The notes: generated by a model not told the origin, from the letters alone. DNA of 64,000 bases from Spirochaetota bacterium (GCA_029974015.1 JARKUF010000027.1:62001-126000); one strand, 5' to 3'. Shown: positions 1 to 64,000, counted from the first letter of the stretch. Program-made: numbers and translations.

Positions 1-2
1 TG

Positions 3-974
3 TATTCCGGGGGCCTCGACAGCATCTTAGCGGGGAAGCTCCTTCTGGAACAGGGGCTGGACATGGTGGGATATCACTTCATCCTGCCCTTCACGCCCCC
101 GGACGCCGACCCGGAAACCATGAAACCGGCGGTCCTCGCGCGGCAGATTGGACTTCCCCTTAAACATATCCGTTGCGGCCGGGACTACATGGAAATGGTA
201 AAGGCCCCGCCCCACGGTCACGGGAAGAACATCAACCCCTGCATTGACTGCAAAATCCACTTTCTGCGCACCGCCGCGGCGGCCATGGACTCCGAAGGCG
301 CCTCCTTCATCGCCACTGGTGAAGTGACGGGCCAGCGCCCCATGTCCCAGACACGGCATATGATGAACCACATTGAGAAAGTAAGCGGCCTCAGGGGAAA
401 ACTTCTGCGGCCCCTCTGCGCAAAGCGCCTTCCCCCCACGGAAGCGGAGCTCACCGGGACCGTGGACAGGGAAAAGCTTCTTTCCATGAGCGGACGGGGC
501 CGGAAGCCCCAATTTGAGCTCGCGGCGCGGTACGGCATCACCGAGTACGCCTCACCGGCGGGGGGATGTCTTTTCACCGATCCAAAGATCGCGGAAAGGG
601 TGAGGGACCTCCTGGACCATCATCGTGATTACACCATGACCGACGTGTACCTCCTCACCAGGGGGCGGCATTTCCGCTTCAATGGTGAAGTAAAATTCAT
701 CATCTCCCGAAACGAGAGGGAAAACGGGGAACTCGTTGCATATCATAAGGGGGCCGACCTTTTCTTAGAGCCCGAGTTCAAAGGGCCCGCCGCATATGTC
801 CTCGGCAGGGATGCCCCGACGGCCGCCTTCACGGTCGCCGCGGCGATTTCCCGCTACGGACGGCCCGGCGACGGAGGCAGGCTGATACGCCTGTATTCCC
901 GCGGCGTCTCCCTCCCTCCAATGGAGGCCCCGCTTCCTGCCGACGACACAGACCTTGAAAAAATGCGAATATGA
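3..974 (+). CDS. PP-loop ATPase of the ThiI/MnmA-like type (putative tRNA sulfurtransferase), 5'-truncated by window edge
   Basis: Frame is open to the window start and encodes YSGGLDSILAGKLL (PP-loop SGGxDS) upstream of the ATG at 63; NPCIDCKIHF and ATGEVTGQRPMSQ motifs. Confidence 0.72.
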   Translation, partial: YSGGLDSILAGKLLLEQGLDMVGYHFILPFTPPDADPETMKPAVLARQIGLPLKHIRCGRDYMEMVKAPPHGHGKNINPCIDCKIHFLRTAAAAMDSEGASFIATGEVTGQRPMSQTRHMMNHIEKVSGLRGKLLRPLCAKRLPPTEAELTGTVDREKLLSMSGRGRKPQFELAARYGITEYASPAGGCLFTDPKIAERVRDLLDHHRDYTMTDVYLLTRGRHFRFNGEVKFIISRNERENGELVAYHKGADLFLEPEFKGPAAYVLGRDAPTAAFTVAAAISRYGRPGDGGRLIRLYSRGVSLPPMEAPLPADDTDLEKMRI

Positions 975-1109
975 GGGACCGCCCCGGGTTTCTCCCATGA
1001 AAATGCGTTCCGGGAGATGAAATTTTGTTGCATTCCCGGATATGACGTGCAGCCTTAGCAGCCTGCGTCCTCATCGTTTCCAAACATATCACGAAAGGGA
1101 AAACAGCGC

Positions 1110-2378
1110 ATGGACACCGCGCCGGGCATTCTTATTGTGGAAGATGAAGTCCTCGTCGCCGAAAACCTCAAGGTGACCATCGAAGACGCCGGGTACCGCG
1201 TCACCGGCACGGCGCGAAACCGCAACGAGGCGATGGACACGCTTCGGGCATCCGATACGGACCTGGTCCTTATGGACATTCTCCTTGAGGACGGCAAATG
1301 CGGAGGCATAGACCTCGAAAAGACGATCCATGAGGAATTCCGGACCCCCGTGATTTTCCTCACCGCCCTCTCGGACAGGGAGACTCTCGACAGGGCGAAA
1401 GAATCGCACTCCTACGGCTATCTCCTAAAGCCCATACATGAAAAAGAGCTTTTAATCGCAATCGAGACGGCCCTTAAGCGCCACAATCTTGAGAAGGCCT
1501 TGCGCCTCAGCGAGGAAAAATTCCGTTCAATCTACGAAGCGTCCCCCATCGGCATAGAACTCTACGGCCCCGACGGGCGCCTCACTCAGGCCAACAACGC
1601 CTGCCTCAGGATGTTCGGCGCGGAAGACCTCGACGATGTCCAAGTATTCAACCTCTTCGACGATCCCAACCTTCCCGTGGAAGTCAGGGAGCTTTTGCTG
1701 AAAGGAGAGACCGTGCGCTACGAGTCGACCTTCGATTTCTCCACCGTCAGGGACCAGAAGCGGAACAGGACCGCAAAACGGGGGACCCTCACTCTGGACG
1801 TCCTCATCACTCCCCTGACAGGGCGGAGCAAACGGAAAGAGGGGTACCTTGTCCACATACAGGACATCACCTCGCGGAAAATCTTCGAGAACACCCTGCG
1901 GGAACTCTCCCTGACGGACCAACTCACCGGGCTTTACAACCGCCGGGGCTTTCTCAAATTAGCATCCCAGCACGCCGCCATAGCATCACGGACCGGCGAA
2001 CCCCTCACGGTGTATTTTCTTGACCTGAACGGCATGAAGCGTATCAACGATCTGTTCGGCCATGGCGAAGGGGACAGGGCCCTCATCCTCACGGCCGGCG
2101 TTCTCCGAAAAACCTTCAGAAATACCGATGTCCTGGCCCGATGGGGCGGGGACGAATTCGCCGTTCTCATGGTGGACGCAAAGAAAGGATGGGAGGAAAG
2201 CGTGGGAAACCGTCTGTCCGAAGCGGTGGAAGAAGTAAACGCCGAGGGGCGGCTTAAACACCCCCTGGGGCTTTCATGGGGCTTTTCGAGCTACGACCCC
2301 GGGGAGGGGGAATCCATAGAGGACGTGGTTTCCCGGGCGGACCAGGCGATGTATCGCCATAAGCGCGGTGATAGCTAA
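1110..2378 (+). CDS. Response regulator receiver - PAS - GGDEF diguanylate cyclase
   Basis: ILIVEDEVLVAENL...LVLMDILLEDG receiver; PAS; LTGLYNRRGF and RNTDVLARWGGDEFAVL GGDEF motif with RxxD I-site. Confidence 0.93.
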   Translation: MDTAPGILIVEDEVLVAENLKVTIEDAGYRVTGTARNRNEAMDTLRASDTDLVLMDILLEDGKCGGIDLEKTIHEEFRTPVIFLTALSDRETLDRAKESHSYGYLLKPIHEKELLIAIETALKRHNLEKALRLSEEKFRSIYEASPIGIELYGPDGRLTQANNACLRMFGAEDLDDVQVFNLFDDPNLPVEVRELLLKGETVRYESTFDFSTVRDQKRNRTAKRGTLTLDVLITPLTGRSKRKEGYLVHIQDITSRKIFENTLRELSLTDQLTGLYNRRGFLKLASQHAAIASRTGEPLTVYFLDLNGMKRINDLFGHGEGDRALILTAGVLRKTFRNTDVLARWGGDEFAVLMVDAKKGWEESVGNRLSEAVEEVNAEGRLKHPLGLSWGFSSYDPGEGESIEDVVSRADQAMYRHKRGDS

Positions 2379-2386
2379 GCGACGCC

Positions 2387-2782
2387 TCACACATCGCGCA
2401 TCAGCTTTACGCGATTAAGCTCCGTGATTTTCCCGATGAGGATCTTGTCCGTTTCGGCGAGGCGCCTGGCTAAAATCTGAACCATCTTCGCGGCGAAGGC
2501 GGGATTGCGCATGAGAAACGCCTTTAGCTCCTCCACCTTGTCAATGTACGCAAGCTGAACATCGCCCACGGCGACGACATTGGCGCTTCTGGGAGTGTTG
2601 GTAAAAAGCGATATTTCGCCGAAAAAATCCCCCTTTTTCAGCTCCGCCACCTCGAACACATTGTCCCCGTCCGTCAGGGTGATGGACACTTTCCCCTCGA
2701 GGATGATGAACATGCGCTGTTCGATGGTGCCCGCCTTGATGATCCTCTCATTGTCGCCGTAGCGCAGAATGCGTTTCGCCAT
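2387..2782 (-). CDS. Cyclic nucleotide-binding domain protein (CNBD only)
   Basis: GTIEQRMFIILEGKVSITL...LKKGDFFGEISLFTNTPRSANVVA is a typical Crp/CNBD core with no HTH. Confidence 0.88.
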   Translation of the reverse strand: MAKRILRYGDNERIIKAGTIEQRMFIILEGKVSITLTDGDNVFEVAELKKGDFFGEISLFTNTPRSANVVAVGDVQLAYIDKVEELKAFLMRNPAFAAKMVQILARRLAETDKILIGKITELNRVKLMRDV

Positions 2783-2954
2783 GGTTGTCCCCTATCTTTG
2801 AATCTGAGAGCGTCGTCAACGCCCGGACCTTTGGACTGCGGAAGCGAAGGGCGCCGGAGAGGTACGCCACTACCCTCTCTTTTATAGAATCGGTATTTTT
2901 TCGCAAAAGATTAGCGACGGCCCTTCACTTCGCAAAACTTGTTTGCAAAACGAG

Positions 2955-4196
2955 TTATACGGGCACCAGGTTGGCGGACCGCTCGATGGACCCCCACTGG
3001 GAAGGGTTAAGCATGGAGTCGAATTTCAGGGCGAGATAAAATTTAAGGGTGTGGCTTTCGTTATTCACCCGGACGATATTTCCACTGATAGCGAGGTTGT
3101 TGAAACCTCTATTCCCCAGACGCTTCAGGATGATGTTCATGGGGCGCGCGACGAGGGCCCCAGTGAGATTGCAGCTGCATTCTATGAATGCCCCGTTGGG
3201 GCTGATGTTGACGATTCTGCCATCCACGCCGATGAGGGAGGAATCGCTCATGAGGTCCACGGCGTTGTCATTGAGGATGGAGTACCGGACAACACTCCGT
3301 TTGTCCCCCGCCACGGCGCCGGCGGCGCGTTCGCTTTCAAGATAATCGTATATCATGTTCTTTCCAAGAAACTTCGACTTGTACAGGGCCCTGTCGGCGC
3401 ATTCAACGAGAGATTCGTAATCCTCGGCATCGTAGGGATATGTGGCGATGCCAGCGGAGAAGCGCACCGCGATCTTCTGCCGGGAATACTCCTTTGCTTT
3501 GAAATATTCCATCAGGCGGTGCTTGATCCGCTCGGCCATGGATCGGGCCCCTATCCTCCCGGTCTGGGGAAGCAGGACGATGAATTCATCGCCGCCGTAT
3601 CTGCCTAAGATGTCCTCGCTGCGCAGGTTCGACTGCACGACCCCTACGAACTTTTCAAGGATTTTATCGCCGAAGAGATGTCCATGCCGGTCATTGATGC
3701 CCTTGAAATCGTCCAGGTCCAGGAGAAGTATTGACAAGTTCTGATTGTACCGCTCCGCCCGCCTGATCTCGTTTCGAGTGACCCCGGCGAAATAGTTCAT
3801 ATTGTAGCATCCGAGCTTCGTGTCCTCCTTGCTCAGGGCGAGTATCTTTTCGAAGAAATCGATTTCCACAAATTTGGGGTTGTTCAGGAGCCTGTTGCAG
3901 TTGAAAAAATAATCGAGGGCGGCCACGCGGAAACCGATGTCGCGCTGTAGTTTTTCCGAGAGGATGAACTTGTGCTCCAAAATATTGAAATAGTGAAAGC
4001 GCGACTCCTCCTCGGAAATGTCAAGGCCGGTGAGAAAATTGATGACAGTCCCGAAGAGCCAGTGGGGACAGCCATCGGAATTGGTGACGTCGGCAATCCG
4101 TTCGAGGGACTCCGAATCGCGAAGTAAAAGCTCCCGGAATTCTTTTTTGTCGTTCAGAACGGATTGTATGGCTGGACCCATAAACCGACCCTCCAT
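2955..4196 (-). CDS. GGDEF diguanylate cyclase with C-terminal PilZ-like domain
   Basis: RSEDILGRYGGDEFIVLLPQ; C-terminal RYSILNDNAVDL...GRIVNISPNGAFIECS resembles PilZ. Confidence 0.88.
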   Translation of the reverse strand: MEGRFMGPAIQSVLNDKKEFRELLLRDSESLERIADVTNSDGCPHWLFGTVINFLTGLDISEEESRFHYFNILEHKFILSEKLQRDIGFRVAALDYFFNCNRLLNNPKFVEIDFFEKILALSKEDTKLGCYNMNYFAGVTRNEIRRAERYNQNLSILLLDLDDFKGINDRHGHLFGDKILEKFVGVVQSNLRSEDILGRYGGDEFIVLLPQTGRIGARSMAERIKHRLMEYFKAKEYSRQKIAVRFSAGIATYPYDAEDYESLVECADRALYKSKFLGKNMIYDYLESERAAGAVAGDKRSVVRYSILNDNAVDLMSDSSLIGVDGRIVNISPNGAFIECSCNLTGALVARPMNIILKRLGNRGFNNLAISGNIVRVNNESHTLKFYLALKFDSMLNPSQWGSIERSANLVPV

Positions 4197-4274
4197 TTCT
4201 TTTTTTATGGGACACCATACCAGGGGGAATATTATGTCAAATTATTTTTTTAAAAAATTATTAAAAATTGATTT

Positions 4275-5657
4275 TTGAGCATGAAATTAACACGGACGGG
4301 CTTTTCGGGGCATTATTTTGCTTCACGGAAATTAATGTTTGCCACAAATGGAAAGCGGCTTCCCCATTGCATCATATGTGGGAAATTATATTATGTATCC
4401 CGCACGCCGAAGGCTGGTGAAAAACCAATTTGTTATTTTTGCCAGTTGACACCCTATGGGAGTCCTGGCCTGAGGCATGAAAATTTGAAAAATTTTCTCC
4501 GGGTCGCCGACGGACCTATGAAAAAACATAAGCGTGACATCCTCGCCCTTGCGGCGAAATACCGTGACACCGAGAGCACACCCCCCTGTACCCACTTCGG
4601 GGAGTGCGGCGGATGCCTCTTTCAGGACATCCCCTATGAGAACCAACTTAAACTGAAACTCGAATACCTGAACTCTCTTCTGGAGGGCATTGTTGGGACC
4701 GGCGAAATTGCCCCCTCGCCGCCCCTGGGCTACCGAAACCGCATGGACTACGTAACCGCCTTCGGCCGCATGGGGCTTCGCCGCGCCGGGCGATACCGAC
4801 ATGTAGTTGACATCATCTCCTGCCCCATCCTACAGGAAAAATCCAACCGGCTTCTGGGGGAACTCAGGCCCCTTCTCGCTGAAGTTGAGGACTACGATTA
4901 CCTGCGCCACAGCGGATATCTTCGCTATGCCGTCTTCCGCCAGGGATACTTCACCGGTGAGTGCATGGTGAACTTCGTCACCGCGGCCCGGGAAAACCGC
5001 CTCCCGGCTTCACTGGAAGATTTCATAACGCGCCTGGATTCCTCTTCTCTGGTGCTGAGCGACTCCCTCGCGGACCTGAGCCATGGCGAAGTGTACGCCG
5101 TCCTACAGGGAGGCTCTATCAATGAAAATTTCGACGGTTTGACCTTTCGCATAACCCCCAATTCTTTTTTCCAATCGAATTCCCCCGTGGCGCGGGAACT
5201 GTACCGGGACATTAGAAGGCTCATTGACGGAGAGCGGGTCCTGGACCTTTACTCCGGCGTGGGCAGCATCTCCCTCTATATCGCCCGCGGGGCGGAGCAT
5301 GTAACCGGCGTCGAGATTGTCCCGGAGGCCGTGGATGCCGCAAAGGAGAACGCCCGCATCAACGGAATTGCCAACGTCGATTTTGTCTGCGACGACGCCG
5401 GGGAGTATCTCCGGGAATTTTCCGCGGGGGCCTCCACTGTGGTCTTGGACCCGCCCAGAGCGGGGGCGCACCCCAGGCTGATTACGCGGCTAAACGAAGT
5501 TCGCCCCAAAAAGATCATCTACGTTTCCTGCAACCCCGTGGCCCTGAGACAGGACCTGAGCGCCCTGGAAGGATACCGCATCGACCCGGTCCGTGCCTAC
5601 GACATGTTCCCCCAGACGCCCCATGTGGAAACCCTGGCCGTCCTGACCCTGCCATGA
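4275..5657 (+). CDS. TrmA/RumA-family RNA (uracil-5-)methyltransferase; start may be 4518
   Basis: CTHFGECGGCLFQDIPY Fe-S ligands, LDLYSGVGSISLYIA, VVLDPPRAGAHPRL, IIYVSCNPVALRQDL. Alternative ATG at 4518 (MKKHKRDILAL). Confidence 0.88.
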   Translation: MSMKLTRTGFSGHYFASRKLMFATNGKRLPHCIICGKLYYVSRTPKAGEKPICYFCQLTPYGSPGLRHENLKNFLRVADGPMKKHKRDILALAAKYRDTESTPPCTHFGECGGCLFQDIPYENQLKLKLEYLNSLLEGIVGTGEIAPSPPLGYRNRMDYVTAFGRMGLRRAGRYRHVVDIISCPILQEKSNRLLGELRPLLAEVEDYDYLRHSGYLRYAVFRQGYFTGECMVNFVTAARENRLPASLEDFITRLDSSSLVLSDSLADLSHGEVYAVLQGGSINENFDGLTFRITPNSFFQSNSPVARELYRDIRRLIDGERVLDLYSGVGSISLYIARGAEHVTGVEIVPEAVDAAKENARINGIANVDFVCDDAGEYLREFSAGASTVVLDPPRAGAHPRLITRLNEVRPKKIIYVSCNPVALRQDLSALEGYRIDPVRAYDMFPQTPHVETLAVLTLP

Positions 5658-6883
5658 CCGGAGAAACCCCCCATAGCGCCGTCGCCAAAAGGGTCCGCCG
5701 TCATGTGACGGGGCGCGAACATCTCTTCTTCGCCGTGGTCCAGCCCGGTTTCGAAGCAACATGCCTGGAGGAATTCAACTTCCTCTGCATCGGGTCCAAT
5801 CGCCGGGCCCTTCACGGGGGCGTCGAGTTTACAGGGCGTCTGGACCAATGTTACCGGGCCAATATAGAATGCAGGACCGCAACGCGCATCCTCATGAGAG
5901 TGGCGGAGTTCCGGGCCAGGCGCTTTTCGAAGCTCCGGGATCTTGCCGGTCGGCTTCCATGGGAACTCTACCTCTCCCCGGGGACACCTGTGTCGTTCAA
6001 CGTCTCCTCGCGGGGTTCCCGCCTCTACCACACGGGGCGCATAGAAACGGAATTCAGGAGGGCGATATCGGCGCGCCCCGGCATGCCGGGCCCCGGGCCC
6101 GCCTTCGACGAAAGCCCCGATAAGAGGGGGAACCACGGGGTATTTGTCCGCTTCGACGACGACCTTTGCACGGTAAGCATCGACTCCACCGGCGAGGCCC
6201 TGTATAGGCGGGGGAGCAAAATTAGGACCGTCGAGGCGCCCCTGCGGGAAACTACGGCGGCGGGAATCCTCCTTGAAGCGGGAATCAGGGAATGCCGCAC
6301 CTTCGCGGACCCCATGTGCGGCTCAGGGACCTTCTCTTTGGAAGCCGGGCTCATCGCCCTCAACATACCTCCCGGGTTGTTTCGGTCCTTCGCATTCGAA
6401 GCATGGCCCTCATACGGCGCTCAGTCCCGCGCCCATCTGGTGAAGTCGCTCTCCGGGAAGATTAAACCTCCGCAAGAAGCCGGGATGCTCTTCCATTGCT
6501 CCGACAGGGACGAAAACGCCGCGGCGATGGCCCGGGCGAACCTCGAAGAGGCGGGCCTTAACGGCGTTATTGTACCGCGCCGCGCGGATTTTTTCACGGA
6601 GCTCCTTCCCCTCGCGCCGGAAACACCGGCCCTCCTGGCCCTCAATCCTCCCTTTGGAAAACGCCTGAGTACCGGCAGGGAAGCCCTCGCCATGTACCGC
6701 AAGCTTGGCGAGGCCCTCCGGGGCCCCTTTAATTCATGGGGATTCGCCGTCATCGCTCCGGGCGGGGAATACGAAACCGCCCTTGGGCTTCCGTACGAGA
6801 AGAAGATCATGTTCTCCCACGGCGGTATCTCCGCGGCCGTTCTGATACGCCGGGCCGTGAGGCATGGGAAGAATTCTGCTTGA
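5654..6883 (+). CDS. THUMP-domain RNA methyltransferase, RlmL/Trm14-like
   Basis: N-terminal FFAVVQPGFEATCLEEF, FADPMCGSGTFSLEAGLIALN, LLALNPPFGKRL (NPPF). Confidence 0.85.
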   Translation: MTGETPHSAVAKRVRRHVTGREHLFFAVVQPGFEATCLEEFNFLCIGSNRRALHGGVEFTGRLDQCYRANIECRTATRILMRVAEFRARRFSKLRDLAGRLPWELYLSPGTPVSFNVSSRGSRLYHTGRIETEFRRAISARPGMPGPGPAFDESPDKRGNHGVFVRFDDDLCTVSIDSTGEALYRRGSKIRTVEAPLRETTAAGILLEAGIRECRTFADPMCGSGTFSLEAGLIALNIPPGLFRSFAFEAWPSYGAQSRAHLVKSLSGKIKPPQEAGMLFHCSDRDENAAAMARANLEEAGLNGVIVPRRADFFTELLPLAPETPALLALNPPFGKRLSTGREALAMYRKLGEALRGPFNSWGFAVIAPGGEYETALGLPYEKKIMFSHGGISAAVLIRRAVRHGKNSA

Positions 6884-6942
6884 CTCCGCGGCCCTCGGCG
6901 CAATCATATCTCATCATCCTGAAACCGGGGGGCATTGTTCCG

Positions 6943-7263
6943 ATGAAAAAAGCCGTCTCGCTTGCCATTTCTTCACTCTTTCTCGTTCCCGTCATCATTT
7001 TCGCCGCCGGTGTGGTCACGGTAAAGAAAACCGAGAACACCGCACAGAAACGAGTCGTTTTTGACCACAAGATTCATCAGTCCAAGGGCGTAAGCCAGTG
7101 CAAGCTCTGCCATCACAAGGGGCGGATAGGCCAATCCTGCGCCGACAGCGGATGTCACCAGGGGCCAGCAGGGACCAAGTCTATCCATGACCGCTGTATC
7201 GGGTGCCACCGGACCAAGGGGGGCAAGGCCCCCACGCAGTGCGCCCGCTGTCACGTTAAATAG
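6943..7263 (+). CDS. Small exported tetraheme class III-type cytochrome c (c3/c7-like)
   Basis: Signal peptide MKKAVSLAISSLFLVPVIIFAAG; heme motifs CKLCH, CADSGCH (Cx4CH), CIGCH, CARCH. The ORF-track start at 6736 is probably too far upstream. Confidence 0.82.
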   Translation: MKKAVSLAISSLFLVPVIIFAAGVVTVKKTENTAQKRVVFDHKIHQSKGVSQCKLCHHKGRIGQSCADSGCHQGPAGTKSIHDRCIGCHRTKGGKAPTQCARCHVK

Positions 7264-7309
7264 GAAAACCGGGTATGCCGTCGCCCCCCGGGGCGGCGGC
7301 CCTTCTCCC

Positions 7310-8401
7310 ATGCCGGGCATAATCACCCACAGCATTGCGTTCAACGAGTCGCTGGAGCATCTCCATGGGAAAAAATACAGAAGCCATTTTCGACGCTCCC
7401 TGGACGCCCTCTTCCGCTCCGACGAGCACCGACGGGCCGCCCTGTTCGGAGCCCTGGGCCCCAATATATTCGATTACTGGCCTTTCAGGAAAAGCTCCAT
7501 ACCGGGATCGCGCCTTTCCTTCTTTCTCCACGACGGCGGGGCGGTGAAGCTCGCCTCGAGGATGCTGGACCGCGTCATAGCCGCCGCCGATTTCAACAAC
7601 GAGTGGTACTCGGTCCAGAGGGCATACTTCTACGGCTTCGTGTCTCACATAATTTGCGACAGCGTATTCCATCCCTTCGTCCTTTATTTTTCCGGCTTTC
7701 CCTCCACCCGGTCCAAGAAGGAGACCATCCATTTCAGGGAACAGAACCTGATGTTCCAGTACAATATGGACGCCTACTTCGAATACTACTTCAGGGACCG
7801 CCGTTTCCACCTCGCCCTGGAGGAGATGTTTCCCGTCACAGGTACAGGCCTCCAGGAACGCCTCTACCCCTCCCTCAAGGAGTTTATTCTCGGCGCCATC
7901 GAAGAGTCGTACCCCGGCGGCGCGAAGGGCCTGCTCTGGAAGCGCGGAAAGGGGGAGGATACACGGCTCTCCCGAAGCTTCGGATATCTGGACGTCTGTC
8001 CACGCCTGATACGGGCCGCCTACTTCCTGAAGCGTGATCTCAAGGGGCGCTTTGCCCGCCTACTCCGGGAGCTCCGCAGGAAAAACGTCTTTTATTCGGA
8101 TTTCCTCGTACCCTACCCCGAAGCGAGGAAGATCAACAAGCACCTGATGAACCTACACCGCGAGAGGTGGCAGCATCCCGCTGGAATGCCGGGCATGCGG
8201 TACGAGTCCGCCGAAGACCTGCTTCGAAGGACATGCGACATCACCACGGAAGTCTGGGAAAAAACCGAGGGCATACTTTTCGGGCAGAAAAAAAATTACG
8301 GCGCCATAGTGCAAAAGCTCTCGACTAACGCCCTGACGGGACACCCCGGCGCGGCGTACCGGGACCTCAAGGTCAAGGACCCCGTTATAATACGAATCTG
8401 A
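7310..8401 (+). CDS. Zinc-dependent phospholipase C-like family protein
   Basis: MPGIITHSIAFNESLEHLHGK...GALGPNIFDYWPF...YGFVSHIICDSVFHPFV, His/Asp-rich pattern of bacterial Zn-dependent PLC-like proteins. Start placed at MPGIITH. Confidence 0.65.
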   Translation: MPGIITHSIAFNESLEHLHGKKYRSHFRRSLDALFRSDEHRRAALFGALGPNIFDYWPFRKSSIPGSRLSFFLHDGGAVKLASRMLDRVIAAADFNNEWYSVQRAYFYGFVSHIICDSVFHPFVLYFSGFPSTRSKKETIHFREQNLMFQYNMDAYFEYYFRDRRFHLALEEMFPVTGTGLQERLYPSLKEFILGAIEESYPGGAKGLLWKRGKGEDTRLSRSFGYLDVCPRLIRAAYFLKRDLKGRFARLLRELRRKNVFYSDFLVPYPEARKINKHLMNLHRERWQHPAGMPGMRYESAEDLLRRTCDITTEVWEKTEGILFGQKKNYGAIVQKLSTNALTGHPGAAYRDLKVKDPVIIRI

Positions 8402-8424
8402 CCGCGGCGATTCGCCGTCCCGCC

Positions 8425-9510
8425 TCACCGCAGGTTTTTCACCACCGTGTCGAACCTGAGCCTGGAAAGGCGCATGATATCGTCCACTGGAAGGTACTTT
8501 ATCATTGAGGGGTTTTCCACCAGGTTTAGTTTTTTTGTTTCCCTCGCTATGTGCCGTATAACGTTCAACGCCGCATTGCGGTGGGGGTTTGTGACGCTGT
8601 AGTCGAGATAGCTGAAAAGCACGGAGAGCCCCAGGTAGGGATTGGAATAAATGGTGGTAAGCAGCGCCAGCTCCTCCCCCGTCACCTGGTCGAAATAATT
8701 GTAGTGGTTGTTGAGGATCTTGTGGGTGAGCTCATGGAGCTCGAACATCCGCCATATTTCGCTCTTTATCGCGTAGACGTTTCGGAAAGCACGCATGAGG
8801 CAGTACTTGATGTCTTCAGTGACCCGGGAGCCTACGAAAAACATCGATTCGACGCTCTTCCCCTGTATCACGTTTTTCGCAATCACGTAATCGTTCTCCA
8901 CCTCTTCGGGGTTGATATAGATCATGTCGAAGTAGAACGTAGAATTGCTGGTGGAAAACTCGTCGTAATAGATGAAGGGCTGTATGTTGTAAATCTTCTC
9001 CCTGATGTTGAAGAGGGGGTGGGCGATATTCACCAGTTTCTTCTGTCCGTAGATGCAGTAATCGAGGTTGATCCGCGGCGGCGTCGCCCCGGAGTCCCGG
9101 GAAAATCGGAGGATGACGTTATTGCGTTCCAGTTGGTCCTCGATGGCCTTCAGTCTCGAGTCGCTGAATTTTTCCGGATAAAGATAGACGTCGAAGACTT
9201 TCTGGGCGAGGCCCTTCACGTCGCCGTCGATGATGGTGTTTAGATAATTCCGGTATTCCACGACATGGAACCCCTCCTTCTGCATCGTCTGAAGAGGGAT
9301 GCTGTTCTCCTGGATGAGGTTCACAAAATGGGGGTTTTCGTTAAAGAGGAGCACAACAAAGGCGTAGAACTTGCCCTTCGTGTTCCTGATGTTGATTATG
9401 TTGATCCTGTAATCGTGCAAATGATATCCCTCCCCGGCGGGAATGTCCGCCGGGAGGGCCGGGGCCAGGACAAGCATTAGTGCGGCAGTTGTAACGGCTT
9501 TTTTTATCAT
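8425..9510 (-). CDS. Secreted hypothetical protein with HExxH motif (putative metallopeptidase)
   Basis: Signal peptide MIKKAVTTAALMLVLAPALPADIPA; FELHELTHKILNNHYNYF contains HELTH. Confidence 0.6.
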   Translation of the reverse strand: MIKKAVTTAALMLVLAPALPADIPAGEGYHLHDYRINIINIRNTKGKFYAFVVLLFNENPHFVNLIQENSIPLQTMQKEGFHVVEYRNYLNTIIDGDVKGLAQKVFDVYLYPEKFSDSRLKAIEDQLERNNVILRFSRDSGATPPRINLDYCIYGQKKLVNIAHPLFNIREKIYNIQPFIYYDEFSTSNSTFYFDMIYINPEEVENDYVIAKNVIQGKSVESMFFVGSRVTEDIKYCLMRAFRNVYAIKSEIWRMFELHELTHKILNNHYNYFDQVTGEELALLTTIYSNPYLGLSVLFSYLDYSVTNPHRNAALNVIRHIARETKKLNLVENPSMIKYLPVDDIMRLSRLRFDTVVKNLR

Positions 9511-9744
9511 GTTCCCTGCGCCGGATTACCCGGAATTACCTCATCAACCGAGGAATAATATAAAAAAACAAGCAAAATATTCGCGCGGTATCCCTTTTTC
9601 CCTTTCGTTTTTTTAAAATCCTCCGGATTTAATTCTTGCAATTATGTCCCTTTTTTTTACAGGCTTTCCCTGTCCCGCTCATGCGGACCGGGACCTTTCC
9701 GGGAGCCCTGTCGCTCTCCGAATCCCCGGATTCGATTATCTATC

Positions 9745-12700
9745 ATGAAATTCGTCCACCTTCACAACCATTCCGATTACTCGATCCTCGACGGATCGAT
9801 TACCATAGACGGGCTTATCGAAAAAACCATAGCCCTGGAGATGCCCGGCGTGGCCCTGACGGACCACGGCAACATGTTCGGCGCCATCGAGTTCTACGAG
9901 AAGGCCCGGGCCAGGGGAATCATCCCCATCCTGGGACAGGAATTCTACGTGGCCCCCACCTCGCGTTTCGCCCGTGAATCGAAGGCCCACGGCAAGGACT
10001 CCTCGTACCACCTTCTCCTGCTTGCGAAAAACGCCGAGGGCTATAAGAACCTCATCAGGCTCTCATCCATCGGCTATACCGAGGGATTTTACTACAAGCC
10101 GAGAATCGACATGGAAGTCCTGGAAAAGCACGCCGGCGGCGTTATTGCCCTCTCGGCCTGCCTGGGGGGGGAGATACCGACCCTCATTTTGCAAAACAGT
10201 ATGAAAGAAGCGGCGGCCCTCGCGGGTAAATTCCAGGAACTCTTCGGCCGTGACCACTTCTATCTCGAGCTTCAGGACCACGGGATCCCCGAGCAGAAGA
10301 CCGTAAACCGGGAGCTCCTTGGCCTCTCCGAGGCGCTCAACATCCCCCTGGTCGCCACAAACGACTGCCATTACACCGAAAAAGAGGACCACCTGTCCCA
10401 CGATGTGCTTTTATGCATCCAGACCGGGAAGTTCCTCGACGAAGAATCCCGGATGCGCTTCCCCACCGACAAGTTCTATTTCCGTTCCACCCAGGAGATG
10501 GTGTCCCTTTTCGCCGAGCTTCCCGACGCGATCTACAACACCATGAACATTCTCGAAATGACGGACCTCAGGCTGAGCCTCGGGGAGGCAATCCTTCCAC
10601 ACTTTGAGGTCCCGGGAGGGTTCACCCTGGACTCCTACCTCAAACACCTGGTCATTGAGGGGGCGAAAAAACTTTTCGGTGAGGTCCGGGGCGAGGTCCT
10701 CACGCGCATAGACTACGAGCTTTCCGTCATCACCCGCATGCAGTTCTCAGGCTACTTCCTCATCGTCTGGGACTTCATCAACTACGCGAAACGGAACGGC
10801 ATTCCAGTGGGTCCGGGCCGCGGCTCCGCCGCCGGCTCCATGGTCTCGTACTGCCTTGGAATCACGAACCTGGACCCGATGAAGTACAACCTCCTCTTCG
10901 AGCGCTTCCTAAACCCGGACCGCAACGAGATGCCCGACATGGACATCGACTTCTGCGCCGAACGCCGGGAAGAGGTGATCAACTACGTGAAGAAGAAATA
11001 CGGCGAAGACCAAGTGAGCCAGATCATCACCTTCAACAGGCTGAAGGCGAAGGCGGTGATCAAGGACGTGGCCCGGGTCCTCCGTATTCCCTTCACCGAA
11101 GCAAACCTCATCAGCAAACACATCATGAGCGATTCCCTCTCCGAGGAGCTTAAAACTTCCGGGGAGCTGAAAAAAATTTACACCGGCACCGACAAGGGGA
11201 AAACCCTCATCGACATCTCCCTCTCCCTTGAGGGCCATGTGCGCTCGGCCGGGAAACACGCCGCCGGCGTGGTGATATCCCGGGGACCCATGATGGAGTA
11301 CGCGCCCCTGTACCGCGACTCCAGGGACGGGAGCATCTCCACGCAGTACGAAAAGAACACCCTGGAGAAAGCGGGCCTGGTGAAGATGGACTTCCTGGGC
11401 CTGAAGAACCTCACCATTATCGACAAATGCCTGAAACACATAGAACGCAACCACGGCATGAAGCTCGACCCGGGGGCCTTTCCGATGGATGACGAGGAAA
11501 CCTACCAGCTCCTCCAGCGCGGCGACACCAACGGCGTGTTCCAGCTTGAAAGCGCTGGAATGCAGAATGTCCTCCGAAAGTTAGGCCCCACCTGCTTCGA
11601 GGACATCATCGCCGTCAACGCCCTCTACCGCCCGGGGCCGCTTAACTCGGGCATGGTGGACGACTTCATCAAGCGGAAGCGGAACCCCAAATCGATTGAA
11701 TACCCCCATGCGGTCCTGGAGCCGATACTCCGTGACACTCTGGGCGTCATCGTCTACCAGGAACAGGTGATGCTCATCTCCCAGATGATGGGCGGATTTT
11801 CCCTCTCCGAGGCGGACATGCTCCGCAAGGCCATGGGGAAAAAGAAGATGGAAATCATCGACCAGATGGAGGAAAAATTCTTGGGCGGGGCGAAATCGAA
11901 AGGCATCCCAAAGAACATCGCCATGAACATCTACAACGCCATCAGGAAATTCGGGGAATACGGCTTCAACAAGTCCCACTCCGCCGCCTACGCCCTTATT
12001 TCGTACTACACGGCGTATCTAAAAACCCATTATACCGTTGAGTACATGTGCTCCCTCCTCTCGGCAGTGACGGACAACCAGGAAGACGTTATACGATATG
12101 TGAACGACTGCCGATATCTCGGGATCCAGATACTCCCCCCGGACGTCAACAAGAGCCTTTTCGATTTCACCAATGAGGGGGAAACCATACGCTTCGGCCT
12201 TTCCGCCATCAAGGGAATAGGAGAGAAGGCCATCGAGTCGGTCCTTTCGGCCAGGAAAAAATCGGGGGGCTTTGGAAGCCTTAGGGAATTCCTGGAACTC
12301 ATCGACCTTTTCGCGGTAAACAAAGGGGCCCTGGAGTCGCTCATCAAGGCCGGCGCCCTCGATTCCATCCATCCGAACAGGGCCCAGCTCCTTATGAACG
12401 TGGAGCTCCTCATCGAAAAGGCGAAAGGGCTCCAGCGGGACAGGGAATCCGGCCAGGGGAGCCTCTTCGGCGAAGGCGGCGGCTTTGGGGACCCAGGCGC
12501 CTCCATCGACATGCCTTTCTTCCGCGAATGGCACGACAACGAGAAACTCCTCCACGAGAAGGAAGTGCTGGGGCTCTACCTTTCGGGGCACCCCCTGGCG
12601 AAATACGAGTCTGAAATCCGTTCCTTCGCCTGCACCTCCATAAAGGACCTTAGCGAGCGCAACCAAGGGGAGTCGGTAACCATCGTGGGGGTCATCTACA

Positions 12701-13185
12701 ACCTGAAGGTGCGCACTTCGAAGATGGGAAAAAAATTCGCAGTGGGAATGGTAGAAGACATGGAAGGCACCATCGAGGCGGTTTTCGTGCCCAACACATA
12801 CAGTACATACGAAAGCCTCATCACCATGGACGAGCCCATAATGCTGAAGGGGAAGGCGGAGTTTGAGGACGAAACGGTGAAGAGTATCATCATCAATGAG
12901 GTGAGGTCCCTCCGGGACATACGCCGGGATTCCATTTCCGCCGTCCATATTAGGCTCGATCTCCTGGGAATGGACGAAGGCTCTCTCAGTGCGATCAAGT
13001 CGATAATTGAAAAGAACAGCGGAGACTGCCCCGTCCTTTTCCACGTAAAAGCCCCGGCAAGCGCCGAAAAGACCGTCCGGGCCCACAGCACGTACAATGT
13101 AACTCCCACAGATGCCCTGATCCGCGAGCTCTCTCGGATTGTGGGCCCCGATGCCATCCGCTACAGCCTGAAGGGATGCCGGTGA
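9745..13185 (+). CDS. dnaE: DNA polymerase III subunit alpha
   Basis: N-terminal PHP domain (KFVHLHNHSDYSILDG, VALTDHGNMFGAIEFY), VGPGRGSAAGSMVSYCLGIT, MPDMDIDF, C-terminal OB domain; 1146 aa. Confidence 0.97.
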   Translation: MKFVHLHNHSDYSILDGSITIDGLIEKTIALEMPGVALTDHGNMFGAIEFYEKARARGIIPILGQEFYVAPTSRFARESKAHGKDSSYHLLLLAKNAEGYKNLIRLSSIGYTEGFYYKPRIDMEVLEKHAGGVIALSACLGGEIPTLILQNSMKEAAALAGKFQELFGRDHFYLELQDHGIPEQKTVNRELLGLSEALNIPLVATNDCHYTEKEDHLSHDVLLCIQTGKFLDEESRMRFPTDKFYFRSTQEMVSLFAELPDAIYNTMNILEMTDLRLSLGEAILPHFEVPGGFTLDSYLKHLVIEGAKKLFGEVRGEVLTRIDYELSVITRMQFSGYFLIVWDFINYAKRNGIPVGPGRGSAAGSMVSYCLGITNLDPMKYNLLFERFLNPDRNEMPDMDIDFCAERREEVINYVKKKYGEDQVSQIITFNRLKAKAVIKDVARVLRIPFTEANLISKHIMSDSLSEELKTSGELKKIYTGTDKGKTLIDISLSLEGHVRSAGKHAAGVVISRGPMMEYAPLYRDSRDGSISTQYEKNTLEKAGLVKMDFLGLKNLTIIDKCLKHIERNHGMKLDPGAFPMDDEETYQLLQRGDTNGVFQLESAGMQNVLRKLGPTCFEDIIAVNALYRPGPLNSGMVDDFIKRKRNPKSIEYPHAVLEPILRDTLGVIVYQEQVMLISQMMGGFSLSEADMLRKAMGKKKMEIIDQMEEKFLGGAKSKGIPKNIAMNIYNAIRKFGEYGFNKSHSAAYALISYYTAYLKTHYTVEYMCSLLSAVTDNQEDVIRYVNDCRYLGIQILPPDVNKSLFDFTNEGETIRFGLSAIKGIGEKAIESVLSARKKSGGFGSLREFLELIDLFAVNKGALESLIKAGALDSIHPNRAQLLMNVELLIEKAKGLQRDRESGQGSLFGEGGGFGDPGASIDMPFFREWHDNEKLLHEKEVLGLYLSGHPLAKYESEIRSFACTSIKDLSERNQGESVTIVGVIYNLKVRTSKMGKKFAVGMVEDMEGTIEAVFVPNTYSTYESLITMDEPIMLKGKAEFEDETVKSIIINEVRSLRDIRRDSISAVHIRLDLLGMDEGSLSAIKSIIEKNSGDCPVLFHVKAPASAEKTVRAHSTYNVTPTDALIRELSRIVGPDAIRYSLKGCR

Positions 13186-14045
13186 AACCGGGCCCCAGGG
13201 AAATTCTCGAGTCGCCGGACTGCGTTCTTTGCGGCGTGTCACGGAAACGGCCCCTCTTCTCAAAACCCTCGGGGCGCGGTGAGCACTTCACCCTGGTGAA
13301 GTGCGCCGGATGCGGCCTCAAGTACCTTTCCCCGCGCCCAACGGAAGAGGCATTGCGAAGCTACTACCAGTCATCCTACTTCACGAAGCGCACGGACCGC
13401 GGGTACGACAACTACTTCTCTTCGGAAATCCGCGCCGAGGTGACCCGGGTCCTGGAGCTAAACCTTCAAGACCTGGGTTTTTTTAAATACGAGGCCTCCC
13501 TTGCGGCTTCCCGGCGATACCTCGACATCGGCTGTGCCACGGGATATTCGGTCTTGTACATGAAGGAACGGGGATGGGAATCCATTGGGATCGACATAGC
13601 AGGGCCCTGCATCCGATACGGCCGTGACAACCTGGGCCTGGACCTCATCGACGGCGATTATCTCACCCAAAATTTCGACGCCCCTTTCCAGCTTATATCC
13701 CTCTGGGCCACTCTGGAACACCTCCACCGCCCGGACCAGGTGGTGCGTAAAATCCACCGGGACCTGGCGCCGGGGGGGCGGGTGTATCTCTCCACATGCC
13801 GTGCCGGAGGCTGGATGCGCCTCTTTGGGAAGAATTGGCGGTACTACAATTTCCCGGAACATCTCTACTACTTCAACTGGCGCCAACTCGCACGCCTCAT
13901 GGAAGAATGCGGCTTCACTGTGGAGCGCCGCGCCTTCTACGGCAGCGGAGTCGGCAAGCCGGGGGGCCCCTTGCGAAAGCTCGCAGACCGGTCCGCGAAG
14001 GCGCTCAACCTGGGCGACATGGTGATACTTTCGGGGATAAAATAA
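13176..14045 (+). CDS. Class I SAM-dependent methyltransferase
   Basis: YLDIGCATGYSVLYMKERGWESIGID; LISLWATLEHLHRPDQVV; N-terminal CVLCGVSRKRPLF...CAGCGLKYLSPRP Cys pairs. Confidence 0.82.
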   Translation: MPVKPGPREILESPDCVLCGVSRKRPLFSKPSGRGEHFTLVKCAGCGLKYLSPRPTEEALRSYYQSSYFTKRTDRGYDNYFSSEIRAEVTRVLELNLQDLGFFKYEASLAASRRYLDIGCATGYSVLYMKERGWESIGIDIAGPCIRYGRDNLGLDLIDGDYLTQNFDAPFQLISLWATLEHLHRPDQVVRKIHRDLAPGGRVYLSTCRAGGWMRLFGKNWRYYNFPEHLYYFNWRQLARLMEECGFTVERRAFYGSGVGKPGGPLRKLADRSAKALNLGDMVILSGIK

Positions 14046-14285
14046 TCGGCGTGACGATTATCCCAGCCCCGCATCATCTCAGAATATGTTGACTTTTAAT
14101 ATGCCCGATGGATTGTCTGTTCTTGAGAAAGGTTTGTTACACCGTGAAATTCCTTCCGCTTTCATTATCTGTCCGACTGAGGCTTCCTTAACATTTTCCG
14201 CTTTCAAGATAATTTGTTCTTGCGTTTCCGGTTGATTGCCAGAATTCTTTTCTTCGCTTTAAATATTACGCTGGAAACACCAGTA

Positions 14286-14373
14286 GAGGACCTCCAAAAA
14301 ATTTAATTTTGAGGTTCCCATGAATTGCAACTGCTGTCATGTCCAGGACTCAGGTTTTTGCGACTGCCCTTGA
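14286..14373 (+). repeat. Composite hairpin repeat, copy R1 (hairpin absent)
   Basis: GAGGACCTCCAAAAAATTTAATTTTGAGGTTCCCATGAATTGCAACTGCTGTCATGTCCAGGACTCAGGTTTTTGCGACTGCCCTTGA aligns with the outer modules of other copies but lacks the GC hairpin. Confidence 0.72.
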
Positions 14374-14376
14374 TAT

Positions 14377-15843
14377 ATGCTGAAAAAAGTAAAGTTAAAC
14401 TCATTCGTAAAAAACATCCTGAAAATTTTTACAGGATCCTTGATCGTCAAGCTAATCGGCTTCGCGTCCCTGGCCGTCCTTGCGCGTCTTTACTCTCCGG
14501 AAGATTTCGGCTTTTTGGAACTTGCGCTTTCTATTGCGGGTATCGCCCTCGCCTTCTCCTCATTAAGATATGAACAGGCTATAGTGATACCTGAAAACGA
14601 CGAGGATGCCGTCAATATTTGCGCATTCACTATTTTTCTGCTTTTTGCCGTATGCGGAGTAATGTCCGCCGGAATATATTTTTGTTTTAATTACCTCGAC
14701 ATGCCTACCTTCAAAAGCATGGGCGCCATAGCTTATGCCATACCCGCATTGCTGTTATTCAGGGGAATCAAGGACCATACAAGCTACTGGTTCTTTCGAA
14801 AAAAGAGGTTTGCCCGTTCATCACTTTCCGATGTGGCGGCCCGCCTGGTTGAAGTAACATTAAAAATCGCGCTCCCCGGCCTTCTCGCATGGGGCCTGAT
14901 GATCGGTAACATCGGAGGTTTTTTAGCGGGCGGACTGGTATTGTATTTTTTCGTATTTCGAATGGATGTACAATTTTTTCATCAAATTAAATTTGCCAGG
15001 ATCAAGGAGAATTTAAAAAAGTACAAAAATTTCCCCTTATATCAATTCCCTTCACAGCTTTTCAAAATTCTCACTGAAAAAATTCCAGCTCTTTTGTTAG
15101 CTCCGTTTTTCGGATTTACTGTCGTCGGTTTTTATTCCCTTGGTTTTAAGCTCATCAATGAACCATTAAGCATATTAGGGCAATCTATCGGAAATGTATA
15201 TTATCAGGAAGTGTCTTCCAGGCATGCGAAAAACACAGCAATACAGAAGCTGGTGGAAGAGGTTTTTGAGAAGCTCCTCGTGGTATCGCTCGTCCCAATT
15301 TTGTTTCTTTCTTTCAAGGGGAAAAGCCTGTTTGCCCTTTTTCTTGGAGAAAAGTGGAGAATGGCCGGGTACTATACAGAGCTTCTGGCGCCGATGCTGC
15401 TTTTCCGGTTCATTGCCATCCCGCTCAGTTTTACATTATACGTGTTAAACGAACAGAAAACAGACATGATATTCAATTTTTCCCTATTACTGTCCAGCCT
15501 GGCATCGTTTTTGCTCGGCGCTTATTTCAACAGTGTAACTATCGCCCTCCTGTCATTTTCCCTGGCGAATTCAATAATTTACATGATAATGATCGCCACA
15601 ATTTTATTCATAAGCGGAATATCCCCAGTCGGAGTGTTTTTAAGAACCAAAGTTTTCATCGCCGCCGCGATTCCGATTATCACCGGCTTCGTATTGTTGA
15701 GGATAATTCCTGTTAACGATATTATTTCTCTGGCAATTGGAACAATTTTGTGCGGCCTGTACTACCTATTTGTTTTAATATATTTTATCAAGACCGGCAG
15801 GGTATCGTCAATGATAAGCATTCAGAGGGACCCCATAAATTAA
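14377..15843 (+). CDS. Polysaccharide flippase / MATE-like oligosaccharide translocase (Wzx-like)
   Basis: Multi-TM protein; SLIVKLIGFASLAVLARLYSPEDFGFLELALSIAGIALAFSSLRYEQAIVIP is typical of Polysacc_synt proteins. AT-rich relative to neighbours. Confidence 0.83.
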   Translation: MLKKVKLNSFVKNILKIFTGSLIVKLIGFASLAVLARLYSPEDFGFLELALSIAGIALAFSSLRYEQAIVIPENDEDAVNICAFTIFLLFAVCGVMSAGIYFCFNYLDMPTFKSMGAIAYAIPALLLFRGIKDHTSYWFFRKKRFARSSLSDVAARLVEVTLKIALPGLLAWGLMIGNIGGFLAGGLVLYFFVFRMDVQFFHQIKFARIKENLKKYKNFPLYQFPSQLFKILTEKIPALLLAPFFGFTVVGFYSLGFKLINEPLSILGQSIGNVYYQEVSSRHAKNTAIQKLVEEVFEKLLVVSLVPILFLSFKGKSLFALFLGEKWRMAGYYTELLAPMLLFRFIAIPLSFTLYVLNEQKTDMIFNFSLLLSSLASFLLGAYFNSVTIALLSFSLANSIIYMIMIATILFISGISPVGVFLRTKVFIAAAIPIITGFVLLRIIPVNDIISLAIGTILCGLYYLFVLIYFIKTGRVSSMISIQRDPIN

Positions 15844-15918
15844 GTGACTCATGTCCCTTTCTCGAAAATCAACAATGAGACGTTTAAAAATTTCCTTCAT
15901 AAAGGATAAAAACATCAA

Positions 15919-16093
15919 GGGGACCTCTAAAAATTTAATTTTTGAGGTCAACATAAATTGTAACTACTGACATACTCAAGAATTATGTTTTCCCGCCCGC
16001 CTTCGGCGGGCGGGAAAACATAATTATTAGAGATTGCCTCAAGTGGAAAATATCAAAAAAATGATTTTTTCGCCCCCCCTTCGGCTGGCGGTG
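15919..16093 (+). repeat. Composite hairpin repeat, copy R2
   Basis: GGGGACCTCTAAAAATTTAATTTTTGAGGTCAACATAAATTGTAACTACTGACATACTCAAG then perfect 21-bp stem AATTATGTTTTCCCGCCCGCC-TTC-GGCGGGCGGGAAAACATAATT (15981-16025), then a degenerate second hairpin. Confidence 0.82.
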
Positions 16094-16127
16094 AACCTGA
16101 GGTCTGAATTCGCCAGCCATGCACTCC

Positions 16128-16685
16128 CTACCCCGGAAGATACAATCCCATGAGGCGCTTTCCCACCTGGGCCAGGACCGCCTGAAAGGCGAGGCATGCC
16201 AGTGAAAGCGTAAAAAGCAGCCACCGCACCGGTTCCACCGTATAGTAGATAAAGGCCGTGTAAGAAAGCCCAAAAGCCGTCCCCAGCGATACGGCGCCGA
16301 GGATTATTTTTGCCCGTAAAAACGTCGTGTTCAATTTTCTAAACCGCGTGTGCCCGTCGATAAGGCCGGACAGATAGGCGCCGAGGATGGCGGGAAACAC
16401 GAGGACCGACAGGACCCTGACGGCCTGGTTCACCTCAATGCCCCTGGCGAGAGGAGAAAAATGATCAGCCAAAATCAGGACGGGGACAAGGGCGGAAAAG
16501 GCCTGGGGAAAATGGAGGGCTATGGGGTGGAGGTCCAGGTTGAGGACGGCCCTCCTGCGCGGCGACACCGGGTCGTTCCACGACACGAAGGCTTTTCGCG
16601 GCACGCCGCAGGCCGGACAGGTTTCGCTCTTCGAGTCCTCGCGCATAATGTAACCGCAGGCCTTGCATTGAATCATTTTTTTCAT
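16128..16685 (-). CDS. Rubredoxin-like zinc/iron ribbon fused to a multi-TM (DUF2231-like) domain; start 16685 or 16754
   Basis: MIQCKACGYIMREDSKSETCPACGVPRKAF rubredoxin-like CxxC...CxxC followed by four or more hydrophobic helices (DLHPIALHFPQAFSALVPVLILAD...). Confidence 0.65.
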   Translation of the reverse strand: MKKMIQCKACGYIMREDSKSETCPACGVPRKAFVSWNDPVSPRRRAVLNLDLHPIALHFPQAFSALVPVLILADHFSPLARGIEVNQAVRVLSVLVFPAILGAYLSGLIDGHTRFRKLNTTFLRAKIILGAVSLGTAFGLSYTAFIYYTVEPVRWLLFTLSLACLAFQAVLAQVGKRLMGLYLPG

Positions 16686-16878
16686 GGGATCCACCGGATA
16701 AAGGTTTTTACAGCGCGCCTCGCAGACTTTTACATGGCGCAACCGCAAGGACATTCATGCCCGGATTTCCCTCAGGGTCAAGTTATATTCCCCCGCTTGT
16801 ATCCTTCTATCAATAATGCTTGCAATCCACCCGCATCGGTGCATCATGTGATAGACCTTTTAGAACAGGAGCGCCGCA

Positions 16879-17748
16879 ATGAGGATCGTTAACAACATCG
16901 CCGAAGCTAAAGAGGAAATCGGGTTTGCCCGCGCCGCCGGAAAAAGGATCGGTTTCGTACCCACCATGGGATATCTGCACGACGGACACCTGAGCCTCGT
17001 GGAAACATCGAGGCGCCACAGCGATTACCAGGCGCTGAGCATCTTCGTAAATAAAATCCAATTCAACGATACAAAGGACTACGAGGGCTACCCGAGGGAG
17101 TTCGAGCGTGATTTCGATCTTGCCCTCAGGGCAGGTGTGGACCTGGTGTTTATTCCATCTGACGATGAGATTTACCGCAACCAGCTCACCTTCGTTGACG
17201 TGGAGCATCTTACAGAGCATCTCTGCGGCGCAACCCGGCCAGGCCACTTCCGCGGCGTCTGCACCGTAGTAACGAAGCTATTCAACATCATCCGGCCCGA
17301 TGTTTCGGTATTCGGACAGAAGGACATACAGCAGGCCCTTATAATCATAAAGATGGCGATGGACTTAAACTTCCCGATAAAGATCATCATCTCCCGCATC
17401 ATCCGCGAGGAAGGAGGGCTCGCCATGAGCTCCCGTAACAAACACCTGACACCTGATATGAAAACCCGGGCCCGGTCGATTTACCGGGGCCTTGCCGCTG
17501 CGGAGAGGGCAATCGCCGAAGGGGAAAGACAGGCCGCCGCCATCACCGCTGCGGTGAAAAAGGAGCTCGATGCCGGAAAACCGGATAAGATAGACTACAT
17601 TTCCCTGGTGTCATATTATACTCTTCAGCCCGTGAAACAAATCGAGGGGACGTCCGTACTCGCCGTGGCCGCCTTCTTCGGCTCCACGCGCCTCATCGAC
17701 AACATGATAATAGAGAAAAAGGAGGGCGTGTTTTCATGCGTATACTGA
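16879..17748 (+). CDS. panC: Pantothenate synthetase (pantoate--beta-alanine ligase)
   Basis: GKRIGFVPTMGYLHDGHLSLVETSR, VTKLFNIIRPDVSVFGQKDIQQALIIIKM, MSSRNKHL. Confidence 0.95.
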   Translation: MRIVNNIAEAKEEIGFARAAGKRIGFVPTMGYLHDGHLSLVETSRRHSDYQALSIFVNKIQFNDTKDYEGYPREFERDFDLALRAGVDLVFIPSDDEIYRNQLTFVDVEHLTEHLCGATRPGHFRGVCTVVTKLFNIIRPDVSVFGQKDIQQALIIIKMAMDLNFPIKIIISRIIREEGGLAMSSRNKHLTPDMKTRARSIYRGLAAAERAIAEGERQAAAITAAVKKELDAGKPDKIDYISLVSYYTLQPVKQIEGTSVLAVAAFFGSTRLIDNMIIEKKEGVFSCVY

Positions 17749-18197
17749 CGATTTTCGGACTAATGGCGATAGCGCTCATGGCATCGTGCGCACCGAGAGG
17801 AGCGCTTTCACCCGAGGAAGCCTACTATATGTTCAGGAAGGCCGTCCGGGACGGCGACGCCGCCGCCGTGGAATCAGTTCTCTCGAAGGACGCCCTGGCC
17901 AGGGTTTCCTCCCTGGCAAAGGCCCTCGCCGCCATGGATGGGAGCCGGCGCACCGCCGTAGCAAAGGAGCTCCGGATGAGCGAAAGCGCATTCGCCTCCC
18001 TCACCGTCCGGGACTTCATCGCCCTTCAACTGAAGCTTGACGCCGCCGATGAGGGCGGAATTGCCTCCTCTGTGTCCTCAGGGATAGGCGGTGTCACCGT
18101 CAACGGAGGGAAGGCCCGCCTTGTCACGGCCCACGGCGCGGAGCTCCTCTTCGTAAAGGAAGACCTTTACTGGAAGCTGGACTCGGGCCCCCTGTAA
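17736..18197 (+). CDS. Putative lipoprotein
   Basis: MRILTIFGLMAIALMASCAPRG lipobox-like; overlaps the panC 3' end by 13 nt. Confidence 0.6.
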   Translation: MRILTIFGLMAIALMASCAPRGALSPEEAYYMFRKAVRDGDAAAVESVLSKDALARVSSLAKALAAMDGSRRTAVAKELRMSESAFASLTVRDFIALQLKLDAADEGGIASSVSSGIGGVTVNGGKARLVTAHGAELLFVKEDLYWKLDSGPL

Positions 18198-18313
18198 TAA
18201 AAAGCAGGATGCGCTTCCCGGCGGGAGAACCACCTTGATTTCTCAAGCCGGAGTTCATCCATGTTCAAATACCCGCTTCCTCTGATGGCGTCAATATGAG
18301 GTCATAAAAGCAT

Positions 18314-19156
18314 TCAATGCTTTACCCCAAGGAGGAGCTTCTCCGCTTTCTTATATTCCCCCTTGAAAATATAGAGCATACTCAACTGGGTGTATTCACG
18401 GATGGAGGCCCCATCTCCCATAAGCTTCCGCTCCATCTCCAGGATTCTGCCGTCGATATCGCCCAACTCTTTGAGCTTGTTCTCGTATGTAAGGCCCCTG
18501 AGGTATTTTTTGAATTTTTCATATCCCGCGTTCTCTTCCAGGGCCGTGGTGAGATACTTCACCGCCTCGTTGTACCTCCCCAGATGGTAACAGCAAAAGC
18601 CATAATATTTGTTGAAAAAAGCCCTGTCGGCGGCGACGTCGCGGATAGTTTCAAGGCACTCGATGGCCCGGGCGTACTCTTTCCATTCATAGTAAATATA
18701 AGACAGCAGATAACCCGCTTTTTCGTGCTTTTTCTCAAGCCCGACCACCTTTCGAAAGTGGACCTCGGCGTTTTTAAGGTCTTTGAGGTTGAAATACGCC
18801 ATTGCCGTGTAGAAATTTCCTTCGAGGAACTCCCGGTCCTGGGCCAGAGAGTCGAGGAAATAACGGAGGGAACTACCGTATTCCCGACGGTTGTAGTATT
18901 CCACGCCCAGATTGAGGAGGACCCTGTTGTTTTTGTTGATTTTCAGTGCCTTCATGTAGGTCGATATGGCGAGCTCGCTTTTACCGAGGCGCGAATATAT
19001 CTCGCCGATATTGTTGTAAGCCTGAATGAACGATGGATACATGGTAATGGCGCGCTCGTACTCGTTCAGGGCCTGGGTGTAATCGCCCCTGGTGGAGAGC
19101 ATGAGGGCATTGTTGTAGATTGAAACTACTTCACTGGGAACAGCCTGGGACATCAT
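18314..19156 (-). CDS. Tetratricopeptide repeat protein
   Basis: Repeated TPR units, e.g. DYTQALNEYERAITMYPSFIQAYNNIGEIYSRLGKSELAISTYMKALKINKNN. Confidence 0.88.
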   Translation of the reverse strand: MMSQAVPSEVVSIYNNALMLSTRGDYTQALNEYERAITMYPSFIQAYNNIGEIYSRLGKSELAISTYMKALKINKNNRVLLNLGVEYYNRREYGSSLRYFLDSLAQDREFLEGNFYTAMAYFNLKDLKNAEVHFRKVVGLEKKHEKAGYLLSYIYYEWKEYARAIECLETIRDVAADRAFFNKYYGFCCYHLGRYNEAVKYLTTALEENAGYEKFKKYLRGLTYENKLKELGDIDGRILEMERKLMGDGASIREYTQLSMLYIFKGEYKKAEKLLLGVKH

Positions 19157-19420
19157 GGCAAACCTCGTTTTATTGATACCCGCAATCGGGCCGGCATTGG
19201 ACCACCGATGGCGCCCTTACCAGGATTATCGGTTTTTCATCCAGAATCATTTAGTACACATGTCAAGCGCATCCACAACCATGGTATCCGGATTCCGCGC
19301 GGTTTGCCCGTAAATAATCATTGACGTTGCCGTCCAATTTCGCTACCGGTAGAAGCTGCCGGAGCGGAAAAAACGCGGCGTTCCCCGCGTCGGCCCCCCA
19401 TCGGGAAGTGAGGTACTGCC

Positions 19421-20086
19421 ATGTGCGGACGATTCGCCTTCTTCTTGTCCAAAGAGGAACTTGTGGAGCTTGCGCCGGGCACCGCCATACTCTACTGGCC
19501 CGGAGTCCGCTACAACGTTTCGCCGGGCCAGGAGGTCCTCGCGATCATCGACAACGGTCCGCTCGTGACCATCGCCTTGCGATGGGGGCTCGTTCCCTCC
19601 TGGGCAAAGGACCCCGCCATCGGTCACAGGATGATAAACGCACGCAGGGAAACCGCTGCGGAGAAGCCTTCGTACAGGAAAGCGTTCCGACGACAGCGCT
19701 GTATCATTCCCGCAAGCGGCTTCTATGAGTGGAAACGCGAAGATTCGGCGAAAACCCCATTTTTTTTCAAGTTAGCCTCGGGAAAGCCGATGGCCTTCGC
19801 CGGACTCTACGACCGATGGCGCGACTCTGAAGGAAAGGAGCTTCTCACGGGCGCCATCGTCACTGCGCCGGCCCGGGGGGCCGCGGCGGCGGTCCATGAC
19901 CGCATGCCCGTCATCTTGAGTGGAAAAAACATACTCCGATGGCTCGACAGGTCGGAGGAAGACCCGCACAATCTCGAAAAAACTCTTGACGCAAACGAGA
20001 CCGATAACTTCGAGGCATATCGCGTCTCCAGGACGGTCAACAGCCCTTTCCACGATCAGCCTTCGTGCATTGAGCCCGTGAAATAA
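19421..20086 (+). CDS. SOS response-associated peptidase (SRAP/YedK/HMCES family)
   Basis: MCGRFAFF, RYNVSPGQEVLAI, LRWGLVPSWAKDP, NARRETAAEKPSYRKAFRRQRCIIPASGFYEWK. Confidence 0.95.
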   Translation: MCGRFAFFLSKEELVELAPGTAILYWPGVRYNVSPGQEVLAIIDNGPLVTIALRWGLVPSWAKDPAIGHRMINARRETAAEKPSYRKAFRRQRCIIPASGFYEWKREDSAKTPFFFKLASGKPMAFAGLYDRWRDSEGKELLTGAIVTAPARGAAAAVHDRMPVILSGKNILRWLDRSEEDPHNLEKTLDANETDNFEAYRVSRTVNSPFHDQPSCIEPVK

Positions 20087-20203
20087 TTAAAAAAGTCGAT
20101 TTTATTTGTGGACAAAAAAAATCTCGTGAAATAGCTTGTTTTTATCCTGATTTTGTTCCCATTATCTTCCGGCCTTTTCACACTAACTATAAAGGAATCC
20201 TGA

Positions 20204-20401
20204 ATGAAGACAGTATTCATCAACCCGCAGACATTCAGAGAAGCTGAAATAGCGGAGCACCTGATCGATGAAGAATTTATTAAACTGATGAGTGAATATA
20301 AAATTCTTGAATCCCATATTGTGTATTTTTCAGCGGGAGAATCAAAAATTAAGGAAATCCTCGTAAAAAAAGAACCCTCCTACGCGGCGAACTCCGAGTG
20401 A
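20204..20401 (+). CDS. Hypothetical small protein (65 aa)
   Basis: Open frame in a non-overlapped region; no recognised motif. Confidence 0.35.
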   Translation: MKTVFINPQTFREAEIAEHLIDEEFIKLMSEYKILESHIVYFSAGESKIKEILVKKEPSYAANSE

Positions 20402-20465
20402 CTCCCCGCTCCGCCCACCCTCCTGAAAGTGTCGATTCTTTTTTTGAATTCACGGAAAATTTTTC

Positions 20466-20493
20466 TTGAACTTATAACGAAATTCGCTATAAT
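20466..20493 (+). promoter_or_regulatory. Candidate sigma70-type promoter upstream of the HD-GYP gene
   Basis: TTGAAC - 16 nt - TATAAT in an AT-rich stretch about 160 nt upstream of the ATG at 20653. Confidence 0.4.
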
Positions 20494-20652
20494 AAAATAA
20501 AAATAGATAAAGTCTTCCATCGGTGTACTCCGCTTTGAGGGAACCCGGGACTGTCTAGATGTGTGAGGGGATGAGTGTAATACGGCATCGCACGCGGTCC
20601 CGAGGGGGGGGCGGATCTTTTGATGCCGAACGAACCACAAAGCGGGGCATAG

Positions 20653-23118
20653 ATGGATATTTCGGAATTATATATCCTTTCAATTCTCGGTTCTGGTAAA
20701 AGCGCCGCGATCCGGTCCATATTCGACTCGATTCCACATGGCATCTTCATCACGGACCGGGAACGGAAAATTGTTTTCGCCAACAGGGTCTTCAGGGAAT
20801 GGCACCCTCATTTAGAGGAAAAGGCCCCCCTCCCCTGCTATCGAGTCATCCAGTCCGGGTCCGGCGACGCGCCCTGCGCCGACTGCCCCCTCGACAATAG
20901 GGGCCCTTCCCCCACCGCCATTGAAAGAGAATTCCGCTCAACCCGAAACGGGGCCGAAACCTACTACCGCATCTCCTCCACGCCCATTTCATCGAAAGAT
21001 GGCGAAACCCTCTTCGTGGTGGAGACGATGGAGGACATAACGGCCAGAAGGAACGCAGAATCGGCGATCGAGAGATACAGCTTCCAGCTTGAAGAGCGGG
21101 TTAACAGCAGGACCCATGATCTGCGTGAAAAGGAGAAGACCCTCTCCGTCCTGGTCAATACGGTCCACGAAATCAGGGGGGCCTCGAATATCGCAGAAAG
21201 CGCCGAAAAGATACTCCAGGGCTACGCAAACCTCGACGCCCAGTGCGCAATCTTCGCCCTCATCGACAAGGACAGCATGTACATCGCCGATATCTATCCC
21301 AGGGACAGGCTTGAAGATTTCAAAAATCTGTTCGGATACGACCTAATCGGCATCAAGATCCATCCTAAGAGATATGCGGACAATCCCTTTTCGAAGACCG
21401 CCAGCACCGGGAAGCCCCTTTTTTACCGGGGCGTCGAAGGCATCGCCGATTTCTTTGCGGAATGCAGGCTCACGCGGGCGCCGGAGAAAAACCACATGGC
21501 CGCGGAAGTATTCCAGGGATCGTCCCTCATCATCCTCCCCCTGAAAACGAGTAAAACGGTGAACGGCGCGATTGCCGTCTTTGCCAAGACATCATTGCTG
21601 GAAAGCAACTACGAATATTACGATTTCCTTGCCAACTCCGCCGCCGTGGAGCTCGGCCGCCAGAAAAACTCGGAAAGCCTTATTAAATCAAAGGTGCGCT
21701 ACCGCGCCCTGGTGGAAAACTCCCGCGACATGATCATCCTCTGCGACCGGGACGGGAATATCGGCTACTCCAACCCCACCTTCAGCGTGAAAACCGGCTA
21801 TTCCCCGCACCGTGCCTCCAGCATGAAAATTTACACGCTTTTCCAGCGCTCCGACAGAAAGAAACTCATGGACGCGGTAGAAAACCTTTTGTGCGGGGGA
21901 GCCTTCCCGGACCTCATAGAAGCCAAGATGAAGGTCTCCGGGCCAGGCGAGCTCTGGGCCGAGATGTCGGTGTCCCTTCAGCCCGACGGGTCATCATTTC
22001 AGATTGTGGCGCGGGATATCACCGCAAGAAAACGGATGGAATCCCTCATCGGGGACCTGACGGAATTCCAGGAAAAGATCATCCAGAACGAGTACATCGG
22101 AATTATTACCATGGACCTTTCCCGTAAGATCACCAGCATCAACAGGGGGGGCTCGAACATCACCGGCCATACCATGGCAGATATGCTGCACCGTCCCCTG
22201 TCTGAAATTATCGGCCCCGGGGAGATGAAGAGTCCACCGGTATTCCTCGACATCACCGGCGAAGCCATCGGCACCAGCCACCAGGTATCGCTGGAAATCC
22301 CCTTCCGGCGACGGGACGGGACCACTGCGACGGTGATGTACCGGGAATCCGTCCTTCGGGACGAAAGGAACAGGCCGTCGGCCCTAATCGGGTTTTTCTT
22401 CGACATCACCGAGAAGGCGCGCCTTGAGAAAAGCTCCAAGGATCTTCAACGGCGCCTCAACCAGGCCCAGCTCATCACCATCCTCTCCCTTGCGAAGCTA
22501 ACAGAATACCGGGACATTGAAACCGGCGCCCACCTGGACAAGATCATGAAATACACGGAAATCCTCGCAAGGGAAATGTCTTCCTTCGGCGATTACAGGG
22601 AATACATCACCGAGGAGTACATAACCGACCTGGTCAACTCGTGCCCTCTCCACGACATCGGGAAGGTGGCAATTCCCGACTCCATTTTGCAAAAACGCGG
22701 GCGCCTCACCCCGGAAGAATTCGAGGTCATGAAAAAACACTCGGTAATCGGGGGAAGCACAATTGAAGAAGCTGAAAGCAGGGTCAGGGGCCGTTCCTAC
22801 CTCAACATTGGCAAGGAGATCGCCTATTATCATCATGAGAGATGGGACGGCTCCGGGTATCCCGAGGGGCGAAAGGGCATTGAAATCCCTCTCTCGGCCC
22901 GCATCGTTGCCGTGGCCGACGTGTACGACGCCCTTACAAGCAAGCGCCCCTACAAGGAGGCCTATCCCCACGATAGGGCCTGCCGGATAATCGCCGACGG
23001 GGCGGGAAGCCAGTTTGACGCCCAGGTGGTACGGGCCTTCATCAACAGGGCCGACAGCTTCCGGGACACGAAGCGCTCCTTCACGCCGGACCTCTTCCAG
23101 GAGGACCCCGAAATGTAG
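20653..23118 (+). CDS. PAS/GAF-containing sensor with HD-GYP c-di-GMP phosphodiesterase domain
   Basis: Multiple PAS-like repeats; C-terminal CPLHDIGKVAIPDSILQKRGRLTPEEFEVMKKHSVIGG...HHERWDGSGYPEG HD-GYP signature. Confidence 0.93.
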   Translation: MDISELYILSILGSGKSAAIRSIFDSIPHGIFITDRERKIVFANRVFREWHPHLEEKAPLPCYRVIQSGSGDAPCADCPLDNRGPSPTAIEREFRSTRNGAETYYRISSTPISSKDGETLFVVETMEDITARRNAESAIERYSFQLEERVNSRTHDLREKEKTLSVLVNTVHEIRGASNIAESAEKILQGYANLDAQCAIFALIDKDSMYIADIYPRDRLEDFKNLFGYDLIGIKIHPKRYADNPFSKTASTGKPLFYRGVEGIADFFAECRLTRAPEKNHMAAEVFQGSSLIILPLKTSKTVNGAIAVFAKTSLLESNYEYYDFLANSAAVELGRQKNSESLIKSKVRYRALVENSRDMIILCDRDGNIGYSNPTFSVKTGYSPHRASSMKIYTLFQRSDRKKLMDAVENLLCGGAFPDLIEAKMKVSGPGELWAEMSVSLQPDGSSFQIVARDITARKRMESLIGDLTEFQEKIIQNEYIGIITMDLSRKITSINRGGSNITGHTMADMLHRPLSEIIGPGEMKSPPVFLDITGEAIGTSHQVSLEIPFRRRDGTTATVMYRESVLRDERNRPSALIGFFFDITEKARLEKSSKDLQRRLNQAQLITILSLAKLTEYRDIETGAHLDKIMKYTEILAREMSSFGDYREYITEEYITDLVNSCPLHDIGKVAIPDSILQKRGRLTPEEFEVMKKHSVIGGSTIEEAESRVRGRSYLNIGKEIAYYHHERWDGSGYPEGRKGIEIPLSARIVAVADVYDALTSKRPYKEAYPHDRACRIIADGAGSQFDAQVVRAFINRADSFRDTKRSFTPDLFQEDPEM

Positions 23119-23194
23119 AAATTACCCTTCTCGAAGGCCCGGAAACTGCCGATACATATTCATGGTGGTACTGTCCGACGGGAATGATAATTTC

Positions 23195-23887
23195 ATGAAA
23201 ATATGGAAGATAGCATGCGTGGTCCTAACCCTGGCCTTCGCCTTCCCCGGCGCGGCCGAGGATTACCAGTACCAGCATTTCAGCGAAAAGAAGAAATACA
23301 CTCCCTTCTCAGACTACATTCCCAGGGTGCGCCTCCATTACTACACGGTCCCCCACTATGTCGAGGACTACTATCTGCTTTACGGGCTGAAACAGTACTA
23401 CAACGAGAACACACTGCGCCGCAACATTGACAGGCTGAAAACAGCCCTGACCCTGAAATTCCGGCACCCCTCCCAGGCCTTCACTAAAATCGAGACCGAG
23501 GAAGAATACCTCAAGTACCGCAACCTGATGTTCATGCACATCAACATGCTTCTGCTCCGGGACCATCTCAAAATCGCCGCCCGGTACGACAAACGCACCA
23601 TCCCCTTTTACAGCGCCGATTTCGCGAAGGACATTCGGGAGAGCCTCGACATCGCCGAACGGTGCTACCGGGAGGCCCTCCCCTTCTGGCGCGATGCCGA
23701 GAAATATGCCCGGCGCGCCAGCGAGATAAAAATCACCACTGACCTGGGGACCCTGGAAACGGAGCGGTACCGCATTATCAAGGGAGACATCAATTTCGAC
23801 AGGATAATCGGCACTTACATCTCCGGCGTGAAAAAAAAGCAGGCCATGCTGGATACCATGATCGCCCGAAGCGGGGCGAAACAATAA
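23195..23887 (+). CDS. Exported hypothetical protein
   Basis: Signal peptide MKIWKIACVVLTLAFAFPGAAED; helical mature region. ORF-track start 23015 overlaps the upstream gene; 23195 preferred. Confidence 0.6.
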   Translation: MKIWKIACVVLTLAFAFPGAAEDYQYQHFSEKKKYTPFSDYIPRVRLHYYTVPHYVEDYYLLYGLKQYYNENTLRRNIDRLKTALTLKFRHPSQAFTKIETEEEYLKYRNLMFMHINMLLLRDHLKIAARYDKRTIPFYSADFAKDIRESLDIAERCYREALPFWRDAEKYARRASEIKITTDLGTLETERYRIIKGDINFDRIIGTYISGVKKKQAMLDTMIARSGAKQ

Positions 23888-23918
23888 CCCGGATTGCGCC
23901 GGACAAAAGGAGCGTTAG

Positions 23919-24869
23919 ATGGCTTACAGGGTCCTGGTGGTCGACGCCACGGGATACGGGGACACGATGGAGGAAGTTCTTTCGGGGGCCGGATACTCCG
24001 TGGCCCTGGCCGACTCGGCGTACGACGCAATTTCCAAGCTGAGGGCCTATGATTTCGACCTCGTAGTCTCGGAGGTGGAGCTTCCCGGGGACAACGCCTT
24101 CGACCTCCACGACTACATCAAAAAATATTATCCTTACATCCCCGCCATCATGACCACGGGAAAAAATATTGACACCTTCTTCGACAGGATTTTCGCCGAA
24201 GGCATCGGCAATGTCCTGCACAAGCCGCTGAATGCCGAGCAGCTCCTGCGGCTCTCGGATAAACTCATAACAAAAAAGAACATTTTCGGCCTGGAAAATT
24301 ACATCGGAAACATCCGGGAGATGAAAAAGATCCGCGTCACCGGGTCGCTCCAGATCCAGAAAGCCATCGAGATGATACTCTCCCAGATCGACGGATGGGG
24401 CTTCAGGATAGAGAACCGGATGATGCTGAACCTTGTCCTCAACGAAATGGCCATCAACGCGGTATATCATTCCCACGGCCTCACTTCAGAAAAGGAAAGG
24501 CGCATCCCCGTTAAACTGCGACAGGGACAGCACGTCGAGATGTTCTTCGCGGCCGGGGAAACGGCGTATGGCATATCCATCAACGATTACAATGGAAAAC
24601 TTTCCAGGGAACGGATATTGAAGAGCATCAACGGCGTCATCGTCCAGGACCAGCTCCTGGCCCACGCTGCGGCGACCGGAGAGAACATCACAGAGCACAT
24701 ATCGGAAACGGGACGCGGGATAGACCTCGTGAGAAAACTCTGCGGGGAATACTACTTCGTCATCAAAAAGGGCGTGCGGACCGAAATCATCGTCATCTTC
24801 GAGGACGACTTCGTCGCCCGGGACGACGCCTACACCTCCCTGAAAATCATCGAAGATTTCAGCGAATAG
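23919..24869 (+). CDS. Degenerate receiver (pseudo-receiver) fused to RsbW-like histidine-kinase-type ATPase
   Basis: Receiver fold YRVLVVDATGYGDT...FDLVVSEVELPGDN...IMTTGKN...VLHKPLN; ATPase N-box LNEMAINAVYHS, G-box ETGRGIDLVRKL. Confidence 0.7.
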   Translation: MAYRVLVVDATGYGDTMEEVLSGAGYSVALADSAYDAISKLRAYDFDLVVSEVELPGDNAFDLHDYIKKYYPYIPAIMTTGKNIDTFFDRIFAEGIGNVLHKPLNAEQLLRLSDKLITKKNIFGLENYIGNIREMKKIRVTGSLQIQKAIEMILSQIDGWGFRIENRMMLNLVLNEMAINAVYHSHGLTSEKERRIPVKLRQGQHVEMFFAAGETAYGISINDYNGKLSRERILKSINGVIVQDQLLAHAAATGENITEHISETGRGIDLVRKLCGEYYFVIKKGVRTEIIVIFEDDFVARDDAYTSLKIIEDFSE

Positions 24870-26340
24870 CGCCGCCCCCCAGGAGGCGGTTTGCCGCCGC
24901 TCCAGCCGCGAAGGATACGGCAAATCCCAGGGCGACGAACCAGAGCCAGAAAAGCTGGGTGAACACCGCGATCAGGGCAGTCACGACAATGCCCGTCCCC
25001 ATCCCCGCCAGGGCGGCACGGTCGTCCAACCCGGGAAAGAGCCTGCCCATCACGAAAATCCCCATCATCCCTCCATAAGTCACCGAGGCGATGGATAGCC
25101 CCGTTTCCACAAGGGCCCCCGTGGTGTAGTTGAACACGACCGCCACGGCCGCCAGGACGGCGGTCCAAGCCAGGGACGCTGAACGTGAGACGAAAAGCTT
25201 TTTCCGTTCCGTCATACCCGCCCGGCGATCGATCTCCGCGAGGTCCATACAGGTTGAAGACGAAAGGGAGTTTATGGTGGAACTGAGGCTCGACATCGCC
25301 GCTGCGAAAATACCCGCCAGAAGGACGCCCCTGAGCCCCGGAGGAAGCACGCGGACAATGAAGTACGGTATCACTTCGTCGCTCCTGGCCCATTCAACGC
25401 CTTTCATATACTCGCGAATTATGAGCCCGAGGAACAGGAACAGGGCGAACTGAAAAATGACCACCACTCCGCTTGTGACCATCGCCCGGCGCGCCGAAGG
25501 GAGGTCCCTGCAAGCGAGGACCCGCTGGACAATCAGGTGGTCCGTTCCGTGGGACGCGAAAGAGAGGAAGGCGCCCCCTAAAAGCCCGGAAACAATATTG
25601 TACGAACGGAAAATGCCGTCGGAACCCAATTCTGTACCGGTGTGGAAAACCTTCAACAACGCCGGGGGTATTCCGCGGACGATATCGAAGGCCGGCGCGT
25701 CCATGGTGTGGAAGAGGTACCAGAGGGCCGCGGCGGTCCCGCCAAGATAAAGAAAGAGCTGTACCGCATCGGTGATGATGACGGACCGGATCCCGCCGTA
25801 AAAGGTATAGGCAAGCGTTGCGGCGGCGATGATGGCGATGGACACCCGGTAGTCCCATCCCGTCATCACCGTCAGGGGAAGGGCCGTGGCGAAGAGGCGC
25901 ACGCCGTCCGCCAGGACCCGTGTCACATGGAAGAGGGCCGATACGGCTTTTTTTGAGGAAGCTCCCAAGCTCCGTTCCAGAAACTGGTATACCGTCTCCA
26001 ATCTCCCCTGAAAATAGCGCGGAAGAAGAAGATACGATACAAATATCCGACCGGCCAGGTAGCCGAAGGCCACCTGAAGGAATCCCATCCCGGACATATA
26101 GGCAATTCCCGGCACCGAAATGACCGTCAAGGCGCTCGTTTCCGTGGCCACGATGGATAGGGACGCCAGGGCCCAATGGACGTTCCGGCCGCCCAGGAAG
26201 TAATCCCCTACATTTTTTACCCCGGAATACCAGAGTCCCAGGGCAATGGTAACCGCCAGATACGCTGCAATTATCGCTACATCAATCCCCATGCAGACTT
26301 CCGCCCCTTCCATAGATGTGGCCCTTTCAAGGCCCCCCAT
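24859..26340 (-). CDS. Sodium:solute symporter (SSS family)
   Basis: DYFLGGRNVHWALASLSIVATETSALTVISVPGIAYMSGM, multi-TM; ASHGTDHLIVQRVLACRD. Confidence 0.92.
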   Translation of the reverse strand: MGGLERATSMEGAEVCMGIDVAIIAAYLAVTIALGLWYSGVKNVGDYFLGGRNVHWALASLSIVATETSALTVISVPGIAYMSGMGFLQVAFGYLAGRIFVSYLLLPRYFQGRLETVYQFLERSLGASSKKAVSALFHVTRVLADGVRLFATALPLTVMTGWDYRVSIAIIAAATLAYTFYGGIRSVIITDAVQLFLYLGGTAAALWYLFHTMDAPAFDIVRGIPPALLKVFHTGTELGSDGIFRSYNIVSGLLGGAFLSFASHGTDHLIVQRVLACRDLPSARRAMVTSGVVVIFQFALFLFLGLIIREYMKGVEWARSDEVIPYFIVRVLPPGLRGVLLAGIFAAAMSSLSSTINSLSSSTCMDLAEIDRRAGMTERKKLFVSRSASLAWTAVLAAVAVVFNYTTGALVETGLSIASVTYGGMMGIFVMGRLFPGLDDRAALAGMGTGIVVTALIAVFTQLFWLWFVALGFAVSFAAGAAANRLLGGGAIR

Positions 26341-26463
26341 CGTGGATCCATTTCCCGATTACAGAAATTGATTGACAACATCATTGTTATCATCTATTCT
26401 CAACACAAGTACTAATTAGGCACTGGTTCCATTTCCGCGAATACATCAAGGAGGTTTCACTGG

Positions 26464-27108
26464 ATGAAACGTTTATTCCTATCGCTTATAATTATCGGCG
26501 CATTCTCCCTGCCGGCCTTCCCCCAGGACAAACAGGAAAAAAAGGAAAGCACCCCAACTCGGGTATACACAAAAATTATCCTGGAGGATTTCGAGACCAC
26601 CCAGTTCCCGGAATCCAGCATCTCGTACAAGTCTACGGGACACCAGAAGGGAGGCATAGCCGTTCGCGACCAGTTTCCCTCTCCCGCCAAGGACTCCAAA
26701 AAATATCTCGGAGTGAAAATCCTCGGCAAGTCCGGCGACGTAATCCAGATAACCCCGCCCAAAAAGCTTACGATCGACAAATACTGCCAGTCAATTTCGA
26801 TGTGGGTCTACGGCAAGGACCTCTCCGGTGAATTGTCCCTTATGATCAAGGACTCGGAAGGCGCAAGCCACCGGATAATCATGGGAAGGCTGAACTACCA
26901 GGGGTGGCGGGAACTCACGGTCAACATACCCAAGGACGTGGCGCAGATGGACAAGTACCTCAGCCAGAAGACCCAGATTGAAATAACCAAAATCATGTAT
27001 AACCCCGGCAACACCGGGAGGCTTCCGATGTGGAACTACCTGTACATCGACGACATATCCGCCACGGTCCGCGAAAAATTTTACGATAAGCAAAGCGACG
27101 AGTGGTAG
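26464..27108 (+). CDS. flaA: Spirochaetal flagellar filament outer layer (sheath) protein FlaA-like
   Basis: Signal peptide MKRLFLSLIIIGAFSLPAFPQ; LEDFETTQFP...SISMWVYGKDLSGELSLMIKD...GRLNYQGWRELTVNIP...YLYIDDISATVREKFYDKQSDEW, characteristic of FlaA; AAGGAGG RBS about 9 nt upstream. Confidence 0.8.
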   Translation: MKRLFLSLIIIGAFSLPAFPQDKQEKKESTPTRVYTKIILEDFETTQFPESSISYKSTGHQKGGIAVRDQFPSPAKDSKKYLGVKILGKSGDVIQITPPKKLTIDKYCQSISMWVYGKDLSGELSLMIKDSEGASHRIIMGRLNYQGWRELTVNIPKDVAQMDKYLSQKTQIEITKIMYNPGNTGRLPMWNYLYIDDISATVREKFYDKQSDEW

Positions 27109-27131
27109 ACTTCCACGCTGGCGTGGAAGTC
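27108..27131. terminator. Perfect hairpin between convergent genes (possible bidirectional terminator)
   Basis: GACTTCCACGC-TG-GCGTGGAAGTC immediately after the flaA stop; no strong U-tract. Confidence 0.4.
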
Positions 27132-27160
27132 CTTCCGCGCCGGCGCAGCCTCGCCGGGGT

Positions 27161-28705
27161 TTATTTCAACCTGACGTACTCAAGCTCCGCGGAGGAGCTC
27201 TCCCCTTTTTTAGACACCAGACAGTACATGCCGGGAGCGGCGAAGGCGGCATCTCGCCCGGGTGGAATTTTGTTTAAAAGGAGTTCTCCTTCCACGGACA
27301 CGGAGGCGAAGCGGCCGTCATCGCTTGCGATGGTGTAATCGCGCCATTCCCCGGTATTCATCGGTACTTTTCTCCCGCAAACATCCAGCTCCCCCTGTCC
27401 CAGCCTCACTCCATAATATCCGCTCCCCGTTGAAAAAGCGACGAGGACCACCGGGTCGCCGGATACGAAGCGCCCCCGGGCCTTGAGGACAAACCCTCCT
27501 GACCCTGGCGTCCTCCGGTAGAGTCCCGCAAGGCCGCCGGCGGCGGAAGATAGTTTCGCAAGGCGCCTTCCGGCTTTTTCATAGAAAAGGACCGAGAATG
27601 TATCACTCCCGGGAAGGTGGAGCCAGTTTTTCGGAGTGTTGGAATCGCTCCATTCCCCGAAATTTTCTTCGAAGGTCCAGGATTCCGCAACATCGGCCCC
27701 GCCGTATTTTGACAGGTCGAAGGGGGCCATGAATTTCCCGAAAATCCACCCCTGGAGCCCCCGGAGGGACATGACGCGGTACCAGTAATCCCTTGTATCT
27801 CCCACCTGTGCCGTGTCCATGGACTTTTCGATCTGAATGAGCATCTCGTCCTTCCCCGCCTTTCCCACGACTTTACCCTGGATCCCCGGCGCGCTCCTTA
27901 AGTTTACCTCGTCCCCCCTGCAGGTGAAAATCCTATGGATCTCCGAGCTTGTGGGATACCGGCGGGCGTAATCGACGATCATGCCTGTCAGCATGTCGGC
28001 CCTCGTGGAAAGATCGACGCCGCTCTTCTCCAAGTTTGCGAAAAGCATCCGGACCACCTGGGAAAGATACAGGGTCCTGGGATACTTCGCGTAAAAATTG
28101 CTCAGGGCGCCTAAAAAGCGGCCCCCATCGCTCCTTTCAATTTTCTCTATTTCCTCGAAATCGAGGTCCTCTATATAACGGCTTCCCTTGAAGCGCGAGA
28201 TAAATTCATCATAAAAGCGGCCGCCGGGTACGATCCTTCCTGCGCCTCCCGATACGGCCACGCGGAGGTCCCCCTGCACCTTTCCATTGATTATACCAAG
28301 CTCTTCCTCAAGCTCCCGAAGCTCCCTTTCTCGCCGGTCTTTAGGAGTTCCCGGGGCAGCGATTAGCGTCAGTTCGTCCCTGTAGCGGCGCTCCGTCCTT
28401 TCCGCGAGCCGGTTCAGCGCCTTACAGCGGTAGTAGTACACTGCCTCCCCTTTTTCATACTGCACCTGGGGGGCCAGTGAGTTTAAGATTATCAGAGCTT
28501 CAACGTAGTCTCCGTCATCGTACTCCGCGATGGCCTCCTCAAGCCCGGTTTTCGCGGTGAGCTTCACCGCAAGGACCGCCGCGGCGACGACAGCGGCTAC
28601 CGCCGCACCAAGGATTATTTTTACAGCCAGGCTTTTTTTCCCAAAATACTTGCTTCCCGATTGGGGGCCATCAAAGTTTTTTATTCTAGACCTGTAAATA
28701 TCCAT
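27161..28705 (-). CDS. Membrane-anchored protein with bacterial SH3-like domain and C-terminal LamG-like region
   Basis: TM segment SLAVKIILGAAVAAVVAAAVLAVKL; GDEVNLRSAPGIQGKVVGKAGKDEML...WYRVMSLRGLQGWIFGKFMAPF. Start set at MDIYRSR (28705); the ORF-track start 28801 lies in a repeat element. Confidence 0.7.
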   Translation of the reverse strand: MDIYRSRIKNFDGPQSGSKYFGKKSLAVKIILGAAVAAVVAAAVLAVKLTAKTGLEEAIAEYDDGDYVEALIILNSLAPQVQYEKGEAVYYYRCKALNRLAERTERRYRDELTLIAAPGTPKDRRERELRELEEELGIINGKVQGDLRVAVSGGAGRIVPGGRFYDEFISRFKGSRYIEDLDFEEIEKIERSDGGRFLGALSNFYAKYPRTLYLSQVVRMLFANLEKSGVDLSTRADMLTGMIVDYARRYPTSSEIHRIFTCRGDEVNLRSAPGIQGKVVGKAGKDEMLIQIEKSMDTAQVGDTRDYWYRVMSLRGLQGWIFGKFMAPFDLSKYGGADVAESWTFEENFGEWSDSNTPKNWLHLPGSDTFSVLFYEKAGRRLAKLSSAAGGLAGLYRRTPGSGGFVLKARGRFVSGDPVVLVAFSTGSGYYGVRLGQGELDVCGRKVPMNTGEWRDYTIASDDGRFASVSVEGELLLNKIPPGRDAAFAAPGMYCLVSKKGESSSAELEYVRLK

Positions 28706-28715
28706 ATCCCACCGT

Positions 28716-28826
28716 AAAAACACAGATGTGAACTTCAAAAGGCAATTCCAAACAATTAGGTTTTTCCGACCGCCTTCGGCGGTCGGAAAAACCCAAGCCA
28801 ACCTCTAAATAATTAAATTTTCCCCT
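28716..28826 (-). repeat. Composite hairpin repeat, copy R3
   Basis: GGTTTTTCCGACCGCC-TTC-GGCGGTCGGAAAAACC (28759-28793, perfect 16-bp stem) plus AT-rich ACCTCTAAATAATTAAATTTT module; minus-strand order matches the other copies. Confidence 0.75.
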
Positions 28827-30072
28827 AAGCTGTTGAGGTTACCATATGTATATCATGGCCTAACATAATGCCAATCAGATCGTACCCCCTTTCGACCAGA
28901 AGCCCCGTGGAAGCCGCGGAGCTTTCGTTGAATCCCGTGACCCTCCCCTTATCCATGTAAAACCCCGCATTCCCCCTCCCCTTCCTCTCGATGGCAAAAG
29001 GGACAGGTTCACTGCTGTGCGTTCTAAGGGCGACCGGCGTGGGGTGATCGGGAAGCACCAGGAGAGAGTAGTCGTCGAAGCGGGACAGCGCCTCCATGAC
29101 GGTCCCTACCACTTTTTGGTCGAAGTCTTCTATGGCCTTGATCTTGTGCTCAAGGTTTCCTTCATGGCCCGACTCGTCAGGGGATTCGACATGGAGGAGA
29201 ACAAAGTTTGCGCTTTCCAGAGCTTCCACCAGGGCCTTCGCTTTCCCGCTATAATTCGTATCGAGATATCCAGTCGCCCCGTCCACGAAAAGGGGGGTCA
29301 AACCGGCGGCGCGCCCAATACCGTGGATCAGGTCCACCGCCGAGATCGTATGGCCGTGGAGGCCAAAGCGCTCCGAAAGAGTCGCGATGCCCGGTTTCCA
29401 ACCTCCACCCCAGAGCCAGATCGACGTGGGATCGCCCCGAAATTTTTTTCTCAGGGACGGCATTCTCTCCGACGAGGAGATGATCTCCGTGGAGCGTTTC
29501 ATGATGTCCAAAAGCCTCTCTGCCCCCTCGCCGCTGGGAAGATAAGGAGCGACCTCATTGTCCTGGATGTCATGTGGCGGCGTGGTTTCCGGAATTCCGA
29601 CATAAGGATAGCCGCGCCAAACGAGGATGTTTCGGTACGACACTCCGGCGTAAAGCTCAATTCCGCCGCCCTCAATCTGCTCCGCGATCTCGGCGATAAC
29701 TTCCCGGGAAAAACCGGTTTCGATATGACGGGCGCTGAAATCCCGCATGATGCCGTCGCGGACCGTCACCAGGTTACACCGGAAAGCAACATCATCAGCG
29801 CCGAGGTCAATCCCCATATTAAGGGCCTCCAGGGGGGCCCTTCCCGTGTAGAATTCCGCCGGATTGTAGCCGAAAATTGACAGGTTGGCCGTATCGCTCC
29901 CCGGCGCCATGCCGTCCGGGACATTTTTCACGAGGCCGAATATCCCTTTTTTCGCCAGGCTGTCCATGTTCGGCGTTCTGGCCGCTTCCAGAGGCGTACG
30001 GCCTCCCAGGGATTCGATGGGATAATCGGCCATGCCGTCCCCCACGAGTATTATGATTTTCCTCTCATCCAT
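28825..30072 (-). CDS. apgM: 2,3-bisphosphoglycerate-independent phosphoglycerate mutase, archaeal (ApgM) type
   Basis: IIILVGDGMADYPIESLGGRTPLEAARTPNMDSLAKKG...PDGMAPGSDTANLSIFGYNP. Confidence 0.93.
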   Translation of the reverse strand: MDERKIIILVGDGMADYPIESLGGRTPLEAARTPNMDSLAKKGIFGLVKNVPDGMAPGSDTANLSIFGYNPAEFYTGRAPLEALNMGIDLGADDVAFRCNLVTVRDGIMRDFSARHIETGFSREVIAEIAEQIEGGGIELYAGVSYRNILVWRGYPYVGIPETTPPHDIQDNEVAPYLPSGEGAERLLDIMKRSTEIISSSERMPSLRKKFRGDPTSIWLWGGGWKPGIATLSERFGLHGHTISAVDLIHGIGRAAGLTPLFVDGATGYLDTNYSGKAKALVEALESANFVLLHVESPDESGHEGNLEHKIKAIEDFDQKVVGTVMEALSRFDDYSLLVLPDHPTPVALRTHSSEPVPFAIERKGRGNAGFYMDKGRVTGFNESSAASTGLLVERGYDLIGIMLGHDIHMVTSTA

Positions 30073-30862
30073 GCCGCATCACAATAGAGTCGTCGATATG
30101 TATTCCGTAACGTTCAGCCAGAGATGCGCGTTGCAACGCAATCTCAATGAGGCCCGAGCTTCCGGATATGACGCCCGCCTCGCCCTTCCTGAGGTCGGAG
30201 AAAGTGCAAACGGGCCTCGCTGAAAAAACGCCCCAGGCGCCACGGACCAGGAACCCATTCCCCCCGGAAAGGAGATCATTGGGAAAAGACGTTATAACAT
30301 TGCCGAACTTGTCCACGTGCACGACACTCCCTTTAAAAGCGCCTTCAGCGGCGCCATCAGCGCCATCGGCCGGGCCGTACATGGGGAAAGGTTTTCGCAC
30401 CCGCCCCTCCGCGGAGTCGCCGAAGCTTTGGGGATCGGCCCCCATGGCTAACATGGCGGATGCAGGGGCAAAAACGTCCCGTCCGTGGAATGTGGCGGAA
30501 ATGTCCCCAAACTGGCCTTCCCGGAGCGTGAAAACCTCCGCCGATGCCGTAAGGACGGCGTCAAGTATGCCATTGTCCGGGGCGACGAATATGTAACCCC
30601 GATCGCGGGCCACTATGGCCCGCCTCCTGGACCCCACTCCGGGGTCCACTATTACGAAAAAAACCGTGCCCCGGGGAAAATACCGGTACGAGGAATAAAG
30701 GCAGTACTGCCCATTTGTCACGGAGTACGAGGCGACGCCATGGCTTATGTCGACTATTCGGGCCCGTGAATTCACTCCGTATATGACGCCCTTCACGACG
30801 CCGACGTACATATCGTCGTTGCCGAAGTCCGTTATGAGGCCGATTATATTTTCTCCCGACAT
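30065..30862 (-). CDS. SAM hydroxide adenosyltransferase (DUF62) family protein
   Basis: GLITDFGNDDMYVGVVKGVI...VFFVIVDPGVGSRRRAI...APDNGIL. Start set at MSGENII (30862), upstream of which is a repeat element. Confidence 0.92.
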   Translation of the reverse strand: MSGENIIGLITDFGNDDMYVGVVKGVIYGVNSRARIVDISHGVASYSVTNGQYCLYSSYRYFPRGTVFFVIVDPGVGSRRRAIVARDRGYIFVAPDNGILDAVLTASAEVFTLREGQFGDISATFHGRDVFAPASAMLAMGADPQSFGDSAEGRVRKPFPMYGPADGADGAAEGAFKGSVVHVDKFGNVITSFPNDLLSGGNGFLVRGAWGVFSARPVCTFSDLRKGEAGVISGSSGLIEIALQRASLAERYGIHIDDSIVMRHG

Positions 30863-30892
30863 GGCAGTGCGACGATTTGTATGTCCGTTGAA

Positions 30893-30971
30893 TTTATTTT
30901 CAAAAATCAGGTTTCTCCTGCAGCCTTCGGCGGCAGGAAAAACCTGATTTTTGTGAATACCCTCAAGTTTT
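30893..30971 (+). repeat. Composite hairpin repeat, copy R4
   Basis: AAAAATCAGGTTTCTCCTGCAGCC-TTC-GGCGGCAGGAAAAACCTGATTTTT (30902-30952, 24-nt arms with 2 mismatches) followed by GTGAATACCCTCAAG. Confidence 0.72.
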
Positions 30972-31222
30972 ACATCGTAGCCGTACGCCCCGCATATTAC
31001 AAGAATATAATTCAATCGGAGGGGAAATTTACTTTTAAAGCCCCATCAAACAACCGCTTTTTTCTTTTCTCGCGGAGGTGTAACCTCAACAGCATAGAGA
31101 GCATATAAAGAAACGGAAGAATACAAGGACGGGGAAGGGCCCCCTGGCGTCAATGCGACACATGGTGAGACGAAAAGGATTTACGGGCACGCTGCGGACA
31201 TTCCAAAGAGGGCCGAGGGCTT

Positions 31223-31639
31223 TCAACTCCTCTCAGACACCCAGACCTCGCCGTCGGCAAAAAATTCTTTTTTCCAGATAGGAACGGTTTTTTTCACAGT
31301 GTCGATGATGTATCTCACCGCCTGAAAAGCGGCGTCTCGATGGGGTGAAGAAACGGCGATCAGGATGCTCGGTTCCCCTATGCCGACTGTGCCGTATCTG
31401 TGAATGACGATGCAATGCGTTACTTTCCACCGGGCCACGGCTTCCCCGACAATTTTTTCCAGCTCCTTTTTCGCCATGGGTTCGTACACTTCGTATTCCA
31501 GGCGAAGGACTTCCCTCCCCTGCGAAAAGTTACGTGCCCTGCCGATAAAAGCAAGGATGGCGCCATCGGCGTCCGTCCCTGCCCCGGCGAGCGCTGCCTG
31601 GGTGTTGATCGCTTCCTTCTGCAGGGTAACCTTCACCAT
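31223..31639 (-). CDS. moaE: Molybdopterin synthase catalytic subunit
   Basis: GAILAFIGRARNFSQGREVLRLEYEVYEPMAKKEL...HRYGTVGIGEPSILIAVSSPHRDAAFQA...VPIWKKEFFADGEVWV. Confidence 0.93.
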   Translation of the reverse strand: MVKVTLQKEAINTQAALAGAGTDADGAILAFIGRARNFSQGREVLRLEYEVYEPMAKKELEKIVGEAVARWKVTHCIVIHRYGTVGIGEPSILIAVSSPHRDAAFQAVRYIIDTVKKTVPIWKKEFFADGEVWVSERS

Positions 31640-31646
31640 GGGCGGC

Positions 31647-31892
31647 TCAACCTCCGCTGACCGGCGGAAACACCGCCACAACATCGCCGTCGGCAAGCCG
31701 ACGGCCTGTCTCCGAGTATTCCTCGTTCACCGCGATAAGCAGATCGGTCCTCATGGGCAGAAGCCCCGGATATGAGGCCGCGAGGAGGTCCACAAGGTCC
31801 CCCACGGTATCCCCTTCGGGAACATCAAATTCCCTGTCCCTAAAACCGCAGGCCTCCGCCGCGGCGGCGAATGCTTTCAGTGTAATGGTCAT
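31647..31892 (-). CDS. moaD: MoaD/ThiS-family small molybdopterin synthase subunit
   Basis: 81 aa ending ...LADGDVVAVFPPVSGG (C-terminal GG); adjacent to moaE. Confidence 0.9.
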   Translation of the reverse strand: MTITLKAFAAAAEACGFRDREFDVPEGDTVGDLVDLLAASYPGLLPMRTDLLIAVNEEYSETGRRLADGDVVAVFPPVSGG

Positions 31893-31927
31893 ATTCTACA
31901 TGAAAGGAAAGAAACGGTAACGGGGAG

Positions 31928-32374
31928 TCACCTTCCGCTCCTGCGTTTCACCATAAAGACAAAGTGCTTCACGTAGGGCTGTAAGCTTTCATGAAACTGG
32001 CCAAGATCCGCCTCTTTCCAGTTTTTGAGCAAGGACTGCAGGCTGGTTTTCGTTATATCTTCCTCGGCGGCGTCAATAAGGATCCTGAACCGCTTAGTCA
32101 CTTCCTTATCGACGGCATCGAGGGTGACCTTGTTCATTTCCGAGCAAAGCCGCATGAGATTGGTTTTCTTCTTGGTGCGCCTTGCCTTCGATTTAGTGAC
32201 AGGCGAATTTTTTTCTTCCATTTTTTTCGCCGCCGTTTTTTTCAGCGAAGATTTTTCAGAAGGTGGTGAAGAAGTTTTTTTCGTCGCAACTTTCTTCGTA
32301 GGCGCCTTCTTCTCGGCTTTCTTCACTTTCGATGCCGAATTTTTACTGCCCGCGCTCTTTTTTTTCTCCGCCAT
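31928..32374 (-). CDS. Lysine-rich histone-H1-like N-terminal region with a helical C-terminal domain; unknown function
   Basis: MAEKKKSAGSKNSASKVKKAEKKAPTKKVATKKTSSPPSEKSSLKKTAAKKMEEKN... Confidence 0.65.
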   Translation of the reverse strand: MAEKKKSAGSKNSASKVKKAEKKAPTKKVATKKTSSPPSEKSSLKKTAAKKMEEKNSPVTKSKARRTKKKTNLMRLCSEMNKVTLDAVDKEVTKRFRILIDAAEEDITKTSLQSLLKNWKEADLGQFHESLQPYVKHFVFMVKRRSGR

Positions 32375-32588
32375 TCGACAGCAACCCCTATAGTGATTTC
32401 CAACGCGGCGATACTAAAATGGCACGGTTGTGCTGTAAAGAAATTTTTTGGCCCGTCAAAATGCCAATTCAAACGAACAAAAAGCCGTTCCCGGAGGAAT
32501 CCGTGCGCCCGGCCCCTCAACGCGTCTCGCATCGTACGCTCCATGCCCCATCAGCGGCCGTTAACATGGTTGTGAAGTTCTTTGCTTC

Positions 32589-34007
32589 TTACACGGAGAA
32601 GGTCTTCTTTATAGCACCACCCATAAGCCGGTATGTCACGCACTGCTCCTTCGATTCCACACGGTACCCCGTCTCGCGGAAGAATATCGACACGCCGGGA
32701 TAGGCCGCCTCAAGGACTGCGACGCTCATATCCTCGTTCAATCCAAGCTCCGCAAGGATTTCCTCCTTGCGCCTGCGCGCCTCATCAATTACGGCCTGGA
32801 GCTTTTTCGAAACCTCGGCGAGCTTCGCCAGCAGTTCCTTCTTGTCATTCGGAAGCTCCCGCTTGATGATTTTTATCCGCTTCAAGACATCGAAGCCCTT
32901 CCTCACTTTCTTCGTGTTTTCAAGGGCCTGGCGCTCCCGGTCGCCCAGCTCCTTCAGCTTGGCCAGGACCTCGCCGCTGTACCCCACTGTGATTTTCGTA
33001 GCCACTCCCTGGTCGTTCCCCAGGACCTTCGCCGTCACCGATGACGCAGCGGTTATCTCGCCGCCCAGTATGAGGCCCTGTTTTTCCGACGCTTTTACGG
33101 CGTTTCCCGCCCGGACGGTGCAGTTCAGGAGGTATTCCCCCGCCACCACATCGCGGCGGGCCGAGATTCTCTGGCGTTCTGCGAAGCGAACGAAGACGGA
33201 GCCGCCCGCCTCGAGACTCCCCTTCCCTGTACCCACGCACCCGGACATGACGGTGAGGTCCTCTCCGGCGCCGACGTCGGCGTCCTCCACGGTCCCCAGG
33301 ACCACGAGGCTCCCGTCGCTACGCACGGAGAACCCGGGTTTCACGTCCCCCTTTATTGTAAGGGCCCCCCTGAAATCTATGTTCCCCGTGGCGTAATCGA
33401 CGTCCCCCGGCAGTTCCATCACCGGGTCTACCCGGATCGTTTCGTCTCGCACCGCAACGGCCCCATCGGCCGCGGCCACAATCAAGTTTGGATTAGCTTC
33501 GTCGGCGCGGGCGCCGGGTCCGGCCATAAGCGACGCCTCCAACGGCTCAGGAGGCGGGACATCTTTCCCCGTCACCGACCTCCCCGGGATGCCCGGCGCC
33601 GGGGGATGCAGGACCGCAAGCCTGTCACCGGCCTTCACATTGATAATGAGGTTTAAGTTTCTGTGATCGGCGCGTCCCGCCTCGTCGAGGCGTGGCTTCC
33701 CCATCGATTCGTAATCGAAGAAATACTCCACCCGTCCGTCAACGCCCGGCGCGGGGGCGGTACCGCGGGCAACTGCAACCTTGACGTTCGCCGCCCCCGA
33801 AGTAACGAGACGGTCTATCTCCCCTTCTATAATGCAGTCCGGGACAACACCCGATTTGGAGAGGTCCTCCCTCACTTCCTTCGCGGTCACCGGGGCAAGC
33901 TTCGGGACCGCCCCGAGGGTGATAAAGGCCTCCATACCGTCCGGGGAAATTTCCACTGAGACCCGCCTAACTTTTTTCGCCTGGTCCTCCCTTCCATGGT
34001 CAGGCAT
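32589..34007 (-). CDS. FapA-family (DUF342) protein
   Basis: AGDRLAVLHPPAPGIPGRSVTGKDVPPPEP, beta-helical TGNIDFRGALTIKGDVKPGFSVRSDGSLVVLGTVEDADVGAG...ISARRDVVAGEYL. Confidence 0.9.
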   Translation of the reverse strand: MPDHGREDQAKKVRRVSVEISPDGMEAFITLGAVPKLAPVTAKEVREDLSKSGVVPDCIIEGEIDRLVTSGAANVKVAVARGTAPAPGVDGRVEYFFDYESMGKPRLDEAGRADHRNLNLIINVKAGDRLAVLHPPAPGIPGRSVTGKDVPPPEPLEASLMAGPGARADEANPNLIVAAADGAVAVRDETIRVDPVMELPGDVDYATGNIDFRGALTIKGDVKPGFSVRSDGSLVVLGTVEDADVGAGEDLTVMSGCVGTGKGSLEAGGSVFVRFAERQRISARRDVVAGEYLLNCTVRAGNAVKASEKQGLILGGEITAASSVTAKVLGNDQGVATKITVGYSGEVLAKLKELGDRERQALENTKKVRKGFDVLKRIKIIKRELPNDKKELLAKLAEVSKKLQAVIDEARRRKEEILAELGLNEDMSVAVLEAAYPGVSIFFRETGYRVESKEQCVTYRLMGGAIKKTFSV

Positions 34008-34503
34008 TGCCGCCTCCGGGGGTCCCCTTTTCTACGATGAATTTCAGCAGGTCCATGGAGGTGACGATCCCCGCCACTTTTCCGCCATCGATGATGACGA
34101 TGCGGTGTATGTTGTTTTTTTGCATAAGTCCCGCAATCTCCGTCAGGGAGGTGTCGCATGAGGCCGTAACAACTGACCTTTTCATGATATTCTCAACCCT
34201 GGCGCCTTCCTGGTCCGACCCGGCGAGGCCGGGCCCCGTCGACACGGCAGCGGTCATATCCATGGAGCCGAAGATCGCCTTTAAATCCACCTCATACATT
34301 CTGTCAAACTGGGCTTCGTACTCATGGGCGATAAGGTCGGTCTTCGAAACGATCCCCACGAGCTTTCCATCTCCGTCCACCACGGGAAGCCCGCTTATCC
34401 CCCGGTCACAGATGAGGCGCACCGCTTCGGCGACGCTTTCCGAGGGAGCGATGGTCACCACATTGGTCGTCATGATATCACCTGCCTTAGTTGAATAGGG
34501 CAT
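34000..34503 (-). CDS. Tandem CBS domain protein
   Basis: AGDIMTTNVVTIAPSESVAEAVRLICDRGISGLPVVDGDGKLVGIVSKTDL and VENIMKRSVVTASCDTSLTEIAGLMQKNNIHRIVIIDGGKVAGIVTSMDLL. Confidence 0.95.
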   Translation of the reverse strand: MPYSTKAGDIMTTNVVTIAPSESVAEAVRLICDRGISGLPVVDGDGKLVGIVSKTDLIAHEYEAQFDRMYEVDLKAIFGSMDMTAAVSTGPGLAGSDQEGARVENIMKRSVVTASCDTSLTEIAGLMQKNNIHRIVIIDGGKVAGIVTSMDLLKFIVEKGTPGGGNA

Positions 34504-34524
34504 GGGGCGCCTCCTTTTTTGTCA

Positions 34525-34636
34525 GCAACTATTGATTTCCGCCCGCCTTGGGCGGGCGGAAAAACCCGGGTCCCGGGTATGCCAGTAGTTACAAGCCAGG
34601 GGAACTTAAAAATTTAATTTTTAGAGGTCCCCTTCA
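34525..34636 (-). repeat. Composite hairpin repeat, copy R5
   Basis: Reverse complement reads GGGGACCTCTAAAAATTAAATTTTTAAGTTCCCCTGGCTTGTAACTACTGGCATACCCGGGACCCGGGTTTTTCCGCCCGCC-CAA-GGCGGGCGGAAA. Confidence 0.78.
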
Positions 34637-34724
34637 ATTACCCAATGAGGCTATCAGGATAAATGAATTATTGCAAGATGATTTTTCAGCGCGGCGGCTG
34701 AAAGCGCCGTTACTAAAACCACGC

Positions 34725-37220
34725 TCACTTCTTCGGCTCCAGGACCAGCACGTCGATGTACTGTTTTGCGATGTTCTCCGATCTGAATGGCATCGGGTGG
34801 TTCTTCCCTTCCAGGAAGAGCGGTATCATATCGGCGTAGTGGGGGCTCGACGGGTTCCCCGACTGGCCGGGGACCGAAACGAAGGCCGCTGGTTCGGCAA
34901 GCCCGAAGTCCACCACCATTCGCATGGCGGGGATACACCATGTGTCGAAGTCCTGGCCCCAGGCGAATGTCGTTACATTGAGCGTGTGGACATCACCGCT
35001 CGCCGGATAAGGCCCACGGTTGAAGTAGCCGTGGAAGAAGCGCGTCTTCTTCGTGAAATCGTGCTTCCAGTGGTAGGTGTGGAGGCTTCCCCATTTCCAC
35101 TTCTTTGAGTCGCTCCCCATCCTGTCGGCGCATAAAACGATAGCACTGTCCAGGGCACGGGCGATCATGTCCACACGGGTTTCCCGTTCAGGGGTTTTCA
35201 CATCGTCGAAGAAAGGAGAGTCCTTTCTCACAAAAAGATGGTCCTCCGGAGCGGGATACGACATCATGTTCACGTCGATAAAGGCCTCCCAGAGAAGGCC
35301 CCCCTCGGGGCCCAGCTCGTCAAGGAAGGTGGCCCTGGTGAACTCGTGCATAAAAGCCCCGGCCACCGCGGCCCCGGCGGAATCTTTGTCCATCACGCAG
35401 TTGAATGCGGAAGGCGAAATGAGCTCCAGGGCCCGTGCTACCCTCTCTTTTCGGGCCCGGGTCCATTTCTTAGTAGCGGCATCAATCTCCCCCTGCATGC
35501 CTGGTTCAAATAGGAGCTTTTGGATTTTTTGCGCCATTGGGGAAAAGTGATCATGCTGCATTTTCATCATGTCCTCCATGGTGGCGCCTTTTTTCTTTCC
35601 CAGGATATGGGCCATGCGCTCCGCACGGTCAGGATGATACCAACTGGAGGTCATGTGGAGCGGATAACCCTTCGGGACCGTGCGGTTGTTAGCCGTGCCG
35701 AAGAAACCCTCCGGGGGATTGATGCGGTAGGGGTTCCGGTCCGTAGGAGCAAACCCGGTCCAGTCATATTCCCCACTCCATCCCGGTGAGGGGAAAAATC
35801 CCCTCCCCTTCTTCCGGAGAGGGAAAGCCCCGGTGACCTGCCAGGCGATGTTGTCCCGATCACCGTAGACGATATTGAGATAGATGCCCTCCACCATCTG
35901 CAGCGCCCTGCGGGCCTGGGCCATGCCGGAAACGCTCCCCATTCGGTAGAACCCTTCGAAGGTACGGGCCCCGCCCTCGACAGCATAGGCGATGGCGATG
36001 CCGTACTTTGAACTCATCGGCAGGGGTTGGATGGGGAGCTCAGGAGGAAAGGGCATCGCTCGCAGGGAGGCATTGAAGAGGGGGCCATGTACTGTTTCTT
36101 CTATCAGCCTCGTCACTGTTTTTCCGCCCTTCATCCTGAACTCTTCCTTTCTTTCCTTCACGGGGACCCATTCCCCCCTGTAGAGGTACCGGGTTTTGCC
36201 GTCAACGGTGTCGAGTTTTTCGATGAACACATCCTGGCTGTCCGCCATCACCATGGTGGCGCCCCAGGCTATCTTCCCGTTAAATCCAAGTGCAACAACG
36301 GGAATTCCCGGGACGGTGACCCCGGCGGCATCATAGGTGGGGCATTTTAAATGCATTAGCATCCAGGAGTTGGGAATCATGAGGGCCAGGTGCGTGTCAT
36401 TGCAGACGATGGACTTTCCGCTCCCTGTGCGGCTTCCGGCAAGCGCCCAGTTGTTCGAAGCCGGTGTCCCCAGGGGCGTCACTCCTTTCAGGCGACGCCG
36501 AAGGTCCAAAAGGGCCGTCCTGACATTACCGTCCAAAAGCTCACGATGGGGAATTTCCGCCAGGGCCCTGGCGTCCTCCAGGGGGAGGTCTTCATCGGGA
36601 TAGACCGGAAACAGCATGGCGGCCTTATCGTATCCCAGCTCGCCTGCCAGAATAAGGTAATCCAGCTCTTCGATAAAGTTGAAAGAGACGTTCATGTTGA
36701 GCATGGCGAACACATAGAGAGTGTCCGCCGGACGCCACGGCCCGGGGCGGTATCCGGTAAGAACAAACTCGGCGGGAAGTTCCGGATTGTGTTCCATGTA
36801 GGCATTTACTCCCTTCGCATAGCTTTCGAGGACCGAAAGGAGCTTTCTGTCGAGCTTCGAAAGCTCGCCCTCCAGCTTCTCCTTCGCGCCGATGGACCGC
36901 ATAAAGACGTCTATCCCAAGCATCTCCTCGCCGGCGACCTCAGCAAGACGCCCCTGCATGATCATCGTCATTGCGTACATCTGCCAGAGACGGTCCGCGG
37001 CGGAGGCATATCCCGAGCCGAAGAAGAGGTCTTCCTCGTTTTCCGCCTCCACCACGGGAATCCCCAGTGAATCGCGTCGTATTGTCACAGGGCCTCTTAT
37101 GCCCTTCAGGGTCACCGTGCCCTTGGTCCCCGGGATGGAGCGGGCAAATTTATTCTGGAAGTAAGAACAGCCTCCGGTAAAGGCAAGAAAAAGGAGGGCG
37201 ATACATGTCGCTTTCTTCAT
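34725..37220 (-). CDS. Penicillin acylase family (Ntn hydrolase) lipoprotein
   Basis: Lipobox CIALLFLAFTGGC; TPASNNWALAGSRTGSGKSIVCNDTHL (SNNWA autoprocessing-like site); PGIPVVALGFNGKIAWGATMVMADSQDVFIEKL. Confidence 0.92.
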   Translation of the reverse strand: MKKATCIALLFLAFTGGCSYFQNKFARSIPGTKGTVTLKGIRGPVTIRRDSLGIPVVEAENEEDLFFGSGYASAADRLWQMYAMTMIMQGRLAEVAGEEMLGIDVFMRSIGAKEKLEGELSKLDRKLLSVLESYAKGVNAYMEHNPELPAEFVLTGYRPGPWRPADTLYVFAMLNMNVSFNFIEELDYLILAGELGYDKAAMLFPVYPDEDLPLEDARALAEIPHRELLDGNVRTALLDLRRRLKGVTPLGTPASNNWALAGSRTGSGKSIVCNDTHLALMIPNSWMLMHLKCPTYDAAGVTVPGIPVVALGFNGKIAWGATMVMADSQDVFIEKLDTVDGKTRYLYRGEWVPVKERKEEFRMKGGKTVTRLIEETVHGPLFNASLRAMPFPPELPIQPLPMSSKYGIAIAYAVEGGARTFEGFYRMGSVSGMAQARRALQMVEGIYLNIVYGDRDNIAWQVTGAFPLRKKGRGFFPSPGWSGEYDWTGFAPTDRNPYRINPPEGFFGTANNRTVPKGYPLHMTSSWYHPDRAERMAHILGKKKGATMEDMMKMQHDHFSPMAQKIQKLLFEPGMQGEIDAATKKWTRARKERVARALELISPSAFNCVMDKDSAGAAVAGAFMHEFTRATFLDELGPEGGLLWEAFIDVNMMSYPAPEDHLFVRKDSPFFDDVKTPERETRVDMIARALDSAIVLCADRMGSDSKKWKWGSLHTYHWKHDFTKKTRFFHGYFNRGPYPASGDVHTLNVTTFAWGQDFDTWCIPAMRMVVDFGLAEPAAFVSVPGQSGNPSSPHYADMIPLFLEGKNHPMPFRSENIAKQYIDVLVLEPKK

Positions 37221-37244
37221 GATGTGACCTCTTCGATTGTCAGC

Positions 37245-37360
37245 AGGGGACCTTGAAAAAATTAAAGGGCAAATTCAGAAGTCAGGTTTTTTCCCCCGCC
37301 GAATGCGGGCGGGAAAACCTGGTTTTTGTGACTGCCCTCAATTTTTTAGGACTTCCCTCA
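37245..37360 (+). repeat. Composite hairpin repeat, copy R6 (internally shortened)
   Basis: GGGGACCTTGAAAAAATTAAAGGGC...CAGGTTTTTTCCCCCGCC-GAAT-GCGGGCGGGAAAACCTG (37283-37321) then GTGACTGCCCTCAA. Confidence 0.75.
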
Positions 37361-37442
37361 GTTTTCTCCGCCTCATACTTCACAGTGTATGCCATGGGCC
37401 CTGGAACGGCGGACACAACACACCGGCGCCGCATTCCCGCAA

Positions 37443-38189
37443 TCAACGCAGGAACGTCCCCCCTTCGAGGAACGCTATCACATTGTCGACGACCTTCTGT
37501 TGCATCAGGAGCATGGAGTGCTGGCCCTTCACCTGGATGAAGTCTTTCATCCCCTCAAGCTTTGTCTCGTCCACTGTAATGGTGCCGTCATCATCCCCCT
37601 TAAGAAGGGGATTGATACCGAACCAGGTGCCGGACCCCCCGGCGATGACGCCAAATTCGCAGGGAGGAGGCGCCATGATCTTCGGGATGGTCTTCTCCAC
37701 GTCCTGGACCTTTTCTCCGGCAATCCCCATAGCCCAGCGGTAAAGGGGCAGTTTCCCAAGGATGCGGGCCCACTCGGACCCCTTGTTGGGCGGAGCTATC
37801 ATCACGAAGCGTCCTATCTTTTTCACCCTGTGATGCGCGAGATAATAGCGCACCACGATGGTGCCAAAGCTGTGTGTGACGAAACTGACCGATTCCACGT
37901 CGCGCCCCATCACCTTTCCTATCTCACGATGGAGCCTCTTCGTCACGGCCTTCATCGGCTCGTGGCGGCTGTCGTAATTGAAGTTATGAGTAAAAAAGCC
38001 CCTTTCCCGAAGGGCTGCCTCTATCTTACCCATGGAGGAGGCGCTTCTAAGGACCCCGTGCACCAGAAAGACCCACCGCTCCTTTCCCCCTCCCGCCTTG
38101 CGTGTCGGGATTTTTTTTGATGGCGCCATGGAGAAGATGATCGCCGCGATGGCGGCGCATGTCAATACAATTAAAGCGCCGCGCAGCAT
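37443..38189 (-). CDS. Alpha/beta hydrolase (lipase-like), membrane-anchored N-terminus
   Basis: WVFLVHGVLRSASSMGKIEAALRERGF; VSFVTHSFGTIVVRYYLAHH (SxG elbow); N-terminal TM. Confidence 0.82.
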   Translation of the reverse strand: MLRGALIVLTCAAIAAIIFSMAPSKKIPTRKAGGGKERWVFLVHGVLRSASSMGKIEAALRERGFFTHNFNYDSRHEPMKAVTKRLHREIGKVMGRDVESVSFVTHSFGTIVVRYYLAHHRVKKIGRFVMIAPPNKGSEWARILGKLPLYRWAMGIAGEKVQDVEKTIPKIMAPPPCEFGVIAGGSGTWFGINPLLKGDDDGTITVDETKLEGMKDFIQVKGQHSMLLMQQKVVDNVIAFLEGGTFLR

Positions 38190-38190
38190 G

Positions 38191-39705
38191 TCATCCCAGA
38201 AGATGGCCGAGTGAATTGGCGTAATACTGGAGGTAGGGCATTTTTGCGGGGTTCACAATGACGACGTCCCCCCGAACTTTGACGATGCGCCTCCTTCCCA
38301 GGATGTCCAGGGCCATATCGGCCATTTTCTTCGCCTCGTTCACGTCGAGGAACTCCTCTTCAAAGGACACGAGCTCCTTCTGGCGGTCGGCCTTTTCTAC
38401 ATCGAGGCGCAGGAAGGCCTCCGTGGTGCCCTGGAAGGCCCTGCCGATTACGATGCGGCGGCGGTCCGCCTTAAGGCGGGCCTTCAGGCGGGCCATATCC
38501 CGGACAAGTTCGCTTTTCGCGAAATTCCATTTCCCCATCCCCACAATGGCGTAAGCGGCAAGGCAGACCGGCGTCACCGGGATGACATCGCCGATGCGGT
38601 CCATGAGATGGTCCGCAAACTTCTTCACGATGGACAGGCGGTCGCGCCGGTCCATGTTAAAAAAACTTTTCTTTTGCTTTTTTAGAAATTCGGAAACCGA
38701 CACCGGATCGCCAAAGCTCACACTTGCGTAACCATGCTGTTTTAACCGGCCCGTGAGCCACCGCGCCGTATTGGCCAAAAGCATGTACGGCGCCTTGACG
38801 AAGATGCGGAACATAGAGGCGATATTGTCCCGAAAGCCGCTCTTTTCCCGGTTTTTTTTCCATTCGTCTATAAGGGAGCGGTCCTCAAGGACCCAGTCGT
38901 AATTGATCCCCACCGGGACGAAAATGACGTCCCCCCTGAATTCCGGGTTTTTTTTAATCTTCATGATATAGTCGATAACGCCTATCTTCGTGTCCCGGAA
39001 CCGCCCGTCCCGGGTGAGGCCCCCTTCGATGAAAATCCCCTGGGTGACCCCCTGGAGGCTGATAAGCTGGATATACCTTTCCAGGACCGTGTGGTACAGG
39101 TCCTCCCGGTAACGACGGCGGAGAAAATAGGCGCCGAAGGACTTGAAGATGTACTCAAGCGGCCACACCCGGGCCCACTCCCCCACGGCGTAGCTGATGG
39201 AGATGTTCTTCGCCAGCATGTACGCCACCAGGACATAGTCCACATTGCTCCTGTGGTTCATCACAAAAACAACGGCGTGGTGCTCTGGTATGTTTTTCAG
39301 CTTCTCGGCATTTTCGCGGTCAATCACCACTTCGTAGATGAAATTTAGCATGGTGTTGGCTATCCACCAGCCGATCTTGTAATACGACAGGAGATTGAAA
39401 AAAGGGACTATCTCCTCAATATACTCATCCACCCGGTCCTCGGCGTCCTCGATCCTCGTGTTCCGCTCCCGGGCGTACTCCAGCATCGCCTTATGTATTT
39501 CCACATCGTTCATCAGTTCTTTTTTCACGATGAACTTGTTCATGAACTTGAAGCGGTCGAGCTTGATCCTGTTTTCCCGGATATACCGGATTGCGGAACG
39601 GGAAACGCGCCGCACGATTTTCTCCTTCACGACGGCGCGTAGGGCCTCGTAGAGGAGGACGGCCCCCAGGGCCATGAGGAGGTATTTCAGGACCAACAAT
39701 GCCAT
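38191..39705 (-). CDS. Glycerol-3-phosphate / DHAP acyltransferase (PlsB-like)
   Basis: VVFVMNHRSNVDYVLVAYML (HX4D), FIEGGLTRDGR, VIFVPVGINYDWVLED. Confidence 0.87.
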   Translation of the reverse strand: MALLVLKYLLMALGAVLLYEALRAVVKEKIVRRVSRSAIRYIRENRIKLDRFKFMNKFIVKKELMNDVEIHKAMLEYARERNTRIEDAEDRVDEYIEEIVPFFNLLSYYKIGWWIANTMLNFIYEVVIDRENAEKLKNIPEHHAVVFVMNHRSNVDYVLVAYMLAKNISISYAVGEWARVWPLEYIFKSFGAYFLRRRYREDLYHTVLERYIQLISLQGVTQGIFIEGGLTRDGRFRDTKIGVIDYIMKIKKNPEFRGDVIFVPVGINYDWVLEDRSLIDEWKKNREKSGFRDNIASMFRIFVKAPYMLLANTARWLTGRLKQHGYASVSFGDPVSVSEFLKKQKKSFFNMDRRDRLSIVKKFADHLMDRIGDVIPVTPVCLAAYAIVGMGKWNFAKSELVRDMARLKARLKADRRRIVIGRAFQGTTEAFLRLDVEKADRQKELVSFEEEFLDVNEAKKMADMALDILGRRRIVKVRGDVVIVNPAKMPYLQYYANSLGHLLG

Positions 39706-39872
39706 GTCTCAGTATGCCATATCATCCGAAGTATGGGGATCCCTGGTCATACGCCATCTTCCGCGAAAAGTCAAGTAAAAGAGCGGAAAGAGAGGCGAAT
39801 CCAATCAGTTGAAAAATTCATTGACAGAGGACCTCAAAGGGCATAAAATCGTCATTTGCACGAGAACCGCCC

Positions 39873-42524
39873 ATGGCAAAAATTTCAGATATATTCCTCG
39901 GGCGCGGCCTGGCGGGCCTTCCAGGGGAGGCAGTGAAGGCCCGACGACTTTACTTCGTCAACTGGATGCTCATCGCCGTCTATATTCTTCTCTGGGCCAC
40001 GAACCTCCTTTCCGGAGCACTGTACATGGCGGTCCTTCCAACCGTCTGCGCGGCCCTTACGGCGCTTTCACAATTTCTAATCATCAGGGGCAGTCACAGA
40101 ACGGCCGCATGGATTTCCCTGGGCGCCTTCGGCACGGCCATGGGCATCGGCCTTTTCCTGGGCCGGGAGGCCACGGATGCCGCCATGCTTTTCCGTGGAG
40201 CCCTCTCCTTCTTTTTCCTCATTGCGGCTGCGCCCCTTGTTTCAACTGAGAGGCTTATTTCCCTTAAAATGGCGGCCATCACCATGGCGCTCCTCGGCGC
40301 CGCCTATGCAGTACGCATCCTTCCCGCCCGAGGCCCCCTTATGGAAACCGGGAGAGCGGAAACAACCGATATCGTCCTCGCCCTGTCCGTGGCCTCACTG
40401 ATAGCCATGCTGGCCCTTCTTTCCCGAAAGCAAAACCCGGGCGATGTTGAGCTTCTCACCAACACCCGGCGTAAAGGACCCGATGAAACCCTGCTCCGCC
40501 GGCATGATATTGCCGTCGCCCTCGTCGCCACGGCGGACTATCAGGAGGCAATGGACATCATAATGAATGCCGCCATGGAAGTCGACGGTGTTGACAGCGG
40601 CGGAATTTATATCAGAAATGCGGTGACGGGCATCATGACTCTGAGGGCTCACAGGGGATTGAGCTCACGCTTCGTCGAATCCGCCTCTGTGATGCCCCCC
40701 GACTCATCTCCGATGAACGTGATCGGCGAAAAAAAACCGGCCTTCACCAACTCCCGTAACATCCTTGAATTCCTGGACGAGCCCATATCCGGCGCATTGT
40801 CCGCCGAAGAGCTTGAAGCCCTGGCGGCAATACCCATCTTCCATGAAGGCGAAATAGTGGGAGCGTTGAACTGCGCCTCCCATGTGCTGAAAGAATTTTC
40901 AGAGGATACTCGCCTCGCTCTCAGCACCCTTGCAGCCATGGCAGGCCCCGTGATGTACCAGCTCAGGGCCGCTGAGGCCCTTCGAGAGAGCGAAAAAAAG
41001 TATCGGGAACTGGTTGAAAAAGGCAATAATCTCATTTTTACCACGGACGGACAGGGCTATTTCACATATATCAGCCCTTTCATCCTCGGCCTCGCGGGAT
41101 ACGAGCCGGAAGAAGTCATTGGAAAACCATTCTCGGATTTCGTGTACAGCGAAGACCTGGCGCGCATTACTGCGAAATATCAAGAGCTCTTTAAGGGTGT
41201 ATACAGCCCCGACGAATACAGGGTCGTCACCAAAAGCGGAGGGGTCAGATGGATCCTTTCCAACAGCCAGGCCATCATGGAAGACGGAAAGTTAACGGGG
41301 ATCGTAGGCATGTTTACGGATATTACGGAACGCCGGAACGCCGAGGAGGAACGCCTGGAGATGGAACGCCGCCTTCTCCACGCCCAGAAGCTGGAAAGCC
41401 TCGGGGTCCTCACCGGCGGCATTGCCCACGACTTCAACAATCTCCTCATGGCGATGATGGGAAACCTTGAACTCGCCTCTTTCCACATAGACCCGAAATC
41501 AGAAGGGAAGCCCTTCATGGACGAAGCGGTGCTGGCGTCGCGCCGCGCGGCGGACCTCATTAAACAAATGCTGGCCTATTCAGGACGGGTGGCGGGCGAA
41601 TTCAAACTGATACGCCTCAACGATGTCGTGGAGGAAATCACTACCCTCATTCGTTCTTCCGTGACTCGAAAGGCCGTTCTAAAAATGCGCCTGGAAAAAG
41701 ACCCCGTCTCGGTCAAGGCGGACCCAACGCAAATCCAGCAGATTGTCATGAACCTGATCGTTAACGCTTCCGAAGCTCTGGACGAGGAAACCGGGTCTGT
41801 CACCATTGCCGTGGGGGACCTGGAGTGTGACGCCGAGTATCTTGCCGGAAGCTACCTCAAAGAAAAACCTTCACCGGGCCGATATGCATATGTGGAAGTG
41901 GCGGACACGGGACATGGCATGGACAAAGACACCCTCAGCCGCCTCTTTGATCCTTTCTTTACCACAAAATTCGCCGGACGCGGGCTCGGCATGGCGGCGG
42001 TCCTCGGCATAGTGAAAGGCCATGGAGGGGCCTTCATGGTTGACAGCACCCCTGGGGCCGGGACGACGGTACGGGTCCTCTTCCCCGCTGCCGCGGAAGA
42101 TATGGAATCGCCTGTCGATTCCGTAATGGAGGAGAGGAACGAAGCCGCTTCATCCCAGGCTACCGTCCTTCTCGTGGACGACGACCCGATGGTCCTCACA
42201 ACGACCAATGCCATGCTGAGGCGCATGGGATTCGAGACCATCGTCGCAGCCAGAGGCCGTGATGCTCTGAACATGCTCCGCTCAGGGCCGCCGGTGGACT
42301 GCGCAATCATAGACCTCACCATGCCGGACATCGACGGATGTGAAACGGCCTCAGAGATAAAAAAAATACTGCCTTCGATTCCAATAATCCTTTCCAGCGG
42401 CTATCCAAGGGAAGAGGTCCTTATGCAAGATGGGAAATGCGGCTCCGACGGCTTCATCCAAAAGCCATACCGTCTCGAAGCATTGAAAAAGGAAATTGCC
42501 CGCGTGCTTAAAAGAAACCAATAA
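39873..42524 (+). CDS. Hybrid sensor histidine kinase: N-terminal TM, GAF, PAS, HisKA/HATPase, C-terminal receiver
   Basis: GVLTGGIAHDFNNLLMAMMGNLE (H-box), EVADTGHGMDKDTLSRLFDPFFTTKFAGRGLGMAAV, VLLVDDDPMVLTT...CAIIDLTMPDIDG. Confidence 0.94.
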   Translation: MAKISDIFLGRGLAGLPGEAVKARRLYFVNWMLIAVYILLWATNLLSGALYMAVLPTVCAALTALSQFLIIRGSHRTAAWISLGAFGTAMGIGLFLGREATDAAMLFRGALSFFFLIAAAPLVSTERLISLKMAAITMALLGAAYAVRILPARGPLMETGRAETTDIVLALSVASLIAMLALLSRKQNPGDVELLTNTRRKGPDETLLRRHDIAVALVATADYQEAMDIIMNAAMEVDGVDSGGIYIRNAVTGIMTLRAHRGLSSRFVESASVMPPDSSPMNVIGEKKPAFTNSRNILEFLDEPISGALSAEELEALAAIPIFHEGEIVGALNCASHVLKEFSEDTRLALSTLAAMAGPVMYQLRAAEALRESEKKYRELVEKGNNLIFTTDGQGYFTYISPFILGLAGYEPEEVIGKPFSDFVYSEDLARITAKYQELFKGVYSPDEYRVVTKSGGVRWILSNSQAIMEDGKLTGIVGMFTDITERRNAEEERLEMERRLLHAQKLESLGVLTGGIAHDFNNLLMAMMGNLELASFHIDPKSEGKPFMDEAVLASRRAADLIKQMLAYSGRVAGEFKLIRLNDVVEEITTLIRSSVTRKAVLKMRLEKDPVSVKADPTQIQQIVMNLIVNASEALDEETGSVTIAVGDLECDAEYLAGSYLKEKPSPGRYAYVEVADTGHGMDKDTLSRLFDPFFTTKFAGRGLGMAAVLGIVKGHGGAFMVDSTPGAGTTVRVLFPAAAEDMESPVDSVMEERNEAASSQATVLLVDDDPMVLTTTNAMLRRMGFETIVAARGRDALNMLRSGPPVDCAIIDLTMPDIDGCETASEIKKILPSIPIILSSGYPREEVLMQDGKCGSDGFIQKPYRLEALKKEIARVLKRNQ

Positions 42525-42749
42525 GCGGACCCATTCCATATCTCCTGATCAGGAGCAAAACTGAATTAACTAAAGCCCGGTTAGACCCTTATCCGAAAAA
42601 AATTCCGGCCAGCATTTCCTCACATCGATAGATACAAAATGAATCTTTTGCTTGACGGTAACCCCTCTCTTTTTTAACAGTGTCACCCGGGGCCTGAAGC
42701 GCATGGTACAAGCTTAAAATGGCCCTCCCGAACCCACAGCAGGAGAAGG

Positions 42750-44555
42750 GTGATGACCAAACACGCAAAGCTGCACGCATGGGTCGAAGAGATCGCCGCC
42801 ATGACGACCCCCGACACCGTCCACTGGTGCGACGGATCAAAGGAAGAATACGACCGCCTTGTGCGTATTATGGTCGATGAGGGGCTGGCCACACCGCTGA
42901 GCGGCAATAAGCTCCCGGGCTGCATCCTTTTCCGGTCCGACCCCTCCGATGTCGCCAGGGTGGAAAACCGCACCTACATTGCCTCCAGAACGAAAGACGA
43001 AGCGGGCCCAACCAACAATTGGATCGACCCCATTGAACTGAAAAACACCATGCGGGGCCTCTACAGGGGGTGCATGAAGGGGCGCACCCTCTATGTGATC
43101 CCCTTCAGCATGGGCCCCGTGGGGTCCCCCATATCGAAGATAGGCATCGAAATTACCGACTCCCCCTATGTGGTGGTAAACATGCACATCATGACAAGGG
43201 TGGGGGCCGAAGTCCTGGAGGTATTAGGAGAAAACGGGGAATTCATCCAGTGCCTCCACTCTGTGGGTAAACCCCTGGGAGACGGCGAAAGCGACAATGG
43301 CTACTGGCCCTGCGCCCCCCTGGAAAAAAAATATATCTCCCATTTCCCGGAAGAGCGCACCATCTGGTCCTTCGGCTCCGGATACGGCGGGAACGCCCTC
43401 CTGGGGAAGAAATGCCTGTCCCTCCGAATCGCCTCCGTGATCGCCCGCGACGAGGGATGGCTCGCCGAACACATGTTGATTCTCGGAGTCACCAATCCAG
43501 AAGGTGAAAAAAAATACATAGCAGGGGCCTTCCCCTCGGCCTGCGGAAAAACCAACCTGGCCATGCTCATCCCTCCCATCCCCGGATGGAAGGTGGAGAG
43601 TGTGGGGGACGATATAGCATGGATGAAGTTCGGGAAGGACGGGCGTCTTTACGCCATCAACCCGGAAGCGGGGTTTTTCGGAGTTGCCCCCGGCACTTCC
43701 ATGGAATCGAACCCCAATGCCATGAAAACGATAGACCGCAACACTGTCTACACCAATGTGGCCCTCACGGAGGACGGAGACGTGTGGTGGGAGGGAATAG
43801 GATATGACGCCCCGGGAAAACTCATCGACTGGACAGGCAAGGAGTGGGAGGCCGGACGGTCCGAAGGGCCGGCGGCGCATCCCAATTCCCGCTTCACCGC
43901 CCCGGCGAAGCAATGCCCGGCCATCGACCCCTTCTGGGAGGACCCGTCGGGAGTGCCCATCTCGGCCATCCTATTCGGCGGACGCAGGCCCACCACGGTG
44001 CCCCTGGTGCACCAGGCCTTCGACTGGAACCACGGTGTTTTCCTGGCCTCCAACATTGGTTCCGAGGTGACCGCGGCGGCGCTGGACCTCACGGCCGGCA
44101 CAGTACGCCGGGACCCCATGGCAATGCTTCCCTTTTGCGGCTACCACATGGGAGACTACCTTAAACACTGGATATCGATGGGCGGGAAAACGGCGGCCGA
44201 AAAGCTCCCGAAAATTTTTTACGTCAACTGGTTCCGCAAAGCCGCCGACGGCAAATGGCTCTGGCCCGGATACGGGGAGAACAGCCGCGTTCTCAAGTGG
44301 GTCTTCGAACGCTGCGCCGGCACCGGGAAGGCCGTGGAAACGGAACTCGGATACATGCCCACGGTCGACGCGATCGACCGGACGGGCCTTCCCGGACTTT
44401 CCGATGCCGATATGAAAGAGCTCCTGAGGGTGGACCGTGAGGCCTGGCTCAGAGAAGCGGAACTTATCCGCGAGAACTACGCCCTGTTCGGCGATCGTTT
44501 GCCGAAGGAACTGCTAGAACAGCTTGAGGCCCTGGAAAAGCGCCTGGGGAAATAA
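42750..44555 (+). CDS. pckG: Phosphoenolpyruvate carboxykinase (GTP)
   Basis: [67 protein letters not shown]. Confidence 0.97.
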
Positions 44556-44622
44556 CCCCCTCTCTCGCTCGGAGCGCTCTGGAAACGGACGGCATTAACC
44601 GCCCCGCTTTGCCCCGCGGGTA

Positions 44623-45582
44623 TTACAGGACAATTTCCATCCCCTCGTAGGCGATCTCCACCTCGAGTTCCGAGCGGCGCTTCTTGTCCATATTCATGTA
44701 GGTCTTGGCGTTGGAAAGCACCGTGTCCATCTTCTTGTCGCTGTGTTCCGGATCGTGATGCCACAGGATGAGCTTTTTCACGTTGAAACGCGTCGATATG
44801 TCGATGGCGATGGAAGCGGAGGAGTGCCCCCAGTCCACCTTGTTTATGACGGAGTCCTCGAAAGTGTACTGGGCGTCGAAGACCGCCACGTCCGCCCCCC
44901 CGAAGAAATCCGCATAGGTGTCGATATTGTCGATCTCGTCGATATTGAATTCGCAGTCGCTGGTGAAAACGAAGGACTTCCCGTTTTCTTCGAAACGGTA
45001 CCCGAAACACCCGCCGGGATGGCGCATTCTCTTGTTAACGATTTTAATATTATTCAGGATGAACTCCGACTCCTTTTCCAGTACAAAAAACTCCTTGGTT
45101 GCGAACATGTAATCGAGGTTAACCGGAAAATGGCTGAAGACCTGCTGGTATTCTATCCGTTCTTTGATGTCGTCAAAAGGGGAATAGATGTGGAAGCGGT
45201 TCCCTTTAATGTAAAAAGGCGTAAAGAACGGTATCCCCTGGATATGGTCCCAGTGGGTGTGGGTGAAGAGCATGGTGGCCATTCCATTCCCCTTTCCGAA
45301 ATCTTCCCCCATAATCTTGGCCCCCAGGTACTTAAGCCCCGTACCGCCGTCAATGATGATAAGGTCGTTTTCCGCCGTCCTCACCTCGATGCATGTGGTG
45401 TTGCCGCCATAGGTGGCGCGCAGGGAAAAGGGCAGAGAATCGAGGTAGCGCTCAACCGCTTCACCGGAGGCGATGTCCTTGGGAGTCGCGAGGCTCAAGA
45501 CTTTTCGCATCTTTTCGCGCATTCCCAGGGGAGTAAATGGTGTTGGAATGGAGCCGCGAACTCCCCAGAGTGTGATTTTCAT
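44623..45582 (-). CDS. MBL-fold metallohydrolase
   Basis: MKITLWGVRGSIPTP, LLFTHTHWDHIQGIPFF (HxHxDH-type), VFTSDCEF, VDWGHSSASIAIDIS. Confidence 0.9.
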   Translation of the reverse strand: MKITLWGVRGSIPTPFTPLGMREKMRKVLSLATPKDIASGEAVERYLDSLPFSLRATYGGNTTCIEVRTAENDLIIIDGGTGLKYLGAKIMGEDFGKGNGMATMLFTHTHWDHIQGIPFFTPFYIKGNRFHIYSPFDDIKERIEYQQVFSHFPVNLDYMFATKEFFVLEKESEFILNNIKIVNKRMRHPGGCFGYRFEENGKSFVFTSDCEFNIDEIDNIDTYADFFGGADVAVFDAQYTFEDSVINKVDWGHSSASIAIDISTRFNVKKLILWHHDPEHSDKKMDTVLSNAKTYMNMDKKRRSELEVEIAYEGMEIVL

Positions 45583-45922
45583 GCCCTTGTACCTTTTTTT
45601 TGTTCTCTTATGCCCGCATCAAAGCGGCGTTGTCCCGTAGATAAAACCATAAGGGAATTTTTTTCAACAAATAATTCAAAAAAACTTGACACTCGCCCGC
45701 CTGCTTTTAACTTCTCATGGGTCGAAGGAACCGGCCCGCCTCGCAACGGCGGCCGCCCTATCCCCCCATTCTCCAGCTTTTTTACATTTACCCTGTTCCA
45801 ACTGCTCCGGTCCCGCTTTTCGGGAACGCCCTTTCCGCGCAATGACGGCAGTGGAAAAGGATTTCGCGGCGAAAAAAAGGACTCCGGCCCTTTAAAAAAC
45901 AGCGCATGAAAGAGGAACGCCC

Positions 45923-47134
45923 ATGCGATTTTCAGACAGGATCATGAAAGTAAAGCCTTCCCCCACCCTGGCCATCACGGCCATGGCCAATGCCATGAAA
46001 GCGAAGGGGATTGATGTGATAGGCTTCGGTACGGGAGAGCCCGATTTCGATACGCCCCGTTTCATCAAGGAGGCGGGAATACGGGCCATCGAATCCGGAA
46101 AAACCAAGTACACCCCCGCCGGAGGAATTCCCGAACTGAAAAAGGCCATCGTAGAAAAATTCCGGCGTGACAATGTCCTGGAGTACAGCGTTTCGGAAGT
46201 GACGGTCAACTGCGGCGGAAAGCATTCCTTTTATAATCTGGCCCAGGTCCTCTGGCAGGAGGGCGATGAAGTCATCGTGCCGGCGCCCTACTGGGTGTCC
46301 TATCCCCCCATGATACAACTCGCCGGCGGCGCCCCCGTTATCGTCAACTCCAGCGAAGAAACGGGATACAAGATCACCGCCGCCGATCTTGCAAAGGCCG
46401 TGACGCCCAGGACACGGGCCGTCATCATCAACTCTCCCTCGAACCCCAGCGGGGCAACCTACACGAGGACGGAGCTTGAGTCTCTTTCGGAAGTTGTGTT
46501 GGGACACGACCTCATGGTCCTTTCCGACGACATCTACGAATCGATCCTCTACGACGGGGCGGCCTTCTGCAACTTCGCCAACCTTTCGGAGGAATTGAAA
46601 AAACGCACCATCGTCCTCAACGGCGTATCGAAGGCCTACTCCATGACGGGATGGCGCATCGGCTACATCGCCGGCGACGAGGAAATAATAAAAAAGGTGG
46701 AAATTCTCCAGAGCCAATCCACCTCAAATCCCACGTCAATCGCCCAGTGGGCCTCCGTGGAGGCCCTCACGGGGGACCAGACGGTGATATCCGACATGGT
46801 GGCCTCCTTTGACCGGCGCCGAAAGCTCATCGTCGACGGCCTCAACTCCGTACCCGGAATACGCTGTCTGATTCCTCCCGGGGCCTTTTACGCCTTTCCC
46901 GCCACGAAGGGCGTCTACGCCCTTCCCGGGTGGAAGAAGGTTGAAGAGAAATACCAGGCCCCCCACAGGTCTTCAATCCTCACCTCGTATCTCCTCCAGG
47001 AGGCAAAAGTGGCCGTGGTACCCGGAGTGGAATTTGGCGCGGACGGAAACATACGCCTCTCCTTCGCCACCTCCGACGAAAATATCGCCGAGGGCGTGGA
47101 GAGAATCCGTGAAGCTGTGGGACGCCTCGCCTAA
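45923..47134 (+). CDS. PLP-dependent aminotransferase (aspartate aminotransferase-like)
   Basis: IGFGTGEPDFDTPRFIKEAG, SPSNPSGATYTRTEL, LNGVSKAYSMTGWRIGYIAG (PLP Lys), NIRLSFATSDENI. Confidence 0.95.
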   Translation: MRFSDRIMKVKPSPTLAITAMANAMKAKGIDVIGFGTGEPDFDTPRFIKEAGIRAIESGKTKYTPAGGIPELKKAIVEKFRRDNVLEYSVSEVTVNCGGKHSFYNLAQVLWQEGDEVIVPAPYWVSYPPMIQLAGGAPVIVNSSEETGYKITAADLAKAVTPRTRAVIINSPSNPSGATYTRTELESLSEVVLGHDLMVLSDDIYESILYDGAAFCNFANLSEELKKRTIVLNGVSKAYSMTGWRIGYIAGDEEIIKKVEILQSQSTSNPTSIAQWASVEALTGDQTVISDMVASFDRRRKLIVDGLNSVPGIRCLIPPGAFYAFPATKGVYALPGWKKVEEKYQAPHRSSILTSYLLQEAKVAVVPGVEFGADGNIRLSFATSDENIAEGVERIREAVGRLA

Positions 47135-48651
47135 TTGTCCGAGTATTTCCAGGCCTTGAGATAGTAGGTGTACAGCACGGGCCTGTTGAAGGTGTTCAAT
47201 CGCGGCGGCGCCGCGACGCTGTCGGCGGGAAAATGGCGCGCCTGTGCGTATGTGTCCGCCGAGAAGTGGCGAAACCTCACACCCGGAAGTGAAGCGGGCC
47301 CCCGGGAGGGGGCCGGCGCCATAACAAACCCCCAGTCTCCGAAGGAAGGCACGTAGACATGATACGGAACGGAGGAGCCGAAGGCTTCTCCGACAGTTTT
47401 TTCAATGCACCAGAAGGCCTCCCGGGCCGAAAGAGGTGAAGTAGCCTGGGTTACGAAGACCCCCCCGGGGGCAAGGGCCTTCTTCACCATTGCGTAAAAC
47501 TCCGCCGAATAGAGCTTCGATATCGACTCATCGTGGGGGTCCGGAAAATCGGCGATGATTACATCCTGTTTCGCCGGGCTTCGCGCAATCCAGGCAAAGG
47601 CGTCGCCTGTCACGACGGACACGCGGCCGTCCCGCAGGGAACCATTATTAATTCTCCGAAACGACGAGTTCTCCTTTGCAAGGCCCGTCATCACCGGGTC
47701 CAGCTCCACCAGGGTCACCTGCTTAACCGACCTGTCTTTTAAAATCTCCCGCACCGCAAGTCCATCTCCCCCTCCAAGGACCAGGACTTTCTTTTCCCGC
47801 GCGGCGCAGGAAAGGAGGGCGGGAAACACCAGCATCTCATGGTACCGGTATTCGTCGAAGGTTGAAAACTGGAGGGACCCGTCAAGGTAGAGCCTGAAAT
47901 CGTCGCCATTGCGGGTCAGGACAATCTCCTGAAAGGCGGTGCGCCTGGTGAAGACCACATCATCGAAATACAGCCTTTTATTCATTAGCCCCGTCATAGC
48001 ATTGGAGGAGAAGGCCATGGCGGCGATGAGGAGAAGCGCCCCGACAGGGTAAATATAATCGATGCGCCGCCTCCCGGGATACCGCACCACGGCAATGAGG
48101 GCTATGGATATTGCCACATTCATGGCGCCCACGGCAAGGCTCGTGAGGTATCTCCCGGCATAGGGAAAGAGCACCAGGGGAAAGAGGAGTGAACCCGCCA
48201 GCCCTCCGATGTAGTCGAGTGAAAAAACGCTGGAGAGGACCTCCCGGAGGTCGCCATAGTTTTTCATCACGCGGGTGATGAGGGGAATTTCAAGTCCCAC
48301 GAGGACACCCACAGCGGCGATGAAAAACACGTGAAGAAGATAGTACGACGATTCAAAGGAGAAAAGCAACGTAAGGACGGTCACGGAGACGCCCCCCACG
48401 AGGCCCAGGGTCGCTTCGATATAGATGAAGGTGCGGAGAAGGTCTTTCCCGATAAACCGGGAAAGCCAGGAGCCGACCCCCATGGAAAAAAGGAAAAACC
48501 CGATGGTGATGGAGTACTGCTGGACGGGGTTCCCCAGAAGATACGTAGCCAGGGAACCCAGGACAAGCTCGTAGACAATGCCGCAGAGGGACAGGATGAA
48601 AACCGAGAAGAGGAGGAGCCGCTGCTCGGTGACGCGAAGGCCCCTTTTCAC
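47131..48651 (-). CDS. Multi-TM protein with C-terminal spermidine synthase-like (aminopropyltransferase) domain
   Basis: About seven N-terminal hydrophobic helices; KVLVLGGGDGLAVREILKDRSVKQVTLVELDPVMTGLA...DVIIADFPDPHDESISKLYSAEFYAMVKKALAPGGVFVTQATSPL. Confidence 0.88.
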   Translation of the reverse strand: MKRGLRVTEQRLLLFSVFILSLCGIVYELVLGSLATYLLGNPVQQYSITIGFFLFSMGVGSWLSRFIGKDLLRTFIYIEATLGLVGGVSVTVLTLLFSFESSYYLLHVFFIAAVGVLVGLEIPLITRVMKNYGDLREVLSSVFSLDYIGGLAGSLLFPLVLFPYAGRYLTSLAVGAMNVAISIALIAVVRYPGRRRIDYIYPVGALLLIAAMAFSSNAMTGLMNKRLYFDDVVFTRRTAFQEIVLTRNGDDFRLYLDGSLQFSTFDEYRYHEMLVFPALLSCAAREKKVLVLGGGDGLAVREILKDRSVKQVTLVELDPVMTGLAKENSSFRRINNGSLRDGRVSVVTGDAFAWIARSPAKQDVIIADFPDPHDESISKLYSAEFYAMVKKALAPGGVFVTQATSPLSAREAFWCIEKTVGEAFGSSVPYHVYVPSFGDWGFVMAPAPSRGPASLPGVRFRHFSADTYAQARHFPADSVAAPPRLNTFNRPVLYTYYLKAWKYSDN

Positions 48652-48932
48652 TATTTCTGGGATTCAGTCTGCGTTCCCGAGGACGGGCCTATCTGGCGCT
48701 GGAGGCTCGAGGGCGATATTATCACCGCCGCCACAATAATGGAAATCCCCAGGATGATTGAGCCGATGATGACGGCCAGGGAAGTGTTCTGGTCTTCCTC
48801 AATTTCCTTTTTAATGGAAAAGGGCGTGAAAGCCTTGATGATTAAAAATCCCAATCCCATGAGAATGATGCCCACGATAGAGTAGACCGCGGTTTCGCAG
48901 ATGCCGTACATCAGATTCGTTAAATAAGCCAT
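48651..48932 (-). CDS. DUF350-like small membrane protein
   Basis: MAYLTNLMYGICETAVYSIVGIILMGLGFLIIKAFTPFSIKKEIEEDQNTSLAVIIGSIILGISIIVAAVI, DUF350-type layout. Confidence 0.78.
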   Translation of the reverse strand: MAYLTNLMYGICETAVYSIVGIILMGLGFLIIKAFTPFSIKKEIEEDQNTSLAVIIGSIILGISIIVAAVIISPSSLQRQIGPSSGTQTESQK

Positions 48933-49050
48933 TCTTGTTTTCCCCCTCTTGAAAAGATATTCACCCCTTCATGTGCCGGGGCGTTTTGCTTTCTCGCCTT
49001 CGGTCCCGGGAAAGGCGGCCCCATCATATTAACAGTAACGCCCGGCCGCT

Positions 49051-49254
49051 TCACTTCCCGAAGCGCGGCCCCCGGGAGCTGTAAGGCCCGCCGTGATAAT
49101 ACACGCCGCGCTGGCTTCCCACGCGCAGGGACTTGCGCTGTTCCCTGTGCCTGGTCACATAGGCCCGGCCTCCCCTTTCGTATCCCACCATGGACCAGGA
49201 GAGCCCTCCGGAAAGAGAAATGAGCACCAGGCTCGTGACAATCGTCCGTATCAT
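49051..49254 (-). CDS. Small exported hypothetical protein, basic Gly/Arg-rich mature part
   Basis: MIRTIVTSLVLISLSGGLSWSMVGYERGGRAYVTRHREQRKSLRVGS...; 12 nt from the next cassette ORF. Confidence 0.5.
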   Translation of the reverse strand: MIRTIVTSLVLISLSGGLSWSMVGYERGGRAYVTRHREQRKSLRVGSQRGVYYHGGPYSSRGPRFGK

Positions 49255-49266
49255 GGTTTTCTCCCG

Positions 49267-50730
49267 TCAGTCCTTCGCCACATCGAAGGGAAGTTCGTTG
49301 TACGTCCTGGCCCTGACCTGGTTGGTCCCCCAGAGTATCATAAAAATTACAAGGGCAATCACAAAGTAGCGGTAGCTCCGCACACCCTCGAAGATGGTGA
49401 TTGTAAACGCATCGGGATTGCGCCTGTTCTGGCTGTACACCTCAAGATACAGATGGTATCTGCCGGGCTCGTCAAGAAGAAAGGCTTTTGTGGCGCCCGT
49501 CTCCGATTCGTGCCAATATCCCTCGTCGTCGTATCCGTCCTCGTCCCAAAAATCCCCGGCCACGGAGAGCGATTCCAGCGGCTCGGTGAATGTGTCCACC
49601 TCGTCCAGGACGCTCCCCAGAGGGCTCCCGGCCCCTTCTCCCGGAGTAGAGGACATGGCATCGGGAGAGGATGCGTCCCGGGGCGGCGCCTTCATTGTGA
49701 GCTCGCGGTACTTATCTTCCTTTATTAGCATAAGCCGGTACGAAACCCACTCCCTGGAGATGGGCTGGAGAGAAGTATCGGCCTGGACCCGCACCTCATA
49801 GAGCGCATCGGTGCGGGAAAGCTCCACTGCCTTCGTGTACAGGACCTGGCTGAAGAAGAAGCTCCCTCCTTCTTCATTCTTGCTCTGGTTGTCGGTGAGT
49901 ATTATTCTCGCCGAGCGGTCCACGGCGCCGGGGATTTCCCTTCCGGAAAAGCAGCCCCACACCGCGCCAGCGAAGGAGAGGGCGCACATGATAAGATAGA
50001 CATAGGCCTTCTTCCGATACAGGTCCCGCTTGCGCATGGTGTTCTCGTAGGAGTCAAGATACTCGTCCTTCCTGAAGGCCATAATGACCTTCTTGACGGA
50101 AACCCGCCTCCCCCGTGTAACCGAAACCTCATCATCCGATTGTTCGATGGTGAACTGGTAGTGGTTTTTGGTAAAATCATAACATCTCACGGGCTCGCCT
50201 ATCTCCGGCTGCCAGGTGAGTTCACCTTCGGCGTAGACGATGCGCGCAACAAAACCTGTGTTTTTTTTCGAAAAGCGCCGCCCCTCGAACTCGAACTGCG
50301 AAGGTGAAGCTTCCAGGTCCATCGACTGCGGGACATACTCCGTGTAGGCGTGGATTTCCCCATCTTCCTCGACAAACCAGTGAAATACGCCATCCGAGTC
50401 GACAGCGAGCCACTCGTCCCAGGTTTCGAGCTCCCATTCTTCCTCGTCCTGGTACCGTATGCGGCCTATGATTTCGTACTCCACGCCGTCTATCTCGCCC
50501 TTTGCGCCGAGCTTCAGGGCGGAGTTTTCCAGGCCAAACCTGAAAAGATCGGAGAAGACATTATAATACTCGCTCGTTTTTTGGTCGTACTCTCTGCCGC
50601 AAGAAAGGCATTTGGCGATGGGGACCGATTCGGCGTCTTCTCCGCTTCCTTCGATGCGGGTGCTCTGGCCAAGGTCCCTGCCGCAGGTCCCGCACTTGAT
50701 GGAGCGAATGTCCTCATTTTTTTCAGGCAT
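49267..50730 (-). CDS. DUF4178-like membrane protein with N-terminal zinc ribbon
   Basis: IKCGTCGRDLG...AKCLSCGREYD; KGEIDGVEYEIIGRIRYQDEEEWELETWDEWLAVDSDGVFHWFVEEDGE; two TM segments. Confidence 0.75.
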   Translation of the reverse strand: MPEKNEDIRSIKCGTCGRDLGQSTRIEGSGEDAESVPIAKCLSCGREYDQKTSEYYNVFSDLFRFGLENSALKLGAKGEIDGVEYEIIGRIRYQDEEEWELETWDEWLAVDSDGVFHWFVEEDGEIHAYTEYVPQSMDLEASPSQFEFEGRRFSKKNTGFVARIVYAEGELTWQPEIGEPVRCYDFTKNHYQFTIEQSDDEVSVTRGRRVSVKKVIMAFRKDEYLDSYENTMRKRDLYRKKAYVYLIMCALSFAGAVWGCFSGREIPGAVDRSARIILTDNQSKNEEGGSFFFSQVLYTKAVELSRTDALYEVRVQADTSLQPISREWVSYRLMLIKEDKYRELTMKAPPRDASSPDAMSSTPGEGAGSPLGSVLDEVDTFTEPLESLSVAGDFWDEDGYDDEGYWHESETGATKAFLLDEPGRYHLYLEVYSQNRRNPDAFTITIFEGVRSYRYFVIALVIFMILWGTNQVRARTYNELPFDVAKD

Positions 50731-50733
50731 CGT

Positions 50734-51339
50734 CTATTCCCGCACCTCGATGTCGCGCCTCAGGAGGACCCGGCCTATGAAAAGTTCAAGCTCGTCTTCG
50801 GACAGCTCAATGGAAGTTTTTTTCCCTTCCCAGATGCCGTCGATGTATTTCACCGGGGTACCCGGCTCCGTATAGTGCATTAACTCGCCCTCGCCGCCCT
50901 CAATGACGGCGGAGCCCTTTTCCTTTATCATCACCTTCCGGTCGCCTAACATTATGTTCTGCCCGGCCTTCAGGGCGTCGATGTTTTCCGGGACTTCCAC
51001 GGCTTCGATGAGTTCCGTGAAAAGGGTGTAGGTCCCCTCGTCCTCGGCAAACCACGCCGGCGCGCCGTCGTAGTCAAGGAACCACTCGTCGAAAAAGCCC
51101 CCGGAATACTTGTAGCGCAGCCTCCCGTGGGCGGTGAAGGATTTTCCCAGGATGGTGCCGGTGCTTCCCACTTTAAAAATGGACGGAAACTCGGCAAGTT
51201 TAGGGTGCTTTCCCGAGGGGTCCAGACCGTCGACCTTCACCCGGAGATGGGTGTCGCAGTAGGCGCAGACGACTACCTTGCTGAAGCGGTTCTTCACTTC
51301 AACCGGCGCGCCGCATGAAGAACATGTGAAGGATGACAT
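50734..51339 (-). CDS. DUF4178-like protein with N-terminal zinc ribbon (soluble)
   Basis: FTCSSCGAPVEVKNRFSKVVVCAYCDTHL; GTILGKSFTAHGRLRYKYSGGFFDEWFLDYDGAPAWFAEDEGTYTLF. Confidence 0.75.
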   Translation of the reverse strand: MSSFTCSSCGAPVEVKNRFSKVVVCAYCDTHLRVKVDGLDPSGKHPKLAEFPSIFKVGSTGTILGKSFTAHGRLRYKYSGGFFDEWFLDYDGAPAWFAEDEGTYTLFTELIEAVEVPENIDALKAGQNIMLGDRKVMIKEKGSAVIEGGEGELMHYTEPGTPVKYIDGIWEGKKTSIELSEDELELFIGRVLLRRDIEVRE

Positions 51340-51348
51340 GTTTTTCCT

Positions 51349-52476
51349 TTAGCCTATCTTCTCGCCGCACTCAGGGCAAAATTTCGCTCCCGCGGCGACC
51401 GCGGCGTTGCACTTGGGGCAAGTCCCACCCTGCATGTTCTGCCCGCATTCGGGGCAGAACTTGGCGCCCATGGGGACCATGGCATTACATTTGGGGCACG
51501 GCGTTCCGGCCACCATCTCCTTCCCGCATGAAGAGCAGAACTTCGCCGCCGCCTGGTTGGGGGCATTGCAATGGGGGCATGCCTTCATCCCCTGCTGGGC
51601 GCCTCCCTGCTGCTGGCCCATGACGCCACCCATCATGCCTGCCATCTGCTGGCCCATCCCGACGCCCATGCCGGCCCCCATCATTCCTCCGGCCATGCCG
51701 TTGGAACCGGCGGCCTTCTCCATGGTGTCGAAGGTGCGCTTCATCTTGTAATCGTCGCCGCCCAGGATATTGATCTCCGCCTTGTCGGCCAGGGCCTTTT
51801 TGAGGCGCTTAACCGATTCGTCCTCCTCGGGGAAGTTCACCGATTCGATGGCGAAGCGCACGAGCTCGAGGCCGAAGCTGGCGAACTCGTCCGCCATCTT
51901 CGCCTTTCCGGCCACCCCTATTTCCTCATAGAAAGCGGCCACCTTGAGGATGCTGATGTTCTGCTTCATCATGGTTTCCGCAAGCAGGTCCTGTAGCTTC
52001 GGCAGGATCACCATGTCGCGAAGCGCGGAACCGATGTCCTCGGTGTTGAAGGCATGCCAGGTGCCGATGGCCATGATGAGGAGGCCCTTTGCGTCCTGTA
52101 CGCGGATTGAATAAGCCCCGAAAGCCCTCAGGGGGATTGCGATATTATATGTAGGATCGAGGAATTGGATGGGCTGTTTGGTTCCCCATTTGAGGTTAGG
52201 AATCTCGGCCTTGTTGATATAGTAGACTTCGGCCGGGAAGGGTGATTTGCCGCCGAAGGGAAGGTTGATGAGCTTCTCGAGAATGGGTATGTTCCCGGTC
52301 TTCAGAGTATGTCGGCCGGGGCCGAAGCTGTCGAGGGCCTTCCCCTCACGGAAGAAGACCGCCTCCTGGCCTTCCTTTACGATGAGCTGTCCCCCCATCG
52401 AAATGGCGCCTTCGGGAAATTTATGGATGATATCGCCTCTCTGGTTGTCCCATTGTACGACGTCAAGCAATGCCAT
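51349..52476 (-). CDS. SPFH/band-7-like protein (YdjI / 'virion core'-annotated type) with C-terminal zinc-ribbon array
   Basis: MALLDVVQWDNQRGDIIHKFPEGAISMGGQLIVKEGQEAVFFREGKALDSFGPGRHTLKTGNIPIL; Met/Gly-rich linker; CPHC...CSSC, CPKC...CPEC, CPKC...CPEC. Confidence 0.88.
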   Translation of the reverse strand: MALLDVVQWDNQRGDIIHKFPEGAISMGGQLIVKEGQEAVFFREGKALDSFGPGRHTLKTGNIPILEKLINLPFGGKSPFPAEVYYINKAEIPNLKWGTKQPIQFLDPTYNIAIPLRAFGAYSIRVQDAKGLLIMAIGTWHAFNTEDIGSALRDMVILPKLQDLLAETMMKQNISILKVAAFYEEIGVAGKAKMADEFASFGLELVRFAIESVNFPEEDESVKRLKKALADKAEINILGGDDYKMKRTFDTMEKAAGSNGMAGGMMGAGMGVGMGQQMAGMMGGVMGQQQGGAQQGMKACPHCNAPNQAAAKFCSSCGKEMVAGTPCPKCNAMVPMGAKFCPECGQNMQGGTCPKCNAAVAAGAKFCPECGEKIG

Positions 52477-53004
52477 TTATATTACCTCCAGTATTACATT
52501 TTTTCTCTGGTCGAAAGACTTTTCGAATTCTTCTATGAGCTTCCTTATTCTTGTTATTTCAGCGTCGAGGGCGTCCCCCTCGGCCCCGTCGAGCTTAGCG
52601 ATCTCCGGCTCCAGCTCGTCCGCCCTGCCTATCATGCGCCAGTCGAACTCGAGGATTTTATTGGAGTCGTCCTGGGACACCGTCACGCGGGACACTGCGC
52701 CGGACTTGCCGTAGTCGGCATGGGCGCATTTTTTGTGGACTTTCTCAAGGAGGGTGTTGATCGCTTCCAGGTCCGTGAGACGGGACAGTTCGCCCTTTCG
52801 CGTCTGGTCCTTGATGGCCCCCTCAACGGTCTTCTTGTACGACAGGAGCTTCTCGGCGATGAAATCCCGGACCACTCGGTCCGCCTCGTACATCTCCCCC
52901 TTCTCCACATAGCCGGAGTATCCGGGCAGTTTGCCGATGAGTCTGTCCACCAGGTCTTTTGACTCGCCGATTCTTTTTTTTAAGTTCTCAAGATCAGGCT
53001 GCAT
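52477..53004 (-). CDS. Coiled-coil-rich hypothetical protein, first gene of the SPFH/DUF4178 cassette
   Basis: MQPDLENLKKRIGESKDLVDRLIGKL...EIAKLDGAEGDALDAEITRIRKLIEEFEKSF; 3' end abuts the SPFH gene. Start set at 53004 rather than 53115. Confidence 0.62.
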   Translation of the reverse strand: MQPDLENLKKRIGESKDLVDRLIGKLPGYSGYVEKGEMYEADRVVRDFIAEKLLSYKKTVEGAIKDQTRKGELSRLTDLEAINTLLEKVHKKCAHADYGKSGAVSRVTVSQDDSNKILEFDWRMIGRADELEPEIAKLDGAEGDALDAEITRIRKLIEEFEKSFDQRKNVILEVI

Positions 53005-53081
53005 TGAATTCCCCCCTGTTTCGAAATTGCCCATCGGTTCCGGCAAGCGGAACCGCGTAAGGAACGTAAACGGTTTCCACA

Positions 53082-53205
53082 AACTGTAACTGCCGCCAAA
53101 CTCAGCACTTGGCATGCCCCGCCCGCCGAAGGCGGGAGGGGAAACATTGTTTTGTGACTGCCCTTATGTTTTTCCGCCCGCCTTCGGCGGGCGGAAAAAC
53201 AAATT
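53082..53205 (+). repeat. Composite hairpin repeat, copy R7 (two hairpins)
   Basis: CCCCGCCCGCC-GAA-GGCGGGAGGGG (53117-53141) and GTTTTTCCGCCCGCC-TTC-GGCGGGCGGAAAAAC (53168-53200, perfect), joined by TTGTTTTGTGACTGCCCTTAT. Confidence 0.78.
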
Positions 53206-53578
53206 AATTGGAATGTACCATATGGTATTGTATATAATGATAATGCCGCGCGAAGTCAAGCAAAAATACTCGCCCGTGAATTCTTTCATTTAAAAAGACC
53301 CCGGCCCCGATCACGATATGGCATCTTATAAGAAGGGCGGCATCTTCCCGGATGCGCCTTCCGGCGGGCCATGTCAATCCGGAAGGAAGGGCGTATCGCC
53401 GCCAAAACCCTTGCCCCTTGAAATTTACAATTGACCCCGGGGGAGACGGAAACTATGGTGCTTTTGGGGAAAACAGCCCGGGGAAACGCTCCTTCCGGCG
53501 CGACGAGTAGAAAATTCGACAATCGGCATCAATTACCTCCCCGGCGGCCGCGCCGCATAAGGCGGCCCCGCCCCGAAG

Positions 53579-54766
53579 ATGAACAGACCGGGGCTGCACA
53601 ATTCTCCACAGGAAGCGGCAATGTCATCTGAGTTGCTTAGAAACGTCACCATTGCAAAAGCGGTGTTGGGCGGATACGGCCTCGCATTCGTCGAAGGAAA
53701 GGCGGTCTTCGCCGCCGACACAATCCCCGGCGAAACGGCCGACCTTCGCGTTGTGCGCAGCAATTCTTCCCACATCTTCGCGGCTGTTGAAACAATCCTG
53801 GCGCCATCACCGCACCGCATAACCCCGAACTGCCCTCGTTTCGACGTCTGCGGAGGCTGCGATTATCTTCATATGGATTATGAAACGGAGCTTTCAATAA
53901 AGACGGATATCATCCGCGAAACCCTGATGCGGATAGGAAAGCTTCCTCTCGAAAAGCTTCCCCCAATCGAAACCCGACACTCTGAACGCTTCGGATACAG
54001 AGCAATTGCCGAAGTGAAGCTCGAAAGCGGACGAACGGGCCTGTACCGCAGGGAGAGCAATGAATTGGTCCCCTTTCCGGCCGGAGGCTGCCCGGTCCTC
54101 TGTACACAACTCGCCGCCGGAATCGCCGGAGCGGAGGGCGCCCATGGAAAAGGTTTCCGGATCGCCGTGGGAAGCGACGGCGTCCCGCACTCCACACTGG
54201 AGGGAAGCCCCGTCATCACGGAAATGGAGGACGATGCGGTCCTGGAGCGGGAGGTCCGCGGCTTCTATCAGGCGAACCGCCTCCTGCGCGGCGCGATGCG
54301 GGAGACGGTGAGGCGATACGCGGACCTCGGAGGCGGGGGCTCGTTTATCGACATCGCCTGCGGTGTGGGGTTTTTCAGCCTGGACCTCGCCCGCCGCGGC
54401 GCCTCCGGGGCCGGTTACGATATCGACCGCGAGAGCATCCGCTGGGCGCGCCATAATGCCCGGCGAAACGGCGCCGGTTCCGTCCGCTTTGAGGTAAAAG
54501 ACATGGCCAGGCTCGAACCTGTCTCCGGGCCTTTGGACGCGATTATTGTGGACCCGCCCCGGGCGGGACTTCCGAAAAAGGCGCGGCGGGGCATCGCCTT
54601 CCTGGAACCCGGAAGCATCGTCTATGTCTCCTGTAATCCCGCCACCTTCGCGCGGGACGCCAGAGATTTCACAGCGGCGAAATACCTTCTTAGCGAACTC
54701 ACCTTCATCGACATGTTTCCCGGCACCGGGCATATTGAGCTCATCGGGCAGTTTAAAAAAGCGTGA
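53579..54766 (+). CDS. TrmA/RumA-family RNA (uracil-5-)methyltransferase (second paralogue); start possibly a few codons downstream
   Basis: CPRFDVCGGCDYLHMDYE Fe-S ligands, DIACGVGFFSLDLA, AIIVDPPRAGLPKKA, IVYVSCNPATFARD. Confidence 0.9.
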   Translation: MNRPGLHNSPQEAAMSSELLRNVTIAKAVLGGYGLAFVEGKAVFAADTIPGETADLRVVRSNSSHIFAAVETILAPSPHRITPNCPRFDVCGGCDYLHMDYETELSIKTDIIRETLMRIGKLPLEKLPPIETRHSERFGYRAIAEVKLESGRTGLYRRESNELVPFPAGGCPVLCTQLAAGIAGAEGAHGKGFRIAVGSDGVPHSTLEGSPVITEMEDDAVLEREVRGFYQANRLLRGAMRETVRRYADLGGGGSFIDIACGVGFFSLDLARRGASGAGYDIDRESIRWARHNARRNGAGSVRFEVKDMARLEPVSGPLDAIIVDPPRAGLPKKARRGIAFLEPGSIVYVSCNPATFARDARDFTAAKYLLSELTFIDMFPGTGHIELIGQFKKA

Positions 54767-54999
54767 CGGAAGAGCCTCAATTAAAACCCTGCAAAAAGGC
54801 GGCGGCGTCCATGCGCCCATTCCCCTGCCCTGGTTGGTCCGCCGCGTTTTTTATCGAGTCATTCTCCGGCTTTTCCTTCCCTTCGGCAGCACTCTTTCCG
54901 GGAAGCCCGATAAAAAGTACTTGCCTTCCCCGAATTTCCCATCGATCATATCATCCTGAAAAGGCGTTGTAACATTGTGCTTCGAAAAGGTACCGCCCC

Positions 55000-56199
55000 A
55001 TGCTTACAAAAACCCAGCTTGAAAAATACGCCGATGTCCTGATCTGGGGACTCGAGACCTCCCGCACCAGGCCATATCGTCCCCATGACCTCATACACCT
55101 GCGTTTCGACACGGCCGCCCTGCCCCTGGCAGAGATACTTTATACGAAGCTCACCATGAAAAAACGAAACGTGGTGCCCCGGTCCCTCCTCACCCCCGTC
55201 ATGGAGAGGGCTTTTTACCAGCATTCCGACAAAAAGCTCCGCTCCTTCGTGGGAAGCTGGGAGAAGCATTTTTTCGGCGAGATCCACGGAAACATTTTTC
55301 TTTCGGCGCCCACATCGCTGACAAACCTTAAAGATATCGACCCCAAAAAGCTCAACGAGGTGGCCCTGGCCCGTCGGCCATTGAGAAAAATCATGGAGAA
55401 ACGGGAGGAACAGGGCCTTTTCGGCTGGACCCTCTGCACGGTCCCCACGTCGGAGCTCGCGAAGCGGGCGCGCATTTCCCTGAAGGAGTACACCGCTCAG
55501 ATAGTCAAGGCCTGTTTCCTCAACGAAAAAGACCCGGTGCAAAAATGGAAGGATATCCACCTCAATGCCGGGGAAATTAAAAAATGGCTCTCCTCTCTGA
55601 AAATCCAAAACATCCACATGGAGTCCGAAAACTGCGACCTTTTCCTCACCATGGGGGAAAGGCGCCGTTTCCTCGGAATATCGGGCCACAACATACCCTC
55701 TTTTGAACTGTTCACATCCCCCGACTGGCGCGGTACCAGGGGAAGGTATTACGCCAACCTTCCCTCGTACCGCAGCGGCAATTACGTTAGCGGCGTGACC
55801 CTCGATTTCCGGGCGGGAAACGTGGTGAAGTGCCGCGCCCATAGGGGAGGGGAGTTCCTTCGCCAGATGGTCGCCATGGACGAAGGGTCGAAGAGGATCG
55901 GGGAATTTTCCCTCACGGACCGCCGCTTTTCCAGAATAGACCGCTTTATGGCGGACACCCTCTTCGATGAAAATTACGGCGGCGCCCACGGCAACAGCCA
56001 TATCGCCATCGGGACATCCTACTCCGACACCTTCGATGGGAATCCCGCCTCCCTCACGCCGGCCATGAAGAAAAAGCTCGGCTTCAATGACTCGGCCCTC
56101 CACTGGGACCTGGTGAACACCGAAGACAAGCGCGTCACCGCCGTACTCAAGGGCGGGAAAAAGGTGACGATCTACGAGAAGGGAATGTTCACCCTTTAA
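55000..56199 (+). CDS. Aminopeptidase, M29-like family
   Basis: LTKTQLEKYADVLIWGLETSR, C-terminal DTLFDENYGGAHGNSHIAIGTSY...LHWDLVNTEDKRVTAVLKGGKKVTIYEKGMF. Confidence 0.8.
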   Translation: MLTKTQLEKYADVLIWGLETSRTRPYRPHDLIHLRFDTAALPLAEILYTKLTMKKRNVVPRSLLTPVMERAFYQHSDKKLRSFVGSWEKHFFGEIHGNIFLSAPTSLTNLKDIDPKKLNEVALARRPLRKIMEKREEQGLFGWTLCTVPTSELAKRARISLKEYTAQIVKACFLNEKDPVQKWKDIHLNAGEIKKWLSSLKIQNIHMESENCDLFLTMGERRRFLGISGHNIPSFELFTSPDWRGTRGRYYANLPSYRSGNYVSGVTLDFRAGNVVKCRAHRGGEFLRQMVAMDEGSKRIGEFSLTDRRFSRIDRFMADTLFDENYGGAHGNSHIAIGTSYSDTFDGNPASLTPAMKKKLGFNDSALHWDLVNTEDKRVTAVLKGGKKVTIYEKGMFTL

Positions 56200-56323
56200 T
56201 CGCCGGGCGGCCCCGGCTTTGCACCGCTTTATAAGCCCGGGGCGATGTCAATTTTCTTATTGACACCATGGATGCCTCCTGCCATGTACGTGGGAACGCC
56301 ACGAGGAGGGCCGGAGCAAACCA

Positions 56324-57559
56324 ATGGAAGACAACATCAAGTTCATCGGTGAAAGCCTTTACCGATTTCAGTCCGCCATAAACGAGAGCGGAATTTCCCT
56401 GGAAGACTACATCCGGGAAAACTACGTGAAGAAATGGCTTTCCGACGAGCTCTATCACGCCTCCGCCATCCGGACCACCTTTGTAAATTCGATAAACGAT
56501 TTCCTGGCCGGGGAAAACCTTCTGAACCTCGAGAAGGTGATGCTAAGCATCATCACGGACCCCCTGGCCTATGACATCGAACGGACCCCGGCCATCCAGT
56601 ACAAAGGCCACACCTATCTTACGACCCACAGCATGATTTACAGCAAATTCCTCGCGTGCTCAAACCCCAGGCTTCGGGGCATTTACGTGGATTCACCCAA
56701 CATTCGCCTGGAAATAGAAAGCCCCACAAACGTCCAGCGGGGCCGTTATCTGGCGGACTTCTCCCAGATCGATATTGAACTTAAGAGACGCCGCAATGTG
56801 GACTTCAGCCGCTACATGAACGACAGGGACGGCGTCCTGGAGATTCTGCGCGAAGACATGGACATCATCAAAAACTTTATCGAGAGGATGATAGTCCACG
56901 CCTGCCGGGAAATCAACCGGAAAAATGCCGACGATCTGGTCAGGCTCGGCGTGGTACTGGAGGTCCCGACCGTCCCCTTCCCGACATTCACGAAAGACCG
57001 GCTGACCGAAAAGTACGGGGCAAGGAACTACGAGGAAGCCGCCGGAGAGGACACCCCCTCCCAGTTTTTCTGGATCACGGGGCTCCTGCGCGAAAACTAC
57101 GACCTGGTGTATCCTTATCTCACTCCGGGCGGCGGAAAGATAGACATGAAGGGGATCCCATCCGAAAGCATCTTTAATTTCGACATCTGCGCAAAGAGCA
57201 TAGACCTGAAAACCGGGAAACAGACGCCCGCCAAGGAGGTCCTCTCCGGGGCCATCCGGGAATGGCTCTTCGAGCCCATCATCGAACGAATCATCGACAA
57301 CAAGGTGCTCCCGGTGCGGCCCATAATAAGGAACGGAAACATAGAAAATATCAACGAGCTGGGAGGATACGGCCCCTTCCTGTATTTCGCCTCCATGAAG
57401 GACGCCGACGGAAAACCCATCTTCCCCGACACCATGGGGGGAGGCATTGGCGTGGAGCGCACCCTCTACGCGCTCCTTCGCGGGGATAAGATAACCAAGA
57501 TCGACGATGTCACCTTCTTCGGGAAGAACCCCGATTCCCACCCCATATACCTGTACTGA
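56324..57559 (+). CDS. Class II aaRS-like protein related to asparaginyl-tRNA synthetase (no anticodon-binding domain evident; possible AsnA-type asparagine synthetase)
   Basis: Class II motif 2-like [22 protein letters not shown] and motif 3-like [15 protein letters not shown]; directly upstream of asnS. Confidence 0.72.
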
Positions 57560-57572
57560 GGAGCCCCGGACC

Positions 57573-58958
57573 ATGGAAAAATCGGTCAAGGAAATAATGG
57601 CCCTGCCCGGCGACGGAAGAAAAATAACCGTCGAGGGATGGGTTCGCACCAAGCGGGAGTCGAAGAGCGTCTGTTTTCTGGAAATTAGCGACGGGTCCAC
57701 CGTCCACAACCTCCAGGTCGTAGCGTCCCGGGAGGACCCCCGTTATTCCGCCCTCATACCCAGGACCGCCACCGGGGCAAGCCTGCGGGTCACCGGAAGC
57801 CTCGTGGCCTCCCAGGGCTCCGGCCAGAGCGTTGAATTGGCCGCGGAGGAAATCCATCTCTATGGCGAGGCCCCGGCCGACACCTATCCCCTGCAGAAGA
57901 AGCGCCACTCCTTCGAATTTCTTCGGGAAATCGCGCATCTTCGGCCCCGGACAAACACCTTCGGAGCCGTTGCCAGGGTCCGAAGCGCCATGAGTTTCGC
58001 CATCCACAAATTTTTCAACGAGCGGGGCTTCGTGTATGTCCATACACCAATCATCACAGGAAACGACTGCGAAGGGGCGGGCAATATGTTCCAGGTGACG
58101 ACCCTCCCCCTGGAAGGGCCTCCCCTGCATGAAGGAAAGGTCGACTACTCACAGGATTTCTTCGGCAAGAAGGCCTCCCTCACCGTAAGCGGCCAACTCG
58201 AGGGCGAAGCCTATGCCACGGCCCTTACGAAAATCTACACCTTCGGGCCCACATTCCGCGCAGAGAACTCCAACACATCGAGGCACCTGGCGGAGTTCTG
58301 GATGATCGAACCCGAGATGGCCTTCTGCGACATCAACGGGAACATGGACATCGCCGAGGAGTTTATAAAATATATCTTCTCCCATGTCCTGGAGCATTGC
58401 CCCGATGATATGGATTTTTTCAACAGCCGAATTGATAAGGAAATCATCGCCACCATCGGAAATATAATAGAAAGCCGCTTTGAACGGATCAACTACACCA
58501 GCGCCGTGGAGCTGCTTGAAAAATCGGGGGAGAGCTTCGAGTTTCCCGTGAAATGGGGAATAGACCTCCAGTCGGAGCACGAGCGCTTCATCACCGAGAA
58601 GGTCTACAAAAAGCCGGTAATCATCACAGACTATCCGAAAGGCATCAAGGCCTTCTACATGAAACAGAACGACGACGGAAAGACCGTCCGGGCCATGGAC
58701 ATTCTGGTGCCGCGCTTAGGGGAGATCATAGGAGGGAGCGAAAGGGAGGCCGATTACGAAAAACTCCGCGCGCGCATGGCGGAGATGGGCCTCGATCCGA
58801 AAGAATACTGGTGGTATCTTGACCTGCGTCGCTTCGGAACGGTCCCCCATTCTGGATTCGGCCTCGGTTTCGAACGGCTCATCCAGTTTGCCACCGGAAT
58901 GCAGAACATCCGCGACGTGATACCGTTTCCCAGGTGCGTCAATACCCTCGATTTTTGA
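57573..58958 (+). CDS. asnS: Asparaginyl-tRNA synthetase
   Basis: N-terminal OB-fold [106 protein letters not shown]. Confidence 0.96.
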
Positions 58959-59142
58959 CGGCGGGGTGCGGCCCGCGACCGGGTATTTCGCCACAGGACG
59001 GCGACTATGAAAAGGGCCGCGCTTCCGGACGCCAAAAAGGCTTGAATTTACCGCACCGAAGTTGTACAGTCCTCCCGACGGCAAAAAACGTACGGGACAG
59101 CTCCCGCAAAAATCCTAAAAAAAATTTCACCGGGAAACCGCC

Positions 59143-60438
59143 ATGAAACATTCCGACACTGAAGTCCACCGCATCGGCGCCTGCCAATACGACTCACCTC
59201 TGGAAATACCCCACTTTATCGATGATGAGGCCCGCGTGATCATCGATGTGGAGTACAACAAAATAGAGGCGTCCTTCCGGCAGAGCGGATCGGCTCTGTC
59301 TTTCGAGAACGCCGGGCCCCGCCGTAAGATATTCTTCGACCCGGTGAAGACAACCGCCGCCATCGTCACCTGCGGGGGCCTCTGCCCGGGGCTCAACAAT
59401 GTCATCAAGGGCCTTGTGGATACCCTCTTTTACCAATACGGGGTCAAGCGGATATTGGGAATCCCCTATGGCTACGAGGGGCTCAATCCCGCCTATGGCC
59501 ATGGCATGTTGCCCCTCACCCCGGAAAGCGTGGAGGACATCCACGAAAAGGGCGGGTCCATTCTCGGCTCTTCCAGGGGAATGCAGGACATAGGGACCAT
59601 GGTGGACACCCTCATACGGGAAAACATCTCCATCCTCTTTACCATCGGGGGAGACGGCACCTTCCATGGGGCCCGGGACATTTATGAAGAGACGAGGCGC
59701 CGGGGACTTTCCATTTCAATTGCGGGCATTCCAAAGACCATCGACAATGACATCAACTTTGTGGACCGGACCTTCGGCTTCTCCACGGCGGTTTCAATCG
59801 CCACCATGGCCCTCACGGGGGCCCATGCCGAGGCCAAAGGCGCGCGAAACGGAATCGGCCTGGTCAAGGTGATGGGCCGCGACTCCGGCTTCATAGCGAC
59901 CTACACCGCCCTGGCCTCCAATGTGGCGAACTACGTCCTCATACGCGAGGTCCCATTTCTCATCGACGGCCCGGGCGGCCTCCTGGAGCATTTGCAGCGC
60001 CGCCTGGAGGAGCGCCGACACGCAGTCATCCTCGTCGCCGAGGGGGCAGGGCAGGAACATTTTCAAGACAAAAGGGGAACGGACGCCTCGGGGAATATTC
60101 GTTACGGCGATATCGGCGTATATCTTAAAGACCGCATTACCGAACATTTCAAGAAAACCAATTTTCACTGCAACCTGAAGTACATCGACCCAAGCTACAT
60201 CATCCGAAGCATGCCAGCGGCCGCCGATGACGCGGTCTTCTGTATCATGCTGGCCCAGAACGCCGTCCACGGCGCCATGGCGGGAAAGAGCGGTTTTATG
60301 GTGGGGCGCTGGAACAACTACTTTACCTTCATGCCCCTGTCCCTGGCCATCGAGAAGAGGAAGGTAGTCGATCCCAACGGCTACCTCTGGTCCATAGTTC
60401 GGGAAGCCACGGGACAGCCCAATTTCGGCCCTCAATGA
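59143..60438 (+). CDS. 6-phosphofructokinase (group II-type, predicted ATP-dependent)
   Basis: AIVTCGGLCPGLNNVI, LFTIGGDGTFHGARDIYEE, IAGIPKTIDNDINFVDRTFGF. Confidence 0.93.
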   Translation: MKHSDTEVHRIGACQYDSPLEIPHFIDDEARVIIDVEYNKIEASFRQSGSALSFENAGPRRKIFFDPVKTTAAIVTCGGLCPGLNNVIKGLVDTLFYQYGVKRILGIPYGYEGLNPAYGHGMLPLTPESVEDIHEKGGSILGSSRGMQDIGTMVDTLIRENISILFTIGGDGTFHGARDIYEETRRRGLSISIAGIPKTIDNDINFVDRTFGFSTAVSIATMALTGAHAEAKGARNGIGLVKVMGRDSGFIATYTALASNVANYVLIREVPFLIDGPGGLLEHLQRRLEERRHAVILVAEGAGQEHFQDKRGTDASGNIRYGDIGVYLKDRITEHFKKTNFHCNLKYIDPSYIIRSMPAAADDAVFCIMLAQNAVHGAMAGKSGFMVGRWNNYFTFMPLSLAIEKRKVVDPNGYLWSIVREATGQPNFGPQ

Positions 60439-60466
60439 TATGAAGGGGCTGATGGCCTTCGACAAT

Positions 60467-60952
60467 CTATAAAAGCCCGCCGTCGGCGACGGAAATCGCC
60501 TCCCGCCTCCCAGAGCGATATTTCAGGGTGATGCGGTCCCGGAAAAAAGAGTACTCCTGGAGGTCTTCCTCCACCGTCCGGTGCCAGGACTTGCTCCCGT
60601 CCTGTGGGTCTACTTTAATGAGAAAGTACACGCCTTCGCCGTCGACGAACACCAGAAAAAGCTGTCCTTTGAAAAGCACATGAAGGAGGGAGCGTCCGGG
60701 AATATACCACTCCGTGGAACCGCTTTCCTTCCCCAGAGCAAGGAAGATGCCGTCCCTTGCGCTGTAATCGCATGCTACATAGTATCTGAGGGGGTCCTCC
60801 AAAACGGCCGTGATAACATGCCCTTCGGGGATTTTTTTCGCCCAGATTTTTTTCTCCCCCTCCCCACGGGCTTTGCAAAGGAGGATCGATTTACCTTCCT
60901 CGAAGACGAGCGCAGTCTCGCTCATTTCGAAACGGCAGACCGGTCCGTTCAT
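60467..60952 (-). CDS. Hypothetical protein
   Basis: 161-aa ORF in coding context between PFK and the cytidylate kinase-like gene; beta-rich, no recognised motif. Confidence 0.5.
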   Translation of the reverse strand: MNGPVCRFEMSETALVFEEGKSILLCKARGEGEKKIWAKKIPEGHVITAVLEDPLRYYVACDYSARDGIFLALGKESGSTEWYIPGRSLLHVLFKGQLFLVFVDGEGVYFLIKVDPQDGSKSWHRTVEEDLQEYSFFRDRITLKYRSGRREAISVADGGLL

Positions 60953-60967
60953 GCGGGTTACCGGATG

Positions 60968-61681
60968 CTATATTAGCTTTCGAGCCGCCATACCGCCGGC
61001 AATAATCTCGGCGGCTTCCCGGGCGTCGTACCGGGCGTTGTTGATGACGATATCGAAGTTGACCGGGTCGGCCGTGTCGAATTTCAGATATTCCCTGTAA
61101 AAACCGTCCCTTTCCCCGCTTTTCTCGGCGATGGTCCTCTCGGCCTCTTTCGTTTTTACGCCAAGAAGCCGGGAGATCCTCTCCACCCTCCATTCAAGTG
61201 GGGCCACGAGCCTCACATGAAACCCCCGGGGAAGGTCCCTCATGACGAAGGCCCCTCCGCGCCCAACGATAACTACAAATCCGTTGACGGCAAGGGTGCG
61301 GATCATTTCCGCCACCTTTCGGTGTACCGTTACCTGGGGAGGATAATTAGCGAAGAGGCCCTGAAAGTAAGTAGTCATCTGGCCCTGGGCGGCCGTAGTG
61401 AGGGTCTCCGCGATTTTGCGGGACAGTCCCATGTCCTTCATGATGCCGTCGATGACCAGCCTGTCGTACGCCGCCCAGGTTTTTCCGCCGACGCTCAGCT
61501 TCCCGGCAAGGGCGACGGCCGTCTCATAGCCGCCGCATCCGTATTCCCGGGATATCGTGACGAAGGGATGGTATCCCTTCTTCTCCTCTTTTTTGGAGAG
61601 CTTCTCCGCCTTCTCTTTCTCCCAGAGTTCGATCTGGTCGATGATGGATTCCCGTACTTTCTTCCTGTAGTCTTCAGACAT
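60968..61681 (-). CDS. Cytidylate kinase-like family protein
   Basis: FVTISREYGCGGYETAVALAGKLS; YDRLVIDGIMKDMGLSRKIAETL; VVIVGRGGAFVMRDLPRGFHVRLVAPLEWRVERI. Confidence 0.85.
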   Translation of the reverse strand: MSEDYRKKVRESIIDQIELWEKEKAEKLSKKEEKKGYHPFVTISREYGCGGYETAVALAGKLSVGGKTWAAYDRLVIDGIMKDMGLSRKIAETLTTAAQGQMTTYFQGLFANYPPQVTVHRKVAEMIRTLAVNGFVVIVGRGGAFVMRDLPRGFHVRLVAPLEWRVERISRLLGVKTKEAERTIAEKSGERDGFYREYLKFDTADPVNFDIVINNARYDAREAAEIIAGGMAARKLI

Positions 61682-61719
61682 GGGGGGCCTCGCTCAACCG
61701 TATGTATCTGGCGGTGACA

Positions 61720-62562
61720 TCAACGCGCCAGAACGCCTATTCTTTCACCCATCCGCAACTTGCTTCCAAGGGAAAGCTCATCGAAACGGACCATTCCTTT
61801 TTCAAACACCAGCACCACAGTGGAGCCGAGGTTGAAAACGCCGAGTTCGCCGCCTTTCCTTACGGTTTTTTGTTCATCTTCAACATAGAGTCTTTCTTTC
61901 ATTGAACGAAAGGTTTTATTGGTCACAGGAGTATCGTAGCTAAGGGTTATCCTCCCTACATTGGCGGCCCCCACCATGCAGACCCCCGCCAGGCCGGAGG
62001 GAGCGCGCAGGTAGGTTGTTATGCGCTCGTTCACGGAAAAAAGATCGGGCATTGCCTTCACCATGAAATCCTGGACGGTGTAAAGCCTACCCGGAACATG
62101 CTGATATCCTAAAATAGTGCCATCAAGGGGGGCATGGATGCGGTGGTAATCTCCCGGAGAGAGATATAGGGTGATGAAATCGCCGTCGAGAAAATGGCGG
62201 TGCATCTCCGAAGGGACCAGGTCCCCAACGGAATAGGCGATTCCCTTGGCCTGAATGAGCATCGTGCCGTCAATGCGGCCATACTGGTCCACCCTGGCAT
62301 CCACCGGGGACACCACAGCATTGACAGCAGAATCGACGGGCCGCGCGCTGTCCTTAAGCCTCCTCGTGAAAAACTCATTGAATGTCCGAAATCCCGCAGC
62401 CGGTTCAACGTATTCCCCGGTATTGACGCCAAACTTCGCCGAGTACCAGGCAATGGCGCGCCTGAGGGCCCACCGCGGGAGAGGCAGTCTGGTTAAGACG
62501 CCAAAAATCCGCGAAATGAAACAGAGGGGCAAAATTTTATAAAAAACAACCGACTTTGTCAT
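61720..62562 (-). CDS. psd: Phosphatidylserine decarboxylase proenzyme
   Basis: FNEFFTRRLKDSARPVD, VSPVDARVDQYG, YLSPGDYHRIHAPLDG, NLGSTVVLVFEKG (LGST self-cleavage). Start set at MTKSVVFYK (62562); ORF-track start 62901 includes repeat-derived sequence. Confidence 0.93.
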   Translation of the reverse strand: MTKSVVFYKILPLCFISRIFGVLTRLPLPRWALRRAIAWYSAKFGVNTGEYVEPAAGFRTFNEFFTRRLKDSARPVDSAVNAVVSPVDARVDQYGRIDGTMLIQAKGIAYSVGDLVPSEMHRHFLDGDFITLYLSPGDYHRIHAPLDGTILGYQHVPGRLYTVQDFMVKAMPDLFSVNERITTYLRAPSGLAGVCMVGAANVGRITLSYDTPVTNKTFRSMKERLYVEDEQKTVRKGGELGVFNLGSTVVLVFEKGMVRFDELSLGSKLRMGERIGVLAR

Positions 62563-62647
62563 TCTACCGCCACCGGAGCCTGTCAAAAGTGGGATAACTA
62601 ATTGGGAAAGTAGAGAACTTCTACCATTTCCCGCACACATAACCTGT

Positions 62648-62805
62648 GGGAACCAAAAAAATATTTTTTTAAGATCCCATAAATTGCCTACCGCAAGTTT
62701 GGCACTCAGATTGTCCTCTCCGCCGAGGGCGTGCAGGAAAACCTGATTCTTAGAGTTTGCCATAAGTTTTCCGCCGCTTACAGCGGAGGGAAAACACAAA
62801 ATTGA
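62648..62805 (+). repeat. Composite hairpin repeat, copy R8 (degenerate, two-hairpin form)
   Basis: GATCCCATAAATTGCCTACCGC...CTCAGATTGTCCTCTCCGCCGAGGGCGTGCAGGAAAACCTGATTCTTAGAGTTTGCCATAAGTTTTCCGCCGCTTACAGCGGAGGGAAAAC. Confidence 0.6.
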
Positions 62806-62927
62806 GGCCGCCGGATATTTATCATAAGCCGGAACAGTCGATGAAGTCAAGAAATAAAATCGTCCTTCGCTTTGTAGAGTAACCGGCCGCGAAGGGGGCA
62901 TGGAACATCAGGGGCTTCCTTTGAAAC

Positions 62928-64000
62928 TCAGGCAAGGAGGACCCGATGGAGCACCCTGCCCAGCTCATCTATCCTGTACGGCTTGGCGATCACATCGCGG
63001 AATCCGTGTTCGTTGTAGCGTATCACCGTCGGATCATTGATATAGCCGCTGGAGAGGACGGCGCGCACATCGGGGTCCCGGTCCAGTATGGCCGCAAGGG
63101 CGTCCTTCCCGCCCATACCGCCGGGCACCGTGAGGTCGAGTATTACGGCGGAGAAGGGGGAGCCGGCGTCCCGTGCCGCAAAGTATTTTTCCACGGCCTC
63201 GCCGCCGTCCCGGGCCGTCTGCATTTCGTATCCCAGGTACCTGAGGAACTTTTCCACGATCACCAGTATCCCCTCGTCATCGTCCATAACCAGGACTCTG
63301 CCGCCCTCCACGGCCCTGCCGGAGGGCCCCCGCACCTCTCCGGGTACCGCTTCTTTCGACGCAGGAATATAGACGTTGAATGTGGTACCAACACCGGGGC
63401 TGGAGGAGGCTTCGATGAAGCCCCCATGCCTGTGTATAATGGAGTAGCCTATTGCCAGCCCCAGGCCGCTCGCCATCTCCCTGGTGGTGAAGTAGGGATC
63501 GAATATCCTTGCCATGTCCTCCTCGGGAATGCCATGGCCAGTGTCGGTAAACGATATCTTCACATACTCTCCCCCTGCCTGCGGGAAGGAATCGCCGGGG
63601 TGGAGTGTCTCGTTAGAAGCCCGGATGTCCAGGGAGCCTCCTTCCGGCATCGCCTGGATCGCATTGATCACCAGGCCCTGGAACACCTGGGTAATCTTGG
63701 CTTCATCGATTTCTACGGGGCTGATGTCTTCGGAGATGTGGAAATTCGGCCTGATGGAGGAACCGCTCACGGAAAACGTCACGGCGTTTCTCAGCATGTC
63801 TCCAATTAGCATGGTCCTCTTCACGGGGGCGTCGGTCCTCGAGAAGGAGAGAAACTGCCTTGTGAGGTCCTTCGCCCTGCCCACGGCCTCCTCCGCCGCT
63901 TTCAGGTTGTTCATCACCAGGGACTTGTCCTCGGGATTCAGCATGCTGAGTGTAATGTTGCCCATCACCACGGTGAGGATATTGTTGAAGTCGTGGGCGA
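62928..64000 (-). CDS. Sensor histidine kinase with C-terminal receiver, N-terminus truncated by window edge
   Basis: Frame continues past 63971 to the edge (AHDFNNILTVVMGN H-box); SFTDTGHGIPEEDMARIFDPYFTTREMASGLGLAIGYSII; VLVMDDDEGILV...AVILDLTVPGGMGG. Confidence 0.93.
   Translation of the reverse strand, partial: AHDFNNILTVVMGNITLSMLNPEDKSLVMNNLKAAEEAVGRAKDLTRQFLSFSRTDAPVKRTMLIGDMLRNAVTFSVSGSSIRPNFHISEDISPVEIDEAKITQVFQGLVINAIQAMPEGGSLDIRASNETLHPGDSFPQAGGEYVKISFTDTGHGIPEEDMARIFDPYFTTREMASGLGLAIGYSIIHRHGGFIEASSSPGVGTTFNVYIPASKEAVPGEVRGPSGRAVEGGRVLVMDDDEGILVIVEKFLRYLGYEMQTARDGGEAVEKYFAARDAGSPFSAVILDLTVPGGMGGKDALAAILDRDPDVRAVLSSGYINDPTVIRYNEHGFRDVIAKPYRIDELGRVLHRVLLA

Follow-up and report, generated by a model that had tools for sequence, protein, structure and literature searches.

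The best described relatives of the locus reported here are the CesT/Tir-PspA operons, whose second major group is built as CesT-PspA/DUF4178/DUF350/7TM-SpeE, the last being a spermidine-synthase domain fused to seven transmembrane (TM) helices (Ravi et al. 2024, PMC11237479). Our locus lies on the minus strand at 47131-53004 of the window, by which we mean the whole 64,000-nucleotide stretch of Spirochaetota DNA that was analysed. Both are single operons of six to seven genes, and they share DUF4178, DUF350, the 7TM-fused spermidine-synthase domain and an extra exported protein. They differ in that the window carries a coiled-coil/Band-7-zinc-ribbon dyad instead of CesT/Tir-PspA, that its DUF4178 gene is doubled, and that the exported protein is a 67-aa protein without cysteine rather than a lipoprotein. 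Pfam searches gave no match to CesT/Tir or PspA (PF04012) among the seven proteins; of the features of the second group, 7TM-SpeE, DUF350 and DUF4178 were found, and the CesT/Tir-PspA dyad and the exported lipoprotein were not. That DUF4178, DUF350, SPFH/PspA and polyamine genes recur together, as the original prediction had stated, was already published (PMC11237479). The operon class is known, and the window holds a distinct variant with a coiled-coil/Band-7 dyad, a doubled DUF4178 and no FAD amine oxidase found in its genome.

Li et al. reportedly described in 2019 an MFS/7TM-SpdSyn fusion accompanied by AdoMetDC and DUF350, and are said to have proposed an acceptor other than putrescine while leaving its identity open. 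A membrane aminopropyltransferase, an association with SpeD and DUF350 and a non-putrescine acceptor are common to that fusion and our locus; the present analysis differs in naming a specific candidate acceptor. The ydjFGHL operon of Bacillus subtilis shares a Band-7 protein with C-terminal zinc ribbons (YdjL), but its PspA and TPM-domain partner were not found by Pfam among the seven genes of the window, and no aminopropyltransferase has been described for ydj. In common with our locus, Escherichia coli yjfIJKLMC has DUF350 (YjfL) and a protein of the envelope, and its enzyme links a polyamine to a peptide, much as is proposed here for the aminopropyltransferase of our locus. There, however, the ATP-grasp ligase YjfC, named peptide-spermidine ligase in RefSeq, joins ready-made spermidine to the peptide, and the operon has neither an aminopropyltransferase nor DUF4178. 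Pederick 2023, by way of its citation in PMC12270671 and PMC12568646, is credited with reporting that E. coli YgiC and YjfC act as peptide-spermidine ligases. Pfam found no ATP-grasp glutathionylspermidine-synthetase-like domain in our seven genes, and YjfM ends in Gly-Gly whereas the small protein of the window ends in Gly-Lys. Lysine side chains extended by aminopropyl or aminobutyl groups occur in diatom silaffins, whose lysines carry aminopropyl and oligo-propyleneimine chains (PMC4557024), and in the hypusine of eIF5A; in both cases the lysines are internal, the organisms eukaryotes and the enzymes different.

The seven genes and their conservation

All seven ORFs of the original prediction were present on the minus strand, with the gaps first noted: from gene 1 to gene 7 these measure 0, 9, 3, 12 and 118 nt, followed by a 1-nt overlap. 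The predicted domain labels (Band-7/zinc ribbon, DUF4178 twice, DUF350, aminopropyltransferase) were upheld by Pfam and NCBIfam. Gene 1 (52477..53004) encodes a 175-aa helical, coiled-coil protein distantly related to the Leptospira NCBIfam family LIMLP_15305 (61.8 bits, cut-off 210). It matched no Pfam family, and its assignment as PspA or CesT was dropped for want of a match. Its start is most likely the ATG at 53004, in agreement with the original prediction; a longer frame begins at 53115. Gene 2 (51349..52476) has a Band-7/SPFH domain (Band_7_1, 6e-50) followed by C-terminal double zinc ribbons (2.5e-24), a YdjL-like architecture. DUF4178 was matched in genes 3 and 4 (4e-7 and 4e-18, Pfam), in line with the proposed division into one soluble and one membrane copy: gene 3 (50734..51339), a zinc ribbon with DUF4178, is predicted to be cytoplasmic, and gene 4 (49267..50730) consists of a four-Cys ribbon, DUF4178, a TM segment, an extracytoplasmic domain and a second TM segment. 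In the AlphaFold model the two segments (residues ~233-261 and ~454-479) flank an extracytoplasmic domain of ~190 aa. A fold search with gene 4 gave no informative match, and a fold assignment for DUF4178 was dropped, the model being modest (pLDDT 75) and the PDB without a meaningful match. For genes 1, 2 and 4 no solved relatives were found beyond the zinc ribbons. Gene 6 (48651..48932) encodes a 93-aa DUF350 protein of the YjfL type with two TM segments (Pfam, 1e-14), and gene 7 (47131..48651), hereafter mSpeE, a 7TM domain followed by an aminopropyltransferase domain (Spermine_synth, 4e-35, Pfam).

Among 296 genomes of the phylum, DUF4178 was detected in 39 and mSpeE, above its curated cut-off, in 40. 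They occurred together in 36, with DUF4178 alone in 3 and mSpeE alone in 4 (Fisher p = 3e-38, related genomes among the 296 not being independent). Within the window's order, the full arrangement coiled coil-SPFH-DUF4178-DUF4178-small protein-DUF350-mSpeE occurs in about a dozen genomes, and the core DUF4178-small protein-DUF350-mSpeE recurs across many phyla. Because the order recurs, the core is widespread and DUF4178 and mSpeE co-occur, the arrangement is far beyond chance. Conservation beyond close relatives, on which the original prediction had staked its case, is thus borne out.

An mSpeE alignment was also scanned against a species genome collection and the best 80 loci were analysed. 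They came from Acidobacteriota, Gemmatimonadota, Bacteroidota, Pseudomonadota, Myxococcota, Elusimicrobiota, Fibrobacterota, Bdellovibrionota, Nitrospinota and Spirochaetota, and the operon type spans at least nine phyla. Partners near these 80 mSpeE genes were an FAD amine oxidase (79), DUF4178 (67), DUF350 (61), speD (51), SPFH (32) and an unnamed membrane protein (23), all lower bounds since some loci end at contig edges. AdoMet_dc and Amino_oxidase were confirmed by Pfam in example loci. The same gene set is shown independently by the RefSeq annotation of a Novosphingobium plasmid, which lists SPFH, DUF4178, DUF4178 and a small hypothetical protein, then DUF350, polyamine aminopropyltransferase, FAD oxidoreductase and speD. 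The neighbouring FAD amine oxidase looks Tat-exported from its sequence, 52 of 55 oxidase N-termini having twin-arginine-like motifs. It was not found in the window's genome or in the other mSpeE genomes of its order, one partial 44-bit match excepted; elsewhere in the phylum it was present in 12 of 20 mSpeE genomes. The window's mSpeE falls in a fully supported clade of 17 rows that keeps within its order. In the tree, an mSpeE labelled Leptospiraceae has zero distance to the mSpeE of a genome belonging to the window's phylum, which places the window in Spirochaetota. In one relative (G004) the coiled-coil/SPFH pair stands unlinked from DUF4178 and mSpeE, with a SHOCT domain replacing the zinc ribbons. 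From this free-standing pair and the missing oxidase, it seems that in the window's order a free dyad was joined to a DUF4178-small protein-DUF350-mSpeE core lacking the oxidase.

The membrane aminopropyltransferase and its probable donor

mSpeE belongs to the NCBIfam family PRK03612, membrane polyamine aminopropyltransferase (NF002956), which it matches at full length above the curated cut-off (584.8 bits, cut-off 472, residues 6-502); against the speE equivalog it stays below (144.7 bits, cut-off 249.55). In the AlphaFold model (pLDDT 91), seven TM segments are seen as helices ahead of the catalytic domain, and the nearest folds are solved aminopropyltransferases. This model and the PRK03612 match agree with the predicted fusion to about seven TM helices. 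The residues invariant in alignment A2 are Y270, H271, E272, G293-G295, D296, G297, D318, D350, D368, D371 and Q402. The YHE and GGGDG motifs and both aspartates of the gate-keeping loop are invariant in A1 as well as A2 (16 and 44 sequences), and the catalytic residues align with those of the solved enzymes 1uir, 6bq2 and 1iy9. Absence of these residues would have spoken against the original prediction; judged by them, the active site is intact and mSpeE is predicted to be a catalytically competent aminopropyltransferase. Its topology was assessed from charge counts and helix number. Lysine and arginine are frequent in loops TM2/3, TM4/5 and TM6/7 and nearly absent from TM1/2 and TM3/4; beyond TM7 the sequence carries a net negative charge. 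Since the positive-inside rule gives an inside N-terminus and there are seven TM helices, we infer that the catalytic domain lies outside the cytoplasm, like the Tat-type oxidase.

The lack of speD in the window had been offered as a functional hint, together with a search of the genome for it. That search was run, and the hint carries no weight: elsewhere in the window's genome (C29) SpeD stands in a row with another SpeD homologue and a canonical SpeE, and in other phyla speD lies within the operon. Fused SpeD-SpeD-homologue genes upstream of speE form ornithine-to-spermidine units (PMC10407285). In the phylum, 38 of the 40 genomes with mSpeE have SpeD, versus 76 of the 256 others (p = 8e-16); within the window's order alone the association was weaker (19/20 vs. 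16/26, p = 0.013), and the phylum counts include related genomes with no correction for relatedness. In 16 genomes mSpeE was the sole aminopropyltransferase found, and 15 of these had a SpeD match, strong (>115 bits) in 13. Because SpeD tracks mSpeE genomes and speD lies in the operon in 51 of the best 80 loci, mSpeE very probably uses decarboxylated SAM as its donor.

The C-terminal lysine of the small protein

Gene 5 (49051..49254) encodes a 67-aa membrane-anchored protein with a single hydrophobic segment at its N-terminus, no cysteine and the C-terminus ...RFGK. The codon of the last lysine (AAG, 49054..49056) lies directly 5' of the stop codon. The original prediction had listed this small exported protein and had missed its invariant C-terminal lysine, a likely acceptor. 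At each locus with a readable region the small gene was taken as the first hydrophobic short ORF after DUF4178, and the ORF so picked ended in lysine at 86 of 86 loci, 53 times as Gly-Lys and 33 times as His-Lys. Six more small proteins, below the hydrophobicity threshold or masked by a longer frame, were read by hand and all end in Gly-Lys (L054, L083, L085, L086, L088 and L098), bringing the loci whose small protein has Gly-Lys or His-Lys at its end to 92 of 92 examined, from nine phyla. For comparison, of the 999 ORFs at the same loci that reach 150 aa, 8.1% end in lysine and 1.2% in Gly-Lys or His-Lys; among operon partners a terminal lysine was found in none of 80 mSpeE, none of 35 SPFH and 2 of 148 DUF4178 proteins. 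Apart from the lysine and a tail rich in Gly, Ser and Tyr, the small proteins differ widely in sequence. Four records retrieved after the pattern had been spotted end in ...PSHK (Novosphingobium, small gene annotated in RefSeq), ...ESGK (Ensifer), ...NRVK (Tritonibacter) and ...RHGK (Gemmatirosa).

Terminal Gly-Lys also occurs in sister operons, some with PspA and CesT and some with TelA, where other exported proteins stand in for the small one: on a lipoprotein of up to 264 aa (...FGFGK) in L045, which carries PspA and CesT_Tir_1, on a 510-aa Alteromonas lipoprotein (...PSSGK), and on exported proteins of 61-75 aa in L055, L057 and L059, the last with PspA. Neither lipoprotein belongs to a detectable family. 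At thirteen mSpeE loci without DUF4178 nearby no small lysine-tailed gene was found in the vicinity, and for this reason the lysine-tailed gene is linked more strictly to DUF4178/DUF350 than to mSpeE. An apparent co-evolution of the Gly-Lys or His-Lys type with mSpeE residue 497 (88/91) was set aside as proof of anything, since only two changes on the tree underlie it. For the small protein, charge predicts an outside C-terminus in other phyla; in the window's order the charges flanking its TM segment (+1.2 before, +1.4 after) do not settle its orientation, nor whether its tail lies on the side predicted for the mSpeE catalytic domain. A terminal lysine kept across unrelated exported proteins of aminopropyltransferase operons is most simply read as a site of chemistry. 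The conservation of Gly-Lys or His-Lys on the small protein is new here; the main text of PMC11237479 makes no mention of a C-terminal lysine, though it may have been noticed before in other publications.

Proposed lysine aminopropylation and competing explanations

We propose, with a probability of about 0.45, that the operon is a membrane polyamine-modification system in which mSpeE aminopropylates the C-terminal lysine of gene 5 rather than producing free spermidine. SpeD, encoded elsewhere in the window's genome, would supply decarboxylated SAM, from which mSpeE would pass the aminopropyl group on to the amine of the lysine side chain. This acceptor is plausible because the lysine side chain is a 4-aminobutyl group and resembles putrescine, the usual acceptor of the fold. 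The DUF350 and DUF4178 proteins may form a membrane scaffold, and the coiled-coil/Band-7 dyad may organise the complex on the inner membrane face, where sister operons have the CesT-PspA dyad instead. The Tat-exported FAD amine oxidase would, in most lineages, then act on the product, a step that the window's order lacks. What results would be an exported protein tipped with a polyamine-like group, which could bind to anionic lipid, lipopolysaccharide or the cell wall. The operon family has a precedent for polyamine-to-peptide chemistry, since the yjf operon, which shares DUF350, has a peptide-spermidine ligase. Counted against lysine aminopropylation is that decarboxylated SAM must cross the membrane if the catalytic domain lies outside. 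'Aminopropylation of other substrates' has already been suggested for these operons (Ravi et al. 2024, PMC11237479), and the terminal lysine as the specific acceptor is our own proposal. A slightly more tentative extension is that in at least nine phyla a dedicated pathway, membrane-bound and probably extracytoplasmic, aminopropylates the C-terminal lysine of exported proteins, with oxidation of the product in most lineages.

The strongest rivals are a lipid acceptor and a wall link like that of Lpp. It is rather unlikely that a membrane lipid is the acceptor of mSpeE, or that the enzyme produces a free polyamine at the membrane, the lysine tail then serving complex assembly or sorting. mSpeE shares its fold and active site with spermidine and thermospermine synthases, membrane anchoring would suit a lipid acceptor, and the 16 genomes with mSpeE as sole aminopropyltransferase found point the same way; but genomes like the window's encode a canonical SpeD-SpeE set apart from mSpeE, so that spermidine is made elsewhere, and a last-residue lysine kept over nine phyla is left unexplained. 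Such a membrane fusion is also said to have failed to replace spermidine synthase in E. coli (Li et al., in 2019). The terminal lysine itself invites comparison with Braun's lipoprotein, in which it is the residue attached to the wall. On that model an L,D-transpeptidase would join the lysine of an Lpp-like tether to peptidoglycan, and mSpeE would act separately, for instance on an envelope polyamine. In its favour, the small proteins are anchored in the membrane and carry a tail of 30-40 aa, and there are lipoproteins among the sister proteins. Most of the small proteins show no lipobox in the sequences read, however, and the linkage to SpeD, mSpeE and the amine oxidase goes unexplained; we regard such a tether as unlikely, and it is not exclusive, as aminopropylation could change such a wall link.

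The partners of sister operons (PspA/CesT, Band-7 and DUF350; PMC11237479, L045 and L059) would suit a PSP-like membrane-stress scaffold whose enzyme domain is non-catalytic and senses polyamine or SAM, a model made very improbable by the invariance of all catalytic residues in 16 and 44 sequences and by the linkage of SpeD within the operon. Least probable is an anti-phage or toxin-resistance locus. SPFH/PspA-type proteins do act in envelope stress responses, a relative on an Alteromonas plasmid adjoins a TelA-family gene, and in PADLOC the Rossmann part of mSpeE is matched by the mad2 profile (3.8e-19). That partial, weak match was the only notable one, PADLOC finding no known defence family among the seven genes, and the window's mSpeE clade keeps within its order. 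Of the original prediction, the membrane system survives, with an enzyme that probably works on an acceptor other than free putrescine; the phage or toxin role is unsupported.

The target of the widespread membrane spermidine-synthase fusions, and the reason why so many bacteria have SpeD next to them, have been open questions. With one invariant residue of a protein from the same operon as candidate site, the matter can be put directly to mass spectrometry. We know of no description in bacteria of aminopropylation of the C-terminal lysine of exported proteins. If lysine aminopropylation is correct, it would add a protein modification and account for a group of DUF families that keep company in a large part of the bacterial tree. 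Operons with DUF350 would in that case form one general class, equipping exported proteins with polyamine tips by two routes, aminopropyl transfer to a terminal lysine and spermidine ligation to a terminal carboxylate, and polyamine metabolism would be linked to envelope maintenance.

Genes and repeats around the operon

GC-rich, CCCGCCTTCGGCGGGCGG-like inverted repeats were observed immediately upstream of gene 1 (window 53100-53200); they may act as a terminator or belong to a dispersed repeat. In the relative G004 the coiled-coil and Band-7 genes form a stand-alone dyad (L182:8114-9698), and the Band-7 protein carries SHOCT at its C-terminal end in place of the zinc ribbons. Among the best 80 mSpeE loci listed in the species genome scan, 23 encode a membrane protein of 340-400 aa located 3' of the amine oxidase (e.g. 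L143:10645-11667 and L127:10584-11693), for which no Pfam family was found. Elsewhere in the window's own genome (C29), canonical SpeE, a SpeD homologue and a true SpeD are encoded consecutively (L164:5525-7475). The homologue lacks the ESHxxxHTWPE motif usual in SpeD and may be a SpeD-derived ornithine decarboxylase.

C-terminal residues and mSpeE residue 497

Residue 497 of mSpeE, numbered as in the window's protein, was Tyr in 58/58 Gly-Lys systems and Phe in 30/33 His-Lys systems, a pairing with tail type that is suggestive at most because it comes down to just two changes in the phylogeny. The two-TM DUF350 proteins of the window's order (window gene at 48651-48932) have an additional C-terminal tail, and this too tends to end in lysine. 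Taking all DUF350 proteins together, 18 of 61 had a C-terminal lysine; those of other phyla mostly end in ...AAAVH or ...AAIHG.

Loci in Alteromonas and E. coli

A locus on a 604 kb Alteromonas plasmid (L186:5944-12602) carries mSpeE and speD together with genes for a TelA-family protein, a DUF4178 protein, a lipoprotein with GK as its last two residues, and a long DUF350 protein. E. coli yjfM (L191:7388-8026) adjoins the gene for the peptide-spermidine ligase YjfC. YjfM ends in Gly-Gly, which is possibly a ligation site that parallels the C-terminal lysine of the small protein in the window operon.
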